Shown here one piece after another: positions 1-64,000 of a stretch of 64,000 nucleotides of DNA. Position numbers and translations under genes: made by a program. The notes below the pieces were generated by a model, which saw nothing but the letters and a program-made list of their open reading frames with translations, was not told the DNA's origin and searched no databases. How positions within the stretch are numbered: position 1 is the stretch's first letter; each line of letters opens with the position of its first letter. The DNA is taken from the NCBI RefSeq assembly GCF_001020565.1, contig NZ_LDAS01000001.1:3124520-3188519 (forward strand), read 5' to 3'. The DNA comes from Maribacter thermophilus. Its GTDB lineage: Bacteria > Bacteroidota > Bacteroidia > Flavobacteriales > Flavobacteriaceae.

Positions 1-720
1 TATGTTTTTCTCATGTAGCGAGGGTTTCAATAGTTCTAAAACACTTTCTACGTTCGAATTTACGTGTAAAGAATGCATTTCTTGTGGCATCTCACAGGCA
101 AAGAACATTAGCTTTTTTACAATTTCACGACTAAAAATGGCATTGTCCACTATCTTTTCAAGATCTTGTATGGCCTGTTTATCTACCATCCGCTCTTTTA
201 ATAGTTCAGCAAAACCTAAAATATTGGCAAGGGGTGTATTTAGTTCATGGGCGATACCAGCGGTAATTTCACCCAGTATATAAAGTCTGTCCGTATGTTC
301 CATTTGCCGTTTTACGGCAGCTTCGCTATCCCGTATTTGTTTTCTTTCCAATAAATTGCCTACCGCTAAACTTACACTTGCCAGCAGTATTTGTTCTTCT
401 TCCAGAAAATCGGATTGTGAGTATTTTTCTTTCGGATACCCCACTTTGATGTACCCTTCTATTTTATTGAACACCTTAATGTCCGATTTTAAAGAGACCA
501 TAGTGGGTTTATATGCATCTGTTTTTACTTCATAGGCATTGCAAGAGAGATAAGCTTCGGCATCATCTTTGTGTAACCAAGCTTTTTTTAAGCATTGTAC
601 AATTGCTCGCAACGAGGTTTCCAATTGGTTGTAATCGGCGTTTACAATAATCGATGTAACATCGTACAAGCAGGTCAACTCTTTGATGCGTTCCTTAAGT
701 TTATCTTCGGTAGAATTCAT
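1..720 (-). CDS. Sensor histidine kinase, C-terminus beyond window
   Basis: The first 240 residues are visible and the reading frame runs off the window edge. Residues about 15-125 look like a GAF-type sensing region, followed by a short coiled linker. Then comes a clear HisKA dimerisation/phosphoacceptor box, GEITAGIAHELNTPLANILG, with the presumed phosphorylated His at residue 158. There is no signal peptide or membrane segment in the visible part, so it is probably a cytoplasmic two-component kinase. The ATPase domain must lie outside the window. The ligand and the partner response regulator cannot be told from here. The start is the ATG at the 5' end of the open frame and matches a sensible N-terminus. 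Confidence 0.85.
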   Translation of the reverse strand, partial: MNSTEDKLKERIKELTCLYDVTSIIVNADYNQLETSLRAIVQCLKKAWLHKDDAEAYLSCNAYEVKTDAYKPTMVSLKSDIKVFNKIEGYIKVGYPKEKYSQSDFLEEEQILLASVSLAVGNLLERKQIRDSEAAVKRQMEHTDRLYILGEITAGIAHELNTPLANILGFAELLKERMVDKQAIQDLEKIVDNAIFSREIVKKLMFFACEMPQEMHSLHVNSNVESVLELLKPSLHEKNI

Positions 721-987
721 GGTAGATCCATCTTTGGTATATAAAACTTGAGCTAGGCAAGATCTTAAATAATTTTTGGTATCAAAAATATAGGAGTAAT
801 AATTAAGTGAATGATGTTAACCCTAATTTGTTTTGACCAACCATTGATATTAACAAATCAATGATAATTGGATCTACAATTTATAAACTCATAAAAAAAT
901 ATTCGAACGCTAAATTCTTTTGCTTAGAATTTATTTTCTTCCTGACTATTGCTTAATTTTCTATCAAATTCAAACTAATTCAAAAAA

Positions 988-3603
988 ATGATTTCAAAAA
1001 CAAAAAGGTACAAGGTGGCCCTTGTGGCTCTTGTGATGGCATTCGCATGCGTTCATATGAGTTGGGCGCAACAAGTTCCTTCCCCAAAAGATGTGTATGG
1101 CTTTAGGGTAGGAGACGATTACAAATTGGCCGATTATTCGCAGATCGAGGATTATTTGACAAAGCTGGACAAAGCTTCTGATCGGGTAAAAATGGTTGAA
1201 ATAGGTAAAACGGTTCTAGGACGAAAGATGTACGTGTTGTTCATTTCAAGCGAGAATAACTTGGCCCAACTCGATAAATGGAAGGATATAAGCACCAAAC
1301 TTGCTAGGGTTCAAGTTTCAGATAGTGAAGCGGTTAAACTTTCGGAAGAAGGCAAAGCAGTTGTTTGGGTAGATGGCGGAATGCACTCTACCGAATTGGC
1401 GCATGGCCAAATGACCTCTGAACTGGCATATACCTTGGCTACATCGGAGTCTACCGAAATGAAAAAAATCAGGGAAAACGTAATTACCATATTAATGCCG
1501 GTAATGAACCCCGATGGGTTGGATATTGTTGTGGATTGGTACAAAAAAAATCTTGGGACTCCTTATGAAACCTCTCGTCCCCCCATATTGTACCATTACT
1601 ATATGGGACATGATAACAACAGGGACTGGTTTATGAATACCATGCCAGAGACATACCATGTTACCAAGATACTGTATAATGAGTGGTACCCACAGATTGT
1701 TTATAACCATCACCAATCTTCACCATCATGGACCAAAATCTCATTGCCACCATACGCAGATCCCGTAAACCCAAGAATTCACCCAGCAATAACAGCAGGA
1801 GTAAGTGAGGTTGGTTCTGCGATGACAAAAAGGTTTTCTTTGGAGAATATGCCAGGCGCCATAGCCGACAATTTCTACACCATGTTCTGGAACGGTGGAG
1901 GGCGTACGGTTCCTTATTACCATAACATGATCGGTATTCTAACGGAAACAGGACATACTTCGCCTACCCCAAGGTTCTATGACCCCGAAAAGCTACCAAA
2001 AACAGTAGCTGGTGGTACCCCTACGGATGGCACAGATATTATGTATCCAGACCCATGGAAGGGTGGTGAATCTCATTTTAGGGATGCCGTAGATTATATG
2101 CTTACCGCTACTTGGGCGACATTGGATCTGGCCGCTGATAGAAAAAGCAACTACTTGTACAACATATATAAAATGGGTGCCTCCGCAATTGAAAAAGCGA
2201 AGACCGAAGGTCCTTTTGCCTATATAATCGGAAAGGATCAATGGGATTCTTTTGAGGCCGTAAACTTGGTAAATGTTCTACTAAAAGGTGGAATAGAGAT
2301 AGAAAAGGCTACAAAAAGCTTTACAGTAAATGACAAGAAGTACGAAAAAGGGTCTTATATCATATATGGAGGTCAGGCTTTTAGACCCTATCTGATGGAT
2401 TTGTTGGAAAAGCAAAATTATCCTACCCGCTTTCAATATCCTGGAGGTCCACCGGACACACCGTACGATTTGGCAGGTTGGACATTACCTATGCAAATGG
2501 GTGTTTCTGTAGATAAAATAGGCGACTCGTTCAATGTCTCAACTGAAAAAGTAACCTCCTTGGCAGATTACTATGAAGGCGAAGTGGCAGGAAATGCCTC
2601 TTTTGGGTATGCCCTTAGTGTAAATACCAATGCTTCGGTAGCGGCGACCAATAAAATACTCAAGGCCGGTGGTACTGCTTATAAGAGTAAAGAATCTTTT
2701 AAGGTAGGCAAAACAACATTTGCTGCCGGATCCTTTATTGTTTCTGGAGATAAGGAATTAATAGAGTCACTTTCCGAGGAGTATGGTCTTGAGTTTAAGG
2801 GAGTATCATCTAAACCAGAGGCAGCGTTGACAAAATTACACATGCCAAAGGTGGGTCTTTATAAATCTTGGGTCGCCAATATGGATGAAGGCTGGACCCG
2901 TTTTGTAATGGATGAATATGCCTTTGAGATGGATACTTTGCACGATAGGGACATTCAAACGGCAGATCTGTCTATGTACGATGTAATCATACTTCCTTCC
3001 CAGAGAGCTAAATCTATACTGCACGGCCATTCTGTACTACAAATGCCGGAAAAGTTTACGGGAGGCATAGGCCTGGAAGGTTCTTTGGCTTTGAGCAAAT
3101 ATGTGAAGAACGGAGGGCTTTTAATGGCTTTTGACGAGGCGAGCAACTATGTAATAGAGCAGTTTGGATTGCCATTAAAAGATGCAACAGAAGGGGTTGG
3201 CAGTAAAAGTTTCTTTATTCCCGGTTCATTGATCAAAACGGGAATAGACACCTCTCACCCGTTGGCTTTTGGTATGCAAGATACCGTTGCCGTATCGTTC
3301 AACAAAAGTCGTGCGTTCGTTATAGATAAACAGCGTAAAAAAGGAGAAGGTGGAGACGAGGACATTAAAGATGCCCCTGCCCCAGAGGTAGAAGTAATAG
3401 CCACTTACGCACCCAAAGACTTATTAATGAGCGGATGGGCTATGGGTGAAAACAAATACATAGCCAAAAAGCCTGCCATGGTGAAGGCAAAATACGGAAA
3501 AGGCTCCGTAGTACTTTTTGCTTTTAGGCCACAGTTTAGGGCACAGCCTAGAGGCACGTATAAATTAATTTTTAATACAATCTACGAAGGTGCCGCAGAG
3601 TAA
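988..3603 (+). CDS. M14-family zinc carboxypeptidase, secreted
   Basis: 871 residues with a Sec signal peptide (residues 1 to about 27, ending SWAQ). The M14 metallopeptidase domain covers roughly residues 45-380. The zinc-binding HxxE is H133/E136 in DGGMHSTELAHG, and a conserved MNPDG segment follows. The remaining 450 residues form a long C-terminal extension, with a glutamine-amidotransferase-like (flavodoxin-fold) stretch near residues 640-870, seen in many large Bacteroidota M14 proteins. It probably trims peptides in the periplasm or outside the cell. It is monocistronic: a hairpin terminator follows, and the next gene converges on it. The substrate cannot be predicted. Confidence 0.88.
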   Translation: MISKTKRYKVALVALVMAFACVHMSWAQQVPSPKDVYGFRVGDDYKLADYSQIEDYLTKLDKASDRVKMVEIGKTVLGRKMYVLFISSENNLAQLDKWKDISTKLARVQVSDSEAVKLSEEGKAVVWVDGGMHSTELAHGQMTSELAYTLATSESTEMKKIRENVITILMPVMNPDGLDIVVDWYKKNLGTPYETSRPPILYHYYMGHDNNRDWFMNTMPETYHVTKILYNEWYPQIVYNHHQSSPSWTKISLPPYADPVNPRIHPAITAGVSEVGSAMTKRFSLENMPGAIADNFYTMFWNGGGRTVPYYHNMIGILTETGHTSPTPRFYDPEKLPKTVAGGTPTDGTDIMYPDPWKGGESHFRDAVDYMLTATWATLDLAADRKSNYLYNIYKMGASAIEKAKTEGPFAYIIGKDQWDSFEAVNLVNVLLKGGIEIEKATKSFTVNDKKYEKGSYIIYGGQAFRPYLMDLLEKQNYPTRFQYPGGPPDTPYDLAGWTLPMQMGVSVDKIGDSFNVSTEKVTSLADYYEGEVAGNASFGYALSVNTNASVAATNKILKAGGTAYKSKESFKVGKTTFAAGSFIVSGDKELIESLSEEYGLEFKGVSSKPEAALTKLHMPKVGLYKSWVANMDEGWTRFVMDEYAFEMDTLHDRDIQTADLSMYDVIILPSQRAKSILHGHSVLQMPEKFTGGIGLEGSLALSKYVKNGGLLMAFDEASNYVIEQFGLPLKDATEGVGSKSFFIPGSLIKTGIDTSHPLAFGMQDTVAVSFNKSRAFVIDKQRKKGEGGDEDIKDAPAPEVEVIATYAPKDLLMSGWAMGENKYIAKKPAMVKAKYGKGSVVLFAFRPQFRAQPRGTYKLIFNTIYEGAAE

Positions 3604-3652
3604 GAACAAATAGGATCAAGGTTAAAAAAATCTTGTTGCTACTATATTAGTG

Positions 3653-3682
3653 AAAAACCCATCAGGAGCTGATGGGTTTTTT
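3653..3682. terminator. Bidirectional intrinsic terminator
   Basis: Inverted repeat ACCCATCA / TGATGGGT with a 5-nt loop, flanked by an A-run on the left and a T-run on the right. It can therefore end transcription of the M14 peptidase gene and of the convergent TauE/SafE gene. Confidence 0.85.
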
Positions 3683-3704
3683 ATTGCGAAAATTTGAAAA
3701 TGTT

Positions 3705-4442
3705 TTATCCTGTCATGATCAATATGGCACCCAAAGCGGTAAGGGCTAAAATCATTTTGCGAAAAAAGACTTCATTTATCAACTTAATGATACGGATACC
3801 TACAAAAAAACCTAAAAATATACCGGGCAACAATTTCAAGTTTAGAACCAACGATTCCTGTGAAATGGTTTCCCAAACAAAAATATGAAAGGGAAGCTTT
3901 ATGATATTAACGATTAGAAATAGCCAAGCGGCCGTACCTATAAAATGATTTTTTGGCAATCGCATGGCCAAAAAATAAATATTGGAAAAAGCACCGGCCA
4001 GGTTTCCTACCATAGTGGTGAATCCGGCAATAATACCTATGAAACTTGAAAAGGTCCAATGTGAAGGTACGGTTTTAACCTTTTTTCTGTCCCACCAAAA
4101 CATCATAAATACGGTAATGATAATGATGGTGGCCATACCAATTTTAAAAACGTCCTCTGGAAGGTCTTTTCCTGTAAACACACCAATGATCAAGCCAACG
4201 ACCATCCATGGCAATACCTTAAATACATAGCTCCATTGTGTATGGCGATGGTAATAGATCACCGCGAATACATCGGCCAAAACAAGTAGGGGTACCACCA
4301 TTCCTGTAGACTCTTTGGCACCAAAGGCCAAGGCCATAAAAGTAACATTGATTACCGCGATTCCTTTAATGCCGGCCTTGGACATACCAATGACAAATGC
4401 GGCCAAGCTTGCCAATATCCAAGATGTGAGAGAAACTTCCAT
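3705..4442 (-). CDS. Sulfite exporter TauE/SafE family membrane protein
   Basis: 245 residues, almost entirely hydrophobic, with about 7-8 predicted membrane segments. The N-terminal region has the Gly/Ser/Lys-rich turn (IGMSKAGIKGI) typical of the TauE/SafE (DUF81) family, and a second similar repeat occurs in the C-terminal half (AGFTTMVGNLAGAF). Members are inner-membrane exporters or permeases for sulfite, sulfoacetate or other small anions. The substrate is unknown here, since no sulfur-metabolism gene lies next to it. It stands alone, divergent from the symporter gene that follows. Confidence 0.85.
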   Translation of the reverse strand: MEVSLTSWILASLAAFVIGMSKAGIKGIAVINVTFMALAFGAKESTGMVVPLLVLADVFAVIYYHRHTQWSYVFKVLPWMVVGLIIGVFTGKDLPEDVFKIGMATIIIITVFMMFWWDRKKVKTVPSHWTFSSFIGIIAGFTTMVGNLAGAFSNIYFLAMRLPKNHFIGTAAWLFLIVNIIKLPFHIFVWETISQESLVLNLKLLPGIFLGFFVGIRIIKLINEVFFRKMILALTALGAILIMTG

Positions 4443-4533
4443 TTATATTGTTAAAGACGAAATAGGTTTCGTCATGAAAGAACAAAAATATCCTAATTTA
4501 TTTTATCTTTAGAAGCTAACAAACAACCAAACG

Positions 4534-6345
4534 ATGGAATTAAGTACCCTCGACTACAGTTTTATTGTGGTCTTTTTTGCAATTGTATTAGGAATAGGCG
4601 TTTATGTGTCGAAGAAGTCGGGAAAAAACTCATCGGAGTTTTTCCTTTCTGGAAGAACCATGCCATGGTGGTTGTTGGGTTTGTCCATGGTGGCCACAAC
4701 TTTTTCTACCGATACTCCCAATTTGGTTACCGATATTGTAAGAAGCAATGGTGTTTCCGGTAACTGGGTATGGTGGTGTTTTCTAATTACCGGTATGCTT
4801 ACGGTTTTTGTATATGCCAAATTATGGAGAAAATCGAACGTAAATACGGATTTAGAGTTTTATGAAATGCGGTATGGGGGCAAGCCCGCCAGTTTTTTAA
4901 GAAAATTCAGGGCCATTTACCTCGGGGCACTTTTTAATATAATTACCATGGCTTCGGTTACCTTGGCAGCTATTAAGATAGGAGGTATTATGTTGGGTCT
5001 GGAACCTTGGGAAACTGTTGTCGGAGCAGGGTTAATAACCGTTATCTTTAGTGCCCTTGGGGGGTTCAAGGGTGTGGTTTATACAGATTTTTTACTGTTC
5101 TTTGTGGCGATGTCCGGTGCGGTGGGTGCTGCATATTATTTGGTAAACATTCCTGAGGTGGGTGGTATACATGCTTTAATGGCAAATGAAAATGTGGTGG
5201 ACAAGCTTAATATTTTGCCCGATTTTGATAATACCGAAGTATTGATAACCCTATTTATTATCCCTATCGCAGTACAGTGGTGGAGCTCTTGGTATCCAGG
5301 AGCAGAACCCGGTGGTGGCGGGTATATAGCACAACGTATGTTGGCCGCTAAAGATGAGAACCATGCCATTGGGGCCACATTCTTTTTTAATATTATGCAT
5401 TACGCATTACGTCCATGGCCATGGATCTTGGTGGCCTTGGCTTCTTTGGTGGTATATCCGGACATAGCCAGTATTGCAGAGGCGTTTCCAAATGTTGCAG
5501 AAAGTAAATTGGGCCATGACCTTGCATACTCCGCTATGTTGACAAAATTACCGAGCGGTCTTTTAGGGGTGGTTTTGGCTTCTTTGATAGCGGCATATAT
5601 GAGTACAATTTCTACCCAATTGAATTGGGGTTCCTCTTATATTGTTTTCGATTTTTATAAAAGACAGGTAAATCCGAATGCCACGGAAAAACAAATGGTT
5701 GCCGTGGGTAGAATATCTACGGTGGTACTTATGGTTTTGAGTGCCCTGTTCGCACTAACATTGCAAAATGCCTTTGAGGTATTTGATCTGTTGATACAGT
5801 TTGGTGCAGGTACGGGATTGGTTTTTATTCTTAGATGGTTCTGGTGGCGTATAAACGCCTGGAGTGAAATTACGGCCATGTTCGCCTCGGGGATTATTGT
5901 AATATTGTTGGCCAAAACAAGCCTAGGCGATATGCTTTTTGCACCGGAAACAGGGGTGTTTCCCGAGTGGGCAAACTACCCGTTTATTGTGGTGGTAACT
6001 ACGGCTATTTGGATGTTGGCAACATTTTTAACCCCTCCGGAAAGCGATGCGACCCTACGGTCTTTTTATAGAAAAATTCAACCGGGAGGCCCGGGTTGGC
6101 AAAAAGTAGTGTCCGATGCAGAAAAGGCACAGGAAGAAATTGTAAAACCTGGGGAAAAATGGAGCGTACCCTCCGGTGTCTCGGCCATGCTGTTGGGGGT
6201 TACACTTATTTATTCCATCATGTTCGCAACCGGATATTGGATTTATGGAAGAACCACCAGTGCCTTGGTTCTTTCGGCAATAGCCTTGGTGTCAGGCTTT
6301 TTGCTCATTAAGGCTTGGGGCAGAATGAAAGAAGATATCCTATAA
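4534..6345 (+). CDS. Sodium:solute symporter (SSS) family transporter
   Basis: 603 residues with about 13-14 membrane segments, the length and hydropathy expected of SSS transporters. The N-terminus (KKSGKNSSEFFLSGRTMPWWLLGLS) has the family-typical 'F.L.GR.m.ww..G.S' signature. Later come the conserved Gly-rich segment GGFKGVVYTDFLLFF and the RML loop GGYIAQRMLAAKDE. It probably imports a small organic solute with Na+. It is followed after 14 bp by a NagX-type membrane protein gene on the same strand, which hints at an amino-sugar or other sugar substrate, but that is inference only. Confidence 0.9.
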   Translation: MELSTLDYSFIVVFFAIVLGIGVYVSKKSGKNSSEFFLSGRTMPWWLLGLSMVATTFSTDTPNLVTDIVRSNGVSGNWVWWCFLITGMLTVFVYAKLWRKSNVNTDLEFYEMRYGGKPASFLRKFRAIYLGALFNIITMASVTLAAIKIGGIMLGLEPWETVVGAGLITVIFSALGGFKGVVYTDFLLFFVAMSGAVGAAYYLVNIPEVGGIHALMANENVVDKLNILPDFDNTEVLITLFIIPIAVQWWSSWYPGAEPGGGGYIAQRMLAAKDENHAIGATFFFNIMHYALRPWPWILVALASLVVYPDIASIAEAFPNVAESKLGHDLAYSAMLTKLPSGLLGVVLASLIAAYMSTISTQLNWGSSYIVFDFYKRQVNPNATEKQMVAVGRISTVVLMVLSALFALTLQNAFEVFDLLIQFGAGTGLVFILRWFWWRINAWSEITAMFASGIIVILLAKTSLGDMLFAPETGVFPEWANYPFIVVVTTAIWMLATFLTPPESDATLRSFYRKIQPGGPGWQKVVSDAEKAQEEIVKPGEKWSVPSGVSAMLLGVTLIYSIMFATGYWIYGRTTSALVLSAIALVSGFLLIKAWGRMKEDIL

Positions 6346-6359
6346 TAAATGTCTGTGTG

Positions 6360-7445
6360 ATGAGAGAAAGAATCCTATCCGTAGATATTTTCAGGGGAGC
6401 TACCATTTTATTAATGGTATTGGTGAACACACCTGGTACATGGTCTAATGTGTACGCTCCTTTTTTGCATGCCGATTGGCATGGATACACGCCTACCGAT
6501 CTGGTCTTTCCGTTTTTTCTGTTCATTGTTGGCACCTCTATTGTATTTTCTTATCAAAATAGGGAGGTTGGGTATGATACTTATAAAAAGATTCTCATTA
6601 GAACCCTAAAGCTAATTGGGCTAGGACTTTTCTTGGGGGCCTTTTTAATAAGGTTTCCTTTTATAAAAGCTTGGGAGAGCATACGTTTTCCGGGAGTGCT
6701 CCAAAGAATCGGGGTAGTCTTTTTCTTTGCCTCTATATTGTTTATCAATTTTAAATGGAAAACACTAATAGGTATTGCCATTACCTTACTAATTTTATAT
6801 TGGATATTAATGACATTGATACCAGTGGATGGTGTCGCTTCCACTTTGGAAAGAGCCCCTAATAATTTGGCCAATTGGTTGGATGTTAAGGTTTTTGGTT
6901 CACATAACTATAAGCCCGATTACGACCCAGAGGGCTTGCTAAGCACCGTTCCTTCTATCGTAAGTTCTTTATTAGGAATTTTTACTGGATTGATACTGAC
7001 CTCAAAACAAGAAAAAAAAGCTACCATTTTAATGGGTATTGGGGGTAGTTTTTTAATAATAGGGCATTTGTGGGATATGGTGTTTCCAATAAACAAAGCA
7101 TTGTGGACCAGCAGCTTTGTGCTGGTAACTGCAGGGTGGGCCAATCTTATACTTGCCTTGATATATTATTTAACGGATATAAGAAAAATAGAGTTTGGAA
7201 GTATTTTCAGGTATGCCGGGGCCAATGCCATTGTGGTATACTTTCTTTCTAGTTTTATTGCCAAGGTAATGGGGCAGATAAAAGTGGGGGATACGTCGTT
7301 GCACGGATGGCTTTTTAAAACTATATATGTGCACGATACCATTTCAATGGAGCTGTCATCGTTGCTATATGGTTTGACCGTCGTGGCCTTTTATAGTTTG
7401 GTGGCCTATGTACTTTATAAGAAAAAGATCTTTATAAAAGTGTAG
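6360..7445 (+). CDS. NagX/HGSNAT-like membrane acyltransferase (DUF5009)
   Basis: 361 residues, about 10 membrane segments. The N-terminal motifs DIFRGATILLMVLVN and TPTDLVFPFFLFIVGTS are those of the COG4299/DUF5009 family, related to human heparan-alpha-glucosaminide N-acetyltransferase and bacterial NagX. FPGVLQRIGVV is the next conserved block. I chose the ATG that starts MRERILSVDIFRG. A start 45 bp upstream is open but would overlap the symporter gene and adds residues not typical of the family. It is co-transcribed with the SSS symporter. It may act on a sugar or cell-envelope glycan; the activity in bacteria is not firmly known. Confidence 0.82.
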   Translation: MRERILSVDIFRGATILLMVLVNTPGTWSNVYAPFLHADWHGYTPTDLVFPFFLFIVGTSIVFSYQNREVGYDTYKKILIRTLKLIGLGLFLGAFLIRFPFIKAWESIRFPGVLQRIGVVFFFASILFINFKWKTLIGIAITLLILYWILMTLIPVDGVASTLERAPNNLANWLDVKVFGSHNYKPDYDPEGLLSTVPSIVSSLLGIFTGLILTSKQEKKATILMGIGGSFLIIGHLWDMVFPINKALWTSSFVLVTAGWANLILALIYYLTDIRKIEFGSIFRYAGANAIVVYFLSSFIAKVMGQIKVGDTSLHGWLFKTIYVHDTISMELSSLLYGLTVVAFYSLVAYVLYKKKIFIKV

Positions 7446-7466
7446 AGACCAAAAAGTTTTGTATAC

Positions 7467-8051
7467 CTAGCGTTGCATTAATTTGGCAACGTACTTGCCT
7501 ATGACATCAAACTCTAGATTTACGATAGTACCTTTTTTGTATGTGTTGAATCGGGTGTGTTCGTAAGTGTACGGAATAATAGCTACATCAAAGGTGTTTT
7601 TTCCTGAATTTACTACCGTAAGGCTGGTACCATCAATAGTAATAGAGCCTTTCTCGATAGTGGGGTTTCCGGTAGCATCATCATACTTAAAAGAAAAGAT
7701 CCAACTTCCGTTTTCTTCTTTTATTCCAATACATTCACCTGTTTGGTCCACATGACCTTGTACAATATGACCATCCAGTCTGGACCCCATGATCATGGCA
7801 CGCTCCAGATTTACCGGGTCTCCTGGCTTTAAATTTCCAAGGTTGGTTTTTTTTAAGGTCTCGTCGATTGCCGTAACCGTATAATTATTGCCCGATATAG
7901 CAACTACCGTAAGACAAACACCGTTATGGGCTATACTTTGGTCAATTTTGAGTTCTGGGGTAATAGAGGCTTCAATAGTTAAATCCAAATTACCTCCATG
8001 GGCTTCAATAGAAGTAACCTTGCCCAATGTTTCAATGATACCGGTGAACAT
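7467..8051 (-). CDS. ribE: Riboflavin synthase, alpha chain
   Basis: 194 residues, matching the usual length. The start MFTGIIETLGKV is diagnostic. The protein is the expected duplicated lumazine-binding beta-barrel: repeat one at about residues 1-95 (with SIAHNGVCLTV) and repeat two at about 96-190 (with GSITIDGTSLTV). It dismutates two 6,7-dimethyl-8-ribityllumazine molecules into riboflavin and the pyrimidinedione precursor in the cytoplasm. It is divergent from pdxA with a gap of 60 bp. A TAnnTTTG-type -7 box (TACCTTTG on the minus strand, 8095-8102) lies upstream, but without a good -33 element. Other rib genes are not in the window. Confidence 0.95.
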   Translation of the reverse strand: MFTGIIETLGKVTSIEAHGGNLDLTIEASITPELKIDQSIAHNGVCLTVVAISGNNYTVTAIDETLKKTNLGNLKPGDPVNLERAMIMGSRLDGHIVQGHVDQTGECIGIKEENGSWIFSFKYDDATGNPTIEKGSITIDGTSLTVVNSGKNTFDVAIIPYTYEHTRFNTYKKGTIVNLEFDVIGKYVAKLMQR

Positions 8052-8111
8052 GTGTCGTTTAATTTAAGTAATTTTGATGATTGAAATTTGATTACAAAGG
8101 TACAAGATATA

Positions 8112-9158
8112 ATGGAGGAAAAAGGGAAAATAAGGTTAGGTATCTCCATCGGGGATTTGAACGGTATCGGCTGTGAAGTAGCATTGAAAACTTTTGGGGA
8201 TGCCCGAATGTTGGATTTTTGCACTCCAATAATTTTTGCTTCCAACAAGACTATTTCAGGGCAACAAAAGGCTTTGGGACTTAATATTGCCTTTAATGGA
8301 GTACATGATGCATCAAAGGTGGTAGAGGGCAAGCTGAACATTGCAAATGTATGGAAGCAAGTACCTAAAATTCAATTTGGCCAAGCGACGAAAGAAGCGG
8401 GCGAATTTGCCATACGGTCTTTAAAGGCCGCTGTTGACGCTTTAAAAAAAGGAGATATAGATGTTTTGGTAACGGCGCCGATAAATAAAAACAATATTCA
8501 ATCGGAAGAATTTAACTTTCCGGGCCATACCGATTATTTGGCGCAAGAACTTGAAGGCGAAAGCCTGATGTTCATGGTAACCGATACACTTAAGGTTGGT
8601 TTGCTTACCGACCACGTAGCGGTAAAGGATGTATCTAAGACCATCGTGCCCAGATTGGTGAGAGACAAAATTAATACCATAGAAAAATCCTTGATGATGG
8701 ATTTTGGTATTAGAAAACCAAAAATTGCGCTATTGGGAATTAATCCCCATAGTGGCGACAATGGTGTAATCGGAAAAGAAGATGATGAGGTGTTGAAGCC
8801 GGTCATCAAAGAAATGGCAAATACAGGACATTTGGTGTTCGGGCCCTATTCGGCCGATAGCTTTTTTGGTTCGGATGCCTATAAGAACTTCGATGCCATA
8901 TTGGCCGCGTATCATGACCAAGGCTTAATTCCGTTCAAAACCCTTTCTTTTGGTCGTGGAGTTAATTTTACGGCAGGTCTCGACAAAGTGAGAACTTCCC
9001 CAGACCATGGCACGGCCTACGAGATAGCAGGCAAAGGGGAGGCCGACCATAGCTCTTTTAAAGAAGCGGTGTTTATGGCCTTAAAAATTTATAAGAACAG
9101 GACAGAATATTTGGAACTGACGAAAAATGTCTTAAAAAAGCAACGGGTAAAACGGTAA
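8112..9158 (+). CDS. pdxA: 4-hydroxythreonine-4-phosphate dehydrogenase
   Basis: 348 residues from the ATG I prefer (MEEKGKIRLGISIGDLNGIG); an in-frame TTG 24 bp upstream is possible but unneeded. It oxidises 4-phosphooxy-L-threonine with NAD+ in the pyridoxal 5'-phosphate pathway. Metal-ligand and substrate motifs are visible: FPGHTDYLA, ALLGINPHSGDNG, AAYHDQGLIPFK and TSPDHGTAYEIAGKG, in the order expected for PdxA. It heads the run yceD-rpmF-fabH-accBC, but a strong promoter downstream means those genes need not depend on it. Confidence 0.96.
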   Translation: MEEKGKIRLGISIGDLNGIGCEVALKTFGDARMLDFCTPIIFASNKTISGQQKALGLNIAFNGVHDASKVVEGKLNIANVWKQVPKIQFGQATKEAGEFAIRSLKAAVDALKKGDIDVLVTAPINKNNIQSEEFNFPGHTDYLAQELEGESLMFMVTDTLKVGLLTDHVAVKDVSKTIVPRLVRDKINTIEKSLMMDFGIRKPKIALLGINPHSGDNGVIGKEDDEVLKPVIKEMANTGHLVFGPYSADSFFGSDAYKNFDAILAAYHDQGLIPFKTLSFGRGVNFTAGLDKVRTSPDHGTAYEIAGKGEADHSSFKEAVFMALKIYKNRTEYLELTKNVLKKQRVKR

Positions 9159-9211
9159 TACCATTTTATTTCTTTGCAAAATAAGTTATGAAGATAAATA
9201 GTTGATAACTA

Positions 9212-9241
9212 TTGGCGGTTATTAAAATAATAGTATCTTTG
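9212..9241 (+). promoter_or_regulatory. Bacteroidota-type promoter for yceD-rpmF
   Basis: TTG at 9212-9214, exactly 19 bp spacer, then TATCTTTG at 9234-9241. This matches the TTG-N19-TAnnTTTG consensus of Bacteroidota housekeeping promoters. It lies about 45 bp before the yceD start codon. Confidence 0.75.
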
Positions 9242-9286
9242 CACCCGCCTTTTATGGTAATGATTTAAAATTAAGAGTTGTAAGTG

Positions 9287-9817
9287 ATGAAGCAAAAGGA
9301 GTTCAACATTCCTTTTTCGGGATTGAAACAGGGGAAGCACGACTTTAATTATAAAATCGAGAATAAGTTCTTTGAATCTTTTGGTTACGACGAATTTGAT
9401 GCAGTAGATGTACAGCTAAACGTTGTGCTGAACAAAACCAGCACCATGATGGAGCTAGATTTTGACGCTGCCGGAACGGTGAACGTTAATTGTGATCTTA
9501 CGAGCGAACCGTACGACCAACCTATAAGTGGAACGCTTCAGTTGGTAGTAAAGTTTGGTGAGGAATACAATGATGATGATGATGAGATATTAATATTGCC
9601 GCATGGCGAACATCAGGTGAACATTGCCCAATACATTTATGAAATGATTATACTGGCGGTTCCCCAAAAAAGAGTTCACCCCGGTATTTTAGATGGCACA
9701 TTAAAATCAGAAGCGTTGAACAAGCTTGATGAGCTTCAACCAAAGGACAAAAAAAATAATAAAGACGATAACGATCCCAGGTGGGACGAATTAAAAAAAC
9801 TATTAACGGATAAATAA
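9287..9817 (+). CDS. yceD: YceD/DUF177 family protein (L32-associated)
   Basis: 176 residues, acidic C-terminus (DDDDE stretch and a Lys/Asp-rich tail). Members of DUF177/YceD are almost always found directly upstream of rpmF, as here (8-bp gap). They are linked to 23S rRNA processing and large-subunit assembly. The Bacteroidota forms lack the canonical zinc cysteines and none are seen here apart from one Cys. I start at the ATG (MKQKEFNIPFSGLKQGKHDF) rather than at the GTG immediately before it. Confidence 0.85.
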   Translation: MKQKEFNIPFSGLKQGKHDFNYKIENKFFESFGYDEFDAVDVQLNVVLNKTSTMMELDFDAAGTVNVNCDLTSEPYDQPISGTLQLVVKFGEEYNDDDDEILILPHGEHQVNIAQYIYEMIILAVPQKRVHPGILDGTLKSEALNKLDELQPKDKKNNKDDNDPRWDELKKLLTDK

Positions 9818-9825
9818 GGTTATAA

Positions 9826-10023
9826 ATGGCACATCCTAAAAGAAAGATTTCCAGAACTAGGAGAGACAAAAGAAGAACGCATTATAAAGCAGTTGCACCT
9901 ACATTGGCTACTGATTCAACGACAGGTGAAATGCATTTATACCATAGAGCACACTGGCACGAAGGTAAATTGTACTACAGAGGCCAAGTATTGGTAGATA
10001 AAACCGAAGAAATAGAAGCTTAA
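9826..10023 (+). CDS. rpmF: 50S ribosomal protein L32
   Basis: 65 residues, basic. The N-terminus [18 protein letters not shown] is the L32 signature. The zinc-binding cysteines of some L32 proteins are absent (no Cys), as in the zinc-free form common in this phylum. It is co-transcribed with yceD and followed by a strong terminator. Confidence 0.97.
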
Positions 10024-10046
10024 TATAGCTTCACGACCTTATATAT

Positions 10047-10080
10047 AACTCCCACTTCCAAGAAGTAGGGAGTTTTTTTT
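10047..10080 (+). terminator. Intrinsic terminator after rpmF
   Basis: Stem ACTCCCACTT / AAGTAGGGAGT with a short loop and one bulge, followed by eight T. It closes the yceD-rpmF unit. Confidence 0.85.
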
Positions 10081-10249
10081 CACCTATATCTAGCCATAGG
10101 GCGACCATTAAATTTTACAATCAATTTTAACATAAAGGGATTAAATTTTTCAAAAACCCGTTGTTTTGAGGAAAAAAGTCGACTAAAATCACTAATTTTC
10201 ACCACTTTTGACGTGTTTTTGAACGTTTTCACCTGAATGCAATTAAAAT

Positions 10250-11245
10250 ATGACCAAAATTACGGCAGCGATTACAGCTGTAGGAGGCTATGTTCCCCAG
10301 TTTGTCCTCACCAATAAAATGTTGGAGGAGATGGTAGAAACGAATGATGAATGGATTACTACCAGAACGGGTATTAAAGAGAGGAGAGTCTTAAAAAAGG
10401 AAGAAGGGGAAGGTACCTCATATCTTGCAATTAAGGCTGCTACCCAATTAATCGAAAAAAAGAAATTAGATCCGGCAGAAATAGATTTGATTATGGTTGC
10501 AACGGCAACACCAGACAGCATGGTTGCCTCTACGGCCGCTTTTGTAGCGTCAGAGATAGGTGCTGTTAATGCTTTTGCATATGATCTATTGGCAGCTTGC
10601 TCCAGTTTTCTTTTTGGCATGTCCACGGCGGCCAGTTATATAGAGTCCGGACGGTACAAAAAAGTCTTGTTGATAGGAGCGGATAAAATGTCATCTATTA
10701 TAGATTATACGGATCGTACCACTTGTATCATTTTTGGAGATGGTGCAGGGGCAGTATTGTTCGAACCGAATACGGAAGGCCTAGGGCTTCAAGATGAATA
10801 TTTAAGGTCAGATGGATCGGGCAGGCAGTTCTTAGGTATGGAAGCAGGAGGTTCTTTGATGCCGGCAACCGAACAGACCGTAAAAGATAGAAAGCATTAT
10901 ATTTTTCAAGATGGCAAAACAGTGTTCAAGTTCGCTGTTTCCAATATGGCGGATGTTGCAGAAAGAATAATGAAAAGAAACAATTTAACAGATGAAGATG
11001 TTTCTTGGTTGGTGCCGCATCAGGCCAATAAGCGTATTATCGACGCTACGGCAAACCGTATGGGACTCGACCATTCTAAAGTATTGATGAACATACAACG
11101 TTACGGTAATACTACCTCGGCAACGTTACCTTTATTGTTGAACGATTACGAAGACCAAATAAAAAAAGGAGATAATCTTGTTTTTGCTGCCTTTGGAGGT
11201 GGCTTTACCTGGGGGTCCATTTATTTAAAATGGGCCTATAATTAA
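10250..11245 (+). CDS. fabH: 3-oxoacyl-ACP synthase III (FabH)
   Basis: 331 residues, full length. It condenses acetyl- or branched acyl-CoA with malonyl-ACP to start fatty-acid synthesis. The catalytic triad is visible: Cys117 (LLAACSSFLFG), His257 (VPHQANKRII) and Asn287 (RYGNTTSAT). The N-terminus has the usual TNDEWITTRTGIKERR substrate-loop motif. It leads the fabH-accB-accC run. plsX, which often sits between rpmF and fabH in other bacteria, is missing here. A 226-bp gap separates it from rpmF. Confidence 0.96.
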   Translation: MTKITAAITAVGGYVPQFVLTNKMLEEMVETNDEWITTRTGIKERRVLKKEEGEGTSYLAIKAATQLIEKKKLDPAEIDLIMVATATPDSMVASTAAFVASEIGAVNAFAYDLLAACSSFLFGMSTAASYIESGRYKKVLLIGADKMSSIIDYTDRTTCIIFGDGAGAVLFEPNTEGLGLQDEYLRSDGSGRQFLGMEAGGSLMPATEQTVKDRKHYIFQDGKTVFKFAVSNMADVAERIMKRNNLTDEDVSWLVPHQANKRIIDATANRMGLDHSKVLMNIQRYGNTTSATLPLLLNDYEDQIKKGDNLVFAAFGGGFTWGSIYLKWAYN

Positions 11246-11275
11246 TTAGACAACCAACGAAAAACATATTTAACC

Positions 11276-11761
11276 ATGGATATTAAAGAAATACAAAGCC
11301 TTATTAAATTTGTCGCAAAATCTGGAGCCAGCGAAGTAAAATTGGAAACCGATGAGATAAAGATTACCATACGAACGGGTAGTCTTGGTAATAATGAGCC
11401 AACTTATGTTCAATCTATACCTATGGCCCAAGCTCCGGTAGCCCACGCAGCTCCTCCGCAAGAGGCACCTTCGGCTCCAGCCAAATCTACTGAGCCGGAA
11501 AAGAAAGAGGACGATTCCAAATATATAACTATCAAATCCCCTATAATTGGAACTTTCTACAGAAAACCATCACCTGACAAACCTGCCTTTGTAGAGGTCG
11601 GTGACAAGATTTCATCAGGAGATGTACTTTGTGTTATCGAGGCAATGAAATTATTCAACGATATAGAATCTGAAGTCTCTGGTACTATTGTCAAAGTCTT
11701 GGTCGATGATGCCTCGCCTGTAGAGTTTGATCAACCATTATTCTTGGTAGACCCAGCTTAA
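11276..11761 (+). CDS. accB: Acetyl-CoA carboxylase biotin carboxyl carrier protein
   Basis: 161 residues. Architecture is typical: N-terminal helix pair (residues 1-40), a Pro/Ala-rich linker (about 50-80), and the C-terminal biotinyl domain. The biotin attachment site is Lys125 in [10 protein letters not shown]. It carries CO2 as carboxybiotin between AccC and the carboxyltransferase. It lies 30 bp after fabH and 71 bp before accC. Confidence 0.96.
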
Positions 11762-11832
11762 ATTGGTTTAACCCAGATCATTGGTCATATGCCAATGTCC
11801 AGAATTTAAGATTTACACTAAAATATCAAGAG

Positions 11833-13185
11833 ATGTTTAAAAAAATATTGATTGCAAATAGGGGAGAAATCGCTTTACGTGTTATCCGTACTTGTAAGGA
11901 AATGGGGATAAAGACCGTAGCTGTTTACAGTAAGGCAGATGAAGAAAGTCTTCACGTACGTTTTGCGGACGAAGCCGTGTGTATAGGGCCAGCTCCAAGT
12001 AGTGAATCGTATTTGAAGATACCTAATATTATTGCTGCGGCAGAAATTACCAATGCCGATGCCATACACCCTGGATATGGTTTTCTTTCTGAAAACTCAA
12101 AATTCTCTAGGATCTGTGCAGAGCACGACATAAAATTTATTGGTGCCTCAGGAGATCAAATAGATCGTATGGGGGATAAGTCTACGGCAAAAGAAACCAT
12201 GAAAAAGGCCGGGGTACCTTGCGTTCCTGGATCCGATGGTTTGTTGAAAGATGTTGAAGACGCTAAAAAAGTGGCCAAAAAGATGGGCTATCCCGTAATG
12301 ATCAAAGCCACTGCCGGTGGAGGGGGAAAAGGCATGCGTGCCGTGTGGGGCGAAGATGAGATGGAAGAGCTTTTTGAAAGTGCCGTACAAGAAGCAACTG
12401 CTGCTTTTGGTAATGGTGGCATGTACATGGAGAAACTGATCGAAGAGCCTAGGCATATAGAAATACAGATCGTTGGTGATCAATATGGCAAGGCGTGTCA
12501 TCTTTCTGAACGTGATTGCTCTATTCAACGACGCCATCAAAAACTGACCGAAGAAACTCCTTCTCCGTTTATGACCGATAAATTAAGGGAAGAAATGGGG
12601 AAAGCTGCGGTCAAGGCGGCCGAATATATAAAATATGAAGGTGCCGGTACAATCGAGTTTTTAGTGGATAAACACCGTAAATTCTATTTTATGGAGATGA
12701 ATACCCGTATTCAGGTAGAGCATCCCATCACAGAGCAGGTCATAGATTACGATTTAATACGTGAACAAATATTGGTGGCCGCGGGTGTTCCGATTTCTGG
12801 AAAAAATTATTTGCCTAAACTGCACTCCATAGAGTGTAGGATCAATGCCGAAGATCCTTATAATAACTTTAGGCCATCTCCAGGTAGAATAACTACTTTG
12901 CACACACCGGGAGGCCATGGGGTGCGTATGGATACACACGTGTATAGCGGATATAGTATTCCGCCAAACTATGACTCTATGATAGCCAAGTTGATCACAA
13001 CGGCACAGACAAGAGAAGAAGCCATCAATAAGATGAAACGCGCTTTGGACGAATTCGTAATCGAGGGTATAAAAACCACGATTCCTTTTCACAGACAGTT
13101 AATGGACGATCCCGATTATTTGGCAGGCAATTATACCACTGCCTTTATGAACGATTTTAAGATGGATCCTCCACCTAAAGAATAA
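11833..13185 (+). CDS. accC: Acetyl-CoA carboxylase, biotin carboxylase subunit
   Basis: 450 residues, the usual length. The N-terminal [20 protein letters not shown] block, the ATP-grasp glycine loop [12 protein letters not shown], and [16 protein letters not shown] with the catalytic Arg/Glu cluster all match AccC. It carboxylates the biotin on AccB using ATP and bicarbonate. It is the last gene of the unit, followed immediately by a long perfect hairpin. Confidence 0.97.
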
Positions 13186-13224
13186 AACAAAGAACCCTAA
13201 CAGAAATGTTAGGGTTCTTTGTTT
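13185..13224 (+). terminator. Intrinsic terminator after accC
   Basis: An 18-bp perfect stem (arms AAACAAAGAACCCTAACA and its complement) with a GAAA loop, overlapping the last base of the accC stop codon and ending in a T-rich tract. Sequence open upstream of the next gene's chosen start falls inside this hairpin, which argues for the downstream ATG there. Confidence 0.88.
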
Positions 13225-13274
13225 TAAACAACCTTTATAATACTTATTTTACCTTTAATTGTTTTAAGAGAGGA

Positions 13275-14387
13275 ATGAATTTAAGTTACTGGGAATATAA
13301 ATCGTGGTTTTCCAATGTTGATTATACTGTAATAGGAAGTGGTATCGTAGGCCTTACTACTGCATTAAGGCTTAGGCAGAAGTATCCGAAGGCAGGTATT
13401 TTGGTATTGGAAAAAGGAGTATTGCCCCAAGGGGCAAGTACTAAAAACGCCGGTTTTGCTTGTTTTGGAAGTATTTCAGAAATCTTGGCGGATTTAAAAG
13501 AGCATTCAGAAGAGGAGTTGGTACGTTTGGTAGATCAAAGATGGAAGGGGATTCAATTACTTCGAAGCTTATTGGGCGACACGACTATTGGGTATCAAAA
13601 TAATGGGGGACATGAAATATTTTTACAAAAGGACGAAAATCGTTTTCAATACTGCTACGATAATATAAGTGACATAAATGAACTGTTGAGTCCCGTTTTT
13701 CAGAAAGAACCTTTCAAGATTTCTAATAATAAATTTGGTTTTGAGGGAGTTAACCAGCACTATATCACCCATATTTTTGAGGGACAAATAGATACGGGAA
13801 GAATGATGAAATCTTTATTGGAGAAAGCAATGAAGGCCAATATCAATATTTTGAACTCAACCGTGGTGGAATCTTTTTTGGACACGGGAAATAGTGTGGA
13901 GGTCAGATGTGAGGGCTTTCAATTTAGTACAAATAAACTTTTGGTGGCTACCAATGGTTTTGCACAACAGCTGTTTAAAGAGAATGTAAGACCGGCGCGT
14001 GCACAGGTAATCATTACCAAACCTATAAAGAACCTACATATAAAAGGGACGTTCCATTTAGAGGAAGGATACTATTACTTTAGGAATATAGATGATAGAA
14101 TTTTATTGGGAGGTGGCCGAAACCTTGACTTTAAGACCGAAGAAACCTTTGAATTTGGTCAGACCTCTTTGGTAAGGCACAAGTTAAAACAATTGTTATC
14201 TACATTGATATTGCCAAGTACACCTTTTAAAATTGACTATGGATGGAGTGGCATAATGGGCGTTGGGCCACAGAAAAGACCAATCATAAAACAACTGTCC
14301 AACAATGTGGCGTGCGGGGTTCGACTGGGTGGCATGGGTGTTGCCATAGGAGCTTCGGTGGGTGAGCAATTGGCGGATATTTTTTAA
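13275..14387 (+). CDS. FAD-dependent oxidoreductase, DAO family
   Basis: 370 residues. A Rossmann dinucleotide-binding motif DYTVIGSGIVGLTTALRL is near the N-terminus, followed by the acidic end of beta-2 (VLEKG). The C-terminus GVRLGGMGVAIGASVGEQLAD is the second FAD contact of D-amino-acid-oxidase/glycine-oxidase-like enzymes. The start is the ATG preceded by AGAGAGG; the longer open frame starts inside the accC terminator. It probably oxidises an amine or amino acid; the substrate is unknown. It appears monocistronic. Confidence 0.82.
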   Translation: MNLSYWEYKSWFSNVDYTVIGSGIVGLTTALRLRQKYPKAGILVLEKGVLPQGASTKNAGFACFGSISEILADLKEHSEEELVRLVDQRWKGIQLLRSLLGDTTIGYQNNGGHEIFLQKDENRFQYCYDNISDINELLSPVFQKEPFKISNNKFGFEGVNQHYITHIFEGQIDTGRMMKSLLEKAMKANINILNSTVVESFLDTGNSVEVRCEGFQFSTNKLLVATNGFAQQLFKENVRPARAQVIITKPIKNLHIKGTFHLEEGYYYFRNIDDRILLGGGRNLDFKTEETFEFGQTSLVRHKLKQLLSTLILPSTPFKIDYGWSGIMGVGPQKRPIIKQLSNNVACGVRLGGMGVAIGASVGEQLADIF

Positions 14388-14555
14388 AAAAATCTGCTCT
14401 TTTCAATTTTTCTAACCATTATGTTAAAACAATATATAGACCGCTATTTTCTTCCTATATTGTTTTTCTTATTTATAAGATAGGTTCCCCAGACCTTGAA
14501 ATTTTTATTCCTACTTCTTTGCTTGTAAAGTGTTTAATTACGAGTAGCATACAAT

Positions 14556-15152
14556 ATGAAAAGGAGGTTTGGGAGTTTTGTTTTTTTATTTATCTTATTT
14601 ACAGCTTGTTCCAGTGGCAAAACAAAATATCAGCTTAGATATAATGATATATGGAAAGAGATTATTCAATCTCAAGTTTGGAAAGAATCTTTGAACAACG
14701 AAAAAGAAGGTGTTTATAACACTATGTATGCGAGTGCCGATGACGCCATTGTATTGGAACCTGAAAACTCTTTTGTTAATAATGGTGTAGTATTCGAAAA
14801 ACAGTACCATTCCCTAGTTTCCAGGGCATATTTTAAGATTATTACAGAGGCTGAAAAACTCGATGCGCGCATTACCGCAGAATATAATATGTTGAAAGAA
14901 ATTTCTGTTGACGATACATCATCCAAGAACTACAAAGAAGAGGTTGTAAGAAAGTATAAAGCCCATAAAGCAATGCTCAGCGGATTAAAATCTTGGAATA
15001 TCTTTAGTGAAAACCGGTCAGGTGACCTAGCATATTTTAAGAAGGAAAATAGAGAAGCAATTCAAAAAATGTATGGTAATGGGGAGAGTAAGGATCAAAT
15101 GGTTAACTTTCTGATCTATAAACTTGCCGATTTATATCACGTTGAAAAATAA
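14556..15152 (+). CDS. Predicted lipoprotein of unknown function
   Basis: 198 residues. The N-terminal signal with lipobox FTACSSG gives Cys18 as the lipidated residue, so the protein is membrane-anchored and faces the periplasm or surface. The rest is charged and mostly helical (Lys/Glu-rich) with no motif I recognise. It overlaps the start of the following GreA/GreB-like gene by a few bases, so the two are probably translated together. Confidence 0.7.
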   Translation: MKRRFGSFVFLFILFTACSSGKTKYQLRYNDIWKEIIQSQVWKESLNNEKEGVYNTMYASADDAIVLEPENSFVNNGVVFEKQYHSLVSRAYFKIITEAEKLDARITAEYNMLKEISVDDTSSKNYKEEVVRKYKAHKAMLSGLKSWNIFSENRSGDLAYFKKENREAIQKMYGNGESKDQMVNFLIYKLADLYHVEK

Positions 15153-15603
15153 TAAAGAAATTAAAGAAGCCGCTTTTACCTATTGCAAAGAGTTTGTTTT
15201 TGGTCGAATATCTCGTTTAAAAAGGCAAATATCCGAGATAGAGACGGCACTTACATCCGAGACCAAAAGTAGTGCAGGAGATAAACATGAAACTGGTAGG
15301 GCCATGTTGCAGTTAGAACGGGAGAAAATCGGGGTTCAGCTCGCCAATGCCGAAAATATGCAAGGTTTACTGAACAAAGTTCGTTTAGATTCCCCTACAG
15401 TTTCCATTGCTTTAGGGGCTTTGGTGTATACCACCGAGGCTAAGTATTATATCGCAATATCCGCAGGTGAATTCAAGATGGGTAACGAGGTGGTATATTG
15501 TATTTCTCCAGTGACCCCTGTAGGGAAATTACTTTTGGGCAAAAAGGAAGATGATGAATTTACCTTTAACGGCAAGACCCACCGTATCGTAGCGGTTTAT
15601 TGA
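15142..15603 (+). CDS. GreA/GreB-like protein (C-terminal domain family)
   Basis: About 153 residues. Helical N-terminal half containing the segment ETKSSAGDKHETGRAMLQLE, then a small beta domain ending KLLLGKKEDDEFTFNGKTHRIVAVY. This is the layout of the GreA/GreB C-terminal (FKBP-like) fold found in short Bacteroidota proteins, often mislabelled as 3-oxoacyl-ACP synthase. No ATG fits: the frame opens with TTG codons at 15124 and 15142. I chose 15142 (start MKNNKEIKEAAF), which overlaps the preceding lipoprotein gene by 11 bp. Function is unproven; it may bind RNA polymerase's secondary channel. Confidence 0.65.
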   Translation: MKNNKEIKEAAFTYCKEFVFGRISRLKRQISEIETALTSETKSSAGDKHETGRAMLQLEREKIGVQLANAENMQGLLNKVRLDSPTVSIALGALVYTTEAKYYIAISAGEFKMGNEVVYCISPVTPVGKLLLGKKEDDEFTFNGKTHRIVAVY

Positions 15604-15747
15604 ACACGTTTTCCAATTTTTTGGTTACCTTAAACATTTGGTGTACAAATAGTTTGATAAAAAGTACGGGTTAAGGGTATTTGTATTAATAGGCCTTGGC
15701 TTTAAGATTGTACCTGACTAAAAATTATAAAGGTTTTACGATAGGTT

Positions 15748-17076
15748 ATGGAGTTATTATTTTTATTGGTCGCCGTATTGGCCATCATTTATTTGACTAC
15801 CCGGTTAAAGGTGCATGCGTTTATCGCTCTTTTTATTGTTTCTATTTTATATGGTCTTTTTGCAGGTATGCCTTACCAAGAGATTATTTCTTCCATAAAT
15901 AATGGGTTTGGCGATACCTTGGGAAAAATAGGGTTGATCATTGTTCTAGGGGTCATAATCGGTGCATTTTTAGAGAATACGGGCGGTGCGTTTGCCATTG
16001 CGGAAAAGGTGTTGCAACTGATCGGTAAAAAAAGAGTTACCACGGCTATGGGAATTATCGGGTATGTGGTATCCATTCCTGTGTTTGCCGATAGTGGGTT
16101 TATGTTGCTTCATCCTTTAAATAAAAGTTTGTCTAAAAAGGCGGGTATTTCAATTGCGGGCCCGGCCATAGCCTTGGGTGTGGGCTTAATGGCCTCGCAC
16201 ACTATGGTACCGCCAACTCCAGGACCTATTGCCGCGGCCGGTATTTTAGATGCGGATCTAGGGTTGGTAATCGCATTTGGTTTTCCGGCAAGTATAATTG
16301 CCTTGATCTCCGGTATTATCTTCGCTAAAAAATATGCCTCTAAAACGCAAATAGAACCTGATGTGGAGGATGCCCTCAAGGCTGAGAAGGAATTGATAAA
16401 TGCTCCAAGTGCTTTAAAATCATCTGTTCCCATATTGCTTCCTATTCTTTTGATTGTACTTAAATCGGTATTAAACCCCAAAAGAACGGGTCTGGACAAT
16501 TCTTTTGTGGATCTTATCGGTTTCTTGGGCGAACCTGTAATTGCTTTGTTGATAGGTGTTTTTTTGTGCCTGTTGTTGCCTAAAAAGCTGAATTACGATA
16601 TGCTTTCGTCGTCGGGTTGGGTAGGTAAGGCTATAAAAGATGCCGCTTCGATTATTTTGATAACCGGAGCTGGGGGTATTTTTGGGAAAATCCTACAAAA
16701 TTCAGGAATAGCGGACACCTTAGGGCAATTATTGACAGAGTATAACATTGGTATATTTTTACCCTTTGTTCTGGCCGCAGCATTAAAAACGGCCCAAGGA
16801 TCCTCTACGGTAGCTTTGGTGACCACAGCATCCATAATCATGCCCATGATGTCATCGCTCGGGTTTGAGACCGACATTCAAAAAGCCTTGGTCGTGGTGA
16901 TAATTGGTGCAGGGTCTGCGGTTGTTTCCCACGCTAACGATAGCTTTTTTTGGGTAGTCACCCAAATGAGCGGAATGAACGTTAAAACCGGGTATAGGTT
17001 GTTTAGTCTTGGATGTGGAGTTTTGGGTGCGGTAGGGGCTTTAACGGTCTTTGTTTTTTATTCTTTTTTCGCCTAA
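15748..17076 (+). CDS. GntP-family gluconate/organic acid:H+ symporter
   Basis: 442 residues with about 12-13 membrane segments. Motifs such as GFGDTLGKIGLIIVLGVIIG, PVFADSGFMLLHPL and AAALKTAQGSSTVALVTTASI follow the GntP (COG2610) family in order. Members take up gluconate, fructuronate, glycerate or related hydroxy acids with protons. It stands alone, with a 144-bp gap upstream and a convergent gene downstream; no gluconate kinase is nearby, so the substrate is open. Confidence 0.88.
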   Translation: MELLFLLVAVLAIIYLTTRLKVHAFIALFIVSILYGLFAGMPYQEIISSINNGFGDTLGKIGLIIVLGVIIGAFLENTGGAFAIAEKVLQLIGKKRVTTAMGIIGYVVSIPVFADSGFMLLHPLNKSLSKKAGISIAGPAIALGVGLMASHTMVPPTPGPIAAAGILDADLGLVIAFGFPASIIALISGIIFAKKYASKTQIEPDVEDALKAEKELINAPSALKSSVPILLPILLIVLKSVLNPKRTGLDNSFVDLIGFLGEPVIALLIGVFLCLLLPKKLNYDMLSSSGWVGKAIKDAASIILITGAGGIFGKILQNSGIADTLGQLLTEYNIGIFLPFVLAAALKTAQGSSTVALVTTASIIMPMMSSLGFETDIQKALVVVIIGAGSAVVSHANDSFFWVVTQMSGMNVKTGYRLFSLGCGVLGAVGALTVFVFYSFFA

Positions 17077-17118
17077 GCCTACCTATATATCTAATGCTAT
17101 CGTGTTCTAATTTACAAA

Positions 17119-17520
17119 TCAGATTTCGGGCCTTCTTCGATTTACTTTTTTGACGGCGGACATTTTTTTGGACCGAAGTCTTTTTTCAATAGCTGATTTG
17201 GAGGGCTTGGTGGGTTTTCTTTTTTTATGAACAAGTAATGCTTTGTCCAACAGATCAAAAAAGCGATCTATCACCAAACTTTTGTTTTTATGCTGGCTGC
17301 GGGCATCATCACACTGTAATAATAGAAGACCTTCTTTGGTAAGTTTGGAGCCTAGTTTAAGTGAAATCCGTTTTTTTTCTGTGTCCGAAAGACCTTTGGA
17401 ATTGAAGAGATCAAAGTTGAGTTCTACTTTAGAAGATACTTTATTGGCATGTTGGCCTCCTGGGCCACTGCTTCTAACGGCCTTGAATTGAAGTTCTTTA
17501 AGTATAATTTCTTTGTTCAA
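17119..17520 (-). CDS. arfB: Alternative ribosome-rescue peptidyl-tRNA hydrolase ArfB
   Basis: 133 residues, the normal ArfB/YaeJ length. The catalytic GGQ loop is at residues 21-23 in RSSGPGGQHANKVSSKVEL. A C-terminal basic tail (RLRSKKMSAVKKVNRRRP) inserts in the mRNA channel of stalled ribosomes in the characterised homologues. It releases peptides from non-stop ribosomes. The gene converges with the GntP permease gene. Confidence 0.92.
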   Translation of the reverse strand: MNKEIILKELQFKAVRSSGPGGQHANKVSSKVELNFDLFNSKGLSDTEKKRISLKLGSKLTKEGLLLLQCDDARSQHKNKSLVIDRFFDLLDKALLVHKKRKPTKPSKSAIEKRLRSKKMSAVKKVNRRRPEI

Positions 17521-17592
17521 TGGTAATGCTTTGTTCCCAAAGGTAAGTAAAGTATAGGGGAAGCTTGCACAAGATAATAGTAGGCTTTGATA

Positions 17593-18582
17593 TTATATGG
17601 TTGGTGAGTGTTGTATTCTTTGGTTGATCGTTTCTAAAGAAACATTCAGAAAAACTTTTTTATGTAATGCCAGTTCTGAATCGGAGTGAAAGAAAATAGA
17701 TTCCCCATCGTCCGTTATACCTTGTGCCAGATAATGACTGCCCATGGGGTATGAAGTGTTTACGGTGACAGGAATACCCGAAGTTTCCGACACCTTAAAC
17801 TCATGTGCGTAGACGATTATTTTTCTTTTGGTATTTGCGTATGATTTTAGAACGTCGATGGCGATGGAATTCGCCTCCCCGAAAAGGGACGCAACGTAGA
17901 GACTTTTTGGGTTTTTATATAGGTCTATAGGCCGTCCTCGTGCAATAATTTTTTTTTCTTTGATAACGACCACCTTGTCAGTAAATGGCAGTACATCATT
18001 ATAATCATGGGTGGCTACGATACAGGTAATACCGTTATCCTTTAAATATTTGAAAATGTTTCTTCGTAGGCTGTTTTTTAGAAAGTTATCTATGTGGCTA
18101 AATGGTTCGTCCAGTAATAAAACTTCAGGTTTTTGGGCAAGTACCCTGGCCAAGGCAACACGTTGTTGTTGTCCCCCACTTAAGGTTTTCACTTTTTTGT
18201 CGGCAAATTCGGTAAGCTCTATCATTTCTAGAAGCTCTTGTGTACGCTCTTTTAATTCCTTTGGATAGAAAACCGATAAGTACTGGCTTATATTCTCAGA
18301 TACCGTGGTAAAAGGCATCAAATCGAAATCTTGGGACAAATATTTCATGTACGGAGCTCCGGGCACCAAGTTAAAAGCGGGTCCGAGTACAGGCTCGTCT
18401 TCCCAAAACACCTCTCCTTGTTCCAAATCCATGAGTCCATATATGATTTTCAGCAAAGTACTTTTACCGCATCCACTTTCTCCTATAATGGCAACATGTT
18501 CCCTTCGTTGAATCCTTAGGTCTATATTTTCTAGTACCGGAGTCTTATTATAGGTAAACGAAACATTTTCTACTCTAAGCAT
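17593..18582 (-). CDS. ABC transporter ATP-binding protein, PotA/FbpC-like
   Basis: 329 residues from the ATG beginning MLRVENVSFTYN; the open frame extends 21 codons upstream into terminator sequence, which I reject. Walker A is GESGCGKST, the signature LSGGQQQRVALARVLA, Walker B VLLLDEPFSHID, and the switch His is in VATHDYND. The C-terminal 90 residues form a regulatory region like that of PotA/FbpC importer ATPases. No permease or binding-protein gene is adjacent, so its partner must be encoded elsewhere and the substrate is unknown. Confidence 0.85.
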   Translation of the reverse strand: MLRVENVSFTYNKTPVLENIDLRIQRREHVAIIGESGCGKSTLLKIIYGLMDLEQGEVFWEDEPVLGPAFNLVPGAPYMKYLSQDFDLMPFTTVSENISQYLSVFYPKELKERTQELLEMIELTEFADKKVKTLSGGQQQRVALARVLAQKPEVLLLDEPFSHIDNFLKNSLRRNIFKYLKDNGITCIVATHDYNDVLPFTDKVVVIKEKKIIARGRPIDLYKNPKSLYVASLFGEANSIAIDVLKSYANTKRKIIVYAHEFKVSETSGIPVTVNTSYPMGSHYLAQGITDDGESIFFHSDSELALHKKVFLNVSLETINQRIQHSPTI

Positions 18583-18610
18583 AAAGAAAAGTTGAAGGAT
18601 TAAAATAAAG

Positions 18611-18642
18611 AAAAATCCGTTCTTAAACAGGAACGGATTTTT
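18611..18642 (-). terminator. Intrinsic terminator after prolyl oligopeptidase gene
   Basis: Stem AAAAATCCGTTC / GAACGGATTTTT with an 8-nt loop. On the minus strand it is followed by a T-rich tract. It separates the peptidase gene from the ABC ATPase gene. Confidence 0.82.
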
Positions 18643-18668
18643 CAATTATTTATTGATGTGTAAAAACC

Positions 18669-20825
18669 TTAATCTTTGAATTCTTTGAGAACGGACTGAT
18701 TTGGTAACTCCTCAAAGCCCATATTATAAAGGGTAAACCCGAAAATATCGGCATATTGCTCAATGGTTTTGCTGACCGGGGTTCCTGCTCCATGACCTGC
18801 ATTTGTTTCTATTCTGATCAAAGTAGGCATATTACCTGCCTGTTTTGCCTGCAGTTCTGCAGCAAACTTAAAACTATGTGCAGGTACTACACGATCATCA
18901 TGGTCACCGGTAGTTACCAAAGTAGCAGGGTAAGAGACCCCTTCTTTTACATTATGTACAGGAGAGTAGCCCTTAAGGTATTCGAACATTTCTTTACTGT
19001 CTTCGGCGGTTCCGTAATCATAGGCCCAACCGGCACCAGCGGTAAAAGTGTGATATCGTAACATATCCATTACACCAACGGCCGGCAGTGCTACTTGCAT
19101 TAGATCGGGTCTTTGGGTCATGGTGGCACCTACTAACAGGCCGCCGTTAGATCCACCACGTATGGCCAAGTATTCTTTAGAGGTATAGTTGTTTTCTATA
19201 AGGTATTCGGCCGCTGCAATAAAATCATCGAACACATTTTGTTTTTTTGTTTTGATGCCTGCATCGTGCCATTTTTTACCATATTCGCCCCCTCCCCTTA
19301 AGTTAGGTACGGCGTAAACACCACCTTGTTCCATCCAAACGGCATTAATAATACTGAAAGATGGGGTAAGACTAATATTAAAACCGCCATAGCCATATAG
19401 GATAGTAGGATTTTTACCGTTGAGCTCCAAGCCTTTTTTATGGGTAATGATCATAGGGATCTTGGTACCGTCTTTTGAAGAGTAAAAAACCTGTTTAGAT
19501 TCGTAGTCGTCCGAATTAAAATCTATATCCGGTTTCCAATATTCTTCATATTCGCCGGTTTCTACATTGTATTTGTAAGAAGATCCAGGGGTGTTATAAT
19601 TGGTGAACGAAAAATAGAATTCTTTATCTTCTTTTTTGCCGCCAAAACCACTGGCGGTTCCTACCCCGGGAAGTTTTACTTCCCTAACTAGATTACCGTC
19701 ATAATCGTACTGAAAAACTTTAGAGATGGCGTCTACCATATAGCGTGCAAAGAAATAGCCGCCTCCTGTATTGGGGCTCAGTACGTTTTCCGTTTCAGGG
19801 ATAAAATCTACCCAGTTTTCCGGTGTAGGATTTTTGGCATCTACGGTAACTATTTTTTGGTTGGGGGCATTTCTGTTAGTGACAATATATAATTTTGAAC
19901 CTACATTCTCTATGATGGAGTTGTCAGATTCTGTATCCTCAACAACCGGAACTAGAGTTCCGTTAGGGTCTTCTAGATCGCGAATAAATAGCTTGTTGCC
20001 CGAAGTGGATACCGATGCCGAGATGATAAGATATCTATTGTCCTCGGTAACACTGGCGCCAACATATCGGTGTTTTTCGGAAGGAGTGCCGCCAAAAATG
20101 AGTTGATCGTCTTTTTGGGGCGTACCAAGTTTATGATAGTAAACTTTGTGCTGGTCTGTTTTGGCAGAAAGCTCACTTCCTTTTGGCTTGTCGTAGCTAG
20201 AGTAGTAGAAACCATCTTTTCCTTTCCATGAAACACCACTGAATTTAATATCTACCAAAGTATCTTCAACTACTTCTTTGGTTTTCGTGTCTATTACAAT
20301 AGCTTTTCTCCAATCACTTCCTCCTTCAGATATCAGATACGTGGCCAATGAACCGTCTTTGGTAAAACGTAGGCCGGCCAATGAGGTAGTACCATCTTCT
20401 GAAAATGTATTGGGGTCAAGAAAAACCTCTTCTTCTCCGTCACCCTTTTTTCTATAGAGTACATTTTGATTCTGTAAACCGTTGTTTTTATAGAAATAAG
20501 TGTAATCTCCTTCTTTGAAGGGAGCTCCTAATTTCTCGTAGTTCCAAAGTTGTTCCAATCGGTTTTTAAGGTCGTTTCTAAAAGGTATGTTTTCTAGATA
20601 ACCAAAAGTGGTTTCGTTCTGCTTTTTTACCCATGCTTCGGTTTCTGGGCTTCGGTCATCTTCTAACCAACGATAAGGGTCGCTGACCTTGGTACCAAAA
20701 TAGGTGTCTACGGTATCAACTTTGGCAGTAGTTGGGTAATTCACGGTAATAGTTTCTTTGTTGTTTTTAGTTTCACACGATATTACAGTTATTGCAATAA
20801 GCGCGTATAAAGATGGTCTTTTCAT
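18669..20825 (-). CDS. Prolyl oligopeptidase, S9A family, lipoprotein
   Basis: 718 residues. A short signal with lipobox VISC (Cys near residue 17) suggests a membrane-anchored periplasmic enzyme. The N-terminal beta-propeller (about residues 80-430) is followed by an alpha/beta-hydrolase domain with the nucleophile Ser559 in [12 protein letters not shown]; the charge-relay His is in NAGHGAG near the C-terminus and the Asp in GDHDDRVVP. It cleaves short peptides after proline. Length and order are normal for the family. It has its own terminator. Confidence 0.93.
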
Positions 20826-20859
20826 GGTCTTTTTAATTGGTGACTATAAAAATACCATA

Positions 20860-20896
20860 AAAAAACCTTCAAAACAGACCTGTTTTGAAGGTTTTA
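20860..20896 (-). terminator. Intrinsic terminator after asd
   Basis: Stem AAAACCTTCAAAACAG / CTGTTTTGAAGGTTTT with a 2- to 4-nt loop, followed on the minus strand by seven T. It ends asd transcription. Confidence 0.85.
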
Positions 20897-20915
20897 ACAT
20901 TCATGGATAAGAGGT

Positions 20916-21905
20916 TTATACCAAATTTTTATCCACTAAATATTCCGCTATCTGAACTGCGTTGGTAGCAGCGCCTTTTCTAAGGTTATCGGCAACGATC
21001 CACATATTTAAAGTGTTGCGCTGCGTTTCGTCTCTTCGTATACGGCCCACAAAAACCTCGTCTTTGTCATGCGCATATATGGGCATAGGGTAGGTGTTGG
21101 TATCTGGGTTGTCTTGTACCGTTACCCCTGGTGTATTGTTCAATATTTGACGTATTTCGTTCAGTTCAAAATCGTTATGGAACTCAACATTTACCGATTC
21201 TGAATGTCCACCTGCCGTAGGTATACGAACGGCTGTGGCACTGATGGAGAATGAACGGTCGTCCAATATTTTTTGTGGCTCGCGCGCCAATTTCATTTCT
21301 TCTTTGGTATAGCCGTTTTCAAGAAAAACGTCGCAATGAGGTAGGGCGTTTCTACCTATTGGATAAGGATACGCCATTTCACCCTTAACTCCGGCAATCT
21401 CGTTCTCTAGTTGTTGCACAGCTTTAACACCGGTCCCCGATACCGATTGATAGGTAGAAACAACTACCCTTTTCATTTTATATTTTTTGTGTAATGGAGC
21501 CAATGCCATTACCATCTGAATGGTAGAACAATTGGGATTGGCAATAATTTTGTCCGAGGGGGTGAGGGAGTCCGCATTTATTTCTGGAACGATCAATTTT
21601 TTCTCAGGATCCATTCGCCATGCAGAGGAATTGTCTACAACCGTAGTACCTACTTCTGCAAATTTTGGCGCCCACTCTAAGGAAGTGTCACCACCTGCCG
21701 AAAAGATGGCAATATCAGGTTTAGCGGCAACCGCATCCGATAAGCCTATAACGGTATGTTCTTCGTCTTTATAAGAGAGTTTTTTACCTACGGAGCGTTC
21801 CGAAGCTACCAATAATAGCTCCGTAATGGGGAAATTACGTTCGGCCAACACTTTCAACATCACTTCACCTACCATTCCTGTGGCACCAACAACTGCTACT
21901 TTCAT
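20916..21905 (-). CDS. asd: Aspartate-semialdehyde dehydrogenase
   Basis: 329 residues. The N-terminal VAVVGATGMVGEVMLKVL binds NADP+. The catalytic Cys126 sits in NPNCSTIQMV and the substrate-binding region has GGHSESVNVEF. It reduces aspartyl phosphate to aspartate semialdehyde, feeding lysine/diaminopimelate, threonine and methionine synthesis. It is monocistronic with a terminator. The 234-bp gap upstream towards mscL holds the mscL terminator and nothing else I can identify. Confidence 0.96.
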   Translation of the reverse strand: MKVAVVGATGMVGEVMLKVLAERNFPITELLLVASERSVGKKLSYKDEEHTVIGLSDAVAAKPDIAIFSAGGDTSLEWAPKFAEVGTTVVDNSSAWRMDPEKKLIVPEINADSLTPSDKIIANPNCSTIQMVMALAPLHKKYKMKRVVVSTYQSVSGTGVKAVQQLENEIAGVKGEMAYPYPIGRNALPHCDVFLENGYTKEEMKLAREPQKILDDRSFSISATAVRIPTAGGHSESVNVEFHNDFELNEIRQILNNTPGVTVQDNPDTNTYPMPIYAHDKDEVFVGRIRRDETQRNTLNMWIVADNLRKGAATNAVQIAEYLVDKNLV

Positions 21906-22048
21906 CTATTTATGGTTAAAATTAAATTGAGGACAAAAATAGCTATTACAGTCTGTTGGACAAGATAAAAACAACAAAATAAATAAAATATAACAAAAAG
22001 TTATAAAAATAACAATTTAAGGGTTTATTCAATTTTGAACTAAAAAAG

Positions 22049-22086
22049 AACCGTCAACGTTGTTAGCGAAACAGCGTTGACGGTTT
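22049..22086 (-). terminator. Intrinsic terminator after mscL
   Basis: Stem AACCGTCAACG / CGTTGACGGTT with a 16-nt loop; on the minus strand it is followed by TTCTTTTTTA. It lies about 55 bp beyond the mscL stop codon. Confidence 0.78.
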
Positions 22087-22139
22087 AAGTTGAAATTTGT
22101 TGCAGTGCAACGGTTCCCTTGGAAAGGGTATGTTTTAAA

Positions 22140-22547
22140 TTACTTTTTTAAAGCATCTCTAATCTCTGCCAATAATTCTTCGGCAGTAGGTTCTTTTGGA
22201 GCTTCTTCTACTGGTTCTGGTGGAGTTTTTGTTTTGTTGTAAGCCTTTACGATCATAAACAGAACAAAACCTACTGTAATCAAATTGATTATAGCGTTTA
22301 CCCATTTACCGTACATGATGGCGTTTTCTGGTTTCTCGACAGTTCCATCGGCTGCCAAGACTGCTTCGTCCAATACAATTTTCATATCGGCAAAATCAAG
22401 ACCACCTGCAAAGTGACCTACGATAGGCATCATAATATCACTGACAAAACCACTGACTACAAGACCTACGGCCCCAGCCATAATTACCGCAACTGCCAAG
22501 TCAATGACATTTCCGGTCATAATAAAATTCTTAAACTCTTTTAACAT
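22140..22547 (-). CDS. mscL: Large-conductance mechanosensitive channel MscL
   Basis: 135 residues. The start MLKEFKNFIMTGNVIDLAVAVIMAGAVG is the amphipathic helix and pore-lining first membrane segment of MscL. The second membrane segment is WVNAIINLITVGFVLFMIVKA, followed by a charged cytoplasmic helix. Homopentamers open under membrane tension during osmotic downshock. The gene is monocistronic. Confidence 0.96.
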   Translation of the reverse strand: MLKEFKNFIMTGNVIDLAVAVIMAGAVGLVVSGFVSDIMMPIVGHFAGGLDFADMKIVLDEAVLAADGTVEKPENAIMYGKWVNAIINLITVGFVLFMIVKAYNKTKTPPEPVEEAPKEPTAEELLAEIRDALKK

Positions 22548-22636
22548 GATTTAGTGTTTTAAAAAAAAATTAAAATTAATATGTGGTCGCAATGTAAGAA
22601 AAAAAAAGAGTCTTAATGAAATGTTAATTGACGTTT

Positions 22637-23743
22637 TTAGTCTATATATGTTCGTTTTACACGTTGCGAAATGCCCGTAAGAAGTTCATATGAAATGGTA
22701 TTTGCCGTTTCGGCTTGTTCTTGAGCGGATAGTTGAGGACCAAAAACAATAACCTCGTCGCCCTCTTTACACTCAATGCCCGTAACGTCTATCATTATCA
22801 TATCCATACAAACATTCCCTATTATAGGAGCCATTTGTTCGTGGAGCATTACATATGTTTTCCCTTTTCCATATTGTCTTCCGATACCATCTGCATGTCC
22901 AATGGGCAAAGTGGCGGTTACAGTATTTTCTTGGGTAATATGACCCCTGTTATAGCCTATACTCTGGTTTGGTCCCAATTTGTGCAATTGAGAGATAATG
23001 GTTTTTAACGTAGCTATAGGTTTTAATTGAGCGTCAAATTTAGCTTCGTTGCCATAACCGTACAAACCTATACCACTTCTGACCATATCGTAGTGTGCTT
23101 CCGGATAATTCAGTATACCGGAAGTGTTAAGTATATGGCAAATAGGCCTATACTTAAAGACTTCAGAAAACCGGGAAACAATTTTATCAAAGGAAGAAAT
23201 TTGCTTTTTAGTAAACTCGGCCTCGCTATGGTCTTCGGAAGCTGCCAAATGCGATAAAATGGAAACCACCTTCAGTTGATCTTGCCCTAACAACTGTTCC
23301 CCTAAATAGGTAATATCATTCTCGGTAAAACCCAATCTGTTAAGACCGGTATTGAATTTTATATGAATTGGGTAGTTCTTCACACCCATTTTTTGGGCAG
23401 TTTCCGTAAACTGACTTAATATAAAGGGGGAATAGATACTGGGCTCTAACCGATTGCTGACCAATGTCTCGAAATTGGCCGCAATGGGGTGCAATACCAA
23501 AATAGGTTTGGTAACGCCCGCATTACGTAATGTCACACCTTCGTTTACATAGGCAACGGCAAAATAATCAATGCCCAATTGTTCTAATTTAAGGGCAACG
23601 GTGGCCGCATCGCTACCATAGGCAAAGGCTTTTACCACACCTAGAAATTTGGTCTCCGGGCGTATTCTAGAACGTAGATAATTGTAATTATGTTCCAAGG
23701 CCTTTAAATCTATCTCCAGAACTGTTTCCTTGGCCTTACGCAT
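22637..23743 (-). CDS. alr: Alanine racemase
   Basis: 368 residues. The PLP-binding lysine is Lys38 in GVVKAFAYGSDA. The second catalytic residue, Tyr, is in the SIGYNRGH region, and NVCMDMIMIDVT is the conserved block before it closes the active site. It interconverts L- and D-alanine for peptidoglycan. Its 5' end overlaps the 3' end of tdk by 8 bp, so the two genes form one transcription unit. Confidence 0.95.
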   Translation of the reverse strand: MRKAKETVLEIDLKALEHNYNYLRSRIRPETKFLGVVKAFAYGSDAATVALKLEQLGIDYFAVAYVNEGVTLRNAGVTKPILVLHPIAANFETLVSNRLEPSIYSPFILSQFTETAQKMGVKNYPIHIKFNTGLNRLGFTENDITYLGEQLLGQDQLKVVSILSHLAASEDHSEAEFTKKQISSFDKIVSRFSEVFKYRPICHILNTSGILNYPEAHYDMVRSGIGLYGYGNEAKFDAQLKPIATLKTIISQLHKLGPNQSIGYNRGHITQENTVTATLPIGHADGIGRQYGKGKTYVMLHEQMAPIIGNVCMDMIMIDVTGIECKEGDEVIVFGPQLSAQEQAETANTISYELLTGISQRVKRTYID

Positions 23744-24380
23744 CTGAATCTTCTTTGGTGTTTTTTATTTCTTTGGCATCAACATCCATACCCTTTACTT
23801 TTTCCTTTAGCATGGCTTTGTAAAAGGCCCCTCGACTTAAGGGTTCGTATTCATTGGTTTCTCCCAACATTACTAATTTATCGTTATTTGATTTTCTATA
23901 ACTGTAATTGGCCAAGTTTCCGGTTCTAGTGCAGATGGCGTGTACTTTGGTGACATATTCCGCCGTGGCCATTAATGCGGGCATGGGGCCAAATGGGTTT
24001 CCTTTATAATCCATGTCCAAGCCAGCCACTATAACGCGCACGCCCTTATTGGCCAGATCGTTACAGACAGTAACAATTTCATCGTCAAAAAATTGGGCCT
24101 CATCAATACCAATAACATCACAAGTGTCTGCCAAGAGCCTTATATTGGCAGCCGCAGGTACAGGGGTAGACCTAATTTCATTGGCATCATGGGAGACGAC
24201 CATGTCGTCATCATAACGGGTATCTACCATTGGCTTAAAGATCTCGACCTTTAATTTTGCGAACTGAGCCCTTTTCAATCTCCGAATCAATTCCTCTGTC
24301 TTACCGGAAAACATAGAGCCGGCAATGACTTCTATCCAGCCGAATTGTTCCTTATGGTTAACGGTATTTTCGAGAAACAT
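23736..24380 (-). CDS. tdk: Thymidine kinase
   Basis: 214 residues. P-loop GSMFSGKTEELIRRL, then the Walker-B-like IGIDEAQFFDD with the catalytic Glu, and the C-terminal lasso region (ICTRTGNLANYSYRK). Two of the four zinc-site cysteines typical of the family seem to be missing, so zinc binding is doubtful. It phosphorylates thymidine in salvage. It is the first gene of the tdk-alr unit and divergent from the next gene. Confidence 0.93.
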   Translation of the reverse strand: MFLENTVNHKEQFGWIEVIAGSMFSGKTEELIRRLKRAQFAKLKVEIFKPMVDTRYDDDMVVSHDANEIRSTPVPAAANIRLLADTCDVIGIDEAQFFDDEIVTVCNDLANKGVRVIVAGLDMDYKGNPFGPMPALMATAEYVTKVHAICTRTGNLANYSYRKSNNDKLVMLGETNEYEPLSRGAFYKAMLKEKVKGMDVDAKEIKNTKEDSDA

Positions 24381-24487
24381 TTTGTAATTTTAGACGAAAA
24401 TAAGAGGTTTTTTCGTTCTTCTTTATAGAATCTTAAAGTTATTGAAAAAAGGTGTTGAAATAGAGATGAATAAACTAATTTGTAGGT

Positions 24488-25171
24488 ATGAAGAAAAAAT
24501 TGAAGGCTGAATTGGTTAAAATGTCGACTGATATAATTACCGCCGAAGACATTAGTGACATTGCTAAACTGTACGAGGCCGCTAAAGGGCTGTATGAGAA
24601 AATTGCGGTTCTTAAATTTATTGAGGAAGAGCTGAACGACATTGAAGTAGATGTATCCAAGAGTGTAATTGCCGATAAATTTGAAAAAATGGCGAATGCC
24701 GTGTTAAGGGAAAACGCCACCGTTCCGGAAAGCAATCCGCATGAGGAGGATATTATTATTCCAGGTATGGATACTATTAAGGATATAGTGTCAGAAATGC
24801 CAAGTACCGATAATTTAGAAGAGGTGTTGACGGAGTTTATGGGCAAACCTGAGCTGATAAAAAACGATAAAGAGCTTTTTACGCCCAGTAAGGCAGATGT
24901 AAAAACAGAAACTCCCAAATCTTTGAACGACCGTTTGGTAAACAAAGATTTAAAGATAGACTTGAATAACCGTTTAGGGTTTATTAAACATTTGTTCAAC
25001 GGCAGTACAGAAGATTATAACCGGGTATTATCGCAGTTAAATACCATAGATACTTATGAGCGTTCTGTCGCGTTCATAAAGAACATGGTTAAGCCCGATT
25101 ATAATAATTGGGAAGGCAAAGAAGAGTATGAACAACGTTTTATGGAACTGATAGAACGGAGGTTCTTATAG
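24488..25171 (+). CDS. Conserved hypothetical cytoplasmic protein
   Basis: 227 residues, acidic, no signal peptide or membrane segment. The N-terminal third is helical (SDIAKLYEAAKGLYEKIAVLKFIEEEL), the middle is polar and probably disordered, and the C-terminal ~80 residues (from LNDRLVNKDLKIDLNNRLGFIKHLF) form a second helical region with several aromatic residues. I do not recognise a named family; similar proteins occur beside rsmI in flavobacteria as far as I recall. An in-frame ATG 36 bp downstream (MSTDIITAED) is an alternative start. Confidence 0.7.
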   Translation: MKKKLKAELVKMSTDIITAEDISDIAKLYEAAKGLYEKIAVLKFIEEELNDIEVDVSKSVIADKFEKMANAVLRENATVPESNPHEEDIIIPGMDTIKDIVSEMPSTDNLEEVLTEFMGKPELIKNDKELFTPSKADVKTETPKSLNDRLVNKDLKIDLNNRLGFIKHLFNGSTEDYNRVLSQLNTIDTYERSVAFIKNMVKPDYNNWEGKEEYEQRFMELIERRFL

Positions 25172-25195
25172 GGTATAAGTTTTGAATATAAATAG

Positions 25196-25220
25196 GCCCA
25201 ACACCAAGTGTTGGGCTTTT
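25196..25220 (+). terminator. Intrinsic terminator before rsmI
   Basis: Stem GCCCAACAC / GTGTTGGGC with a 3-nt loop and a TTTT tail. It lies between the hypothetical gene and rsmI, only 18 bp before the rsmI start codon, so rsmI either has a promoter overlapping this hairpin or depends on read-through. Confidence 0.75.
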
Positions 25221-25237
25221 AGTTTTAGCAAAAGACT

Positions 25238-25909
25238 ATGGGTAAGTTATATTTGGTGCCAACACCAATAGGCAATTTAGAGGATATTACCTTAAGGGCC
25301 ATACGTATTTTAAAAGAAGTAGACCTAATTCTTGCGGAAGATACAAGAACCAGCGGCAAACTTCTTCAGCATTTTGACGTTGGTACTCCCATGCAAAGTC
25401 ATCATATGCACAATGAGCATAAAACGGTTGCCAATATCGTAAATAAACTAAAACAAGGCGCATCCATTGCCTTGGTTTCAGATGCTGGTACACCTGCTAT
25501 TTCCGACCCTGGATTTTTATTGACACGTGCTTGTGTAGAAGCCGATGTAGAGGTAGAATGCCTTCCTGGTGCCACTGCTTTTGTGCCTGCTTTGGTAAAT
25601 AGTGGATTACCCAACGATAAGTTTGTATTTGAGGGGTTTTTACCGGTAAAAAAAGGACGTCAGACACGATTAAAATTATTGGCGGAAGAACCTCGGACCA
25701 TCATTTTTTACGAATCTCCACATAAGTTGGTAAAGACACTTACCAATTTTGAAGAGTATTTTGGTGCGGACCGTCCTATTTCCGTTTCAAGGGAATTGAC
25801 CAAATTATATGAAGAAACAATTAGGGGAACGGTACGAGAGGTTTTAAAACATTATACCGAAAAGCCTCCAAAAGGAGAAATAGTAATCGTTGTTGGGGGA
25901 AATAAGTAA
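25238..25909 (+). CDS. rsmI: 16S rRNA 2'-O-ribose C1402 methyltransferase
   Basis: 223 residues. The start GKLYLVPTPIGNLEDITLRA and the blocks AEDTRTSGKLL, VSDAGTPAISDPG and PGATAFVPALVNSGLP are typical of RsmI in the tetrapyrrole-methylase fold. It uses S-adenosylmethionine to modify C1402 in the ribosomal decoding centre. The protein is shorter at the C-terminus than in proteobacteria, which is usual for this phylum. Confidence 0.95.
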   Translation: MGKLYLVPTPIGNLEDITLRAIRILKEVDLILAEDTRTSGKLLQHFDVGTPMQSHHMHNEHKTVANIVNKLKQGASIALVSDAGTPAISDPGFLLTRACVEADVEVECLPGATAFVPALVNSGLPNDKFVFEGFLPVKKGRQTRLKLLAEEPRTIIFYESPHKLVKTLTNFEEYFGADRPISVSRELTKLYEETIRGTVREVLKHYTEKPPKGEIVIVVGGNK

Positions 25910-25915
25910 AGATTG

Positions 25916-26938
25916 TTATTGACCAATAAACTCTTTATCACTCAATGTTTTCAAAAATGAGATGAGGTTATTTTTCTCCTCGTCCGTTAATGATATTCTA
26001 TTATCGTTATCTTTAAGAATGGGGTCAAGATTATCCGCCTCGAGAACACCATTGCTTAAATAGTCCAACAGATCTTTTAGGGTAGCGAACTGTCCAAAAC
26101 TTCCATATGGGGCCGTATACTCAATGTTGCGTAATGAAGGTACCCGAAAACTCATATAATCTTTTATGTCTCCTGTAACCCTGCTTCTACCAGCCTCTTC
26201 GCTATTCGAATTTAATGGAAAACCAATATTTCTAAAGCTCTGGTCCGTAAAGAGTTCTGTGCTGTGGCAACTGATACATTTTTCTTTAAAAACTGCATAC
26301 CCTTGGGCTTCCTCTTCGGTGAAGGTTTCACCTTCTCCCCTTTTTACTTTGTCATATTTACTATTGGAAGATATCAATGTATATTCATACTGGGCAATAC
26401 TGTTGTAGATTCTATCAGGGGTAATCTCTTCGTCACCAAAGGCCTTATAGAATAATTCAATATAATCTTCATCATCTTCAATTTTGCCTATCACTTCAAG
26501 AATGGAAGAATCCATTTCTTCGTGCGTAATAATGGGTACCAATGGTTGGTCTTCTAACTTAAGTTTACTTCCGTCCCAGTTATAAAATTGCATAAACGCC
26601 ATGTTTTGGATAGGGGGAACATTCCTTAGGCCTATCCTGTTTTCGATTCCGATGGCTTTTTTATTATGGTCCGAAAAGGCGTTTTTCTGTATATGGCATG
26701 TAGAACACGATATAGTATTGTCAGCGCTTAATTTATTGTCGAAGAATAGTTTCTCGCCCAATTCAATTCCATATTGTGTTGGTAGATTGTTATATACCGC
26801 ACTGTTCAGTTCCGGAAAATCGGACGGAATATTCAATGACACCTCTGGATTGTCGAAAGCAACAAGCTCAAGATTGTCATCATTGCTACAAGATGCCAAT
26901 AGTAATACAAAAGCAACAGTCCTTATTAAATTTTTCAT
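25916..26938 (-). CDS. Di-haem cytochrome c peroxidase family, MbnH-like lipoprotein
   Basis: 340 residues. Signal with lipobox LASC (Cys17) anchors it in a membrane facing the periplasm or surface. Two haem-binding motifs are present: CSTCH at 78-82 and CISCH at 221-225, spaced as in the CcpA/MauG superfamily. Conserved FRVPSLRNIEYTAPYGSFG lies after the second haem. The gene directly follows an MbnP-like gene (70 bp), the pairing that in methanobactin operons defines MbnH, which oxidises a Trp of MbnP to kynurenine. Plain peroxidase activity is the alternative. It is the last gene of the copper-locus run. Confidence 0.85.
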   Translation of the reverse strand: MKNLIRTVAFVLLLASCSNDDNLELVAFDNPEVSLNIPSDFPELNSAVYNNLPTQYGIELGEKLFFDNKLSADNTISCSTCHIQKNAFSDHNKKAIGIENRIGLRNVPPIQNMAFMQFYNWDGSKLKLEDQPLVPIITHEEMDSSILEVIGKIEDDEDYIELFYKAFGDEEITPDRIYNSIAQYEYTLISSNSKYDKVKRGEGETFTEEEAQGYAVFKEKCISCHSTELFTDQSFRNIGFPLNSNSEEAGRSRVTGDIKDYMSFRVPSLRNIEYTAPYGSFGQFATLKDLLDYLSNGVLEADNLDPILKDNDNRISLTDEEKNNLISFLKTLSDKEFIGQ

Positions 26939-27008
26939 TGGGTATCTATTTTGGAAACCACTATAAAGAGCCGTTATGAGCTTAGCCCATAACGGCCTTC
27001 ATTTATAT

Positions 27009-27872
27009 TTAGTTTTCTACGGCGGTTATAGAGAACATTCCAGTAATATCAGTATCACCGTTACCGCCTATGTTGTCCACAAACTTCATCATCTCTGTGG
27101 CCGTATGTGCACTTGGGGTGGCATTGTTGGTAATATCGGTTGTAGAAACCAATGTGATCGTATAGCTATTTCCGCTCAACAAATAATCAAAATCCGCTTT
27201 GATCTTAATTTTGGGAGAACCACTACCTACAATAGCGTTTGTAGGAAGATCCAAGGTAATGTCCCTATAAGCATCAACACCTTGGGTATAACTTCCTTCT
27301 TCACCCTCAATGGTACTACCGGTATGTATAGAAAGTTCTTTGTTGTCGGTGTCATAAAACCCTTCAATTTTTGTAAAACGATACCCTGTTCCCCATTCCC
27401 AGTGCATTTGGGTATCGTTCGCTCCGGCAACGGCATAAAAATCGGGAAAACTGGCCTGGTCTAAGTTGTTTAACTCGGTTTTTACACCCAATCCAAATTT
27501 TATCTGAACATATTCATCAGAAGGAATATCACTTAAAACATATTGCAACGTGGCCTCTTTAGATTGGTCAACGACAGTAGCACCTTTATCCAAATCGTTT
27601 ACGTTATAAGGTATTTCGGTACCATCTTCTTTTATAAGACGAATGTTGCTTATTACATATTTTAATTCTGAAAAGTGGTGTACCTGACCTGCATCGGAAG
27701 TGTGTACGGTAGCTTCTGATGAAGTGGCATCGCCCAGAACGATTGTATTATCCTCAAAAGTGTTGTTGAATTCCAAGGTTACATTATTGGCAACCGGAAC
27801 ATCATCATCGCTACAAGACATAAAGCCGAGCACTATAAGGGATATTAAAAGATACCTTCTTGAGTTTTTCAT
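27009..27872 (-). CDS. MbnP-family copper-binding lipoprotein
   Basis: 287 residues, signal with lipobox FMSC (Cys20). The centre carries the family pattern M-x-W-x-W-x2-GY-x-F-x3-EG at residues 156-171 (Met156, Trp158, Trp160), followed by an IHTGS element with His183. In characterised MbnP/CorA/MopE proteins this region holds a kynurenine-containing copper site made by the partner MbnH. The N-terminal half is beta-rich with HH at 65-66. It lies between the di-haem gene and the TonB receptor, all in one direction with short gaps. Copper binding is inferred from homology, not seen. Confidence 0.82.
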   Translation of the reverse strand: MKNSRRYLLISLIVLGFMSCSDDDVPVANNVTLEFNNTFEDNTIVLGDATSSEATVHTSDAGQVHHFSELKYVISNIRLIKEDGTEIPYNVNDLDKGATVVDQSKEATLQYVLSDIPSDEYVQIKFGLGVKTELNNLDQASFPDFYAVAGANDTQMHWEWGTGYRFTKIEGFYDTDNKELSIHTGSTIEGEEGSYTQGVDAYRDITLDLPTNAIVGSGSPKIKIKADFDYLLSGNSYTITLVSTTDITNNATPSAHTATEMMKFVDNIGGNGDTDITGMFSITAVEN

Positions 27873-27920
27873 TGTTTTGATTTTTAATTGTTAATAATTG
27901 TTCTTTTTTGTTATCTATGT

Positions 27921-29906
27921 TTATAAATCGATTTTTAAGGATGTAAAAACATTACGCCCCATTCTTGGGATATTACCCCAGTCTGCATAAGTGCTATAGT
28001 AAGTATTGAATATATTTTCGGCACCTACCTGTAGTACGGTTTTATGATCTTTGATGTGAAAAGTATAATCGGCCGACACATTCCAGTTAGTGTATGCCGG
28101 GGTTTCATCTTCCCCATATTCCGGACTGTAGTCTACCTGTTTTAAATCGCCGTTCAAGGAGGTTAGAAACCCGAATTTTCCATAAGAAAAATGTAGGGAA
28201 GTCTGGTAGCTTAGCGGGCGTATAAAGGGTAGGTTGTTTTTGTTCTCATCCAACCCCCGTGCATAGGTTAAGCTTCCTTTCCAGTGCAAATCCTGTAAAA
28301 TGGCGTAACTACCGTTCAGTGAAAAATTGAATAATGTGGCGTGGTCTAAAGAAGTGTATCCTTTTACACCCACCGATTGGTAGTTCATGGGGCTACCTGT
28401 ACTTAAAATTCTTCCTATAATGTAATCTTGTATATAGAAATAGTTTGCCTTGGCCTGTATACTTGCTCTTTTGTTCTTAAAACCGGCACTGGCATTTACT
28501 TCGTAAGAAACCTCATTTTTCAGGTCCGGATCACCTATATAATCATAACGGTCAAAACTGTTGTAGATATAATAACCGTACCCCTCCGATACCGAAGGTG
28601 CCCTATGCCCGTATCCGCCACCGACAGAAAAGTCGAAACCGCTCATATTCAGTTGATAGCTGGCATAAATATTTGGTAGAAATCGGGTCTTTTTTTGTGG
28701 AGCGCCCGGATGAAAAATCCAATTGAATTCCACATATTTCGAATAGTTGTAATTTAACCCAAGGGTACCACCAAAATTTAACTGGCTTATGTTGGAGACA
28801 TCCAGTGAATTGCTCATGGAAAGACCGGCATAACTTGTTGTAACCCAAGGCCAGCTATAGGCGAACATGGTGCGCTCGCTTCGGTCTTGAGGGTACATCC
28901 TCATTTCTGCGATAGACAAGTTGTTGTATGCGTTTAATTGTACTTCAGAGGCATAATCGTCTTTTTTGAAGTTGACCTTGGAAACAAGGCCGTACGTGGT
29001 GCTCCATCCTGGCATGTCCATGTGCACAAGGTTCTCTGGCCGTGTGGTGTCGTCCATATAATGCTCAATGGCGTTGAAATAGATTTTGGTGTCCCAAACC
29101 TTTATAGGTCCGTCCTCATAAAAACGCTTATACGCCACTGAGGTAATAAGCGCCCTTGATAGCGATAGGTCCATTGGTAGTGCAGGGTAACCAACATCTT
29201 TGGCCTTGTCAAAAATGGCATCTACCCTTACAGATGACAATGGGCTCGTCTTGTAGGCCACCCCCAACGACGCATTGAATTTTTTGTATTGAGAGTGCTC
29301 TACTTCGTCGTTGTTGCCGTCGGTATAGTTTTGCGCCCTTCGGTAAGAGACACTACCGTCCACAACCAGCTTATCGCCAGAGTAGGAGAGTTTACCAAGG
29401 TTAAAAAATTGGTCGTTGTTAAACTCATAACCGGTCTGATAGCCACCGTTCCATTTTTTATTGAGCCCAAATGAAGTACTCTTCCTTTTAAGGTTGATAC
29501 TTCCTGCTACGGTCGCCCCGTGCATACTTCCCTCTTGACCAGACTTTATGTCTATATCGGAAAGGTTGTTACTTTCTACATACGAGGTTACGGGATCCAT
29601 CTTGTCCGTACAGGCCCCGAAAATATGCATACCGTCAATGGTCACGGTAGAACGCTCGGTACTCATGTTGTTCAATAATGGTTCCCACGCATAGGCACCG
29701 CGTTTAATAAAGCTTATGTTGTCGGAAGACGCCAAAAATTCATCGACCGAAACGGCCATTTTCATTTCCGTTTCAATTTTCTTTTTCTTGGCGGCAATAA
29801 CAATTACTTCATCTAAGGCCACATTCAAGGTGTCCTTTTTTATCGGCGTATTTTGAGCATTTGCGAATAGTCCCAATAAAAATATAGCCAGTATTATTCG
29901 TTTCAT
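27921..29906 (-). CDS. TonB-dependent outer-membrane receptor, OprC/NosA-like (copper)
   Basis: 661 residues with a Sec signal (ends FANAQ). Plug domain at about 30-140, barrel beyond, last residues FTSLKIDL as expected for BAM recognition. The plug has TIDGMHIFGACTDKMDPVT: Cys99 and Met103 form a CxxxM like the copper site of OprC, and MDPVTSYVES resembles the OprC/NosA plug. A barrel loop has VHMDMPGW (His295, Met296, Met298), close to the second half (HxM) of that site. There is no N-terminal carboxypeptidase-like domain. It sits 3 bp after the YtkA-like lipoprotein gene and 48 bp before mbnP. Copper is the best-supported substrate. Confidence 0.88.
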   Translation of the reverse strand: MKRIILAIFLLGLFANAQNTPIKKDTLNVALDEVIVIAAKKKKIETEMKMAVSVDEFLASSDNISFIKRGAYAWEPLLNNMSTERSTVTIDGMHIFGACTDKMDPVTSYVESNNLSDIDIKSGQEGSMHGATVAGSINLKRKSTSFGLNKKWNGGYQTGYEFNNDQFFNLGKLSYSGDKLVVDGSVSYRRAQNYTDGNNDEVEHSQYKKFNASLGVAYKTSPLSSVRVDAIFDKAKDVGYPALPMDLSLSRALITSVAYKRFYEDGPIKVWDTKIYFNAIEHYMDDTTRPENLVHMDMPGWSTTYGLVSKVNFKKDDYASEVQLNAYNNLSIAEMRMYPQDRSERTMFAYSWPWVTTSYAGLSMSNSLDVSNISQLNFGGTLGLNYNYSKYVEFNWIFHPGAPQKKTRFLPNIYASYQLNMSGFDFSVGGGYGHRAPSVSEGYGYYIYNSFDRYDYIGDPDLKNEVSYEVNASAGFKNKRASIQAKANYFYIQDYIIGRILSTGSPMNYQSVGVKGYTSLDHATLFNFSLNGSYAILQDLHWKGSLTYARGLDENKNNLPFIRPLSYQTSLHFSYGKFGFLTSLNGDLKQVDYSPEYGEDETPAYTNWNVSADYTFHIKDHKTVLQVGAENIFNTYYSTYADWGNIPRMGRNVFTSLKIDL

Positions 29907-29909
29907 TGC

Positions 29910-30833
29910 TTAAAATAATATGTCGATATATAGTTCACTTTTCTCTCCCTCGATGCCTGGAGTAAACTCGGTAGAAACCTCGGTACCTTTGATGGTCTGT
30001 CCATCTTCATCCTGTAGAATAAAGTTCAATGTCCAGTTTCCTGTCATGGTATAGTTCACGACCCCGTGATATAAACCATCACTTTGTTGTGTTAGGTCCA
30101 CATTGTTGGGCGAAGAATGGTTGCCCATCGAAGGTTCCGGCATTCTAGGATCTAACAGTAAGGTGTGGTTTTGTACTATGGAATATGAAAACTGCGATGG
30201 GTCGGGAAAAGTTCCGGCGGGATCCGTGGGTGGGTTGTATTTATAGATACCGGCAACCAAGTCGTTTTCTGCAACACTTGGGCTTTGGGGCGAGATCAGG
30301 GCAATAAAATATTGCTCGTTGTCATTGCCCGTAAACGCCGTCATGTTCAGGTTCAGGTTCGTTTGTTCCTCAACAGTGATGGTATGATCGATCATGTACG
30401 ATTGATCATTGTCTACAAAGCCAATGTACAATTGCCAACTTACCGTTGAATCGCTCTCATCGGTAAACACGGCATACCCCTTGTAATATTCCTCTGTTGC
30501 ATCATAGGGCAAATTGTATTCATGAGGACAAGAGACCTTATTGCCGTTGACATCTGTCATTATGGGTAAAAAAGTAACCTCCGAATTTTCGAGGTCACCA
30601 TTGGCCTGTGTATTGGTAATCTTTAAGTGAATCTCGTTATAGCCCTTATATAAAGAACCGTTCAATGCCTCTATACTAATGGTGTAATCTCCACTGGTTA
30701 TAGAGGTTACTTCTTTAAAATCAATATATTCTGTGGTTTCTGTACTTATTTCAGCCTCATAATCCGTTTTGTCTATGGTGCAAGAAGCAACCACAACAAA
30801 CACTGCAATTACATACAAGTGTAAAAGTCTCAT
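29910..30833 (-). CDS. YtkA-like lipoprotein of the copper locus
   Basis: 307 residues, lipobox VASC (Cys18). It has two immunoglobulin-like halves. The first starts near residue 48 (YTISIEALNGSLYKGYNEIHLKI split around GYNEIHLKI), and the second near residue 200 contains DPRMPEPSMGNHSSPNNVDL then GVVNYTMTGNWTLNF, a Met/His pattern characteristic of YtkA/CopC-like domains. Such domains are often periplasmic or surface metal carriers. Cys147-type thiols are few. It precedes the TonB receptor by only 3 bp, so it likely passes metal to or from the receptor. Family assignment is by pattern. Confidence 0.75.
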   Translation of the reverse strand: MRLLHLYVIAVFVVVASCTIDKTDYEAEISTETTEYIDFKEVTSITSGDYTISIEALNGSLYKGYNEIHLKITNTQANGDLENSEVTFLPIMTDVNGNKVSCPHEYNLPYDATEEYYKGYAVFTDESDSTVSWQLYIGFVDNDQSYMIDHTITVEEQTNLNLNMTAFTGNDNEQYFIALISPQSPSVAENDLVAGIYKYNPPTDPAGTFPDPSQFSYSIVQNHTLLLDPRMPEPSMGNHSSPNNVDLTQQSDGLYHGVVNYTMTGNWTLNFILQDEDGQTIKGTEVSTEFTPGIEGEKSELYIDILF

Positions 30834-31152
30834 CTATTGCCTGTTTAATTAAAACTGTTGAAAAAAAGGTAGCGTTAAGTGCGGGAACAGTGCCCATTTA
30901 GAAATAAATGGGATGTTCGGGCCTTTCGACGGCAATGATTGAAAATACTGTCTTTACCGCTACAAAATGGAAATAGAAAATCTACAAAGAGTCACCATAA
31001 AACTTAAGCAGATGTACGCTATGGTCTGGTTACCATACATATATTTTTAATACATGCCTATCACAAGCGTATATAAGCGCATATGACCAAAAGTAATCTT
31101 CGGCAAAACACATTTACGGCGGCTTGTAAAACTTCTATTTTCTGAATAGGAA
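30834..31152. other. 319-bp non-coding gap with a strong hairpin
   Basis: I find no credible small gene on either strand. The main structure is an imperfect hairpin at 30885-30918: arms CCCATTTA / TAAATGGG around a GAAA loop, extended by GAACA / TGTTC below a small asymmetric bulge. There is no T-run directly after it in either direction, so it is not a clear terminator. It would fall in the 5' leader of the YtkA-like gene if transcription starts upstream. Confidence 0.5.
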
Positions 31153-31524
31153 TTAAATGAGGGGGGGATGAAAAACAAAGCCCATATAATCGAACTTGTA
31201 CAGTTCGTTGTACGGAAATGCTATTTTTTCCTTTTGTTCTTTTAAGAAAGGTGAAATGTAGTCAGAGTTGATTTCTTGAAAGTAAACTATGGAATATTCC
31301 GTAGCTATAGAATGATTTTTTTCATTGCCCTTTTCGGAGTCGGAATCGGAAGCCTCTGCCAATTTTTTCATCAGATAGCATTTTCCATTACATTCTAACT
31401 CGGGTTTTTCCCTGTTTACACAAAGTTCGTTCTTAATGTAATCGTAGAAAGCGACATACTCCATAAATGGAATTAATGGCTTGGAGAACAAGAATAAAGA
31501 CAATATGATCGCTGCCGTTTTCAC
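31153..31524 (-). CDS. Small secreted/membrane protein with CNGKC motif
   Basis: 123 residues. The first ~22 residues are a hydrophobic signal or anchor. Then comes YIKNELCVNREKPELECNGKCYL (written here as ELC, then ECNGKCYL), with Cys35, Cys45 and Cys49. The ELC-N-x2-KPxLxCNGKCxL pattern recurs, to my knowledge, in small Bacteroidota proteins found next to copper-type TonB receptors and cytochrome peroxidase genes. The tail is charged then hydrophobic. It is likely the first gene of the copper locus although a 319-bp gap follows. A thiol-based metal or redox role is plausible, not shown. Confidence 0.72.
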   Translation of the reverse strand: MKTAAIILSLFLFSKPLIPFMEYVAFYDYIKNELCVNREKPELECNGKCYLMKKLAEASDSDSEKGNEKNHSIATEYSIVYFQEINSDYISPFLKEQKEKIAFPYNELYKFDYMGFVFHPPLI

Positions 31525-31673
31525 ATAACAAAGGTTTGTATTTTTTTAAAATTTTCCTAATGAAAAACGATTTATAATAGCCTTTGAATTGATTCTTAAC
31601 AAAGTAGCCTAAAACAGAATATAACAGGTTTTATGACTAGATTAACATCTGTAAAAAGAGGATATTGACTTGG

Positions 31674-32276
31674 CTAATAAACAGACCCGTCATGTTTGCC
31701 CTTTTCCCATCCATGTTTTCCCAAATATTGGTCGGCACTTTCAACGGCCCCTTTTTCTATGCTTGTTCCCATAGAGTCGTTCCAACGGTTAAGGTATCCG
31801 AATAAGGAGATAACCCCAAGCATTTCAACAATCTCACCTTCATCCCAATATTTATAAAGGCGCTCTTTTATTTCTGCATCTACGGCATTTGGTACTTGCG
31901 AAGCTTGTAAAGAAAAGTCCAGTGCGGCCCTTTCTGCTTCTGAGAACGCGGGGTGCGTTCTGTATTCCCATATATTGTCCAGCTGTTCTTGCTCAGCTCC
32001 GTAACGTTCCGCCGCCCGTATGGCGTGGGCTTGGCAATATCGGCAACCTGTAGCGTTACTACTGACCCATGCGATCATCCTTTTTAAGGCAGAAGTAACC
32101 CGGCCCTCGTTCGCCATAACCGCCTTGTTGAGGTTTATAAAAGCTTTTGAAATGGCAGGTCTATGCTGCATGGTCAGAACAGAATTGGGACAAAACCCAA
32201 GTGTTTCGTTAAAGAATTCTGCCAATTTCTTGGTTTCTGGATCATGATTCGGGTCTAGAGGTGTTACCAATGCCAT
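31674..32276 (-). CDS. Carboxymuconolactone decarboxylase/AhpD-like protein
   Basis: 200 residues. An all-helical AhpD-type fold with the redox motif CRYCQAHAIRAAERYG: two Cys two residues apart and a following His, the proton relay used by AhpD-like peroxidases. The N-terminal half carries ETLGFCPNSVLTMQHRP. Members reduce peroxides or act as alkylhydroperoxide-reductase partners. It is divergent from an OsmC-family gene with a 59-bp gap, which supports a joint role in peroxide or thiol stress. Confidence 0.85.
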   Translation of the reverse strand: MALVTPLDPNHDPETKKLAEFFNETLGFCPNSVLTMQHRPAISKAFINLNKAVMANEGRVTSALKRMIAWVSSNATGCRYCQAHAIRAAERYGAEQEQLDNIWEYRTHPAFSEAERAALDFSLQASQVPNAVDAEIKERLYKYWDEGEIVEMLGVISLFGYLNRWNDSMGTSIEKGAVESADQYLGKHGWEKGKHDGSVY

Positions 32277-32335
32277 ATTATGCGCTTTTAGATTGTATTT
32301 GTAGTATTTTTGTAACCTACAAGAAACAAAAAATT

Positions 32336-32764
32336 ATGAGTACAACAAATCATATCAGCACGAAATGGTTGGGCAACATGGCTTTTGAAAGCAACAACCC
32401 ATCTGGACATTCATTAAAAATAGATATAGCCAAAGAAGACGGAGGGGATGGTAGTGGTTACAGACCTAAGGCACTGATGTTATCGGCACTGGCGGGTTGT
32501 TCTGGTTTAGACGTGGCAGCGCTTATCAAGAAAATGAAACTGGATGTGGAAGATTTTCATATCGAGACCATTGCCAATCTTACCGATGAGCACCCTAAAT
32601 ATTATGATAAAGTGGCAATAGAATACCATTTTCATGGTAAGGACCTGAACGAGAAAAAACTTCAGAGAGCTGTAGATCTTTCCGTAGAAAAATATTGTGG
32701 TGTTATGGAAATGTTCAGAAAATTTGCAGAACTGGATATCAAGACCATTTTTCACCATAATTAG
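32336..32764 (+). CDS. OsmC-family protein
   Basis: 142 residues from the ATG starting MSTTNHISTKWLGN. The open frame extends 25 codons upstream but into the neighbouring divergent gene. The second catalytic Cys motif LAGCSGLDVAALIKKM is clear and a later Cys is in VEKYCGVMEMF, giving the two-thiol arrangement of OsmC/Ohr-like peroxidases. It probably reduces organic peroxides. It lies 11 bp before recJ and may be co-transcribed with it. Confidence 0.88.
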   Translation: MSTTNHISTKWLGNMAFESNNPSGHSLKIDIAKEDGGDGSGYRPKALMLSALAGCSGLDVAALIKKMKLDVEDFHIETIANLTDEHPKYYDKVAIEYHFHGKDLNEKKLQRAVDLSVEKYCGVMEMFRKFAELDIKTIFHHN

Positions 32765-32775
32765 TAGTCGATTGC

Positions 32776-34464
32776 ATGCGCTGGACTATTAAACCCAAAC
32801 CAAAACAAGAGGACATCGACTTTTTGGCCAATGAGCTACAGGTTGATGATTTGATAGCGCAGTTATTGTTACAAAGAGGAATTGCCAATTTCGAAGAAGC
32901 CAAGAAATTCTTTAGGCCACAGTTAAGCGATCTACATGACCCTTTCTTAATGAAAGATATGGATATTGCCGTGACACGAATAGAACAGGCAATAGCCAAT
33001 AATGAGAATATTCTCGTTTATGGCGATTATGATGTTGATGGCACAACGGCCGTTGCCCTGGTTTCCTCATACCTACAATCTTATTACCCCAATGTGGCCA
33101 CGTATATCCCCGATCGTTACGATGAAGGGTATGGGGTATCTTACAAAGGAATTGATTTTGCCGAGGATAACGGGTTTTCCTTGATCATTGCATTGGATTG
33201 TGGTATTAAGGCGGTCGATAAGGTGGCCTATGCGAAGGAAAAAGGAATCGATTTTATCATTTGCGATCACCATAGGCCCGGTAAAACATTACCGAATGCA
33301 GTAGCGGTTTTAGACCCAAAACGGGAAGATTGTACTTATCCGTTTAATGAATTATGTGGTTGTGGGGTCGGTTTTAAATTAATTCAGGCGCTTGGTGCCC
33401 ATAGGGGCGAAACAATAGATGATATTATTTATTACCTTGATTTAGTGGCTACTGCTATCGGCGCAGATATAGTTCCGATAACTGGGGAGAATCGAATATT
33501 GTCTTTTTATGGCCTACAGGTTATCAATCAGCAATCAAGACCAGGATTTAAGGCCATTATTGACCAAATAAACAAGTCGGAGTTAACGATTACCGATGTT
33601 GTTTTTATAATTGCACCGAGGATCAATGCGGCCGGAAGAATGAAACATGGCCAACATGCCGTAAATCTTTTGACCGAAACAGATATGCTGCAAGCTTCAA
33701 AATTTGCGGCTGAGATAGAAAAATTCAATACCGATAGAAGAGGATTAGATCAAGAAATTACGGAGGAGGCTTTGCACCAGATACAAAAAAACCAAGAAGA
33801 AGAGCGTTATACTTCGGTGGTTTTTCAAGAAGACTGGCACAAGGGGGTTATAGGCATTGTAGCTTCACGGTTAATGGAAACGTACTATAGACCCACCTTG
33901 GTGTTTACCAAAAGTGGAGATAAGCTGGCAGCTTCGGCACGTTCGGTAAAAGGTTTTGATGTATACAATGCTCTTGAGGGCTGTTCTGATTGTATAGAGC
34001 AGTTTGGAGGGCATAAATATGCAGCAGGACTCACTTTGTTGGAAGAACAGTACGAAGTTTTTAAGTCCAAGTTCGAAGAAGTAGTGCGTAAAACCATAGA
34101 CCCTATTCTTCTTACGCCCGAAATAACCGTAGATGCCATTATAGAACTAAAGGATATTACCCCCAAGCTACTACGTATTTTAAAGCAGTTCGCCCCATTT
34201 GGTCCCGGAAATATGTCTCCTGTGTTTATGGCGGAAAATTTGACCGATACAGGTTACGGAAAAACAGTGGGGCAAGAAGGGGCGCACTTAAAATTATCGG
34301 TCACCCAACATGATAGCCATAAGATAAATGCCATAGGTTTTAATCTGGGGCATAAATTGCCATTGGTAACAGGCAGAAAACCGTTTAATGCCGTATTCTC
34401 CATTGATGAAAATGAGTGGCAGGGTAATGTAAGCATTCAGCTTAAACTTAAAGATATTCAATGA
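32776..34464 (+). CDS. recJ: Single-stranded-DNA-specific exonuclease RecJ
   Basis: 562 residues. DHH phosphoesterase motifs: VYGDYDVDGTTAVAL and LDCGIKA, then the name motif CDHHRPG, followed by the DHHA1 domain (GGHKYAAGLTL) and a C-terminal OB-like region. It degrades single-stranded DNA 5'->3' in recombination and mismatch repair. Length is usual. Its stop codon overlaps the start of the following VOC gene (ATGA). Confidence 0.96.
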   Translation: MRWTIKPKPKQEDIDFLANELQVDDLIAQLLLQRGIANFEEAKKFFRPQLSDLHDPFLMKDMDIAVTRIEQAIANNENILVYGDYDVDGTTAVALVSSYLQSYYPNVATYIPDRYDEGYGVSYKGIDFAEDNGFSLIIALDCGIKAVDKVAYAKEKGIDFIICDHHRPGKTLPNAVAVLDPKREDCTYPFNELCGCGVGFKLIQALGAHRGETIDDIIYYLDLVATAIGADIVPITGENRILSFYGLQVINQQSRPGFKAIIDQINKSELTITDVVFIIAPRINAAGRMKHGQHAVNLLTETDMLQASKFAAEIEKFNTDRRGLDQEITEEALHQIQKNQEEERYTSVVFQEDWHKGVIGIVASRLMETYYRPTLVFTKSGDKLAASARSVKGFDVYNALEGCSDCIEQFGGHKYAAGLTLLEEQYEVFKSKFEEVVRKTIDPILLTPEITVDAIIELKDITPKLLRILKQFAPFGPGNMSPVFMAENLTDTGYGKTVGQEGAHLKLSVTQHDSHKINAIGFNLGHKLPLVTGRKPFNAVFSIDENEWQGNVSIQLKLKDIQ

Positions 34465-34847
34465 AAATAGAGCACATTGCTATTTGGGTTAAGGATTTGG
34501 AGATGATGAGAAATTTTTATGAGAAGTATTTTAATGCTATTTCCGGGGAACAATACCATAACAGTAAAAAAGAATTTACCTCTTATTTTCTAGCTTTTGA
34601 TAAAGGGGCAAGGTTAGAGCTCATGTACAAACCTTCCATTTTTAAGGCTCTAGAGACGAACAAAGAGCTGTCTGGATTGGCCCATTTTGCAATTTCTGTG
34701 GGGTCTAAAGAAAGGGTGGATAGCTTAACGGAACAATTAAGAAACGATGGGTTTACTGTAGCAGGTAACCCAAGAACCACAGGTGACGGTTATTATGAAA
34801 GCGTAGTACTGGATCCCGAAGCAAACAGAATAGAAATTACCATTTAG
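34461..34847 (+). CDS. VOC-family (glyoxalase/dioxygenase-like) protein
   Basis: 128 residues. The start KIEHIAIWVKDLEMMRNFYEKYF is the usual first beta-alpha-beta unit of the vicinal-oxygen-chelate fold; the C-terminal SVVLDPEANRIEI carries the second metal Glu. A first-half metal His (EHIAIW) is present. Substrate unknown; lactoylglutathione lyase-like proteins share this pattern. It overlaps recJ by 4 bp and is followed after 3 bp by an MFS gene, so the three form one operon. Confidence 0.85.
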   Translation: MKIEHIAIWVKDLEMMRNFYEKYFNAISGEQYHNSKKEFTSYFLAFDKGARLELMYKPSIFKALETNKELSGLAHFAISVGSKERVDSLTEQLRNDGFTVAGNPRTTGDGYYESVVLDPEANRIEITI

Positions 34848-34850
34848 CAT

Positions 34851-36122
34851 ATGAATAAAAATATTGATCCGTATGCGGCTTTACGGTTTAGAGAGTTCAA
34901 TATATTTTTACTGGTTCGTTTTGCCATGGTTTTTGCGTGGTCTATGCAGTTTATTGTGATAGAGTGGCAGGTTTACTCATTGACCAAAGACCCTCTTTCT
35001 CTGGGAATCATCGGTTTAATGGAAGTTATACCTGCAGTAAGTATGGCTCTTTTTGCAGGGCATATCGTGGATCAGAAAGAAAAACGAAACCTGTTAGTAA
35101 AATGTATTTTTGGGTTCTCTGTCATTAGTTTTGGCTTGTTTGTCTTAAGTTGGCCTTCTATGGATACCAGATTGGAGACCAAAACAATATTGTATGGTAT
35201 ATACGCCTTGGTTTTTTTAGGTGGATTTGTACGAGCTTTTCTTGGCCCTACGATTTTTTCCTTGATAGCGTTGATCGTACCTAAGAGAATATACCCAAAT
35301 GCAGCTACTTGGAGCAGTTCTACATGGCAATTAGGGTCGGTTTTAGGTCCTGCGCTCGCAGGTTTTTCTATAAGTATTATTGGTGTTCATTGGTCTATGT
35401 GTGTCATTTTTGGTTTTTCTGTTTTGGCTTTGGTGTCACTTTTTCAAATTTCAAAGAAACCAATTCTAAACCCTAAGATAGGAGAACCTATTTTTCAAAG
35501 TTTACGTGAGGGGATCCATTTTGTATTTAGCAACAAAGCGGTTTTTGGCGCCTTGACTTTGGATATGGTTGCCGTTCTTTTTGGCGGTGCCGTGGCTTTA
35601 TTACCTGTTTTTGCACAAGATATACTTCACGTGGGCTCCGAGGGTTTTGGCATTCTTAGGGCAGCACCTGCGGTCGGGGCATCTATTACCATGTTAGGGT
35701 CTACCCGTTTTCCGTTGCATAAAAATGCCGGGAAAAAATTATTGTGGGCCATATTCGGATTCGGAATCTGTATTATTGTCTTTGGCCTGTCTACCTATTT
35801 TTGGTTATCGGTGATGGCCCTTTTCATAAGTGGGGCCGTTGATGGCATTTCAATGATTATTAGGCAAACGATCCTTCAGTTAAAGACACCCGATAATATG
35901 AGAGGAAGGGTAGCTTCGGTAAATTCAATGTTTGTAGGATCTTCGAACGAGCTTGGGGCTTTTGAAAGTGGACTTACCGCCAAATTGATGGGAACGGTTA
36001 CCGCGGTAGTGTTTGGAGGAAGCATGACCTTGCTGACTGTGGGGATTACCGCTTTTTCTTCGCCTACCTTTAGAAAGTTGGATTTACAGAAAGATGTAGA
36101 GGAACACGAGACAGAGGAATAA
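34851..36122 (+). CDS. MFS transporter, EntS-like
   Basis: 423 residues, 12 membrane segments. The first loop has AGHIVDQKEKRNLLVK, a variant of the MFS motif A (GxxxDrxgRr), and the C-terminal half has RQTILQLKTPDNMRGRVASVNSMF, as in EntS/MFS_3 exporters. These typically export siderophores or drugs. No siderophore genes are nearby, so the substrate is open. Last gene of the recJ-VOC-MFS operon with a terminator after it. Confidence 0.88.
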   Translation: MNKNIDPYAALRFREFNIFLLVRFAMVFAWSMQFIVIEWQVYSLTKDPLSLGIIGLMEVIPAVSMALFAGHIVDQKEKRNLLVKCIFGFSVISFGLFVLSWPSMDTRLETKTILYGIYALVFLGGFVRAFLGPTIFSLIALIVPKRIYPNAATWSSSTWQLGSVLGPALAGFSISIIGVHWSMCVIFGFSVLALVSLFQISKKPILNPKIGEPIFQSLREGIHFVFSNKAVFGALTLDMVAVLFGGAVALLPVFAQDILHVGSEGFGILRAAPAVGASITMLGSTRFPLHKNAGKKLLWAIFGFGICIIVFGLSTYFWLSVMALFISGAVDGISMIIRQTILQLKTPDNMRGRVASVNSMFVGSSNELGAFESGLTAKLMGTVTAVVFGGSMTLLTVGITAFSSPTFRKLDLQKDVEEHETEE

Positions 36123-36138
36123 CAAAATATTTGCAACA

Positions 36139-36171
36139 TAAAAAAAGCCCCTTTTTAAGGGGTCTTTTTTT
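36139..36171. terminator. Intrinsic terminator after the MFS gene
   Basis: A-run, stem GCCCCTT / AAGGGGT with a minimal loop, then a T-run. Because both flanks are homopolymeric it could work on either strand. The remaining ~190 bp to the next gene hold nothing I can identify. Confidence 0.8.
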
Positions 36172-36360
36172 AAAGTAGGTAATTTAAGATTTGGATAACC
36201 AAATACTTTTTAAATAAGTATAAATAATAACTCTATGATAGCCTAAAGGTAGATGCTAAATAGTGAATTATAGCATTAATGTTGTGAAAGCCTTTGAAAA
36301 TGTTGTAAGAAAAGGATTACAAGTTATTTGATTGAAATGAAGCCTTTATTTAGGAAGCCA

Positions 36361-37125
36361 TTATTCGAATTTCTTTAGTTGAAGTTGTTGTCCATCAAAC
36401 TCGGCATAGGTGTAATAATGTATCCAATCGCCGGTATTGGTGTATTTTGATGTTTGAGAAAGGTTTATCTCTAAAGGTAAATGGCGATGCCCAAAGATAA
36501 AATGGTCATAGTGCCGCGTTTCCAATTTTCGTTTGGCATATTGTACCAACCATTCTTTATCCTCCCCCAAGAATTTGGCGTCTTCATCACCGGAAATCAA
36601 TTTGTTCTTAACAGAGAAGTATTGCGCCAATCGTACGCCCAGATCTGGGTGAAGCCACCTAAAGAACCACTTGGCGACTGGGTTGGTAAAAACTTTCTTC
36701 ATTCTTTTGTAACCCTTGTCATGGGGCCCTAGGCCATCACCGTGGCCAATAAAAAAAGAGACTCCATTAATTAGATATTGCTGTGGTCTGTGAAATACGG
36801 GGATATTAAGTTCTTCTTCAAAATAGCCGTTCATCCAAAGATCATGGTTGCCCACAAAATAGAAAATAGGGATTCCTGCATCTGACAATTCCGCCAATTT
36901 GCCGAAGGTTCTGGTAAAACCCTTTGGTACTACAGTTTTGTATTCGAACCAAAAATCAAAAAGATCGCCCAACAAAAAGATTGCACCGGCATCGTACTTT
37001 ATTTGCTCTAGCCATGCAACAAACTTTTTTTCTCTCGGAAAACTTTTGTCCATGGTGGGCGCTCCCAAGTGGTTGTCACTGGCAAAATATACTTTTTTTC
37101 CTTCTGGGAGTTTTATTGTAGTCAT
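36361..37125 (-). CDS. lpxH: UDP-2,3-diacylglucosamine diphosphatase (LpxH type)
   Basis: 254 residues from the ATG that starts MTTIKLPEGKKVYFASDNHLG; a start six codons upstream is possible. Calcineurin-type metallophosphoesterase motifs occur in order: ASDNHLG, GDLFDFWFE, GNHD, GHGDGLG and GHRHLP, all supplying metal ligands. It hydrolyses UDP-2,3-diacylglucosamine in lipid A synthesis, in line with Bacteroidota LpxH. It is 27 bp downstream of the queD-like gene on the same strand. Confidence 0.9.
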   Translation of the reverse strand: MTTIKLPEGKKVYFASDNHLGAPTMDKSFPREKKFVAWLEQIKYDAGAIFLLGDLFDFWFEYKTVVPKGFTRTFGKLAELSDAGIPIFYFVGNHDLWMNGYFEEELNIPVFHRPQQYLINGVSFFIGHGDGLGPHDKGYKRMKKVFTNPVAKWFFRWLHPDLGVRLAQYFSVKNKLISGDEDAKFLGEDKEWLVQYAKRKLETRHYDHFIFGHRHLPLEINLSQTSKYTNTGDWIHYYTYAEFDGQQLQLKKFE

Positions 37126-37152
37126 GGTGGATAAAGATAGCAAATGTTACCC

Positions 37153-37602
37153 TTAATTGTCGCTGGCGAACCACTCGGCAAAAGAGGAATCGGTTTCCTG
37201 TAGTTTTAGTGAAAAAAGCTGAATGTTCTCTGGAAGCCGTGCTTTTATCTTGGCCGCAAAATCAATGACCATATTTTCACTAGTGGGTTGGTAGTCTGCT
37301 AAAATCACATTGTGCCCCCTGTCCGTAAGTTCTTTGGCGAGTTCTATGTGGGGTGTGTTCTTATTGAATACGGTAGCGTGGTCATAGACATCCACGATCT
37401 CTTCTTTAACGATTTTTTTAAGGTCGCCAAAATCTATTACCATGCCCAACTTTACATGCGATACATCTGTTATGGGTTTGCCTATTACCGTTACAGAAAG
37501 CTTATAACTATGCCCGTGTACATTTCTACATTTTCCATCATAACCATATAAAGCATGTCCGGTCTCAAAATTGAACTGCTTCGTAATACGAATCTTGCTC
37601 AT
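37153..37602 (-). CDS. queD: 6-pyruvoyltetrahydropterin/6-carboxytetrahydropterin synthase
   Basis: 149 residues. The zinc site is visible as NFETGHALYGY plus NVHGHSYKL, three His residues as in QueD/PTPS. The catalytic Cys is in DGKCRNVHGH. A conserved ENMVIDFAAKI region binds the pterin. It probably makes 6-carboxytetrahydropterin for queuosine or a tetrahydropterin cofactor. It lies upstream of lpxH on the same strand. Confidence 0.92.
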   Translation of the reverse strand: MSKIRITKQFNFETGHALYGYDGKCRNVHGHSYKLSVTVIGKPITDVSHVKLGMVIDFGDLKKIVKEEIVDVYDHATVFNKNTPHIELAKELTDRGHNVILADYQPTSENMVIDFAAKIKARLPENIQLFSLKLQETDSSFAEWFASDN

Positions 37603-37659
37603 AGCATTTAATTATGGGGCAAAGGTAGCGAAACTTTGAAAGGATTTATAGGGAAGAAG

Positions 37660-38085
37660 TTAATCTAGAACAATCTCGGTTGGCCCTGAAATTAGTTTTA
37701 CATGGCAACAATCTGCACCTACTGCAAAATTTTGGTCTACAACGACTTTATTAGAAATATATCCTTTAAAAGAAATAGTGGTTTCCGAATTTTGATATTG
37801 CTCCCGGTACTTGTCGCTAAAAATAGGGTAGAGTCCCTGTTCTTTATAATATTGATACTCAGAATCGTTGTGGTTTACCGTGAGGTTTTTGCCCGTTGTG
37901 GTATCTATTACTTCAAAACTATCGAGTGCAATAATATCTCCTGAGGTGTTTTTTATAGAAACGGTTAGGGTAACGTAAATTTCTGTGCATACGACCATTG
38001 CACATTCTTCCTGCACAGTTTCTTTATGGCCATTGCAGGCCATTATGAATAGAAAAAGTAGCGTTAAGGAGAGTCGTGCAAACAT
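37660..38085 (-). CDS. Predicted lipoprotein of unknown function
   Basis: 141 residues from the ATG starting MFARLSLTLLFLFIMACNG. The lipobox puts the lipidated Cys at residue 17; the longer open frame (17 extra codons) would bury the signal peptide. The mature part is beta-rich, with a C-terminal CC pair in GADCCHVKLISG and two Cys near the N-terminus (ECAMVVC), so two disulfides are possible. I do not recognise the family. Confidence 0.7.
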   Translation of the reverse strand: MFARLSLTLLFLFIMACNGHKETVQEECAMVVCTEIYVTLTVSIKNTSGDIIALDSFEVIDTTTGKNLTVNHNDSEYQYYKEQGLYPIFSDKYREQYQNSETTISFKGYISNKVVVDQNFAVGADCCHVKLISGPTEIVLD

Positions 38086-38139
38086 GTAATTGTTTATATA
38101 AAGATACACGAAACTTAAAAAGTTGCGTACGTTCACGGG

Positions 38140-38253
38140 TTACCTTTTATATTTTCGTCTGGCCCTTATCCTGTTTACAAAGTAGATGACCAAAACAAAA
38201 AGTGCTAGAATAGGAAAAACTAGATTACCGTTTAAAAATTGAAAGAACTCCAT
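38140..38253 (-). CDS. 37-residue single-span membrane protein
   Basis: A short open frame, MEFFQFLNGNLVFPILALFVLVIYFVNRIRARRKYKR (given in two parts: MEFFQFLNGNLVFPI, then a hydrophobic span LALFVLVIYFV, then the basic tail NRIRARRKYKR). One predicted membrane helix and a strongly basic, cytoplasm-side C-terminus follow the positive-inside rule. The start is preceded by an A/T-rich stretch typical for this phylum. It lies 37 bp after the enoyl-CoA hydratase gene's stop codon on the same strand, so it may be translated from the same mRNA. Function unknown; a chance ORF cannot be excluded. Confidence 0.5.
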   Translation of the reverse strand: MEFFQFLNGNLVFPILALFVLVIYFVNRIRARRKYKR

Positions 38254-38290
38254 AAAATTTATTTAGAAACAGAACGACCAGCTGTTTCGG

Positions 38291-39064
38291 TTATTGTTTG
38301 TTTTTAAATTTAGACAGGGCATTTTTGGTAAATTCGGACAAGGCGAGTTTACCAGTGATAGCAGCCCGTTGGGTAAGTAGCGATTGCCAATGATCGGTAT
38401 TTTCCCAAAGCACTTTTTTCCATTCCATTAGTCCTTCGGGGTTGTAACTGCTCATTTTATGGGTAAAGAAGTCCAACTCTTTGTCAAGCTCTTGAGTTGT
38501 TTCAAAAACCTTTGCAAAGAGACCTTTTTCTTGGGCCCAATATGCTGTTTTCCACTCTGTAGGTGCAAGTGACAGTTCTCCTAGGGCGGCTACACCGATT
38601 TTTCGTTCAACTGCCGGGGCTATTACCAATGGGGCGATACCTATACTAAGTTCAGAAAGTTTAATGGAGGCATTTACATTGGCGAATGCATAGTCGCAAG
38701 CCGCTACAAGGCCTACTCCGCCACCAACGGTTTTGCCGTGTACCCTGCCCACAATAATTTTCTTGCATTGGCGCATGGCATTTATGACATGGGCAAAGCC
38801 GCTAAAGAATGTTTTTGCCTCCTCAAAAGTAGATACTGCCAAAAGCTCATCGAACGAGGCGCCGGCACAGAAAGCCCTGTCCCCTTCAGATTTAAGAACA
38901 ATTAGGTTTACTTCTTCATTGTCAGATAGTTTTTCAAATTCTTTTGTAAGCCTGTCCAAAAGTTCGGACACAAAAGAATTGCTGGCAGGGTGGCCAAATT
39001 CTATTGTTGCCACCTTACCCTCGATTTTTGTATAAAGGCTACCGTTATCTCTATCTGTTCCCAT
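38291..39064 (-). CDS. Enoyl-CoA hydratase/isomerase family protein
   Basis: 257 residues. The oxyanion-hole segments are visible: GDRAFCAGASFDELLA and GKTVGGGVGLVAACDYAFA. The usual first catalytic Glu position is in SELSIGIAP. Crotonase-fold hydratases act in fatty-acid or amino-acid degradation. The CoA substrate cannot be predicted. It lies 21 bp after the MATE gene on the same strand and may form an operon with it. Confidence 0.87.
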   Translation of the reverse strand: MGTDRDNGSLYTKIEGKVATIEFGHPASNSFVSELLDRLTKEFEKLSDNEEVNLIVLKSEGDRAFCAGASFDELLAVSTFEEAKTFFSGFAHVINAMRQCKKIIVGRVHGKTVGGGVGLVAACDYAFANVNASIKLSELSIGIAPLVIAPAVERKIGVAALGELSLAPTEWKTAYWAQEKGLFAKVFETTQELDKELDFFTHKMSSYNPEGLMEWKKVLWENTDHWQSLLTQRAAITGKLALSEFTKNALSKFKNKQ

Positions 39065-39085
39065 GTACTTTTATTTTATTCAAAA

Positions 39086-40420
39086 TTAAGTGTTTTGTAA
39101 AAGTGGTCGAAACTTTCTCCTAAATTTCCAGACCAATGCGCCTCCCCTGATCAACATCCAGATGGTAAAAGCGACCCATATACCCGTTAACCCCCAATGT
39201 AAATATTTACCGAGGAACAGGGTGGGGACAAAGCCTAAAAAAGTGGCCGCCAATAAGGTGTTTCTAAGGTATTTCATTTCTCCAAGTCCTTTGAAAACAC
39301 CATCTAGGACAAAAGCAATGGTATTCATCGGAAGCCCTATTATGATGATGAAGAAAATACCATAAAAAGTCTCTAGTACTACATCTTCATTAGAAAATAG
39401 TGCTCCTATGGGCTTGTAGAATATAAATGAAGTGAGCATTAATACGAGACTAACATAAAGCCCATAAGTCACTATTTTTTTAGCCAAGAGCCAGAGACCG
39501 TCATAATTTTTTTCTCCAAGAAGTCTTCCTCCCATGATATTTCCTGCGGCTCCGTACCCGTCTATAAAAAATGCGGAAAAGAGCCAAAGGTTTATAGCTA
39601 TGGTATGTGCCCCGATATATTTTTCGCCAAGGGCCGTTGCCTCTCTAACAGCGAGGATAAGAGCGGTATTCAAGGCCAAGGCCCGTACAAAAAGGTTCAG
39701 GCTCATAACAACAAGTCTGCCCAGTTCTGGGTGCAACGGAAAGGTAAGCACCAAGCTTATATCCGTTTTTTTCCATAGAAGCCAAAAGGCCATAATGGCC
39801 ATGATCGCTTGCGAAATTAAACTGGCATAAGCGGCACCATCTAAATATAAGGGCTCTATAAAACCTTCTATGCCGTACACCAATATAAGGTCAAAGAGTA
39901 CATTTAATACAGCACCGGTAATGGCAATTACCATGGGCCAATAGGTGTTCTGCAACCCTCTAAAAATACCCATTACGGCGAAAACAAATAGCGTTAACGG
40001 AAAGCCCCATACCCTAATGGAATAATAACTGATACAGTATTCTAGAATTTTCCCGGTAGCATTTAAAAGCTCGAAAATCTCACGGATAATAAAAACGGTC
40101 GATAGCAATATTAGAATGCTCAGGGCAATGTTCAAGAAAATGGCTTGGGCGGGCAGGGTTTTTACTTCCTCTAGTTTGCCTGCTCCGAGGTATTGCGATA
40201 TAATTGCCGAAATAGCACTACGGGTCTGGCCTAGTACCCAAATTAGCATAGATAGAAAAGAGCCTACTATACCGGCCGCGGCCAAAGACTCCAGTCCGTC
40301 TACGGGAATATTTCCAACAATGGCCGTATCTGTGATCGATAACAATGGTTCCGCTATGCCCGCAATAGTGGCAGGTATGGCCAGGTTGTTTATGTTTTTA
40401 AAATTTACGGTAGTTTTCAA
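39086..40420 (-). CDS. MATE-family efflux transporter, DinF-like
   Basis: 444 residues, 12 membrane segments in two six-helix halves. The N-terminal segment SITDTAIVGNIPVDGLESLAAAG and the middle GIFRGLQNTYWPM are typical of DinF/MATE proteins that export cations or toxic organic compounds in exchange for Na+ or H+. Its stop-start spacing with the downstream crotonase gene is short; upstream it is 7 bp from the acetyltransferase gene on the same strand. Confidence 0.9.
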   Translation of the reverse strand: MKTTVNFKNINNLAIPATIAGIAEPLLSITDTAIVGNIPVDGLESLAAAGIVGSFLSMLIWVLGQTRSAISAIISQYLGAGKLEEVKTLPAQAIFLNIALSILILLSTVFIIREIFELLNATGKILEYCISYYSIRVWGFPLTLFVFAVMGIFRGLQNTYWPMVIAITGAVLNVLFDLILVYGIEGFIEPLYLDGAAYASLISQAIMAIMAFWLLWKKTDISLVLTFPLHPELGRLVVMSLNLFVRALALNTALILAVREATALGEKYIGAHTIAINLWLFSAFFIDGYGAAGNIMGGRLLGEKNYDGLWLLAKKIVTYGLYVSLVLMLTSFIFYKPIGALFSNEDVVLETFYGIFFIIIIGLPMNTIAFVLDGVFKGLGEMKYLRNTLLAATFLGFVPTLFLGKYLHWGLTGIWVAFTIWMLIRGGALVWKFRRKFRPLLQNT

Positions 40421-40427
40421 TGTAGGC

Positions 40428-40928
40428 CTAGACTATAAGTTCATAGCAATGAAAAGGGTGTTTGCTCTGTTGGGGAAAATAAACATCTCCCAGTTTTTGA
40501 TAGCCCCTGGTTTCATAAAACTTTTGGTTTCTTTTATTTTGGCTAAAGGTATCCAACCGAACAGAAACAAAATTGTTCTTTATTGCATAATCTTCTGCAA
40601 ATGTCATTAACTGTTGGGCAAAACCCTTGCCTTGAAAAGAAGGGTGCACCGCCAATCTGTGAATATAGATGTTTTTAAGATTTGGGGTCAACCATGAGAT
40701 ATGTTTATATTCCTCGTCCATTAATGTGGAGATTACGATAACCCCTATAATTTGGTTTTCATGTTCCAGAACATATAGTTCATTTCGTTCAACATCAATC
40801 ATAAATTTCGATTTAGAGGGATATGAAGTGGTCCATTGGTAGATGTTTTTAGACTCCATATGTTTTCTACATGCATCTGTAACTAATAAAATGTCTTCAA
40901 TTTCCGACAACTTTGCAGGCCTAATCAT
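40428..40928 (-). CDS. GNAT-family N-acetyltransferase
   Basis: 166 residues from the ATG starting MIRPAKLSEIEDILLVTDACR; the longer open frame runs across the neighbouring promoter and I reject it. The acetyl-CoA loop is VHPSFQGKGFAQQLM, and NFVSVRLDTFSQNKRNQKFYETRGY matches motif B. It transfers acetyl groups to an unknown amine. It precedes the MATE gene by 7 bp and is divergent from a universal-stress gene. Confidence 0.87.
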   Translation of the reverse strand: MIRPAKLSEIEDILLVTDACRKHMESKNIYQWTTSYPSKSKFMIDVERNELYVLEHENQIIGVIVISTLMDEEYKHISWLTPNLKNIYIHRLAVHPSFQGKGFAQQLMTFAEDYAIKNNFVSVRLDTFSQNKRNQKFYETRGYQKLGDVYFPQQSKHPFHCYELIV

Positions 40929-40969
40929 AAAATAATATTTTAAAATTGTAAATTTAGAGTAATAACCAA

Positions 40970-41001
40970 CAAATTTATCATGAAGAATATTCTTGTACCA
41001 A
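40970..41001 (-). promoter_or_regulatory. Candidate Bacteroidota promoter for the acetyltransferase gene
   Basis: On the minus strand, TAAATTTG (40970-40977) with TTG at 40999-41001, spacer 21 bp. It starts inside the divergent uspA-like coding sequence, so the two genes' start regions overlap. Confidence 0.4.
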
Positions 41002-41777
41002 TAGGAACATCTAAAGAAGCCAAAGCAACCCTTCAATATGCTGTTGATTTTGCAACCGATTTTGGGGCAAATGTGTATGTAATGGAAGTATTTAACGCTA
41101 CGGCAAAAACAGGAACCCTGTCCAATGTTTCAGAAAAACTAGCAGCTAGCGGTAAGGAACGTCTTAAAGAGGTCATAAATGAGATAGACCCTAAAAAAAT
41201 AGCGATTAAAATAGCCTCTTTTAACGGGGAGCTGGTAGATGGGCTAAAGGACATAGATAAAAACCTAGGTATCGATTTAATTATTTTGGCCCCTAGAAGC
41301 AATGATATACAAGAAGAACTGTATTTAGGATATACATCTGGTCGAATTGTAAAACAAACCAACATACCAACACTTGTAGTGCCAAAAGGCACAAAATATA
41401 CCACCTTTAAAAATGTATTGGTGGCCTTTAAATCGGGTATTTTGAAACGAAAGAGAATACTGGATCCATTGGTGTCCATTACAAGAAAACATAGATCTGA
41501 GGTCAACTTATTACTAGTTAAAACACCTGGATATTCAGATGACGACCTAAAGGTAAATACGGCATTGATGGATATAAGTTCTCAACTTACCATTTCTGAA
41601 AATGCGACTACCTATTTAGGGGTTTTAGAACATTTTCAATCAAAACAACCAGATTTGTTATGTGTGTTTAGAAGAAAGAGAGGTTTCTTCAAAAAACTTT
41701 GGGAAAAGAGCACCATTTTAAAATCTGAATTTTCTGTACCCATCCCCGTTTTGATATTAAGTACGAAGAAAGATTAA
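40980..41777 (+). CDS. Universal stress protein, UspA family (two-domain)
   Basis: 265 residues, two consecutive USP domains (about 1-140 and 150-265). The first starts with KNILVPIGTSKEAKATLQYAVDFA and ends TSGRIVKQTNIPTLVVPKGT; the second lacks a clean ATP-binding G-2x-G-9x-G pattern. This tandem form is common in Bacteroidota. It may help during stress or starvation. A single transcription unit up to the tRNA is possible but unlikely because the tRNA has its own promoter. Confidence 0.85.
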   Translation: MKNILVPIGTSKEAKATLQYAVDFATDFGANVYVMEVFNATAKTGTLSNVSEKLAASGKERLKEVINEIDPKKIAIKIASFNGELVDGLKDIDKNLGIDLIILAPRSNDIQEELYLGYTSGRIVKQTNIPTLVVPKGTKYTTFKNVLVAFKSGILKRKRILDPLVSITRKHRSEVNLLLVKTPGYSDDDLKVNTALMDISSQLTISENATTYLGVLEHFQSKQPDLLCVFRRKRGFFKKLWEKSTILKSEFSVPIPVLILSTKKD

Positions 41778-41785
41778 GATGTATT

Positions 41786-41815
41786 TTGATAGGTTCAAAA
41801 AATGTATTTCCTTTG
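41786..41815 (+). promoter_or_regulatory. Candidate promoter for tRNA-Ala
   Basis: TTG at 41786-41788 (inside TTTTG), 19-bp spacer, then TTCCTTTG at 41808-41815, one base off the TAnnTTTG consensus. The tRNA starts 15 bp downstream. Confidence 0.5.
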
Positions 41816-41829
41816 ACGTTCCAAAAAAA

Positions 41830-41903
41830 GGGGGATTAGCTCAGTTGGCTAGAGCGCTTGCCTGGCAGGCAAGAGGTCACCGGTTCGAATCCGGTATTCT
41901 CCA
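41830..41903 (+). tRNA. tRNA-Ala(GGC)
   Basis: A full cloverleaf: acceptor arms GGGGGAT / ATTCTCC, D arm GCTC..GAGC, anticodon loop CTGGCAG between CTTGC and GCAAG (anticodon GGC, reading GCC/GCU), T arm ACCGG-TTCGAAT-CCGGT, discriminator A. The third acceptor pair is G3-U70, the alanine identity signal. The CCA end is not encoded. Overlapping open frames in this stretch are artefacts of the tRNA. Confidence 0.97.
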
Positions 41904-41905
41904 CG

Positions 41906-41940
41906 TAAAGGCTTCCAAGAAATTGGGAGCCTTTTTGTTT
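41906..41940 (+). terminator. Intrinsic terminator after tRNA-Ala
   Basis: Stem AAAGGCTTCCAA / TTGGGAGCCTTT with a short AGAAA-type loop and a T-rich tail, 3 bp after the tRNA. The next 220 bp hold the marR regulatory region. Confidence 0.75.
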
Positions 41941-42107
41941 TGTCTTTGTTCGTTGCACATACACTTTATAAGACAGTATATTCGTTTTAAACAAGACTAT
42001 TTATTTTATTTCTCGTATCAACATCTATAGTAGACCTGCCTTAGCTGTTTTATCCTTTAATACTATAATTTAACAAAAAGAGAGATATTAATTAGGACTT
42101 AAAAACA

Positions 42108-42117
42108 TAACCGGTTA
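42108..42117. promoter_or_regulatory. Upstream MarR-type half operator (TAACCGGTTA)
   Basis: A 10-bp perfect palindrome within ACATAACCGGTTA. It shares the ACATAACC / GGTTA core with the larger operator about 39 bp downstream, suggesting a second site for the same dimer. Confidence 0.55.
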
Positions 42118-42140
42118 ATTATTTATTATAAATTTATATA

Positions 42141-42162
42141 TTTACATAACCAGTTATGTAAA
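42141..42162. promoter_or_regulatory. MarR-type operator at the start codon
   Basis: Perfect inverted repeat, arms TTTACATAAC and GTTATGTAAA around CA. It ends one base before the marR ATG and overlaps or follows two possible -7 boxes (TAAATTTA at 42129-42136, TATATTTA at 42137-42144). It is the layout expected for autorepression by a MarR dimer. Confidence 0.7.
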
Positions 42163-42163
42163 T

Positions 42164-42634
42164 ATGGAACAATATCAATACCTAACTTTTACAGCACGTC
42201 TAAAAAGAATAAGTGACAGTTTACTGTATGGAGCAAAGGACCTATACAAAACCTTGAACCTTGAAATAGAACCAAATTGGCACTTGGTATTTCTTTTATT
42301 TAAAGAAAAAAACACCCTTACGATTACCGAAATAGCGGAGAATATTAAAATATCACAACCTGGGGTTATCAAAATTGTAAACAAGATGAAGGCGAAAGAC
42401 TACCTAAAAGCCGAAACGGATAAAAGAGACCACCGAATACAGTTACTTAAACTTACGACAAAAGCGAAAAAAGAATTACCCAAGCTCGATAAGGTTTGGT
42501 TTGCCGGAGAAAAAACAATTAAAGAACTGTTGGATAACAATACTGATATATTTGACCAATTGGATAAAATAGAGAATGCTATCGCCGAATCGAATTATAA
42601 GGACAGAACTTTAATTCATTTAAAGAATGGTTAA
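42164..42634 (+). CDS. MarR-family transcriptional regulator
   Basis: 156 residues. Winged-helix region: LTITEIAENIKISQPGVIKIVNKMKAKDYLKAETDKRDHRIQLLKLT (cited in parts: ISQPGVIKIVNKM is the recognition helix; KRDHRIQLLKLT the wing). N- and C-terminal helices form the dimer. It probably represses its own operon through the palindromes upstream. Its 3' end overlaps the start of a frameshifted small membrane gene by 8 bp. Confidence 0.87.
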   Translation: MEQYQYLTFTARLKRISDSLLYGAKDLYKTLNLEIEPNWHLVFLLFKEKNTLTITEIAENIKISQPGVIKIVNKMKAKDYLKAETDKRDHRIQLLKLTTKAKKELPKLDKVWFAGEKTIKELLDNNTDIFDQLDKIENAIAESNYKDRTLIHLKNG

Positions 42635-42829
42635 TCTATTTGGTTTTTCGGCTCTTGGCGTTGCTTTATATGCTTTATCCAATAAGAACATTATAAAGTT
42701 AAGAACATGGCACTTTATTTCCAGTGTTATGTATATTGTTTTGCAATAGGCGCCATGTCTGTTGTGGTCGGAGCCGTTTTGTATTGTTTTATTCACGGTT
42801 ATCATATCTACAATAAAAAAACTTACACA
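42627..42829 (+). pseudogene. Frameshifted small membrane protein
   Basis: The frame beginning MVNLFGFSALGVALYALSNK and KLRTWHFISSVMYIV stops at TAG (42747-42749). The neighbouring frame continues the same hydrophobic pattern (AIGAMSVVVGAVLYCFIHGYHIYNK) with no gap. Inserting one T in the GTTTTG run joins them into a ~66-residue protein with about three membrane spans, resembling small YgjV/CBU_0592-type membrane proteins. The gene overlaps marR by 8 bp, so it was probably translated with it. A sequencing error in the T-run would also explain it. Beyond residue ~66 the restored frame runs into the acetyltransferase without a stop. Confidence 0.6.
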
Positions 42830-43309
42830 ATGATAAGAAAGGCGACGAGAAATGATTATAAGGCAGTATGGGAAATATTCTCGCAGGTGATCGCTACTGG
42901 TGACACCTATGTATTTAGCCCTGACACCGCTGAAAAAGATATTCAGGAACATTGGTTTGCCGATTATATGAATACGTTCGTATTTGAAGAGAACGGCAAA
43001 ATTTTGGGTACTTATATAATAAAACCTAATCAGATAGATCTAGGAAACCATATTGCCAATTGCAGTTATATGGTACACCCCAATGCGCAAGGAAAAGGAA
43101 TAGGAAGACAATTATGCGAACATTCGTTGAAGTTTGCCAAAGAGAATAACTTTTTGGCCATTCAGTTTAACATTGTAGTAAGCACCAATAAAAGTGCCGT
43201 CGAACTTTGGAAAAAGTATGGCTTTAAAATTATAGGAACTACACCCAATGGATTTAGACATAGTACACTGGGCTTGGTAGACACCTATATTATGTACAAG
43301 CCGTTATAA
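42830..43309 (+). CDS. GNAT-family N-acetyltransferase
   Basis: 159 residues from the ATG starting MIRKATRNDYKAVWEIFSQV. I reject the longer open frame, whose first 41 codons belong to the broken membrane gene. The acetyl-CoA loop is HPNAQGKGIGRQLCEHS and motif B is SAVELWKKYGFKIIG. The substrate is unknown. It is the third gene of the marR cluster. Confidence 0.85.
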   Translation: MIRKATRNDYKAVWEIFSQVIATGDTYVFSPDTAEKDIQEHWFADYMNTFVFEENGKILGTYIIKPNQIDLGNHIANCSYMVHPNAQGKGIGRQLCEHSLKFAKENNFLAIQFNIVVSTNKSAVELWKKYGFKIIGTTPNGFRHSTLGLVDTYIMYKPL

Positions 43310-43407
43310 ATTATATCTGAAAAGGGGGCGCTTACACAAACGAGATTTGATGCTGTTTTGGGATCGAGATAGATATTTTTTAATGAGTTCGATGTTAAAA
43401 TTAATTA

Positions 43408-43421
43408 GGACAAATTAGTCC
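43408..43421. promoter_or_regulatory. Operator-like dyad before the Rrf2 gene
   Basis: GGACAAATTAGTCC, 14 nt, arms GGACAA / TAGTCC with one mismatch. It overlaps the expected -33 region of a promoter with TATCTTTG at 43438-43445. The same element recurs before the ric gene. Confidence 0.65.
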
Positions 43422-43437
43422 GAATTAAAAAATAGTA

Positions 43438-43445
43438 TATCTTTG
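43438..43445 (+). promoter_or_regulatory. -7 promoter box of the Rrf2 gene
   Basis: TATCTTTG fits TAnnTTTG exactly and lies 22 bp before the start codon. No TTG is at the matching -33 distance; the dyad at 43408-43421 occupies that place. Confidence 0.55.
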
Positions 43446-43467
43446 TAATGTAAAACCTAGAGAATGT

Positions 43468-43902
43468 ATGTTTTCAAAAGCATGTGAGTACGGTATTAGG
43501 GCATCAATCTATATAGCATCACAATCGCTAGAGGGTACACGTGTGAGTTTAAAGGAAATTGCCGAAAAAATTGATTCTCCAGTGGCTTTTACGGCCAAAG
43601 TTTTACAACAGTTATCTAAAAATAAAATTATAGAGTCCGTAAAGGGATCGTCTGGCGGTTTTGAGATTTCAAAAAATAATATTTTACGTATAAAACTTTC
43701 TCAAATTGTATATGCCATAGACGGTAACAATGTGTACGAAGGTTGTGGGCTAGGACTCAAGAGATGTAATGCTAAAGAACCTTGCCCTGTTCACAATAGG
43801 TTTGTTGAGATTCGTGCCGAGTTAAAGAATATGTTGGAAAGCACCACCTTATATGATATGACCATGGGGCTAGAGCAAGGACTAACCTATTTGCGACGCT
43901 AA
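43468..43902 (+). CDS. Rrf2-family regulator, NsrR/IscR-like
   Basis: 144 residues. N-terminal winged helix (SLKEIAEKIDSPVAFTAKVLQQL) and three cysteines in the Fe-S loop: Cys93, Cys100 and Cys106 (C-x6-C-x5-C), as in IscR and NsrR. Such proteins bind a [2Fe-2S] or [4Fe-4S] cluster and sense NO or cluster status. It directly precedes ric. Both have the same 14-nt dyad upstream, so it most likely represses ric and itself until NO or oxidants damage the cluster. IscR-type function is the alternative. Confidence 0.87.
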   Translation: MFSKACEYGIRASIYIASQSLEGTRVSLKEIAEKIDSPVAFTAKVLQQLSKNKIIESVKGSSGGFEISKNNILRIKLSQIVYAIDGNNVYEGCGLGLKRCNAKEPCPVHNRFVEIRAELKNMLESTTLYDMTMGLEQGLTYLRR

Positions 43903-43922
43903 AAAAAATTTAAAATTAAATC

Positions 43923-43936
43923 GGACAAAATTGTCC
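43923..43936. promoter_or_regulatory. Operator-like dyad before ric
   Basis: GGACAAAATTGTCC, perfect arms GGACAA / TTGTCC with a 2-nt centre, 33 bp before the ric start codon. Read in the opposite sense, the site before the Rrf2 gene shares CGGAC-N6-GTCCTA with it. Confidence 0.7.
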
Positions 43937-43968
43937 TAGTTTATGTACTAACAATAAATAGACAGATT

Positions 43969-44694
43969 ATGAGAGAGACCCAGACCATAGGTGAAATAGT
44001 AGCTGAAGATTATAGAGCTGCCGAAGTTTTTAAAAATCACAAAATTGATTTTTGCTGTCGGGGTAACCGCACACTCGAAGAGGTTGCCACAAAAAACAAT
44101 CTAAATGTAGATACATTGATCAATGAATTGAATGCTGTTGTACAAAAACGGGCAAATGACGCCATTGATTTTAAATCATGGTCGTTAGACCTTCTTGTTG
44201 ACTATATTGAGAAAAAACATCATAGATATGTTGAAAAACAAAGCACTGTATTAAAACAATATTTAGACAAGCTTTGTCGGGTTCATGGGCAAAAACATCC
44301 TGAACTTTTTAGGATCAGAGACCTTTTTAATATTTCTGCAGGGGAACTTGCCATGCATATGAAAAAAGAAGAATTGGTGCTCTTCCCCTTTATACGTAAG
44401 ATGGTAGAGGCCAAACAATCTAGACAAAACTTGGGAACACCCCGTTTTGGAAGTGTTTTAAACCCCATCCAAACTATGATGGACGAACATGATCACGAAG
44501 GAGAACGTTTTAGGACGATTGCAGAATTAAGCAATGACTATACTCCACCAGCGGATGCCTGTACCACTTATAAGGTTGCATATTCGTTATTACAAGAGTT
44601 TGAAGAAGACCTGCACCGTCACATTCACCTAGAGAACAACATACTTTTCACCAAAGCGAACGAATTGGAAAAACAAATGAAGGCTATGGTCTAA
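43969..44694 (+). CDS. ric: Iron-sulfur cluster repair di-iron protein Ric (ScdA/YtfE)
   Basis: 241 residues. N-terminal ScdA_N domain with TIGEIVAEDYRAAEVFKNHKIDFCCRGNRTLEE (cited in parts; key elements are FKNHKIDFCCRG), then a hemerythrin-like domain with the di-iron His/Glu ligands (EKKHHRYVEK, HMKKEELVLFPF, DEHDHEGE, HRHIHLENNILF). Ric restores Fe-S clusters after NO or peroxide damage. It is 66 bp after the Rrf2 regulator and carries its own copy of the operator dyad, so it can be expressed with or without read-through. Confidence 0.94.
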   Translation: MRETQTIGEIVAEDYRAAEVFKNHKIDFCCRGNRTLEEVATKNNLNVDTLINELNAVVQKRANDAIDFKSWSLDLLVDYIEKKHHRYVEKQSTVLKQYLDKLCRVHGQKHPELFRIRDLFNISAGELAMHMKKEELVLFPFIRKMVEAKQSRQNLGTPRFGSVLNPIQTMMDEHDHEGERFRTIAELSNDYTPPADACTTYKVAYSLLQEFEEDLHRHIHLENNILFTKANELEKQMKAMV

Positions 44695-44746
44695 ACACCA
44701 AAGCCTATTCTTTTTAAGCATCAAAAAAAACGGAAAATTGATTGTC

Positions 44747-45094
44747 ATGAAAACATCGGCACCGCATTCCATAGAATATTCCGACAAAAATCGGAAAAGG
44801 AGTAAAATAGTTCAGGTGTACAATAATCTCTTAGAAGAGTTTAAAAGCCGGCAGACCGGATACTCTACAATAGCCATTATTGCACAAAGCTGTTTAGGTT
44901 CGGCTGCTGCAATGCTGTTACTTATGTCCAATATGCAAGATCTTTTTAAAATGATATTGGTTTTCTTCGTAACAATTTTGTGCATGGCCTACAATGCTAC
45001 GGTACTGGCCCAGTTAAAGTCTAAAATTACGTTTAATCTCTTATTGATAAGCTTACTTTTTAGTGCTTTAATTATCATAGTATACCTGATTTAA
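44747..45094 (+). CDS. Small hydrophobic membrane protein downstream of ric
   Basis: 115 residues from the ATG (MKTSAPHSIEYSDKNRKR); a TTG three codons upstream is also open. Charged N-terminal 45 residues, then about three membrane segments (IAIIAQSCLGSAAAMLLLM, MILVFFVTILCMAYNATVLA, FNLLLISLLFSALIIIVYLI). I do not know the family. Its place 52 bp after ric suggests a role in the same NO or Fe-S stress response. Confidence 0.68.
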   Translation: MKTSAPHSIEYSDKNRKRSKIVQVYNNLLEEFKSRQTGYSTIAIIAQSCLGSAAAMLLLMSNMQDLFKMILVFFVTILCMAYNATVLAQLKSKITFNLLLISLLFSALIIIVYLI

Positions 45095-45133
45095 AGCAAT
45101 TTCAGGTACAATGATATTTTGGGTCATTAGTTT

Positions 45134-45175
45134 AAACGTCCTCAGGTTTTGGTATATCAATAGTTGAGGACGTTT
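45134..45175. terminator. Bidirectional terminator between ric unit and nos operon
   Basis: Perfect 11-bp stem AAACGTCCTCA / TGAGGACGTTT around a 20-nt loop, with T-rich flanks on the right and A-rich on the left. It lies between two convergent units and overlaps the stop codon of the last nos gene. Confidence 0.7.
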
Positions 45176-46403
45176 AAGTTTTATTAAGTATCGTGTTTGG
45201 TTTATTTTTTATCCATAATCCAAAAAGAGCAACAAGAATAAGTGTACTCGCAAGGGCCAAAATCAAATAGTACGAAGAAAACAAGGGTGTAGATAACCAA
45301 GATGTAATGGCCTTATAGAAAATTAATGTTTCTGTAAAGGCAAAACCTACCACATACAAATAAAAAAAGCCCTTGTTTAGAATCAGAAGTTTACATCGGT
45401 TTAAAAACAACATCAATGAGATTGTAACCACCCCTAAAAATGTCCAGTGTAAATAGCCGATGGTAAAATCTAGATACGTGACTGTCAAATGAGTAAAATA
45501 TGGTATGGCCGTCAATAATTGCAAGAGCATTTTTATACCCCACAATACAACAACCAACTTTAATGTGTTTTGATGAAACCTAGAAAATAATACGGTAAAT
45601 TGTTTACGAACGCCCATTATAAACTGCAATAAATCGTAAAATGCCAATAGTTGTAGAAGAGCTCCCACACCACCAAAAATATAATAGGTTATAGAAGGCT
45701 CGGCGAATAAGGTAGACAGAAAAAAGGAGAGAACAATTCCTATATTTAATAACCAAAAGAATCGGTTGAATCTCTTTGTAGGGATGTTAATACGGTGTTT
45801 TTCTAAAATGAAGATAAAGATGGCTACCAATGCCATGATCATCCATCCGTTATATAGAAAATGAAGGTAGAAATAAATGGCCAAGCGATACCAGACAGAT
45901 TCGCTTCCAAGAATACTCATAATTGCCCCCAATGCCCACGGGCCAATACTAGAGATCAGTAAATAGAATATGGCGGCCATGGCACACCTTATGGACTTGG
46001 AAGATTTAAGATTCGCGGGGATGTTTCTATAAAAAAACCAAGAGAACCAATAGGAGGCAAATAAAAAAAGAGTGGAGAAAACAATGGAAAAAAAAGCATA
46101 TCCCTGAAAAGGGAAGGTCAGTAGCATGCCAACCATGGTAAGCTGTGTAAACCAATAAATTCTATTGTATTTTTTATCAACTCCCGATTTGCTTAAATAG
46201 AGTTTGTAGAGCAATGTGGTTAGTGCCATGTATACCCAGCCTAACAGAGCTATGTGCGAATGGGTATGAACAATAAACTTATAGGTTACGGGAATTTCCA
46301 AGACTCTAAAAAACCTTAGAACACAACCAAGAAAAGCGGCCAAGACAAAATACACCAGCGCCGTTCGGGTGTGGTTCTTAAGATGTACCATATGTCTTAC
46401 CAT
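45174..46403 (-). CDS. Polytopic membrane protein of the nos operon, haem-copper-oxidase-I-like
   Basis: 409 residues with about 12 membrane segments. TM2 carries HTHSHIALLGW (His46, His48, His50), TM6 FYLHFLYNGWM and TM10 YLHWTFLGVV. Such His-bearing helices resemble the subunit I fold of cbb3 oxidase (CcoN) and NorB, but the full set of copper and haem ligands is not evident, so it may have only haem, or none. It follows nosY after 15 bp and closes the nos operon. It might pass electrons to NosZ or act in NO handling. Uncertain. Confidence 0.65.
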   Translation of the reverse strand: MVRHMVHLKNHTRTALVYFVLAAFLGCVLRFFRVLEIPVTYKFIVHTHSHIALLGWVYMALTTLLYKLYLSKSGVDKKYNRIYWFTQLTMVGMLLTFPFQGYAFFSIVFSTLFLFASYWFSWFFYRNIPANLKSSKSIRCAMAAIFYLLISSIGPWALGAIMSILGSESVWYRLAIYFYLHFLYNGWMIMALVAIFIFILEKHRINIPTKRFNRFFWLLNIGIVLSFFLSTLFAEPSITYYIFGGVGALLQLLAFYDLLQFIMGVRKQFTVLFSRFHQNTLKLVVVLWGIKMLLQLLTAIPYFTHLTVTYLDFTIGYLHWTFLGVVTISLMLFLNRCKLLILNKGFFYLYVVGFAFTETLIFYKAITSWLSTPLFSSYYLILALASTLILVALFGLWIKNKPNTILNKT

Positions 46404-46418
46404 TTTATGGGTACTAAA

Positions 46419-47201
46419 TTAGAAATCTTTTTTCTTAGAGATTATCACCAATCGCCAAATAGGTAGAACGGTCCATAAAACAAGCATGAACATAGAAATA
46501 AAAAGACCTTGGTCCGTACCAAAAAACTTTTTAAAAACAGCTCCGGTATATCCCAAAAGGGCAGAAATATCCAATTTTAAAAGAATTAGGGTTCTAGAAA
46601 GATCTATGGGGTTGAACATAGTTGCCGCCAAAGAAAAACCATCTAAAGGGTATTCTTTAAAAACGATTAAAGACATAAGAAACAGACCATCATATATTAC
46701 CGCTAAAAATAGCCATAACAAAACGGCATACCCAAAACCTTTAATCTTATTCTCATTAGAAAGGGCAATATTAAATGATAATACCGTAAAGATCAAGGTT
46801 AAGAAAGCTCCGGTAACCAAGAGGAGGGTAAAGTCGAAAATGGCATCACTTTTAAAGAGACCATATAGTACAAACGGAATACCGAGGCCAAAAACAAGAC
46901 TTAATGTTAAAGAACCGGCTACACCAAAATATTGCCCCAAGAAAATAGAGGATCGTTTGATCGGTTGGGCCAGTAACAACTCGGTAAACTCTTTTGAATT
47001 GTAGAAATACATTATGCCAAAAATAGTACTGATCAAGGGCACTAGAATAATAATAACGTTCATTAAGGTAATGATTGCCTTAGAAATATCGTTGTTCAAA
47101 AACAGCAATACAAAACCTAATAATAGATAAAAGAGGAAGTATACATAGCTCCAACGGCTACGTATAAGGTCGTAAAAACTATATTTTAATATTTTAAACA
47201 T
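46419..47201 (-). CDS. nosY: NosY, ABC-2 permease for nitrous-oxide reductase maturation
   Basis: 260 residues, six membrane segments in the ABC-2 arrangement. The EFTELLLAQPIKRSSIFLGQYFG segment is typical of NosY. It forms the membrane part of NosDFY, which transports a sulfur or copper species for building the CuZ centre of NosZ. It overlaps nosF by 8 bp, so both are made together. Confidence 0.9.
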   Translation of the reverse strand: MFKILKYSFYDLIRSRWSYVYFLFYLLLGFVLLFLNNDISKAIITLMNVIIILVPLISTIFGIMYFYNSKEFTELLLAQPIKRSSIFLGQYFGVAGSLTLSLVFGLGIPFVLYGLFKSDAIFDFTLLLVTGAFLTLIFTVLSFNIALSNENKIKGFGYAVLLWLFLAVIYDGLFLMSLIVFKEYPLDGFSLAATMFNPIDLSRTLILLKLDISALLGYTGAVFKKFFGTDQGLFISMFMLVLWTVLPIWRLVIISKKKDF

Positions 47202-47904
47202 GGGCTGGTGTAGTTGCTATGCTTGCGATAGCATGTTCTAAATCGGTTTGTGCAGTCTTTGCTTTTAGTTCGGCAATGGTTCCTTTAAAGTAGATATCGC
47301 CTTCTAACAAATAGATGATTATATCAGAAACCTCTGCAACGAACTGCATAATATGAGAGGTGATCAAAATAGTTTTCTTCTTTAGTCTTTGTTCACGGAT
47401 CAATTCTTTAAGGTGTATCAAGGAAGCGGGATCCAGCCCTGTAGTGGGCTCGTCCAGTATAAGCAAAGGACTATCGAACATAAAGGCCAAAACTATGTTC
47501 ACTTTTTGTTTGGTACCACCAGAAAGGGTGGAAAGTTTTTTGTCTAAAAAAGGCTCTAGTTTAAACAAGGTTATTAGCTTTTCTTCATTGCTTTCGCCCT
47601 GCCTAAGGTCTTTGATCATTCGTATTAGTTCTTTAACCCTTAGGTTGCCCGGAAAGTTTGCTATTTGCGGCAGATAATCTATTTTTTTGCGGTATTTCCA
47701 GTTTTTTTTAATGGGTTCTCCCATTACAGAAATACGGCCCTTATCTGGTACCACCATGCCCAGCACACTTTTGATCAAGGTAGTTTTGCCAGAACCATTG
47801 GGCCCAAGAACGGCAAAAACACCACCTTCTTCTATGTTTAGGTCAAGGTCGGAAAGCACCTTGTTTTTACCAAACTTCTTACATAAACCTTTTATATGAA
47901 TCAT
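47194..47904 (-). CDS. nosF: NosF, ABC ATP-binding protein
   Basis: 236 residues. Walker A GPNGSGKTTL, signature LSGGTKQKVNIVLAF, Walker B LLILDEPTTGLDP. It energises NosDFY. It overlaps nosD by 4 bp and nosY by 8 bp. No sign of a defect. Confidence 0.93.
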   Translation of the reverse strand: MIHIKGLCKKFGKNKVLSDLDLNIEEGGVFAVLGPNGSGKTTLIKSVLGMVVPDKGRISVMGEPIKKNWKYRKKIDYLPQIANFPGNLRVKELIRMIKDLRQGESNEEKLITLFKLEPFLDKKLSTLSGGTKQKVNIVLAFMFDSPLLILDEPTTGLDPASLIHLKELIREQRLKKKTILITSHIMQFVAEVSDIIIYLLEGDIYFKGTIAELKAKTAQTDLEHAIASIATTPAHV

Positions 47905-49142
47905 TGTACTTTTGTCATTAGGGGGTTAATATCCATTAAATTATCAGGGGTAAAAACGGGAGAAACTTTTTCAGAAAAATCTATGATGTCCATAAATAGA
48001 CTCCGTAGTAAAATAATAGCTTCGGGGGTTTGGTTTACTACATAGGAAAAAAGTTTTACTGGCCGGTACGGAACATCGCCAATACCGTTCTTGTCTAGAT
48101 CATAACCTGTATAATTGCTCCAATAATTACCATCAAAAACATTGTCGTTCAACTTACTGTTATAAGAGATGTCAAAACTGTTGTAAAGAAAATTATTAGC
48201 ACTAAAGGTGTTGGTATAACAGGCCCCAAGCACTTTAATGCCCCATCCGTTTTTTATAAAATTGTTTCCTTTATAAGTGATTCGGTTAGAGCCTTCTATA
48301 TGGATGCCAATAGTGTTTTCCTCAAACGTATTTTCGATTATTTCGGCATCGTTAATTTCTTTTAGCAATACACCAAAGGCAGCTGTTCCCCAGTTTTTTC
48401 TAAAAGTATTGCCTTTCATGGTAATTCTTTTAGAGAACATTACGGCCACTCCGGCCCCATTGTTCTCAAAGACATTGTCCGTATAGACATCATCATCTGA
48501 AAACATAAAATGAAGACCATACCGTAGATTATCGGTGCTTTTATTATTATGGATCTTAACATTATGGGAAAATTCCAAGTAGATACCATCTCTTGCGCCT
48601 TGAACAATGTTATTGCTTACCTCAATATTATGGGAGTACCAAAGTTGAATACCATTGCCCGAATTATATTCATCTTGGGCATCACCAACAATTTTGTTGT
48701 GATACACTTTACCGTGGTTGGATTTTTCTAGATAGATGCCGAAAAACAATTTTTCGAGCACTACGTTCTGTATCACAAAGTTTTCGCTCTTTACCACGCG
48801 TATAGCGGCATAATCTGATGTGTAACTTGTACCTACGTTGATAATGAAGAGTCCGTCTATGGTGACATTGTCCGACACTATGCGAATAATTTCCCCTTTG
48901 TCCTCACCATCTATCACGGGGTAGTTTTCCCCAATAATGGTCAGCGGTTTATCTACCAAGATGTTATATTCTTTATAGGTCGCCTTTTTAATAACAAGAG
49001 TATCGTGGTCGGAAGCTGTTTTAATTGCCTCGGTAATAGATTTTAATTCACAAGTTTCACATACAGTAATTCTTTTTGGCTGTTGCGACACCCCTGAAAG
49101 AAGGTTGAAAATCAAAATTAATAAGAACACTACTTGTTTCAT
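47901..49142 (-). CDS. nosD: NosD, periplasmic CuZ-maturation protein
   Basis: 413 residues with a Sec signal (ending LLSGVSQQ). A right-handed beta-helix with repeated short units (e.g. NGIQLWYSHNIEVSNNIVQG, NGAGVAVMFSKRITMKGNTF), the NosD/carbohydrate-binding CASH type. NosD helps load the Cu4S (CuZ) centre of NosZ in the periplasm. It lies 12 bp after the NosL-barrel fusion gene, in the operon order nosD-nosF-nosY typical for clade II clusters. Confidence 0.92.
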   Translation of the reverse strand: MKQVVFLLILIFNLLSGVSQQPKRITVCETCELKSITEAIKTASDHDTLVIKKATYKEYNILVDKPLTIIGENYPVIDGEDKGEIIRIVSDNVTIDGLFIINVGTSYTSDYAAIRVVKSENFVIQNVVLEKLFFGIYLEKSNHGKVYHNKIVGDAQDEYNSGNGIQLWYSHNIEVSNNIVQGARDGIYLEFSHNVKIHNNKSTDNLRYGLHFMFSDDDVYTDNVFENNGAGVAVMFSKRITMKGNTFRKNWGTAAFGVLLKEINDAEIIENTFEENTIGIHIEGSNRITYKGNNFIKNGWGIKVLGACYTNTFSANNFLYNSFDISYNSKLNDNVFDGNYWSNYTGYDLDKNGIGDVPYRPVKLFSYVVNQTPEAIILLRSLFMDIIDFSEKVSPVFTPDNLMDINPLMTKVQ

Positions 49143-49154
49143 GGTCGTTATCGT

Positions 49155-50543
49155 TTATAATATGGTATATTTCAACGCACCATTTAGGGTTAGTTTTTCG
49201 TTCATGAACACGCCATTATAATTTTGGTACAAAGGCGAAACAATTTCAGCACTAAACACCAATTTGCTCTTTAATAAAAGAACGTTTAGCCCCAACGCTC
49301 CCCTAACAAGTTCACCGCCATAATTATTGGTGTCAGCTGTGGTCACCATCATAGGGTTTAGGTCGGAATCGACATTGTGAATCTCACCTTCCGTACTGCC
49401 GCTCAACCTTAATGAGGAACTTATGGTTTTAGAGAAACCATATCCTAACCAACTGTTGAGCTCAAATAGATTCCCAAACCGATAATCTTGGCTATTCTCA
49501 CCGGTTCTAATAGTTGCCAGAGGCTGTATCCCCCAAGAAAAATCACCGAAGTTTCCTTTAAGGGTAGCACCGATAGTAAGATCAAAAGTGCCGGAACCCA
49601 ACTGCATTGCATATGGTAGTTTTGCATCAACCATCATTGGGGTATCATCCCTATTTTCGATATCACCTATTGGAATATTAAGGGTGAAGTTGGAGTGTAA
49701 GGAAAATTTTTCATGAGATATAAGGCCGTATAAAAAGCCTGCTTTTAGATCACCAATACCAGAAGATGAGGTAGAAAAATCGGTAAGCATTGGCATGCCG
49801 TTATCCATTGTCATTTGGGCGGTAAGGTCCATATTTTTGGATATGAAATTTTGCATCAGCATCAACGTTAAGTTATCTGAAGGAGCATACATGATCCCGA
49901 GCATATACATTTGCATGGTCATTTTTTGCGGTGCCACCATATAATTTTCATAAATGGCGTCGTTGGAAATTTTGTCGCTTCCTTCTCGGTTACCGTCCAT
50001 ATTCATATTCATGTATCGTAATGATACCATTAGACCTCCCTGAGGATGCAAGTGGTCTCCCATAATACCTACGGGAGCATACGAATTGGCGTTATGATGG
50101 TGCAAATGGTTTGTAGCACCCAAACCAGAAGAAACAAAACGCTCTCTTAATTGCAGCCAAGTGAATATTTCTCCCTCTTTTTCTTCTTGTTTTTTGGTCG
50201 GCTCTTCTAAAGATCCATACGCGGAAAGATTGGCTCCCATGGGGCTTTTAATGGCGTCACTTTTTAAATAAAAGGCATTTTCAGCGTTGATATACCGTTG
50301 CTGGTCATAATCGGTTACATACAACTTGTTAAATGTTTTTTCATTTTTAGAGTTGAGATAATTGACCAAACATTCAATCGCATCAAAATGCAGGGTTTTA
50401 CCTGTTTTGGTTTCTATTTTGGCCTTAAACGCCTTATTCTTTATAACCATATTGCAATGGGTGCAAGAGTGTGTCTGCGATAGACCTATTTGGGTAAACA
50501 ATAAAAATAGTATGGTTGTAATATGTAATTTTATGAGTTTCAT
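49155..50543 (-). CDS. NosL-domain fused to a predicted outer-membrane barrel
   Basis: 462 residues with a Sec signal (residues 1-22, LSQTHS). The NosL part (about 24-135) has CTHCNM (Cys27, Cys30, Met32), Cys58, and SPMGANLSAYGSLEEPTKK. A His-rich linker HLHHH at 146-150 follows. The remaining ~310 residues look like an outer-membrane beta-barrel: alternating polar/hydrophobic strands, many Met (YMNMNMDGNREG), and a terminal YTIL, similar to copper-associated barrels that carry APVGIMGDHLHPQGG. It is separate from the normal NosL gene just upstream. A fused copper-delivery protein at the outer membrane is the inference. Confidence 0.75.
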   Translation of the reverse strand: MKLIKLHITTILFLLFTQIGLSQTHSCTHCNMVIKNKAFKAKIETKTGKTLHFDAIECLVNYLNSKNEKTFNKLYVTDYDQQRYINAENAFYLKSDAIKSPMGANLSAYGSLEEPTKKQEEKEGEIFTWLQLRERFVSSGLGATNHLHHHNANSYAPVGIMGDHLHPQGGLMVSLRYMNMNMDGNREGSDKISNDAIYENYMVAPQKMTMQMYMLGIMYAPSDNLTLMLMQNFISKNMDLTAQMTMDNGMPMLTDFSTSSSGIGDLKAGFLYGLISHEKFSLHSNFTLNIPIGDIENRDDTPMMVDAKLPYAMQLGSGTFDLTIGATLKGNFGDFSWGIQPLATIRTGENSQDYRFGNLFELNSWLGYGFSKTISSSLRLSGSTEGEIHNVDSDLNPMMVTTADTNNYGGELVRGALGLNVLLLKSKLVFSAEIVSPLYQNYNGVFMNEKLTLNGALKYTIL

Positions 50544-50692
50544 CTGAAATGGTCTTTTTTATGAATATTTGAGTGCCATTTATAGGGGCTGCCGTATTTT
50601 ACGGGAGTTGAAATAATAGCTTATGGCCATTGTTGCCATAAAAACAGCATCTGCGATTACTGAACCCTTAAGGAACAATAGCAAGATATTTT
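50544..50692. other. 149-bp gap inside the nos operon
   Basis: No coding frame of note on either strand. No terminator hairpin with a T-run is seen, so transcription probably continues from nosL into the fusion gene. Confidence 0.4.
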
Positions 50693-51136
50693 TTAATTTG
50701 TTACCCCAAACCTAGCTAACAATTGTGGCCAGGTAAACAGTTCTCCGCCGTTGTCTTCTTTTGCTTTGCTTGCCGATTCTAAGCTGTTGAAAGCGGTTAG
50801 ATATTCGCCCATAGGGCTTGGTATGTTATTACTGATCAGATAGGTGGCGATAGTGGCATCTACGAACGTACCTGGATGGCTATAATCGTTTACCAAGTAT
50901 TGAGCTACTGTCGTGCGATCTATTTCTTTTAAGTGGTTTAACATACACTCAGAGGCGTCGAACGAATAGGTTCTGCCTTTTTTGGTTACGAACTGTGCGG
51001 CATGTTGTTTATCTACAATGGTCATGCTACAAAAATGACACCCTTCGGCCCCGTAGTCAATGGGTTTGGGCCCATTATTGCAGGCGCCCAACATGAGAAA
51101 GATCAGAATACCTATAATGATTGTTGAATTTTTCAT
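50693..51136 (-). CDS. nosL: NosL, copper-binding lipoprotein
   Basis: 147 residues. Lipobox MLGAC (Cys19). The Cu(I) motif CHFCSM (Cys33, Cys36, Met38) and Cys64, plus SPMGEYLTAFNSLESASK, are the signature of NosL, which delivers copper to NosZ. It overlaps the upstream nos membrane-protein gene by 4 bp, so the two are translationally linked. The domain is the same as the one fused to a barrel in the next gene. Confidence 0.92.
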   Translation of the reverse strand: MKNSTIIIGILIFLMLGACNNGPKPIDYGAEGCHFCSMTIVDKQHAAQFVTKKGRTYSFDASECMLNHLKEIDRTTVAQYLVNDYSHPGTFVDATIATYLISNNIPSPMGEYLTAFNSLESASKAKEDNGGELFTWPQLLARFGVTN

Positions 51137-51777
51137 GGTGTTGCCGGTTTATGATTTGTGTCGGATGAGCTGGACTGTTTACTTTTCCACCCTATAAAAA
51201 ATGCAACTAGGGTAAGGGTCATACCTATGAACATTAACCATGCTCCTGTAGCGGGCATTGAACTTACATCAAAATTCAGCAACTTTTTGTAACCAAAAAG
51301 GGGCGGTTTATAGGTCATAGGGGTTCCATCTTCATTAATTACTTTTATGATGGCATGTGGGTCTAGGTTAGATCCATAGTCGGTTAACCAGAGGTTAAAA
51401 TCATACATCCCCATAATTCCCAAGACCGACATTAATACAAACCAACCTAGAAAATACCTATGATCGATTTTACCAATGAATCCCAAGCCACCTAGTAATA
51501 GGCCTAAAATGACCATTGCGATAATTACTATGGGGAAAACATTGAACTCCCACATTTCATCGGCTTTGGGGATGGTTTTCATGCCAATGTAATGGTTAAG
51601 GCCATCTATATTTTGTAGGTCAAATTCAGAAACTCCCTGAATACCCGTAATATGAATGTTCATACCTAAGGGGTCGGGATATTGTGGAGCTCCCAACATT
51701 ATGTTCCAAAGAGGAAATGCAAACAACCCCAATAAACATAAAGAACCCACGATCATTATTATACTAGCCCTTTTCAT
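51133..51777 (-). CDS. Conserved membrane protein of Bacteroidota nos operons
   Basis: 214 residues with about 4 membrane segments. N-terminal GAPQYPDPLGMNIHITGIQG and LNHYIGMKTIPKADEMWEFNVFPI lie outside the membrane. The pattern is known to me from nos clusters of this phylum, always next to nosL, but its function is undescribed. It overlaps nosL by 4 bp and lies 111 bp after nosZ. A copper or quinol link is possible. Confidence 0.75.
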   Translation of the reverse strand: MKRASIIMIVGSLCLLGLFAFPLWNIMLGAPQYPDPLGMNIHITGIQGVSEFDLQNIDGLNHYIGMKTIPKADEMWEFNVFPIVIIAMVILGLLLGGLGFIGKIDHRYFLGWFVLMSVLGIMGMYDFNLWLTDYGSNLDPHAIIKVINEDGTPMTYKPPLFGYKKLLNFDVSSMPATGAWLMFIGMTLTLVAFFIGWKSKQSSSSDTNHKPATP

Positions 51778-51888
51778 CTTAAATTATCTTAAAATTAAAT
51801 CTTTCGAAATACCTTGTTGAGAATAAAAAGCAGGCCGGTCCTTTAAGCGACCTGCTTTTTGGTTGGGTCTATAGATAACCCCATTAAA

Positions 51889-53850
51889 CTATTCTCCTAC
51901 AGACCATGAAAGATCTATATTGGAATTGGCGGGAGAAACTCTTACGTAACCTTGCATCTCTTGGTGCAAAGCGGAACAGAAATCGGTACAATAGAATGGC
52001 CATACACCTTCTTGTTTGGGTTCCCAAAGGGTTGTTTTGGTCTGCCCTGGCATAATCAACAATCCTGAAGTATTGGCACCGATCATCATAAAGCCGTGTG
52101 GTACATCAAAATCTTGCTCATGGTTGGTAATATGAAAATAGACCTTATCGCCAACCTTAATGCCCTCAATATTGTCAGGGGTAAAGTGGCTGCGGATCAT
52201 TGCCATGTATACATGAACCGTATTACCATCTCTTACGACTTTTGCATCCGGAATATTTTTCACTGCAAATGGATGTTCGTTTTCTGCCAGTTTATAGATT
52301 TTTTGTGATTTAGGAGCCAAAAGTGATGCAGGAATACCCGCAGCATAATGTGGTTCTCCGTGAGTTGGAAAATCATAAATAAGCTCCATCTTATCGCCTG
52401 AAATATCGTATAACTGAGCAGAATGCTCTAATTCTGGTCCAGTTGGCAAGTATCTGTCTTTGGTAATCTTGTTCATTGCCACTACGTATTTACCAAAGGG
52501 CTTTTTAGAGTTTCCACCAGGAATCATTAAATGTCCTACGGAATAGAATGTTGGTTTTCTATCAATAACTTCCCAAGTTCCAAGTTTCCACATAACAACC
52601 TCAGAAGAGATAAAGAATGTGGTATACGCATTTCCTTCGCCATCAAATTCTGTATGTAAGGGTCCTAATCCTCCACTTTTTACAGTTCCGGCAAGTACAT
52701 CTTCGAACTTTAAGATAGGAATACCGTATGCCTCGCCATCAAATTTTTTGTTCTCAATTGCCACTATCATTTTATCGAACGAGTGAATGGTAAGGTCGGC
52801 AGAAAGTTTTCCGTTACCTATAATGTATTCTCCCGTTGGGTCAACATCTACCCCATGAGGAGATTTTGGTGTAGGTAAAAAGTATACGGCACCCGGTACT
52901 TTTGTCGGATCTATGGTCAACACCTCTTTTTTCATGGTAGAAGTAGCTGTATGCGTTGTTTCGTCGTAAACGTTGTGGGCGTAATTTGTCGGCATGGTCG
53001 TACCGCCTCCATTTGCTATATATTCTTCAATTTTTTTCCAGTTAATGGCGGCAATAAAATCCTTATCGTTTTGAGATGCGTTAACCTCTAACAGAGAATT
53101 TGCTTCTTCCGTATTATAGGTTGTAAAAAAGAACCATCCATGAGATTTTCCACGGCCTGGATGCGAAAGATCATAGTTGAAACCAGGCATCAATACTTGA
53201 AACTTAAGGTCCATTCTACCATCTTCCGGATCAACACTGATAAAAGATAAAGATCCTTTAAAATTACCTTTGTAATCTTTAATCGGCATATCTCGTTGGG
53301 GAATCGGTACAGAAAAACGAGTACCGGCCACTACATACTCGGTATTTTCGGTGATGAAAGAAGAACTGTGGTTACCCGCACTATTTGGTATTTCGATAAT
53401 CTCCTCGGTCTCAAAAGTACTCAAGCTTATTCTGGCAATTCTAGGGGTGTTGTTACCGTTGATAAAAATCCATCTGCCATCTAGTTCTCCGTCGGTCTGT
53501 GAAATATCGGGGTGGTGGGCATCATCAGCGGGAATAAAGCCAAAAGAGGTGTTGAGCATGGGTTTGGTTTCTTCAGAATAGCCATAACCAGAAGTTGGAA
53601 ATTGCGAAAAAACAGGAATTTCCTTGAACATTCGCCCAGATGGAAGGCCGTAAACGGTGAGGTTACCGCTATATCCTCCGGACATAAAGGCGTAAAACTC
53701 GTCTTGTTCACCTGGTGCAACATATACTTTTTCCGCATTATTTGAAGCGAGAGCTCCGTTCGACGTCGTTTTTCCGTCTTGGTTGCCACATCCCGAAAGA
53801 GTCAGTAGCGACCCTAGGATAGCACTTAGATAAATTGAATATTTTTTCAT
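51889..53850 (-). CDS. nosZ: Nitrous-oxide reductase NosZ, clade II, predicted lipoprotein
   Basis: 653 residues. A Sec signal ending in the lipobox LTLSGC (Cys21), not a Tat signal, which places it in clade II. The CuZ region contains DDAHHPDIS (His112, His113). The CuA site is complete: His585 (DFDVPHGFMMIG), Cys621, Cys625, His629 and Met632 in FYCTDFCSALHQEMQG. It reduces N2O to N2 in the periplasm. A lipobox suggests it is tethered to a membrane, as its cytochrome partner also is. It sits downstream of the cytochrome gene and before the accessory genes. Confidence 0.97.
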   Translation of the reverse strand: MKKYSIYLSAILGSLLTLSGCGNQDGKTTSNGALASNNAEKVYVAPGEQDEFYAFMSGGYSGNLTVYGLPSGRMFKEIPVFSQFPTSGYGYSEETKPMLNTSFGFIPADDAHHPDISQTDGELDGRWIFINGNNTPRIARISLSTFETEEIIEIPNSAGNHSSSFITENTEYVVAGTRFSVPIPQRDMPIKDYKGNFKGSLSFISVDPEDGRMDLKFQVLMPGFNYDLSHPGRGKSHGWFFFTTYNTEEANSLLEVNASQNDKDFIAAINWKKIEEYIANGGGTTMPTNYAHNVYDETTHTATSTMKKEVLTIDPTKVPGAVYFLPTPKSPHGVDVDPTGEYIIGNGKLSADLTIHSFDKMIVAIENKKFDGEAYGIPILKFEDVLAGTVKSGGLGPLHTEFDGEGNAYTTFFISSEVVMWKLGTWEVIDRKPTFYSVGHLMIPGGNSKKPFGKYVVAMNKITKDRYLPTGPELEHSAQLYDISGDKMELIYDFPTHGEPHYAAGIPASLLAPKSQKIYKLAENEHPFAVKNIPDAKVVRDGNTVHVYMAMIRSHFTPDNIEGIKVGDKVYFHITNHEQDFDVPHGFMMIGANTSGLLIMPGQTKTTLWEPKQEGVWPFYCTDFCSALHQEMQGYVRVSPANSNIDLSWSVGE

Positions 53851-53913
53851 TGGAATTGTATTTGTGGTTATTATATCTGTCGATGACAGTTTTTATAGTT
53901 GGACTTTTCTTAT

Positions 53914-54429
53914 TTATTGATCCAGTGTTCTAAAAAACTCTAGAATACTTCTTGCCTGTTCTTCGGTCAGACCTTGGTTAGACATTGGGGCACCATTAAA
54001 TTCTGCCATAAGGTCTTTTGCCAAGGGGTCTTCTTTGACCATAACCTCAGGATTAAGAATCATGTTCATGACCCATTCGGGGCTACGTCTTTTTAAAATG
54101 CCAGTGGGTGCTGGACCAATAAATTTTTTGTTTGGTCTATGGCAAGCCAAGCACATTTGATTATAAAGTTCTTCACCTTTTTTAGCGAGATCCTGATCAA
54201 TCTCTGGAGCCAATGTCACAGATTGTATGGGGCCTACACCCTTGTTGTCTAAATCGATACGTTCAGATGCTGTTGTGGTATTGGTTGTTGGCGTAGCTTC
54301 GGCCGGCTTTTCGGTCTTGGCTTTTTCACGTGTAACGCTGAAACCTTCTTTTTTCTTTTCTTCCTTACCTCCGCAACTTAGTAGAACTAGGGTAAGGATT
54401 GCCAATATACTTTTTGAGACTTTTTTCAT
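53914..54429 (-). CDS. Cytochrome c lipoprotein, probable electron donor to NosZ
   Basis: 171 residues. Lipobox LLSC (Cys19), a Thr/Glu/Lys-rich flexible linker (about 22-70), then a single haem c domain with MCLACHRPN (Cys93, Cys96, His97) and a likely Met axial ligand in GAPMSNQGL. It is the first gene of the nos operon, 63 bp before nosZ. A tethered mono-haem cytochrome with a long linker fits delivery of electrons to NosZ. Confidence 0.85.
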   Translation of the reverse strand: MKKVSKSILAILTLVLLSCGGKEEKKKEGFSVTREKAKTEKPAEATPTTNTTTASERIDLDNKGVGPIQSVTLAPEIDQDLAKKGEELYNQMCLACHRPNKKFIGPAPTGILKRRSPEWVMNMILNPEVMVKEDPLAKDLMAEFNGAPMSNQGLTEEQARSILEFFRTLDQ

Positions 54430-54457
54430 GGGATTGTTATTTACGAATTAATAACAA

Positions 54458-54465
54458 CAAATTTA
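54458..54465 (-). promoter_or_regulatory. -7 promoter box of the nos operon
   Basis: TAAATTTG on the minus strand, an exact TAnnTTTG, 28 bp before the cytochrome start codon. No TTG is at -33; the palindrome at 54485-54504 lies where it would be. Confidence 0.6.
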
Positions 54466-54484
54466 TCTCCCATGATTACGATTA

Positions 54485-54504
54485 AATATGACATTAGTCA
54501 TATT
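54485..54504. promoter_or_regulatory. Palindromic regulatory site between nos operon and rrf2
   Basis: Perfect arms AATATGAC and GTCATATT around ATTA. The core TGAC-N4-GTCA fits the TGA-N6-TCA form of Crp/Fnr-type sites. Its centre is about 41 bp before the predicted nos transcription start, the class II activator position. An Rrf2 operator is the alternative, because an Rrf2 gene is divergent. Confidence 0.7.
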
Positions 54505-54535
54505 AAGGATAAAAAAGTCTTTTAATCTTTAATTA

Positions 54536-54563
54536 TTGATAAAGGGAAAGATTTTTAAATTTG
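54536..54563 (+). promoter_or_regulatory. Promoter of the divergent Rrf2 gene
   Basis: TTG at 54536-54538, 17-bp spacer, TAAATTTG at 54556-54563. The start codon follows 13 bp later, so the leader would be very short. Confidence 0.55.
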
Positions 54564-54576
54564 ATAAAATTGTAAT

Positions 54577-55008
54577 ATGATTTCTAATTCTGCCAAGTAT
54601 GCATTGATCGCTGTATTGTATCTTGCTGCCAACTCTTCGGAAGAAAATAAAATATTGGCCAAAGATTTAAGTGAGCAGACAGGTGTGCCAAAGGCGTATC
54701 TCTCCAAATTGATGCAAGAATTAACACGTGAAAATTTAATTTCGTCCACACGTGGACCCAACGGCGGGTTTTATATGACCGAGGAAGAATGTAATAGGTT
54801 TTTAATAGATATTATTACGGCAATTGATGGGGGATATAGGTTAGAGACGTGTGTACTTTCACTACATAAATGTGATGCAAAACATCCTTGCCCTTTACAT
54901 AATCTAGTTAGTGATTCTAAAAATGACTTTGTAAAAAGGTTAAAAGAAACCAGAATTCAAGACTTGGTACAGGACATTAAGCTGGGTAATAGCTTCCTGT
55001 CCATTTAG
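54577..55008 (+). CDS. Rrf2-family regulator divergent from nos operon
   Basis: 143 residues. Winged helix with LAKDLSEQTGVPKAYLSKLMQEL and three cysteines Cys92, Cys99 and Cys105 (C-x6-C-x5-C), the same spacing as the Rrf2 protein at 43.5 kb. It probably holds an Fe-S cluster and senses NO, redox or iron status. It is transcribed away from the nos operon across a 147-bp region with a palindrome, so control of nos is likely. The two proteins are otherwise clearly different in sequence. Confidence 0.88.
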   Translation: MISNSAKYALIAVLYLAANSSEENKILAKDLSEQTGVPKAYLSKLMQELTRENLISSTRGPNGGFYMTEEECNRFLIDIITAIDGGYRLETCVLSLHKCDAKHPCPLHNLVSDSKNDFVKRLKETRIQDLVQDIKLGNSFLSI

Positions 55009-55022
55009 TGCAAAATGTAAAA

Positions 55023-56339
55023 CTACTCCTTCACCAATTTTTTACTCAGTTCCTCTAACGACACCCCTTTGGTTTCCGGCATCATAAAATGCACCCATAA
55101 AAGTTGCAATACCATCATAATGGCAAAGAAGAGGAATACTGTTCCGGCCCCGATTGTAGAAAACAGGAATGGAATTGCCGCTGGTATGGCCGCCGCCAAT
55201 ATCCAGTGCACAGAGCACCCGAATGCTTGGCCGCTTCCCCTTAGATGGTTGGGGAACACTTCAGAGATAAACACCCAGATAACACTGCCTTGGCCAACAG
55301 CATGTGCGGCTATGAATATAAATAGGAAAATAGGCACCGCCAATCCTTCCCATTCCAAAAAGAAGGCACAGGCGACCAAGGTCAATGAAATTATATAGCC
55401 AAAAGAGCCTATATACATTAACTGCTTACGCCCTAAACGGTCTATAAGATTAATGCCCAAAAGAGTAAACAACATATTGGTAATCCCAATACCTACACTA
55501 CTTAAAAGAGCGGTACTTTCTCCTAAACCTGCTTCTTCGAATATACGGGGAGCATAATATAAAAATGCGTTAATACCGGAAACTTGGTTGAAAAAGGCAA
55601 TTAAGAAGGCTAATATTAAGGGAAATCTATATTTTTTCATAAAAATAGATTCTCCACTTACATTGTTTTTATCGTCTTGTTGGATCAAGGCTACCGTGGC
55701 ATCCACATCTTCGTCGGGATCTATCGTACGAAGCACTTTTTTAGCTTCTTCAGTTCTGCCCTGGGTAATTAACCATCGGGGGCTTTTTGGTACGGTGAGT
55801 ACGAATAGGGTGTATATAATGGCTGGAATGCCTTCTACACCTACCATCCATCGCCATGCATTTTCTCCTAGACCACTAAGCATAAAGTTGGAAACGAACG
55901 CGATCAAAATTCCGAAAACCAAACTAAATTGGTAAAAACCGACCAATTTCCCTCTTTTGTTTGCGGGCGATATTTCAGAAATATAGGCAGGAGCCGCTAT
56001 GGTAGATACACCCACACCTATACCACCTATAAACCTAAAAATCGCAAAGGTTATAGGGTCGTTGGACAAGGCAGATCCTATGGCCGAAACAGTAAAAAGA
56101 ATACCGATCCAAATAAGGGTGTTTTTTCTGCCGAATTTATTGGTAGGTATACCAGCGAACAATGCCCCAAGTACAGTGCCCCACAAAGCACTGGAAATAA
56201 CCACCCAACCATGAAAAGAATCTGAACTGTCCCATAGGGCCTGTAGTTGTTTATCTGCTCCAGAAATTACGACGGTGTCAAATCCGAATAAAAAACCGGC
56301 CAAAGCTACCGTAATGGACCATAGGACTATTCTGTTCAT
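55023..56339 (-). CDS. Sugar porter, MFS family
   Basis: 438 residues, 12 membrane segments. Sugar-porter signatures: GFDTVVISGA in TM1, RFIGGIGVGVSTIAAPAYISEISPANKRG after TM4, PKSPRWL at the middle loop and PETKGVSLEEL at the C-terminus. It takes up a hexose or pentose, probably with H+. It stands alone and converges with the Rrf2 gene (14-bp gap). Confidence 0.92.
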   Translation of the reverse strand: MNRIVLWSITVALAGFLFGFDTVVISGADKQLQALWDSSDSFHGWVVISSALWGTVLGALFAGIPTNKFGRKNTLIWIGILFTVSAIGSALSNDPITFAIFRFIGGIGVGVSTIAAPAYISEISPANKRGKLVGFYQFSLVFGILIAFVSNFMLSGLGENAWRWMVGVEGIPAIIYTLFVLTVPKSPRWLITQGRTEEAKKVLRTIDPDEDVDATVALIQQDDKNNVSGESIFMKKYRFPLILAFLIAFFNQVSGINAFLYYAPRIFEEAGLGESTALLSSVGIGITNMLFTLLGINLIDRLGRKQLMYIGSFGYIISLTLVACAFFLEWEGLAVPIFLFIFIAAHAVGQGSVIWVFISEVFPNHLRGSGQAFGCSVHWILAAAIPAAIPFLFSTIGAGTVFLFFAIMMVLQLLWVHFMMPETKGVSLEELSKKLVKE

Positions 56340-56456
56340 GTTGCTTGTTTTTAGTGTGTCTTAAATATAGTAAATCATATCCGTTAATTTGTAATCCATA
56401 ACAACAACATTAAAATTGAAGAAGTAGTAACTTGCAATAATTTTAATATTGGACTT

Positions 56457-57167
56457 ATGAAAGATTTGAAAAATAGAGTAGCCTACATTACAGGTGGCAC
56501 TAAAGGTATTGGCTTTGCCGTTGCTAAAACATTGTTGTCACAAGGTATGAAAGTGGCTATTAGCGGAAGGTCCCAAAAAAGTGTGGATCAAGCCTTAAAG
56601 AATTTCAACGATGATTCGGTTCTGGGTATCGTTTCCGACGTGGCCAAAATGGAAGAGGAGAAGAAAGCCGTTTCAAGAATTGTGGAAACTTGGGGACAGC
56701 TAGATGTTGTATTGGCGAATGCAGGGGTCGGTAATTTTGCTCCGATTGATGAGATGACGGAAGAGGCTTGGCATCAAATGATAGATACCAACCTTACCGG
56801 TGCGTTTCATACTTTAAAGGCCTCTGTAGAGGAGCTTAAAAAAACGAAAGGGTATTATATGACACTGGCAAGTTTGGCAGGAACCAATTTTTTTGCTTCA
56901 GGGGCAGGGTATAATGCCTCTAAATTTGGAGTAGTAGGTTTTACGCAGGCCGTTATGCTAGATTTAAGAAAGTATGATATTAAGGTATCTACCATTATGC
57001 CAGGTTCTGTTGCTACCAATTTTAACCACCATATACCCGATGAAAAGGATGCGTGGAAAATTCAACCCGAAGATATAGGTGAATTGGTGCTAGATCTTTT
57101 AAAAATGCATCCAAGAACCTTACCTAGTAAGATTGAGGTGCGACCTACCAGACCAGATAAGAAATAG
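56457..57167 (+). CDS. Short-chain dehydrogenase/reductase
   Basis: 236 residues. NAD(P) motif TGGTKGIGFAVAK (TGxxxGIG) and the NAG loop (LANAGVGN); the catalytic Ser (LASLAG) and Tyr/Lys (YNASKFG) are in order. Arg at the end of beta-2 (SGRSQKS) suggests NADP+. The substrate cannot be told. It converges with the next gene at a 1-bp gap. Confidence 0.92.
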   Translation: MKDLKNRVAYITGGTKGIGFAVAKTLLSQGMKVAISGRSQKSVDQALKNFNDDSVLGIVSDVAKMEEEKKAVSRIVETWGQLDVVLANAGVGNFAPIDEMTEEAWHQMIDTNLTGAFHTLKASVEELKKTKGYYMTLASLAGTNFFASGAGYNASKFGVVGFTQAVMLDLRKYDIKVSTIMPGSVATNFNHHIPDEKDAWKIQPEDIGELVLDLLKMHPRTLPSKIEVRPTRPDKK

Positions 57168-57168
57168 G

Positions 57169-59907
57169 TTAAACTTCTTTTTCTATAAACGGAATATCGG
57201 CGTTGCAAATTTCTTTGATGAGCAAAAAGAGTTTTTCCTCGAAGAGAGTTATCGTCTCGTGGTTAATAAGTATGTTCTTTTTACTACGAGACGATTCTTT
57301 TTGAGCAAATTGTAATAGTCCTGATTTCAGGTTCTTAAGGCTTATAATTCCCGCATTTAGTTCGTTTGTATCTGTTCGGGTCTTTAAAAACATGTACGAG
57401 TAGCAGAGTAGCTGAAACGCCTTGCTGTAACCATAATCATCAATTAATGTATTCCAATCTGTTACTTCTACATTTCTACGTTCTACTTTTCCGGTTTTAA
57501 AATCTATGATTCGGGTAATGCCGTTGGCGATGTCTACCCTGTCCAACTTGCCTTTAAGTATAACTGTTTGCTCTATGCCGGGTATACGCAGTTCTACTTT
57601 CAGTTTCTCTTCCAGGGCAACGATCTTTATATTTTGGGTCTTTAGTTCTTTGATCTCGGCATCAATGAAATTTTCGATATACTTTATGATGACATTATGG
57701 GCAATCAAGTTTTTTCCTGTGGTTATATTGCCGTCCAAGTAGGTCTTTTCAAAATTTATTTTGACCAGTCCTTTTATTTGTTTTTTGGCATTTTGTAAGT
57801 TTTCTATACGTAGTTCCTTACCAATAAAGGGAGTATATAGTTCTTCTAAGGTATCATGTACAATGGTGCCAAAGGTATTTGCGGCCACATGTTCCTCTAC
57901 CGAGTTGGTTTCGGCAATATTCATTAGATTTTGTTTGTAAAAATCTATCGGATTCCTAATATAATTGCTCAAAGAACTTGGAGAAAAACCTCTTAGGGTA
58001 TAACTGTTTATAAGCTCCACTAAATCTGGTGTTTTGCTTATTTTTTGTTTTTCTGTAGGTATGACCGCTATTTTGGGGGCCGCTATTTTTTCAACAATAT
58101 CAGTGCGGTTTTCATCCGTCAATAATTGGGTGATCAACCTACTTTTTTCGCCTCCTTCTAAAACATCGGGTTCTGTATTATATAGTAGGTATATGTTTTT
58201 TGCCCGTTGTAATAGTCTATAAAAGTGATAGGTATACACCGCATCTTTTTCTTTGTACGTGGGTAGGCCGTATTCGGTTTTTAAATCGAAGGGTATAAAC
58301 GAATTGTTCGATTTTCCAGAGGGTAGAATACCTTCGTTTACCGAGGTTAATATAATGGTTTCAAAATCTATATTTCTGCTCTCGAGCATTCCCATTACCT
58401 GTAGACCTTCGAGGGGGTCGCCTTGAAAATCCATTGTTTCGGTAGAAAGCAATTGTTTGTATAGATTATGAAAAGCTTTTAACGTGGTCAAAAAATGGTA
58501 CTGTGTGGTGAGTTCTTCTATTTGGTTGAACAATTTGTGAAACTTGTACAAGTGTTCTAATTCTATTTTATTTGAAGTGGACATGAACTCATCTTTGAAG
58601 TTTTCAATTAGATAGTTGCACCGATCGATCAATTGCTTTGGGTTTTGGTAGGAGTCGAACAATACGGATCTAATTTCCTCATTGTTTGCAAATAAGATAT
58701 CCAAATGGATGTCTTTAATATAGGTCCAGTTTTTTAAATTGATAGTGGTGACCAATTTGTTGGTTTCTATGCCAACATGGGTTAAGAGCAAGCCGGTATT
58801 GGAGTGGGAGAGAAAGGATATAAAATCTTTATAGAACCATCCTTTTGAGGTTTTCGTCAGATGTAGGTCCAAGTAAGAATCGAAAAAGCTGGCCAAACCT
58901 GAAAGGGCCAGTTTTTGCCCCATGGTTATATTAACAGACGGAATAGTTGACGGTAAAGAATTAATAAGCGGGTTTAACAATGATTCATCCCCGAGTACTA
59001 TTGCAGTATTTTTAAGAGATTCCGGTTTTTCTGCTTGTAGTTTTTTAAGTAACGATCCTACATATTTTGCTTGGGCTATATTTTTGGGAACACCGACTAT
59101 TTCAATGTGTTTTTTAGAAAGATAATGATGGCTCGTGCCCTTAATATCGTTGGAAGCGAAATATGACCATGTAGTCTTGTGTTTTCTAATGAAAAACCCT
59201 GCGTCATGTATCTTATCATTTAAAAAGTAGGGGTCTATATCCCAGTATATATGAGAACCACCGGATGTCAAAATTGTTTGTATGATTTTACTTTCAGCAG
59301 TATTAAGGGCATTAAAACCAAGAAAAACGTGTTTTTGTTTTTCGTGTTTTACGTAAGAATCTATATTTTCTGCCGCTTTTCTATATACCAAACCTTGGTG
59401 ACCTAATCGCTTGCTTAATAGGTTATTGTTAAAGTGTGTATATAAGCTATTGAGGTTTTTCCAAAAATGGAGATAGTTCTCCATTAGGGTCGTTTTTTCA
59501 CTTTTTAATGACCAATGGTTTACTTCTTGAATGGCCGATAAGCCAGAGAATAAATCACTAGCGTCTATTAGGTACCTGTCTATTTCATTGAAATCTTGTA
59601 ACAGGGTCTGTGCCCAGTTTAGATAAGAATCGAACGGTTCTTTTTCTTCAGGACCAGCCTTTAGGTAAGAGTTGTAAAGTTCGAATATTTGTTGTGTTTG
59701 GCTAGCATACGATAAGCCGGAAATTTTTTCTATAAACTCCTCTATACTGTATATATCTGGTGATATAATTGTTTTGCCAAGTTTTTTTGATATGGCGTTT
59801 CTAAGGAACGTACCGGCGCGTTTGCTGGGAAGCACGTAAATATATTCTGTTATATTACGTTTTTGCCCTATTAGATCGTCTATAACTTCTTCTAGAAAAC
59901 TTTGCAT
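57169..59907 (-). CDS. AddB-like helicase/nuclease, PD-(D/E)XK family
   Basis: 912 residues. The N-terminal region (YVLPSKRAGTFLRNAISKKLGK) resembles the inactivated helicase of AddB, without a clear P-loop. The C-terminal nuclease domain has FGTIVHDTLEELYTP and the PD-(D/E)XK core GKLDRVDIANGITRIIDFKTGKVE (cited by its key RVD...IDFKTGK). The four-Cys Fe-S motif of Bacillus AddB is absent. With the AddA-like gene nearby it probably processes double-strand breaks. It is separated from that gene by ompA and kbl. Confidence 0.83.
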   Translation of the reverse strand: MQSFLEEVIDDLIGQKRNITEYIYVLPSKRAGTFLRNAISKKLGKTIISPDIYSIEEFIEKISGLSYASQTQQIFELYNSYLKAGPEEKEPFDSYLNWAQTLLQDFNEIDRYLIDASDLFSGLSAIQEVNHWSLKSEKTTLMENYLHFWKNLNSLYTHFNNNLLSKRLGHQGLVYRKAAENIDSYVKHEKQKHVFLGFNALNTAESKIIQTILTSGGSHIYWDIDPYFLNDKIHDAGFFIRKHKTTWSYFASNDIKGTSHHYLSKKHIEIVGVPKNIAQAKYVGSLLKKLQAEKPESLKNTAIVLGDESLLNPLINSLPSTIPSVNITMGQKLALSGLASFFDSYLDLHLTKTSKGWFYKDFISFLSHSNTGLLLTHVGIETNKLVTTINLKNWTYIKDIHLDILFANNEEIRSVLFDSYQNPKQLIDRCNYLIENFKDEFMSTSNKIELEHLYKFHKLFNQIEELTTQYHFLTTLKAFHNLYKQLLSTETMDFQGDPLEGLQVMGMLESRNIDFETIILTSVNEGILPSGKSNNSFIPFDLKTEYGLPTYKEKDAVYTYHFYRLLQRAKNIYLLYNTEPDVLEGGEKSRLITQLLTDENRTDIVEKIAAPKIAVIPTEKQKISKTPDLVELINSYTLRGFSPSSLSNYIRNPIDFYKQNLMNIAETNSVEEHVAANTFGTIVHDTLEELYTPFIGKELRIENLQNAKKQIKGLVKINFEKTYLDGNITTGKNLIAHNVIIKYIENFIDAEIKELKTQNIKIVALEEKLKVELRIPGIEQTVILKGKLDRVDIANGITRIIDFKTGKVERRNVEVTDWNTLIDDYGYSKAFQLLCYSYMFLKTRTDTNELNAGIISLKNLKSGLLQFAQKESSRSKKNILINHETITLFEEKLFLLIKEICNADIPFIEKEV

Positions 59908-59919
59908 TGTGTAAAAATA

Positions 59920-59948
59920 AAAAAGCTCCGCAATTTGCGGAGCTTTTA
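59920..59948 (-). terminator. Intrinsic terminator after ompA
   Basis: Stem AAAAGCTCCGCAA / TTGCGGAGCTTTT with a minimal loop and a T-run on the minus strand. It lies between ompA and the addB-like gene. Confidence 0.85.
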
Positions 59949-59978
59949 CTTTATTAAAACACTTAAGGTTTTGTCCTC

Positions 59979-61328
59979 TTATTTTACTAAATTGATTTCT
60001 ACCCTTCTGTTTTGAGCTCTACCAGCTCTAGTGTTGTTAGTAGCTATTGGCTTATCTTCACCGTATCCTACAGCAGATAATCTAAACTCTTCAATACCTT
60101 TTTCTACTAAGAATTCTTTTACAGCAAGAGCTCTAGACTCAGAAAGACTTTGGTTTAATTTAGCACTACCTACGCTATCAGTGTGACCTTCTACGGTGAA
60201 CTTAGCGTTTGGATATTCTTTCAAGATCGTGATGATATCAACCATTACTGAAGTTGACTCAGCTTTGATAGAAGATTTACCAGTATCGAACAAGATAGTT
60301 CTAGCATAGTCGTTCAATTGTTTTTGAACTTCTTCAGTTACTTCTGGACAACCAGCGTTGGCTACAGTACCAGCAACTTCTGGACATTGATCATCTTTGT
60401 CAAGAACACCGTCACCGTCAGTATCAGGCCATGGGCATCCTTTGTTTTCAGAAGGACCAGCTTCGTTAGGACAAGCATCGTCTTTATCGGCAACACCGTC
60501 ACCGTCAGCATCTGGACAACCAGCAAGGGCAGCAAGACCAGCTTCGTTAGGACAAGCATCGTCTTTATCGGCAACACCGTCACCGTCAGCATCTGGACAA
60601 CCGTTCATTTCTTTAGAACCAGCTTCGTTAGGACAGCTATCTTTGCTATCTTCTATACCGTCACCGTCAGAATCTGGACAACCGTTGAAAGCTTCAAGAC
60701 CAGCAACTTCTGGACAAGCGTCGTCTTTGTCATATATACCGTCACCATCAGTATCAGTACCACCAAACTTAACAGAGATACCGGCTAAGTGTTGGAAATG
60801 CTGATAACCGTAATCTTCAAAAGCATGCTTGTAAGAAGATTGAAGGGTAAGACCTAGGTTTTCAGTGAACCAGATGTTCAAACCAAGACCACCGTTTACA
60901 GTACCGGCACCGATTTCATCGATCCAAGTATAACCACCACCGATTTCAACAAAAGGATCGATAACAGTATGTCTCTTGATGAAGTCATATTTTATTGTAC
61001 CATCTATAGCATAGTGAGAAAGGTCATCAACGCTAACGTCACCTAATTTGCTGATTTTGTTCAAGGAACCTCTTGCTCCTATAGAAAATCCTTCACCAAC
61101 ACTTCTAGAAACTCCTACATAAGAGATAGAAGGCAAAATGTTCCAGTGATCGTTCGCATTGAAGAATTCATTACCGAAAGAACTTACATCCCCAGTTGGA
61201 TATACGTCAATAGCGTTAACCCCGAACTGTACTTGCCAAGGATTATTCTCGTCTTGCGCTTGTATGTTGTTATAACCTACTACAAGTAGGACAACAACTA
61301 ATAATTTGCTAAGATGTTTCATGTTCAA
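59979..61328 (-). CDS. OmpA-family protein with thrombospondin-3 repeats
   Basis: 449 residues with a Sec signal (ends NIQAQD). N-terminal beta-barrel (about 30-195), then five calcium-binding TSP3-type repeats (pattern DxDGDGxxDxxDxCP), then the peptidoglycan-binding OmpA domain with [22 protein letters not shown] and the [17 protein letters not shown] end. It links outer membrane and cell wall. The strong promoter upstream fits its likely high expression. It is the last gene of a unit starting at the promoter below and ends at its own terminator. Confidence 0.93.
60374..60738 (-). repeat. Tandem TSP3-coding repeats in ompA
   Basis: Five TSP3 units encode the linker. Two of them are almost the same at the DNA level: a 67-bp block at 60455-60521 recurs unchanged at 60536-60602, with an 81-bp (27-codon) period. 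Confidence 0.8.
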
Positions 61329-61356
61329 ATTTTTAAGTTTAAGTGTTTATTAGCTG

Positions 61357-61386
61357 CAAATGTAAGTTGTTAAATATTATTAACAA
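61357..61386 (-). promoter_or_regulatory. Strong Bacteroidota promoter of ompA
   Basis: On the minus strand TTG (61384-61386), exact 19-bp spacer, TACATTTG (61357-61364). It lies 28 bp before the ompA start codon and is the closest match to consensus in the window. Confidence 0.8.
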
Positions 61387-61435
61387 AATCAATTTCCTAT
61401 TTTTTTTAACGCATTTAATGCTGTAAAACATGCAT

Positions 61436-62629
61436 TTAAACGATTTTTAACTCTTTTCCGACATCCGTAAAAGCTTTGATCGCGGCATCTAAATGTTCCT
61501 TTTTGTGAGCGGCTGAGAGTTGTACTCTTATCCGTGCCTTACCTTTAGGAACTACGGGGTAAAAGAATCCGATAACGTAAATACCTTTCTCTAGAAGTTT
61601 ATTCGCCATTGTTTGTGAGAGTTTGGCGTCATATAGCATTACCGGAACTATTGCCGAGTCGCCATCAATGATATCGAAGCCGGCATCTTTCATGCCTTTT
61701 TTAAAGTATTCGGTGTTTTTCTGTAAGGTGTCCCTCAAAGAGGTATCGTTGGATAACATGTCAAAAACCTTGATAGAGGCACCAACTATGGCGGGAGCCA
61801 GCGAGTTTGAAAATAGGTAAGGTCTTGAGCGTTGTCTTAACAGTTCTATTATTTCCTTTTTACCAGTAGTATATCCGCCCATTGCACCGCCAAGGGCTTT
61901 GCCCAAGGTGCCTGTTATAATGTCTATACGGCCCATAACATTTTTTTCTTCCAAGGTTCCCTTGCCTTTTGGGCCTATAAAACCTGCGGCATGGCACTCA
62001 TCTATCATTACAAGGGCATCGTATTTGTCCGCTAGGTCACAAATTTTGTCCAATGGAGCTACAAGGCCGTCCATAGAAAAGACACCATCCGTAACAATTA
62101 TTTTAAAACGGGCATTGTCCGCATTGGCCTGTTGCAATTGCTTTTCCAGGTCCGCCATGTCACTATTGGCATAGCGATAGCGTTTTGCCTTACAAAGCCT
62201 AACCCCGTCTATGATAGAAGCGTGGTTTAAAGAATCTGATATAATGGCATCTTCAGCGGTCAATAAAGGTTCAAAGACACCGCCGTTGGCATCAAAGGCA
62301 GCTGCATATAATATGGTGTCCTCTGTTTCGTAAAACTCGGCTATCTTTTTTTCCAGTTCTTTATGTATATCCTGTGTGCCACATATAAACCGCACCGATG
62401 ACATGCCAAAACCATGGGTGTCCATGGTATCCTTAGCGGCCTGTATTACATCTGGGTGAGAGGAAAGTCCCAAATAATTATTGGCACAAAAATTTATCAC
62501 TTCTTCACCGGTAGATATTTTAATTACGGCATCTTGTGGTGTAACAATGATGCGTTCTTCCTTAAAAAGACCGTCTTCTTTGATTTGGTTCAGCTCTTGC
62601 TGTAAATGCTCCTTGATTTTTCCGTACAT
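61436..62629 (-). CDS. kbl: Glycine C-acetyltransferase (2-amino-3-ketobutyrate CoA ligase)
   Basis: 397 residues. PLP-dependent alpha-oxoamine synthase family: [18 protein letters not shown], the [14 protein letters not shown] and [11 protein letters not shown] blocks and the PLP lysine in [10 protein letters not shown]. It cleaves 2-amino-3-ketobutyrate to glycine and acetyl-CoA in threonine breakdown. It follows the addA-like gene with a 1-bp gap; the threonine dehydrogenase partner is not in view. Confidence 0.94.
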
Positions 62630-62630
62630 T

Positions 62631-64000
62631 TTAGATTGATTCTACTGTTATGTTTTGATTAATATAAACTATGATTTTATCGCGAATTTCATAACCCATA
62701 TCCATAAAAGCGTTGGCATAAGAGTCTAATTGTTCGTAATATTTGTTGTTTTTTTGACCTGTTTTGTAATCTATGATAGAAACTAAATTGTCTTTGATAT
62801 TTACTCTATCCGGTCTCAAGATAGTTCCATCCTGCATTAAAATGTCTTTTTCGTTCAATACATTATAACCAGCGGAAAAATACTCTTTTAAGTTTGGGTG
62901 TCGCACCAATTTTAAAAGTTTTTGTTGTACTATATTATATTCTGTGCTACTAAGAATACCGTTTTGTACAGCTTTGTCCATGGCAGGGGTCAAATCGTGT
63001 TCTTGTTTAATGTCGCTTAATATATAATGTATGATGTTCCCTTGTTTTATGGCCTCTTCTCTTTCGGTGTCCCAAAGCATACCGGCTTTTGTGTGTATTC
63101 TAAAATCAGCATTGTCTTTGTGGGTGTATATATAAGGTATATCAACAGTGGATGTCTGTTTTGTCGACTGGGAGCTATTTACGGGAACAGCACCAAATTC
63201 ATATTCTAACTTATTAGGGTTCCAGAGCCCTAGGCCACTTAAGAAATGTATAAAAAGACCCGAGTAGTAATCTGTTTTGTAATTACCATCCTTGCTAAGA
63301 TGTTTAAAGCTTATAATGTATAGGGATTGAACGGCCCTGGTCAATGCCACATACAATAGGTTAAAAGCGTCTAACTGTAATTTATTATGTTCTTCGCTGA
63401 ATAAAGAAGCTTCTGTAGTGCCATATTCGGCCACTTCTTTCTTTTTGCTTATCAATAATTCTTTAAAACCTAAAAAAGTTTCGCGGTCTACGGGCATCCA
63501 TAGTTTGGGGTCGATCTCTTCAAAGATGTTCGAGTTGGCATAAGGGAAAATCACCACGGGGAATTCCAATCCTTTAGCCTTGTGTATGGTCATTATCTGT
63601 ACGGCCGAAACATTGTCGGGCGTACTTATGCTTAGACTGTCACCCTTCTTTTCCCAATAATTTAGAAAAGATTGTATATCGGCCCCTTTCTGTTGTTCCA
63701 CTTCAAAAACCAAGTCCATAAAAGAAAGCAAGTGGGCATCCGAGTCTATCCCTAATTCAAAAGCTTTAATGGCATATTCCATGGCATCCAGCACAGAATT
63801 ACGCATAAATTTTTTGAGGTTAAAGTTGTATCCTTCTTCTAGAAAACTATCTACATTGCCTAGGTTCTTATTTATAAAATCATGTTCGGTTTCTGTGTTG
63901 TCGGATAGGAAACGAAGAATTTGATAACTATATTCTGCCTCCATGGGAAATAGGGCATGTAGGGAAAGTGATATTAAAAACTGAACCTTAGGACTAGCAG
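62631..64000 (-). CDS. AddA-like UvrD-family helicase/nuclease, N-terminus beyond window
   Basis: Only the last ~456 residues are visible. The frame is open to the window edge, so the apparent start at 63944 is internal. Helicase motif V ([19 protein letters not shown]) and motif VI ([17 protein letters not shown]) are seen, followed by a PD-(D/E)XK nuclease part near the C-terminus ([23 protein letters not shown], cited as PDRV...IDYKTGQ). With the AddB-like protein it probably forms the double-strand-break end-processing enzyme. The usual order in flavobacteria places both around ompA. Confidence 0.85.

Follow-up and report, generated by a model that had tools for sequence, protein, structure and literature searches.

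A candidate nascent-chain copper sensor at the head of a putative copper-starvation operon in Maribacter thermophilus

Known copper-responsive leaders and the five-gene locus

In Bordetella pertussis, the first ORF of the bfrG/crtA operon encodes CruR, a DUF2946 protein characterised by copper-relieved arrest and Rho-dependent termination, and cruR operons elsewhere contain OprC-type receptors and MbnPH-like genes, according to extracts of PMC9426467 and PMC12914433. CutF, as described in extracts of PMC9973294, has a signal peptide and a CxxxC motif located 45 residues from its Pro motif, is export-dependent and undergoes a pause that copper prolongs; copper raises the copper oxidase encoded downstream, a polarity opposite to that of CruR. 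In the same extracts, the CutF tail put into SecM gave no stalled band. They list 5,334 CutF-like proteins, 19% of which are from Bacteroidota, where such proteins were reported in 2023, and name TonB-like proteins among their frequent neighbours. An OprC-like flavobacterial receptor has been published from Bizionia argentinensis (PMC11213822). MbnPH pairs outside methanobactin operons are also already in print. Copper sensing and import in Bacteroidota are poorly known.

We analysed a 64,000-nucleotide window of Maribacter thermophilus DNA. Five ORFs at 25916–31524 lie on the same (minus) strand and encode, in order, a CNGKC protein, a YtkA-like lipoprotein, an OprC-like TonB receptor, MbnP and a relative of MbnH; all five are where a preliminary description, made from the sequence alone, had placed them. 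The parts of the locus are of known kinds, and it is their arrangement and this sensor variant that are less known. Novelty lies in the first gene, for which the most fitting reading of the sequence is a nascent-chain copper sensor similar in kind to CutF and CruR. We infer stalling, copper binding and regulation, and consider it rather probable that the locus is a copper-starvation operon headed by a copper-responsive, co-translationally exported arrest leader.

The gene order was examined in the best 80 of 549 loci found by receptor. Because the receptor patterns ACTDKMD and [IV]EHYMDD served as seeds for these loci, the 80/80 count for those two motifs is circular, and that for the neighbouring genes is not; receptor profile A2 was built from 12 five-gene loci, themselves found via MbnP. 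The YtkA, TonB, MbnP and MbnH genes are adjacent in all 80 loci, a conservation far beyond chance. The search for the same order in other genomes proposed in the preliminary description found the four-gene block kept. The idea that the five genes always travel together holds, within this subtype, for the YtkA, receptor, MbnP and MbnH genes and fails for the leaders, which are also found alone ahead of MbnPH or ahead of other TonB receptors. A methanobactin operon was rejected as an identity for the locus: the genome, listed as 100% complete, has no match to PF05114 (MbnB), the one methanobactin gene covered by the search, in line with the earlier remark that no precursor peptide or biosynthesis gene is visible.

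Receptor, lipoproteins and di-haem cytochrome

The receptor (661 aa; 27921..29906, minus strand) matches OprC entries alone in the PDB at E ≤ 0.01, the best at 9e-10. Its CTDKM (codons 99–103; 29598..29612) and HYM (codons 282–284; 29055..29063) align to the CxxxM and HxM copper ligands of Pseudomonas aeruginosa OprC, which are also common to the Bizionia argentinensis receptor (PMC11213822), and the four ligands are present in 12/12 receptors aligned. The match to OprC is local, over ~300 residues only, and the operon partners differ. The score against the copper-receptor model TIGR01778 is 82.9 bits, below the cut-off of 472.45, and haem-receptor models match weakly, at 80 and 63 bits, also under their cut-offs. 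These weak haem matches would suit a receptor whose true substrate is haem or another metal; alternatively, it might import copper bound to a chalkophore of other organisms, a complex that MbnP/MbnH would process, given that methanobactin operons also hold MbnP/MbnH and a TonB receptor and that B. pertussis CrtA takes up chelated copper (extracts of PMC12914433). We regard these substrates as the least probable reading of the locus, since the receptor retains the OprC ligands for bare copper and the copper model (82.9 bits) and the haemoglobin model (79.9 bits) score about equally. The OprC ligands and the conserved gene company point to a putative role in copper uptake without methanobactin, so that both the OprC-like assignment and the uptake function proposed in the preliminary description are well supported.

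The YtkA-like lipoprotein (307 aa; 29910..30833, minus strand), a proposed copper-binding protein, scores 24.9 bits against PF13115, just below the cut-off of 25.9. Its DPRMP-E-MGNHSSPNN stretch is invariant in an alignment of 12, and a fold search returned generic Ig-like matches only (TM about 0.2) and was uninformative.

The MbnP-family lipoprotein (287 aa; 27009..27872, minus strand) has a lipobox Cys followed by SDDD and matches PF20243 at 117 bits versus a cut-off of 27; against TIGR04052 it reaches 57 bits, under the cut-off of 140. Searched against the PDB, its AlphaFold model retrieves all six chains of Methylosinus MbnP (7l6g) as its top six hits (E 1e-8 to 3e-7, TM about 0.5), and its profile finds 7l6g at E 0.0034, a single-sequence search of the PDB having given no true match. 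The four-Cys feature named in the 7l6g title is missing, the lone Cys being that of the lipobox. In an alignment of 22, W158 and W160 are invariant and H183 nearly so, three residues that the preliminary description had named; the two tryptophans form a WxW motif (WEW, codons 158–160; 27393..27401) and are candidate kynurenine precursors.

The adjoining gene encodes a di-haem MbnH/MauG-related lipoprotein cytochrome (340 aa; 25916..26938, minus strand) with CxxCH haem sites at residues 78–82 and 221–225. It matches CCP_MauG at 164 bits, and its best named model is TIGR04039 (MbnH), at 196 bits below a cut-off of 363. The earlier label of di-haem MbnH-like cytochrome is right as to the haem sites and the position next to mbnP and needs qualifying as to MbnH, from which the protein diverges in score and in its distal-haem region. 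There, the Tyr and the PYxHDG motif of MbnH/MauG are absent: 12/12 members of its clade have Leu or Phe and PYGSFG, versus Tyr and PYMHDG in 10/10 other pair cytochromes; in M. thermophilus the Leu belongs to DYL (codons 292–294; 26057..26065), aligned where other MbnH relatives have a Tyr matching that of BthA. From MauG, we take the Tyr missing from the clade to be the distal haem ligand. A one-residue shift that puts Tyr293 in its place is possible. Judging by the alignment, two motifs close to the distal haem are gone from the clade, and with this clade the role of distal-haem residues in tryptophan oxidation becomes testable. The locus has in common with the MbnP/MbnH pair, CorA/CorB and MopE/SACCP the MbnP Pfam family and fold, the WxW motif with the His, and the adjacent di-haem cytochrome; the altered distal region and the missing MbnB set it apart from MbnP/MbnH in methanobactin operons. 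The di-haem protein would perhaps mature MbnP by converting tryptophan to kynurenine, and MbnP and the YtkA-like lipoprotein may bind copper and hand it over to or from the receptor.

Sequence, census and genomic position of the proposed leader family

The CNGKC gene (123 aa, GTG start; 31153..31524, minus strand) is the proposed copper-responsive, CutF/CruR-like arrest-leader ORF. The candidate sensing motif is CNGKC (CxGxC, codons 45–49; 31378..31392), and the candidate arrest motif is HPP (codons 119–121; 31162..31170), which lies 70 residues past CNGKC and two residues ahead of the stop, at a C-terminus reading HPPLI-stop. In an alignment of 33 leaders, C35, C45, G47, C49, L51, P120 and P121 are invariant. 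The architecture starts with a hydrophobic N-terminal segment, continues with C-x9-CxGxC and a linker that diverges in sequence but hardly in length, and closes with PP at the C-terminal end: the linker is 18% identical yet 68.4 ± 1.8 residues long, the Cys region 66% and the C-terminus 49% identical. All four proline codons occur in the PP motifs, which argues that the peptide, not the RNA, is what is kept. By hydropathy only, a 17-aa stretch of at least 1.4 precedes CxGxC in 119/122 and 115/122 leaders. The CxxxC motif occurs in 126/126 leader ORFs found with profile A1, a count that is partly circular because A1 includes both motifs.

A fair count of the terminal motif came from a profile of leader residues 1–57 only, with the C-terminus left out. 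It finds 243 complete ORFs, 241 of which carry PP within their last 15 residues, compared with 23/838 background ORFs of 100–160 aa and 0/320 neighbouring genes. The two exceptions are L216, a 70-aa ORF that is perhaps frame-shifted, and L226, with PPP further in. The spacing from CxGxC to PP is 63–71 residues in 238 of the 241 PP-bearing leaders; odd values of 127 and 168 in two leaders probably arise because the ORF was called too long and a CxxxC nearer its start was taken. Since some genomes are present in both sets, distinctness was counted: 240/243 ORFs are distinct, and they form 71 clusters at 50% identity. The leader profile is matched in 155/395 Bacteroidota genomes, where, if our reading of the leader is right, it would provide a ready handle on copper-regulated operons.

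CutF-like proteins are defined, in extracts of PMC9973294, by a length of <150 aa, PP in the last 15 residues, CxxxC, an export signal and a gene on the same strand at most 1,000 nt downstream; the leader has 123 aa, HPPLI at its end, CNGKC and a gene 319 nt downstream. With CruR it shares the position as small first ORF, a Cys pair, a C-terminal PP about three residues from the end, and a long gap followed by a TonB copper receptor. It differs from CruR in having CxGxC and a third Cys rather than CXXC, in a motif spacing of 63–71 residues (70 in M. thermophilus) rather than 45, and in its host group, the Bacteroidota. A DUF2946 identity was rejected, as PF11162 has no match in the M. thermophilus genome and is absent among the families matched by the 33 leaders at E ≤ 10. 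The candidate arrest motif of the leaders is [HRK]PP or PPP; that of CruR, which CruR needs, is RAPP. A published search would have missed a family with [HRK]PP.

The leaders stand at the head of operons. A same-strand gene lies within 1,000 nt downstream of 121/122 leaders, the remaining one being at a contig end. A family scan covered the protein encoded next downstream for 85 of the 121: among 51 of these are 25 MbnP, 6 YtkA, 6 TonB plug and 9 Phenol_MetA_deg family proteins, and of the other 34, 32 match TonB models, 13 of them TIGR01778, which is not matched by 21/34. The nine Phenol_MetA_deg proteins and the many TonB matches that are not copper-specific suggest that some leaders may serve other metals. 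In 34 of the 80 loci (best 80 of 549), mbnP is immediately preceded by another leader, of a distinct type (PPP, spacing 63–65), which lies a median of 4 nt past the receptor gene, as expected of a cis-acting leader. The gap after leader 1, at the head of the locus, is long, with a median of 279 nt.

These features bear on a rival view, in which the CNGKC product works simply as a small protein that chaperones or stores copper in the periplasm, and a conventional transcription factor controls the operon. In its favour, CxxxC is known to bind copper, a chaperone role was the first one proposed for CutF (extracts of PMC8456105), and the hydrophobic N-terminal stretch suggests export. Such a protein, however, would leave unexplained the terminal PP in 241/243 leaders, the constant length of an 18%-identical linker, the long gap and the second copy before mbnP (34/80, best 80 of 549), and we consider it unlikely. 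Where the preliminary description treated the CNGKC protein as a plain structural gene, the evidence favours a leader that acts in cis to control the four genes behind it.

More tentatively, the leaders could constitute an unnamed, widespread Bacteroidota family of nascent-chain copper sensors (C-x9-CxGxC, linker 63–71, [HRK]PP/PPP) whose long spacing would permit periplasmic sensing. They would stand at the front of operons with OprC-type receptors, MbnPH or other TonB receptors, in two copies where a pair of modules has been fused. If true, they would test whether motif-to-motif spacing decides the compartment that a leader senses, and operons with two leaders would be a natural experiment.

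Proposed switch and the untranslated gap

In the mechanism that we favour, the 123-residue leader would be translated first, and its hydrophobic N-terminus would direct co-translational export. Under copper shortage, the ribosome would pause at the C-terminal HPP, just ahead of the stop, allowing the downstream transcript to continue and the YtkA-like lipoprotein, the receptor, MbnP and the di-haem partner to be made. Copper bound to the cysteines of the nascent chain (C-x9-C-x3-C) would relieve the pause and turn the four genes off, probably via Rho acting at the C-rich leader end and the untranslated 319 nt. The leader ends have a C–G value of +0.079 versus −0.026 to −0.056 in the four other genes, a richness that may reflect amino-acid content. 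The distance of ~70 residues from the Cys motif to PP, versus 45 in CruR and CutF, would put the motif past the translocon, such that the leader would sense periplasmic copper, the pool filled by the receptor. Several findings speak against this reading: the leaders lack a DUF2946 match and carry [HRK]PP or PPP in place of RAPP, the CutF tail yielded no stalled band in SecM, and the YtkA and MbnH scores lie under their curated cut-offs.

The opposite polarity, as in CutF, would have copper lengthen the pause and turn the genes on, for copper handling or defence instead of scavenging. The CxxxC, signal peptide, export-dependence and copper-prolonged pause of CutF (extracts of PMC9973294) speak for it. 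We judge it quite unlikely, because importers such as the OprC-like receptor lie downstream, the MbnP-family relatives CorA and MopE are copper-repressed (extracts of PMC3912023) and the untranslated gap is long, like that of CruR.

The gap of the CruR-like arrangement that we prefer, 319 nt from leader to YtkA gene (30834..31152, minus strand), folds better than its shuffles (z −2.92). Its sequence shows no conservation among related loci, RNAalifold gave no common pairs on 20 and 16 sequences, and no known RNA matched in Rfam up to E 0.5 across 25800–32400. An intrinsic terminator was found in 1/77 gap stretches versus 0.45 expected; these negative results for a terminator and a common RNA structure count against the proposed switch. 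A three-way-junction RNA before the YtkA gene is suggestive only: closed by GTAGCG/CGCTAC and placed 35 nt ahead of the YtkA start (30869..30963, minus strand), it was picked by eye in 13 loci, which MAFFT misaligns, with L166 left out for its short stem. A shuffle test of stems in 73 gaps was weak, with a mean best stem of 8.8 versus 8.2, and in 26% of the gaps at most 1/12 shuffles reached the observed value. Further downstream, a terminator-like hairpin of 13 pairs, identified by pattern match only, lies between the MbnP and MbnH genes (26969..26997, minus strand).

Conservation of the block

The five genes, namely those for the CNGKC protein, the YtkA-like lipoprotein, the TonB receptor, MbnP and the MbnH relative, were found in one direction on the minus strand, as the preliminary description had stated; the genome around the window (4.05 Mb) is listed as 100% complete. 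First in transcription order is the gene for the small CNGKC protein, the leader (31153-31524, minus), followed after a 319-nt gap by the YtkA-like lipoprotein gene (29910-30833, minus), the TonB receptor gene (27921-29906, minus), mbnP (27009-27872, minus), which starts 48 nt after the receptor gene, and the mbnH relative (25916-26938, minus). The stretch between mbnP and mbnH contains a 13-pair terminator-like hairpin. The distance between the leader and the end of the preceding carboxymuconolactone-decarboxylase-family gene (31674-32276, minus) is 149 nt. Of the loci fetched, only L155 and L031 have such a gene, and we therefore place it outside the conserved block.

PF20243 matches are present in 139 of 299 Flavobacteriaceae genomes, and 60 MbnP loci were fetched. 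A close MbnP (phmmer score to that of the window above 300 bits) occurs in 11 of the 60. A receptor-profile search of the same 299 genomes, run independently of MbnP, gave 12 scores above 1,200 bits, which correspond exactly to the window and those 11 loci; the next-best score was 689. When named genomes were scanned with receptor peptides as seeds, 549 relatives turned up; the best 80 of them were retained. The gene-order comparison proposed in the preliminary description came out in favour of a block that travels together: the five genes keep their order and strand orientation in all 11 close-MbnP loci, and the YtkA-TonB-MbnP-MbnH series lies on one strand in 80/80 of the best 80 loci. The upstream leader is present in 77 of these 80; in the other three (L158, L181 and L212), the contig ends close upstream. 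The best 80 of the 549 come from Flavobacteriaceae, Sphingobacteriaceae, Weeksellaceae-type genera and one Chitinophagaceae MAG. Among them, the closest named receptor is that of Maribacter sp. MMG018 (L155), 98% identical to that of the window.

A same-genus genome (G075) carries a different, shorter leader-MbnP-MbnH locus with the other MbnP subtype (L031, 3358-9241), within a few kilobases of relatives of the CMD and OsmC genes seen in the window; the neighbourhood looks as though one locus type had been swapped for the other. A single locus of genome G297 (L022, 6934-12220) combines, in series, two leaders with two MbnP-MbnH pairs that differ in subtype.

The outline of the preliminary headline, a copper-capture locus with MbnP/MbnH homologues and no methanobactin, was already known. 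MbnPH pairs far beyond methanobactin producers have been published, and the literature describes cruR operons with OprC and MbnPH (PMC9426467, PMC12914433), CutF-like proteins with TonB neighbours in Bacteroidota (2023; PMC9973294) and OprC-like receptors in flavobacteria (PMC11213822). Within the open-access full text searched, we found no description of the five-gene block or the leader family.

Structural proteins

The window MbnP belongs to PF20243 (117 bits), and in comparisons with its AlphaFold model (pLDDT 82), the six chains of Methylosinus MbnP outrank all other PDB entries. It lacks the four-Cys feature and scores 57 of 140 bits with TIGR04052, under the cut-off. The lipobox Cys is followed by SDDD, with an acidic pair nearly invariant in 22 relatives. 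In flavobacteria, S-acidic-acidic signals after the lipobox mark surface lipoproteins. The surface placing thus predicted for MbnP from its sequence would agree with the cell-surface location of CorA and MopE, as reported in PMC3912023.

The receptor matches OprC and keeps both CxxxM and HxM, which form the OprC metal motif and were also found in a Bizionia receptor (PMC11213822). A Met/His-containing stretch of the YtkA-like protein is invariant in 12/12 sequences. The cytochrome has two CxxCH motifs; its nearest models are MbnH (196 bits) and MauG (176 bits), both under cut-off. In an alignment of 22 cytochromes, counted by eye, the clade of five-gene loci (the window and 11 relatives, 12/12) has PYGSFG and DY[LF], whereas the others (10/10) have PYMHDG and a Tyr at the [LF] position; BthA shares this Tyr. 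In MauG, the equivalent Tyr294 is the distal haem ligand. Because [LF] replaces this Tyr, the distal haem of the five-gene clade may be ligated by the neighbouring Tyr293 or bound differently, a possible ligation change.

The leader family

The CNGKC protein has homologues in 183 of 299 Flavobacteriaceae genomes and in 155 of 395 Bacteroidota genomes, where many distant matches span the N-terminal part only, the C-terminus having been checked in the fetched loci. The window's own genome holds one (second match, E 1.9), and the window leader gives no noteworthy match to Pfam or NCBIfam. C35, C45, G47, C49, L51, P120 and P121 are invariant among 33 aligned leaders. Mean identity is 66% in the Cys region, 49% at the C-terminus and 18% in the linker, the length of which is nevertheless 68.4 ± 1.8. 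To avoid circularity, a profile was built from residues 1-57 only, with 4 duplicate loci dropped. It retrieved 243 complete ORFs, which represent 240 distinct proteins and fall into 71 clusters at 50% identity. PP lies within the final 15 residues in 241 of these ORFs, and in 217 only 2-4 residues come after it. By comparison, PP occupies this terminal region in 23 of 838 background ORFs (100-160 aa) and in 0/320 of the four neighbouring genes. All four Pro codons are used in 77 first leaders (CCT 61, CCA 37, CCC 28, CCG 28), so it is the amino acids that are conserved.

The placing of the leaders fits a cis-acting role. A same-strand gene follows within 1,000 nt in 121 of 122 leaders, the remaining one being at a contig end. 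In family scans of 85 first downstream proteins, one group of 51 contains MbnP (25), Phenol_MetA_deg (9), YtkA (6) and TonB plug (6); of the other 34, 32 match a TonB model and 13 of them a copper model. The nine operons starting with a Phenol_MetA_deg-family protein thus begin with something other than a known copper gene. Comparing listed coordinates by eye, we found a leader directly upstream of at least 20 of 52 more distant receptors.

The strongest sign of such a role is that in 34 of the best 80 of 549 loci, a second leader lies between the receptor gene and mbnP (medians, 4 nt after the former and 58 nt before the latter). It is of its own type, with PPP and a spacing of 63-65 in 32/34, compared to [HRK]PP in 76/77 first leaders and a spacing of 65-71. 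Eight loci have a tandem pair of leaders in front. Where the second leader is missing, the median distance from receptor gene to mbnP is 31 nt (n=46). Such an arrangement would be expected from the fusion of two modules that each brought a leader, followed by loss of the second leader in the lineage of the window.

Putative copper sensing and the leader gap

The leader family shares its layout with two known nascent-chain copper sensors. CruR without copper arrests at RAPP and the receptor gene is transcribed, copper at CXXC relieving the arrest (PMC9426467, PMC12914433), whereas in CutF, which is exported co-translationally and whose CxxxC and Pro motif are 45 residues apart, copper prolongs the pause (PMC9973294). 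By the tests made, the family belongs to neither, and it agrees, as far as testable, with the rule-based CutF-like definition of PMC9973294. CruR polarity is likelier, because the leader's neighbours are importers. The CutF geometry, about 30 residues in the tunnel and about 17 across the membrane (PMC9973294), places the Cys motif of CutF, at 45 residues, in the SecY vestibule; a spacing near 70 would put that of the leader some 20 residues past the membrane. We propose on this ground that the leader may read periplasmic copper.

The untranslated gap after the first leader has a median length of 279 nt (n=77) and is more stably folded than shuffled sequence (mean z -3.5, n=26, versus -1.1 for upstream and coding controls; window, -2.9). 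The gap lacks an intrinsic terminator (1/77 gaps with one), and no common RNA structure could be demonstrated among them. The last 120 nt of leaders are C-rich (C-G +0.079, n=122), which the remaining four genes are not at their ends (-0.026 to -0.056, n=80 each). This recalls the C>G bubble described for the Rho terminator of CruR (PMC9426467, PMC12914433), but it is circumstantial evidence and in part a consequence of the encoded residues. A possible three-way-junction RNA, some 35 nt upstream of the YtkA start codon, can be drawn for the window (30869-30963, minus) and 12 related gaps; its closing stem shows compensating changes, and it appears limited to Maribacter/Formosa/Polaribacter/Winogradskyella-type genomes.
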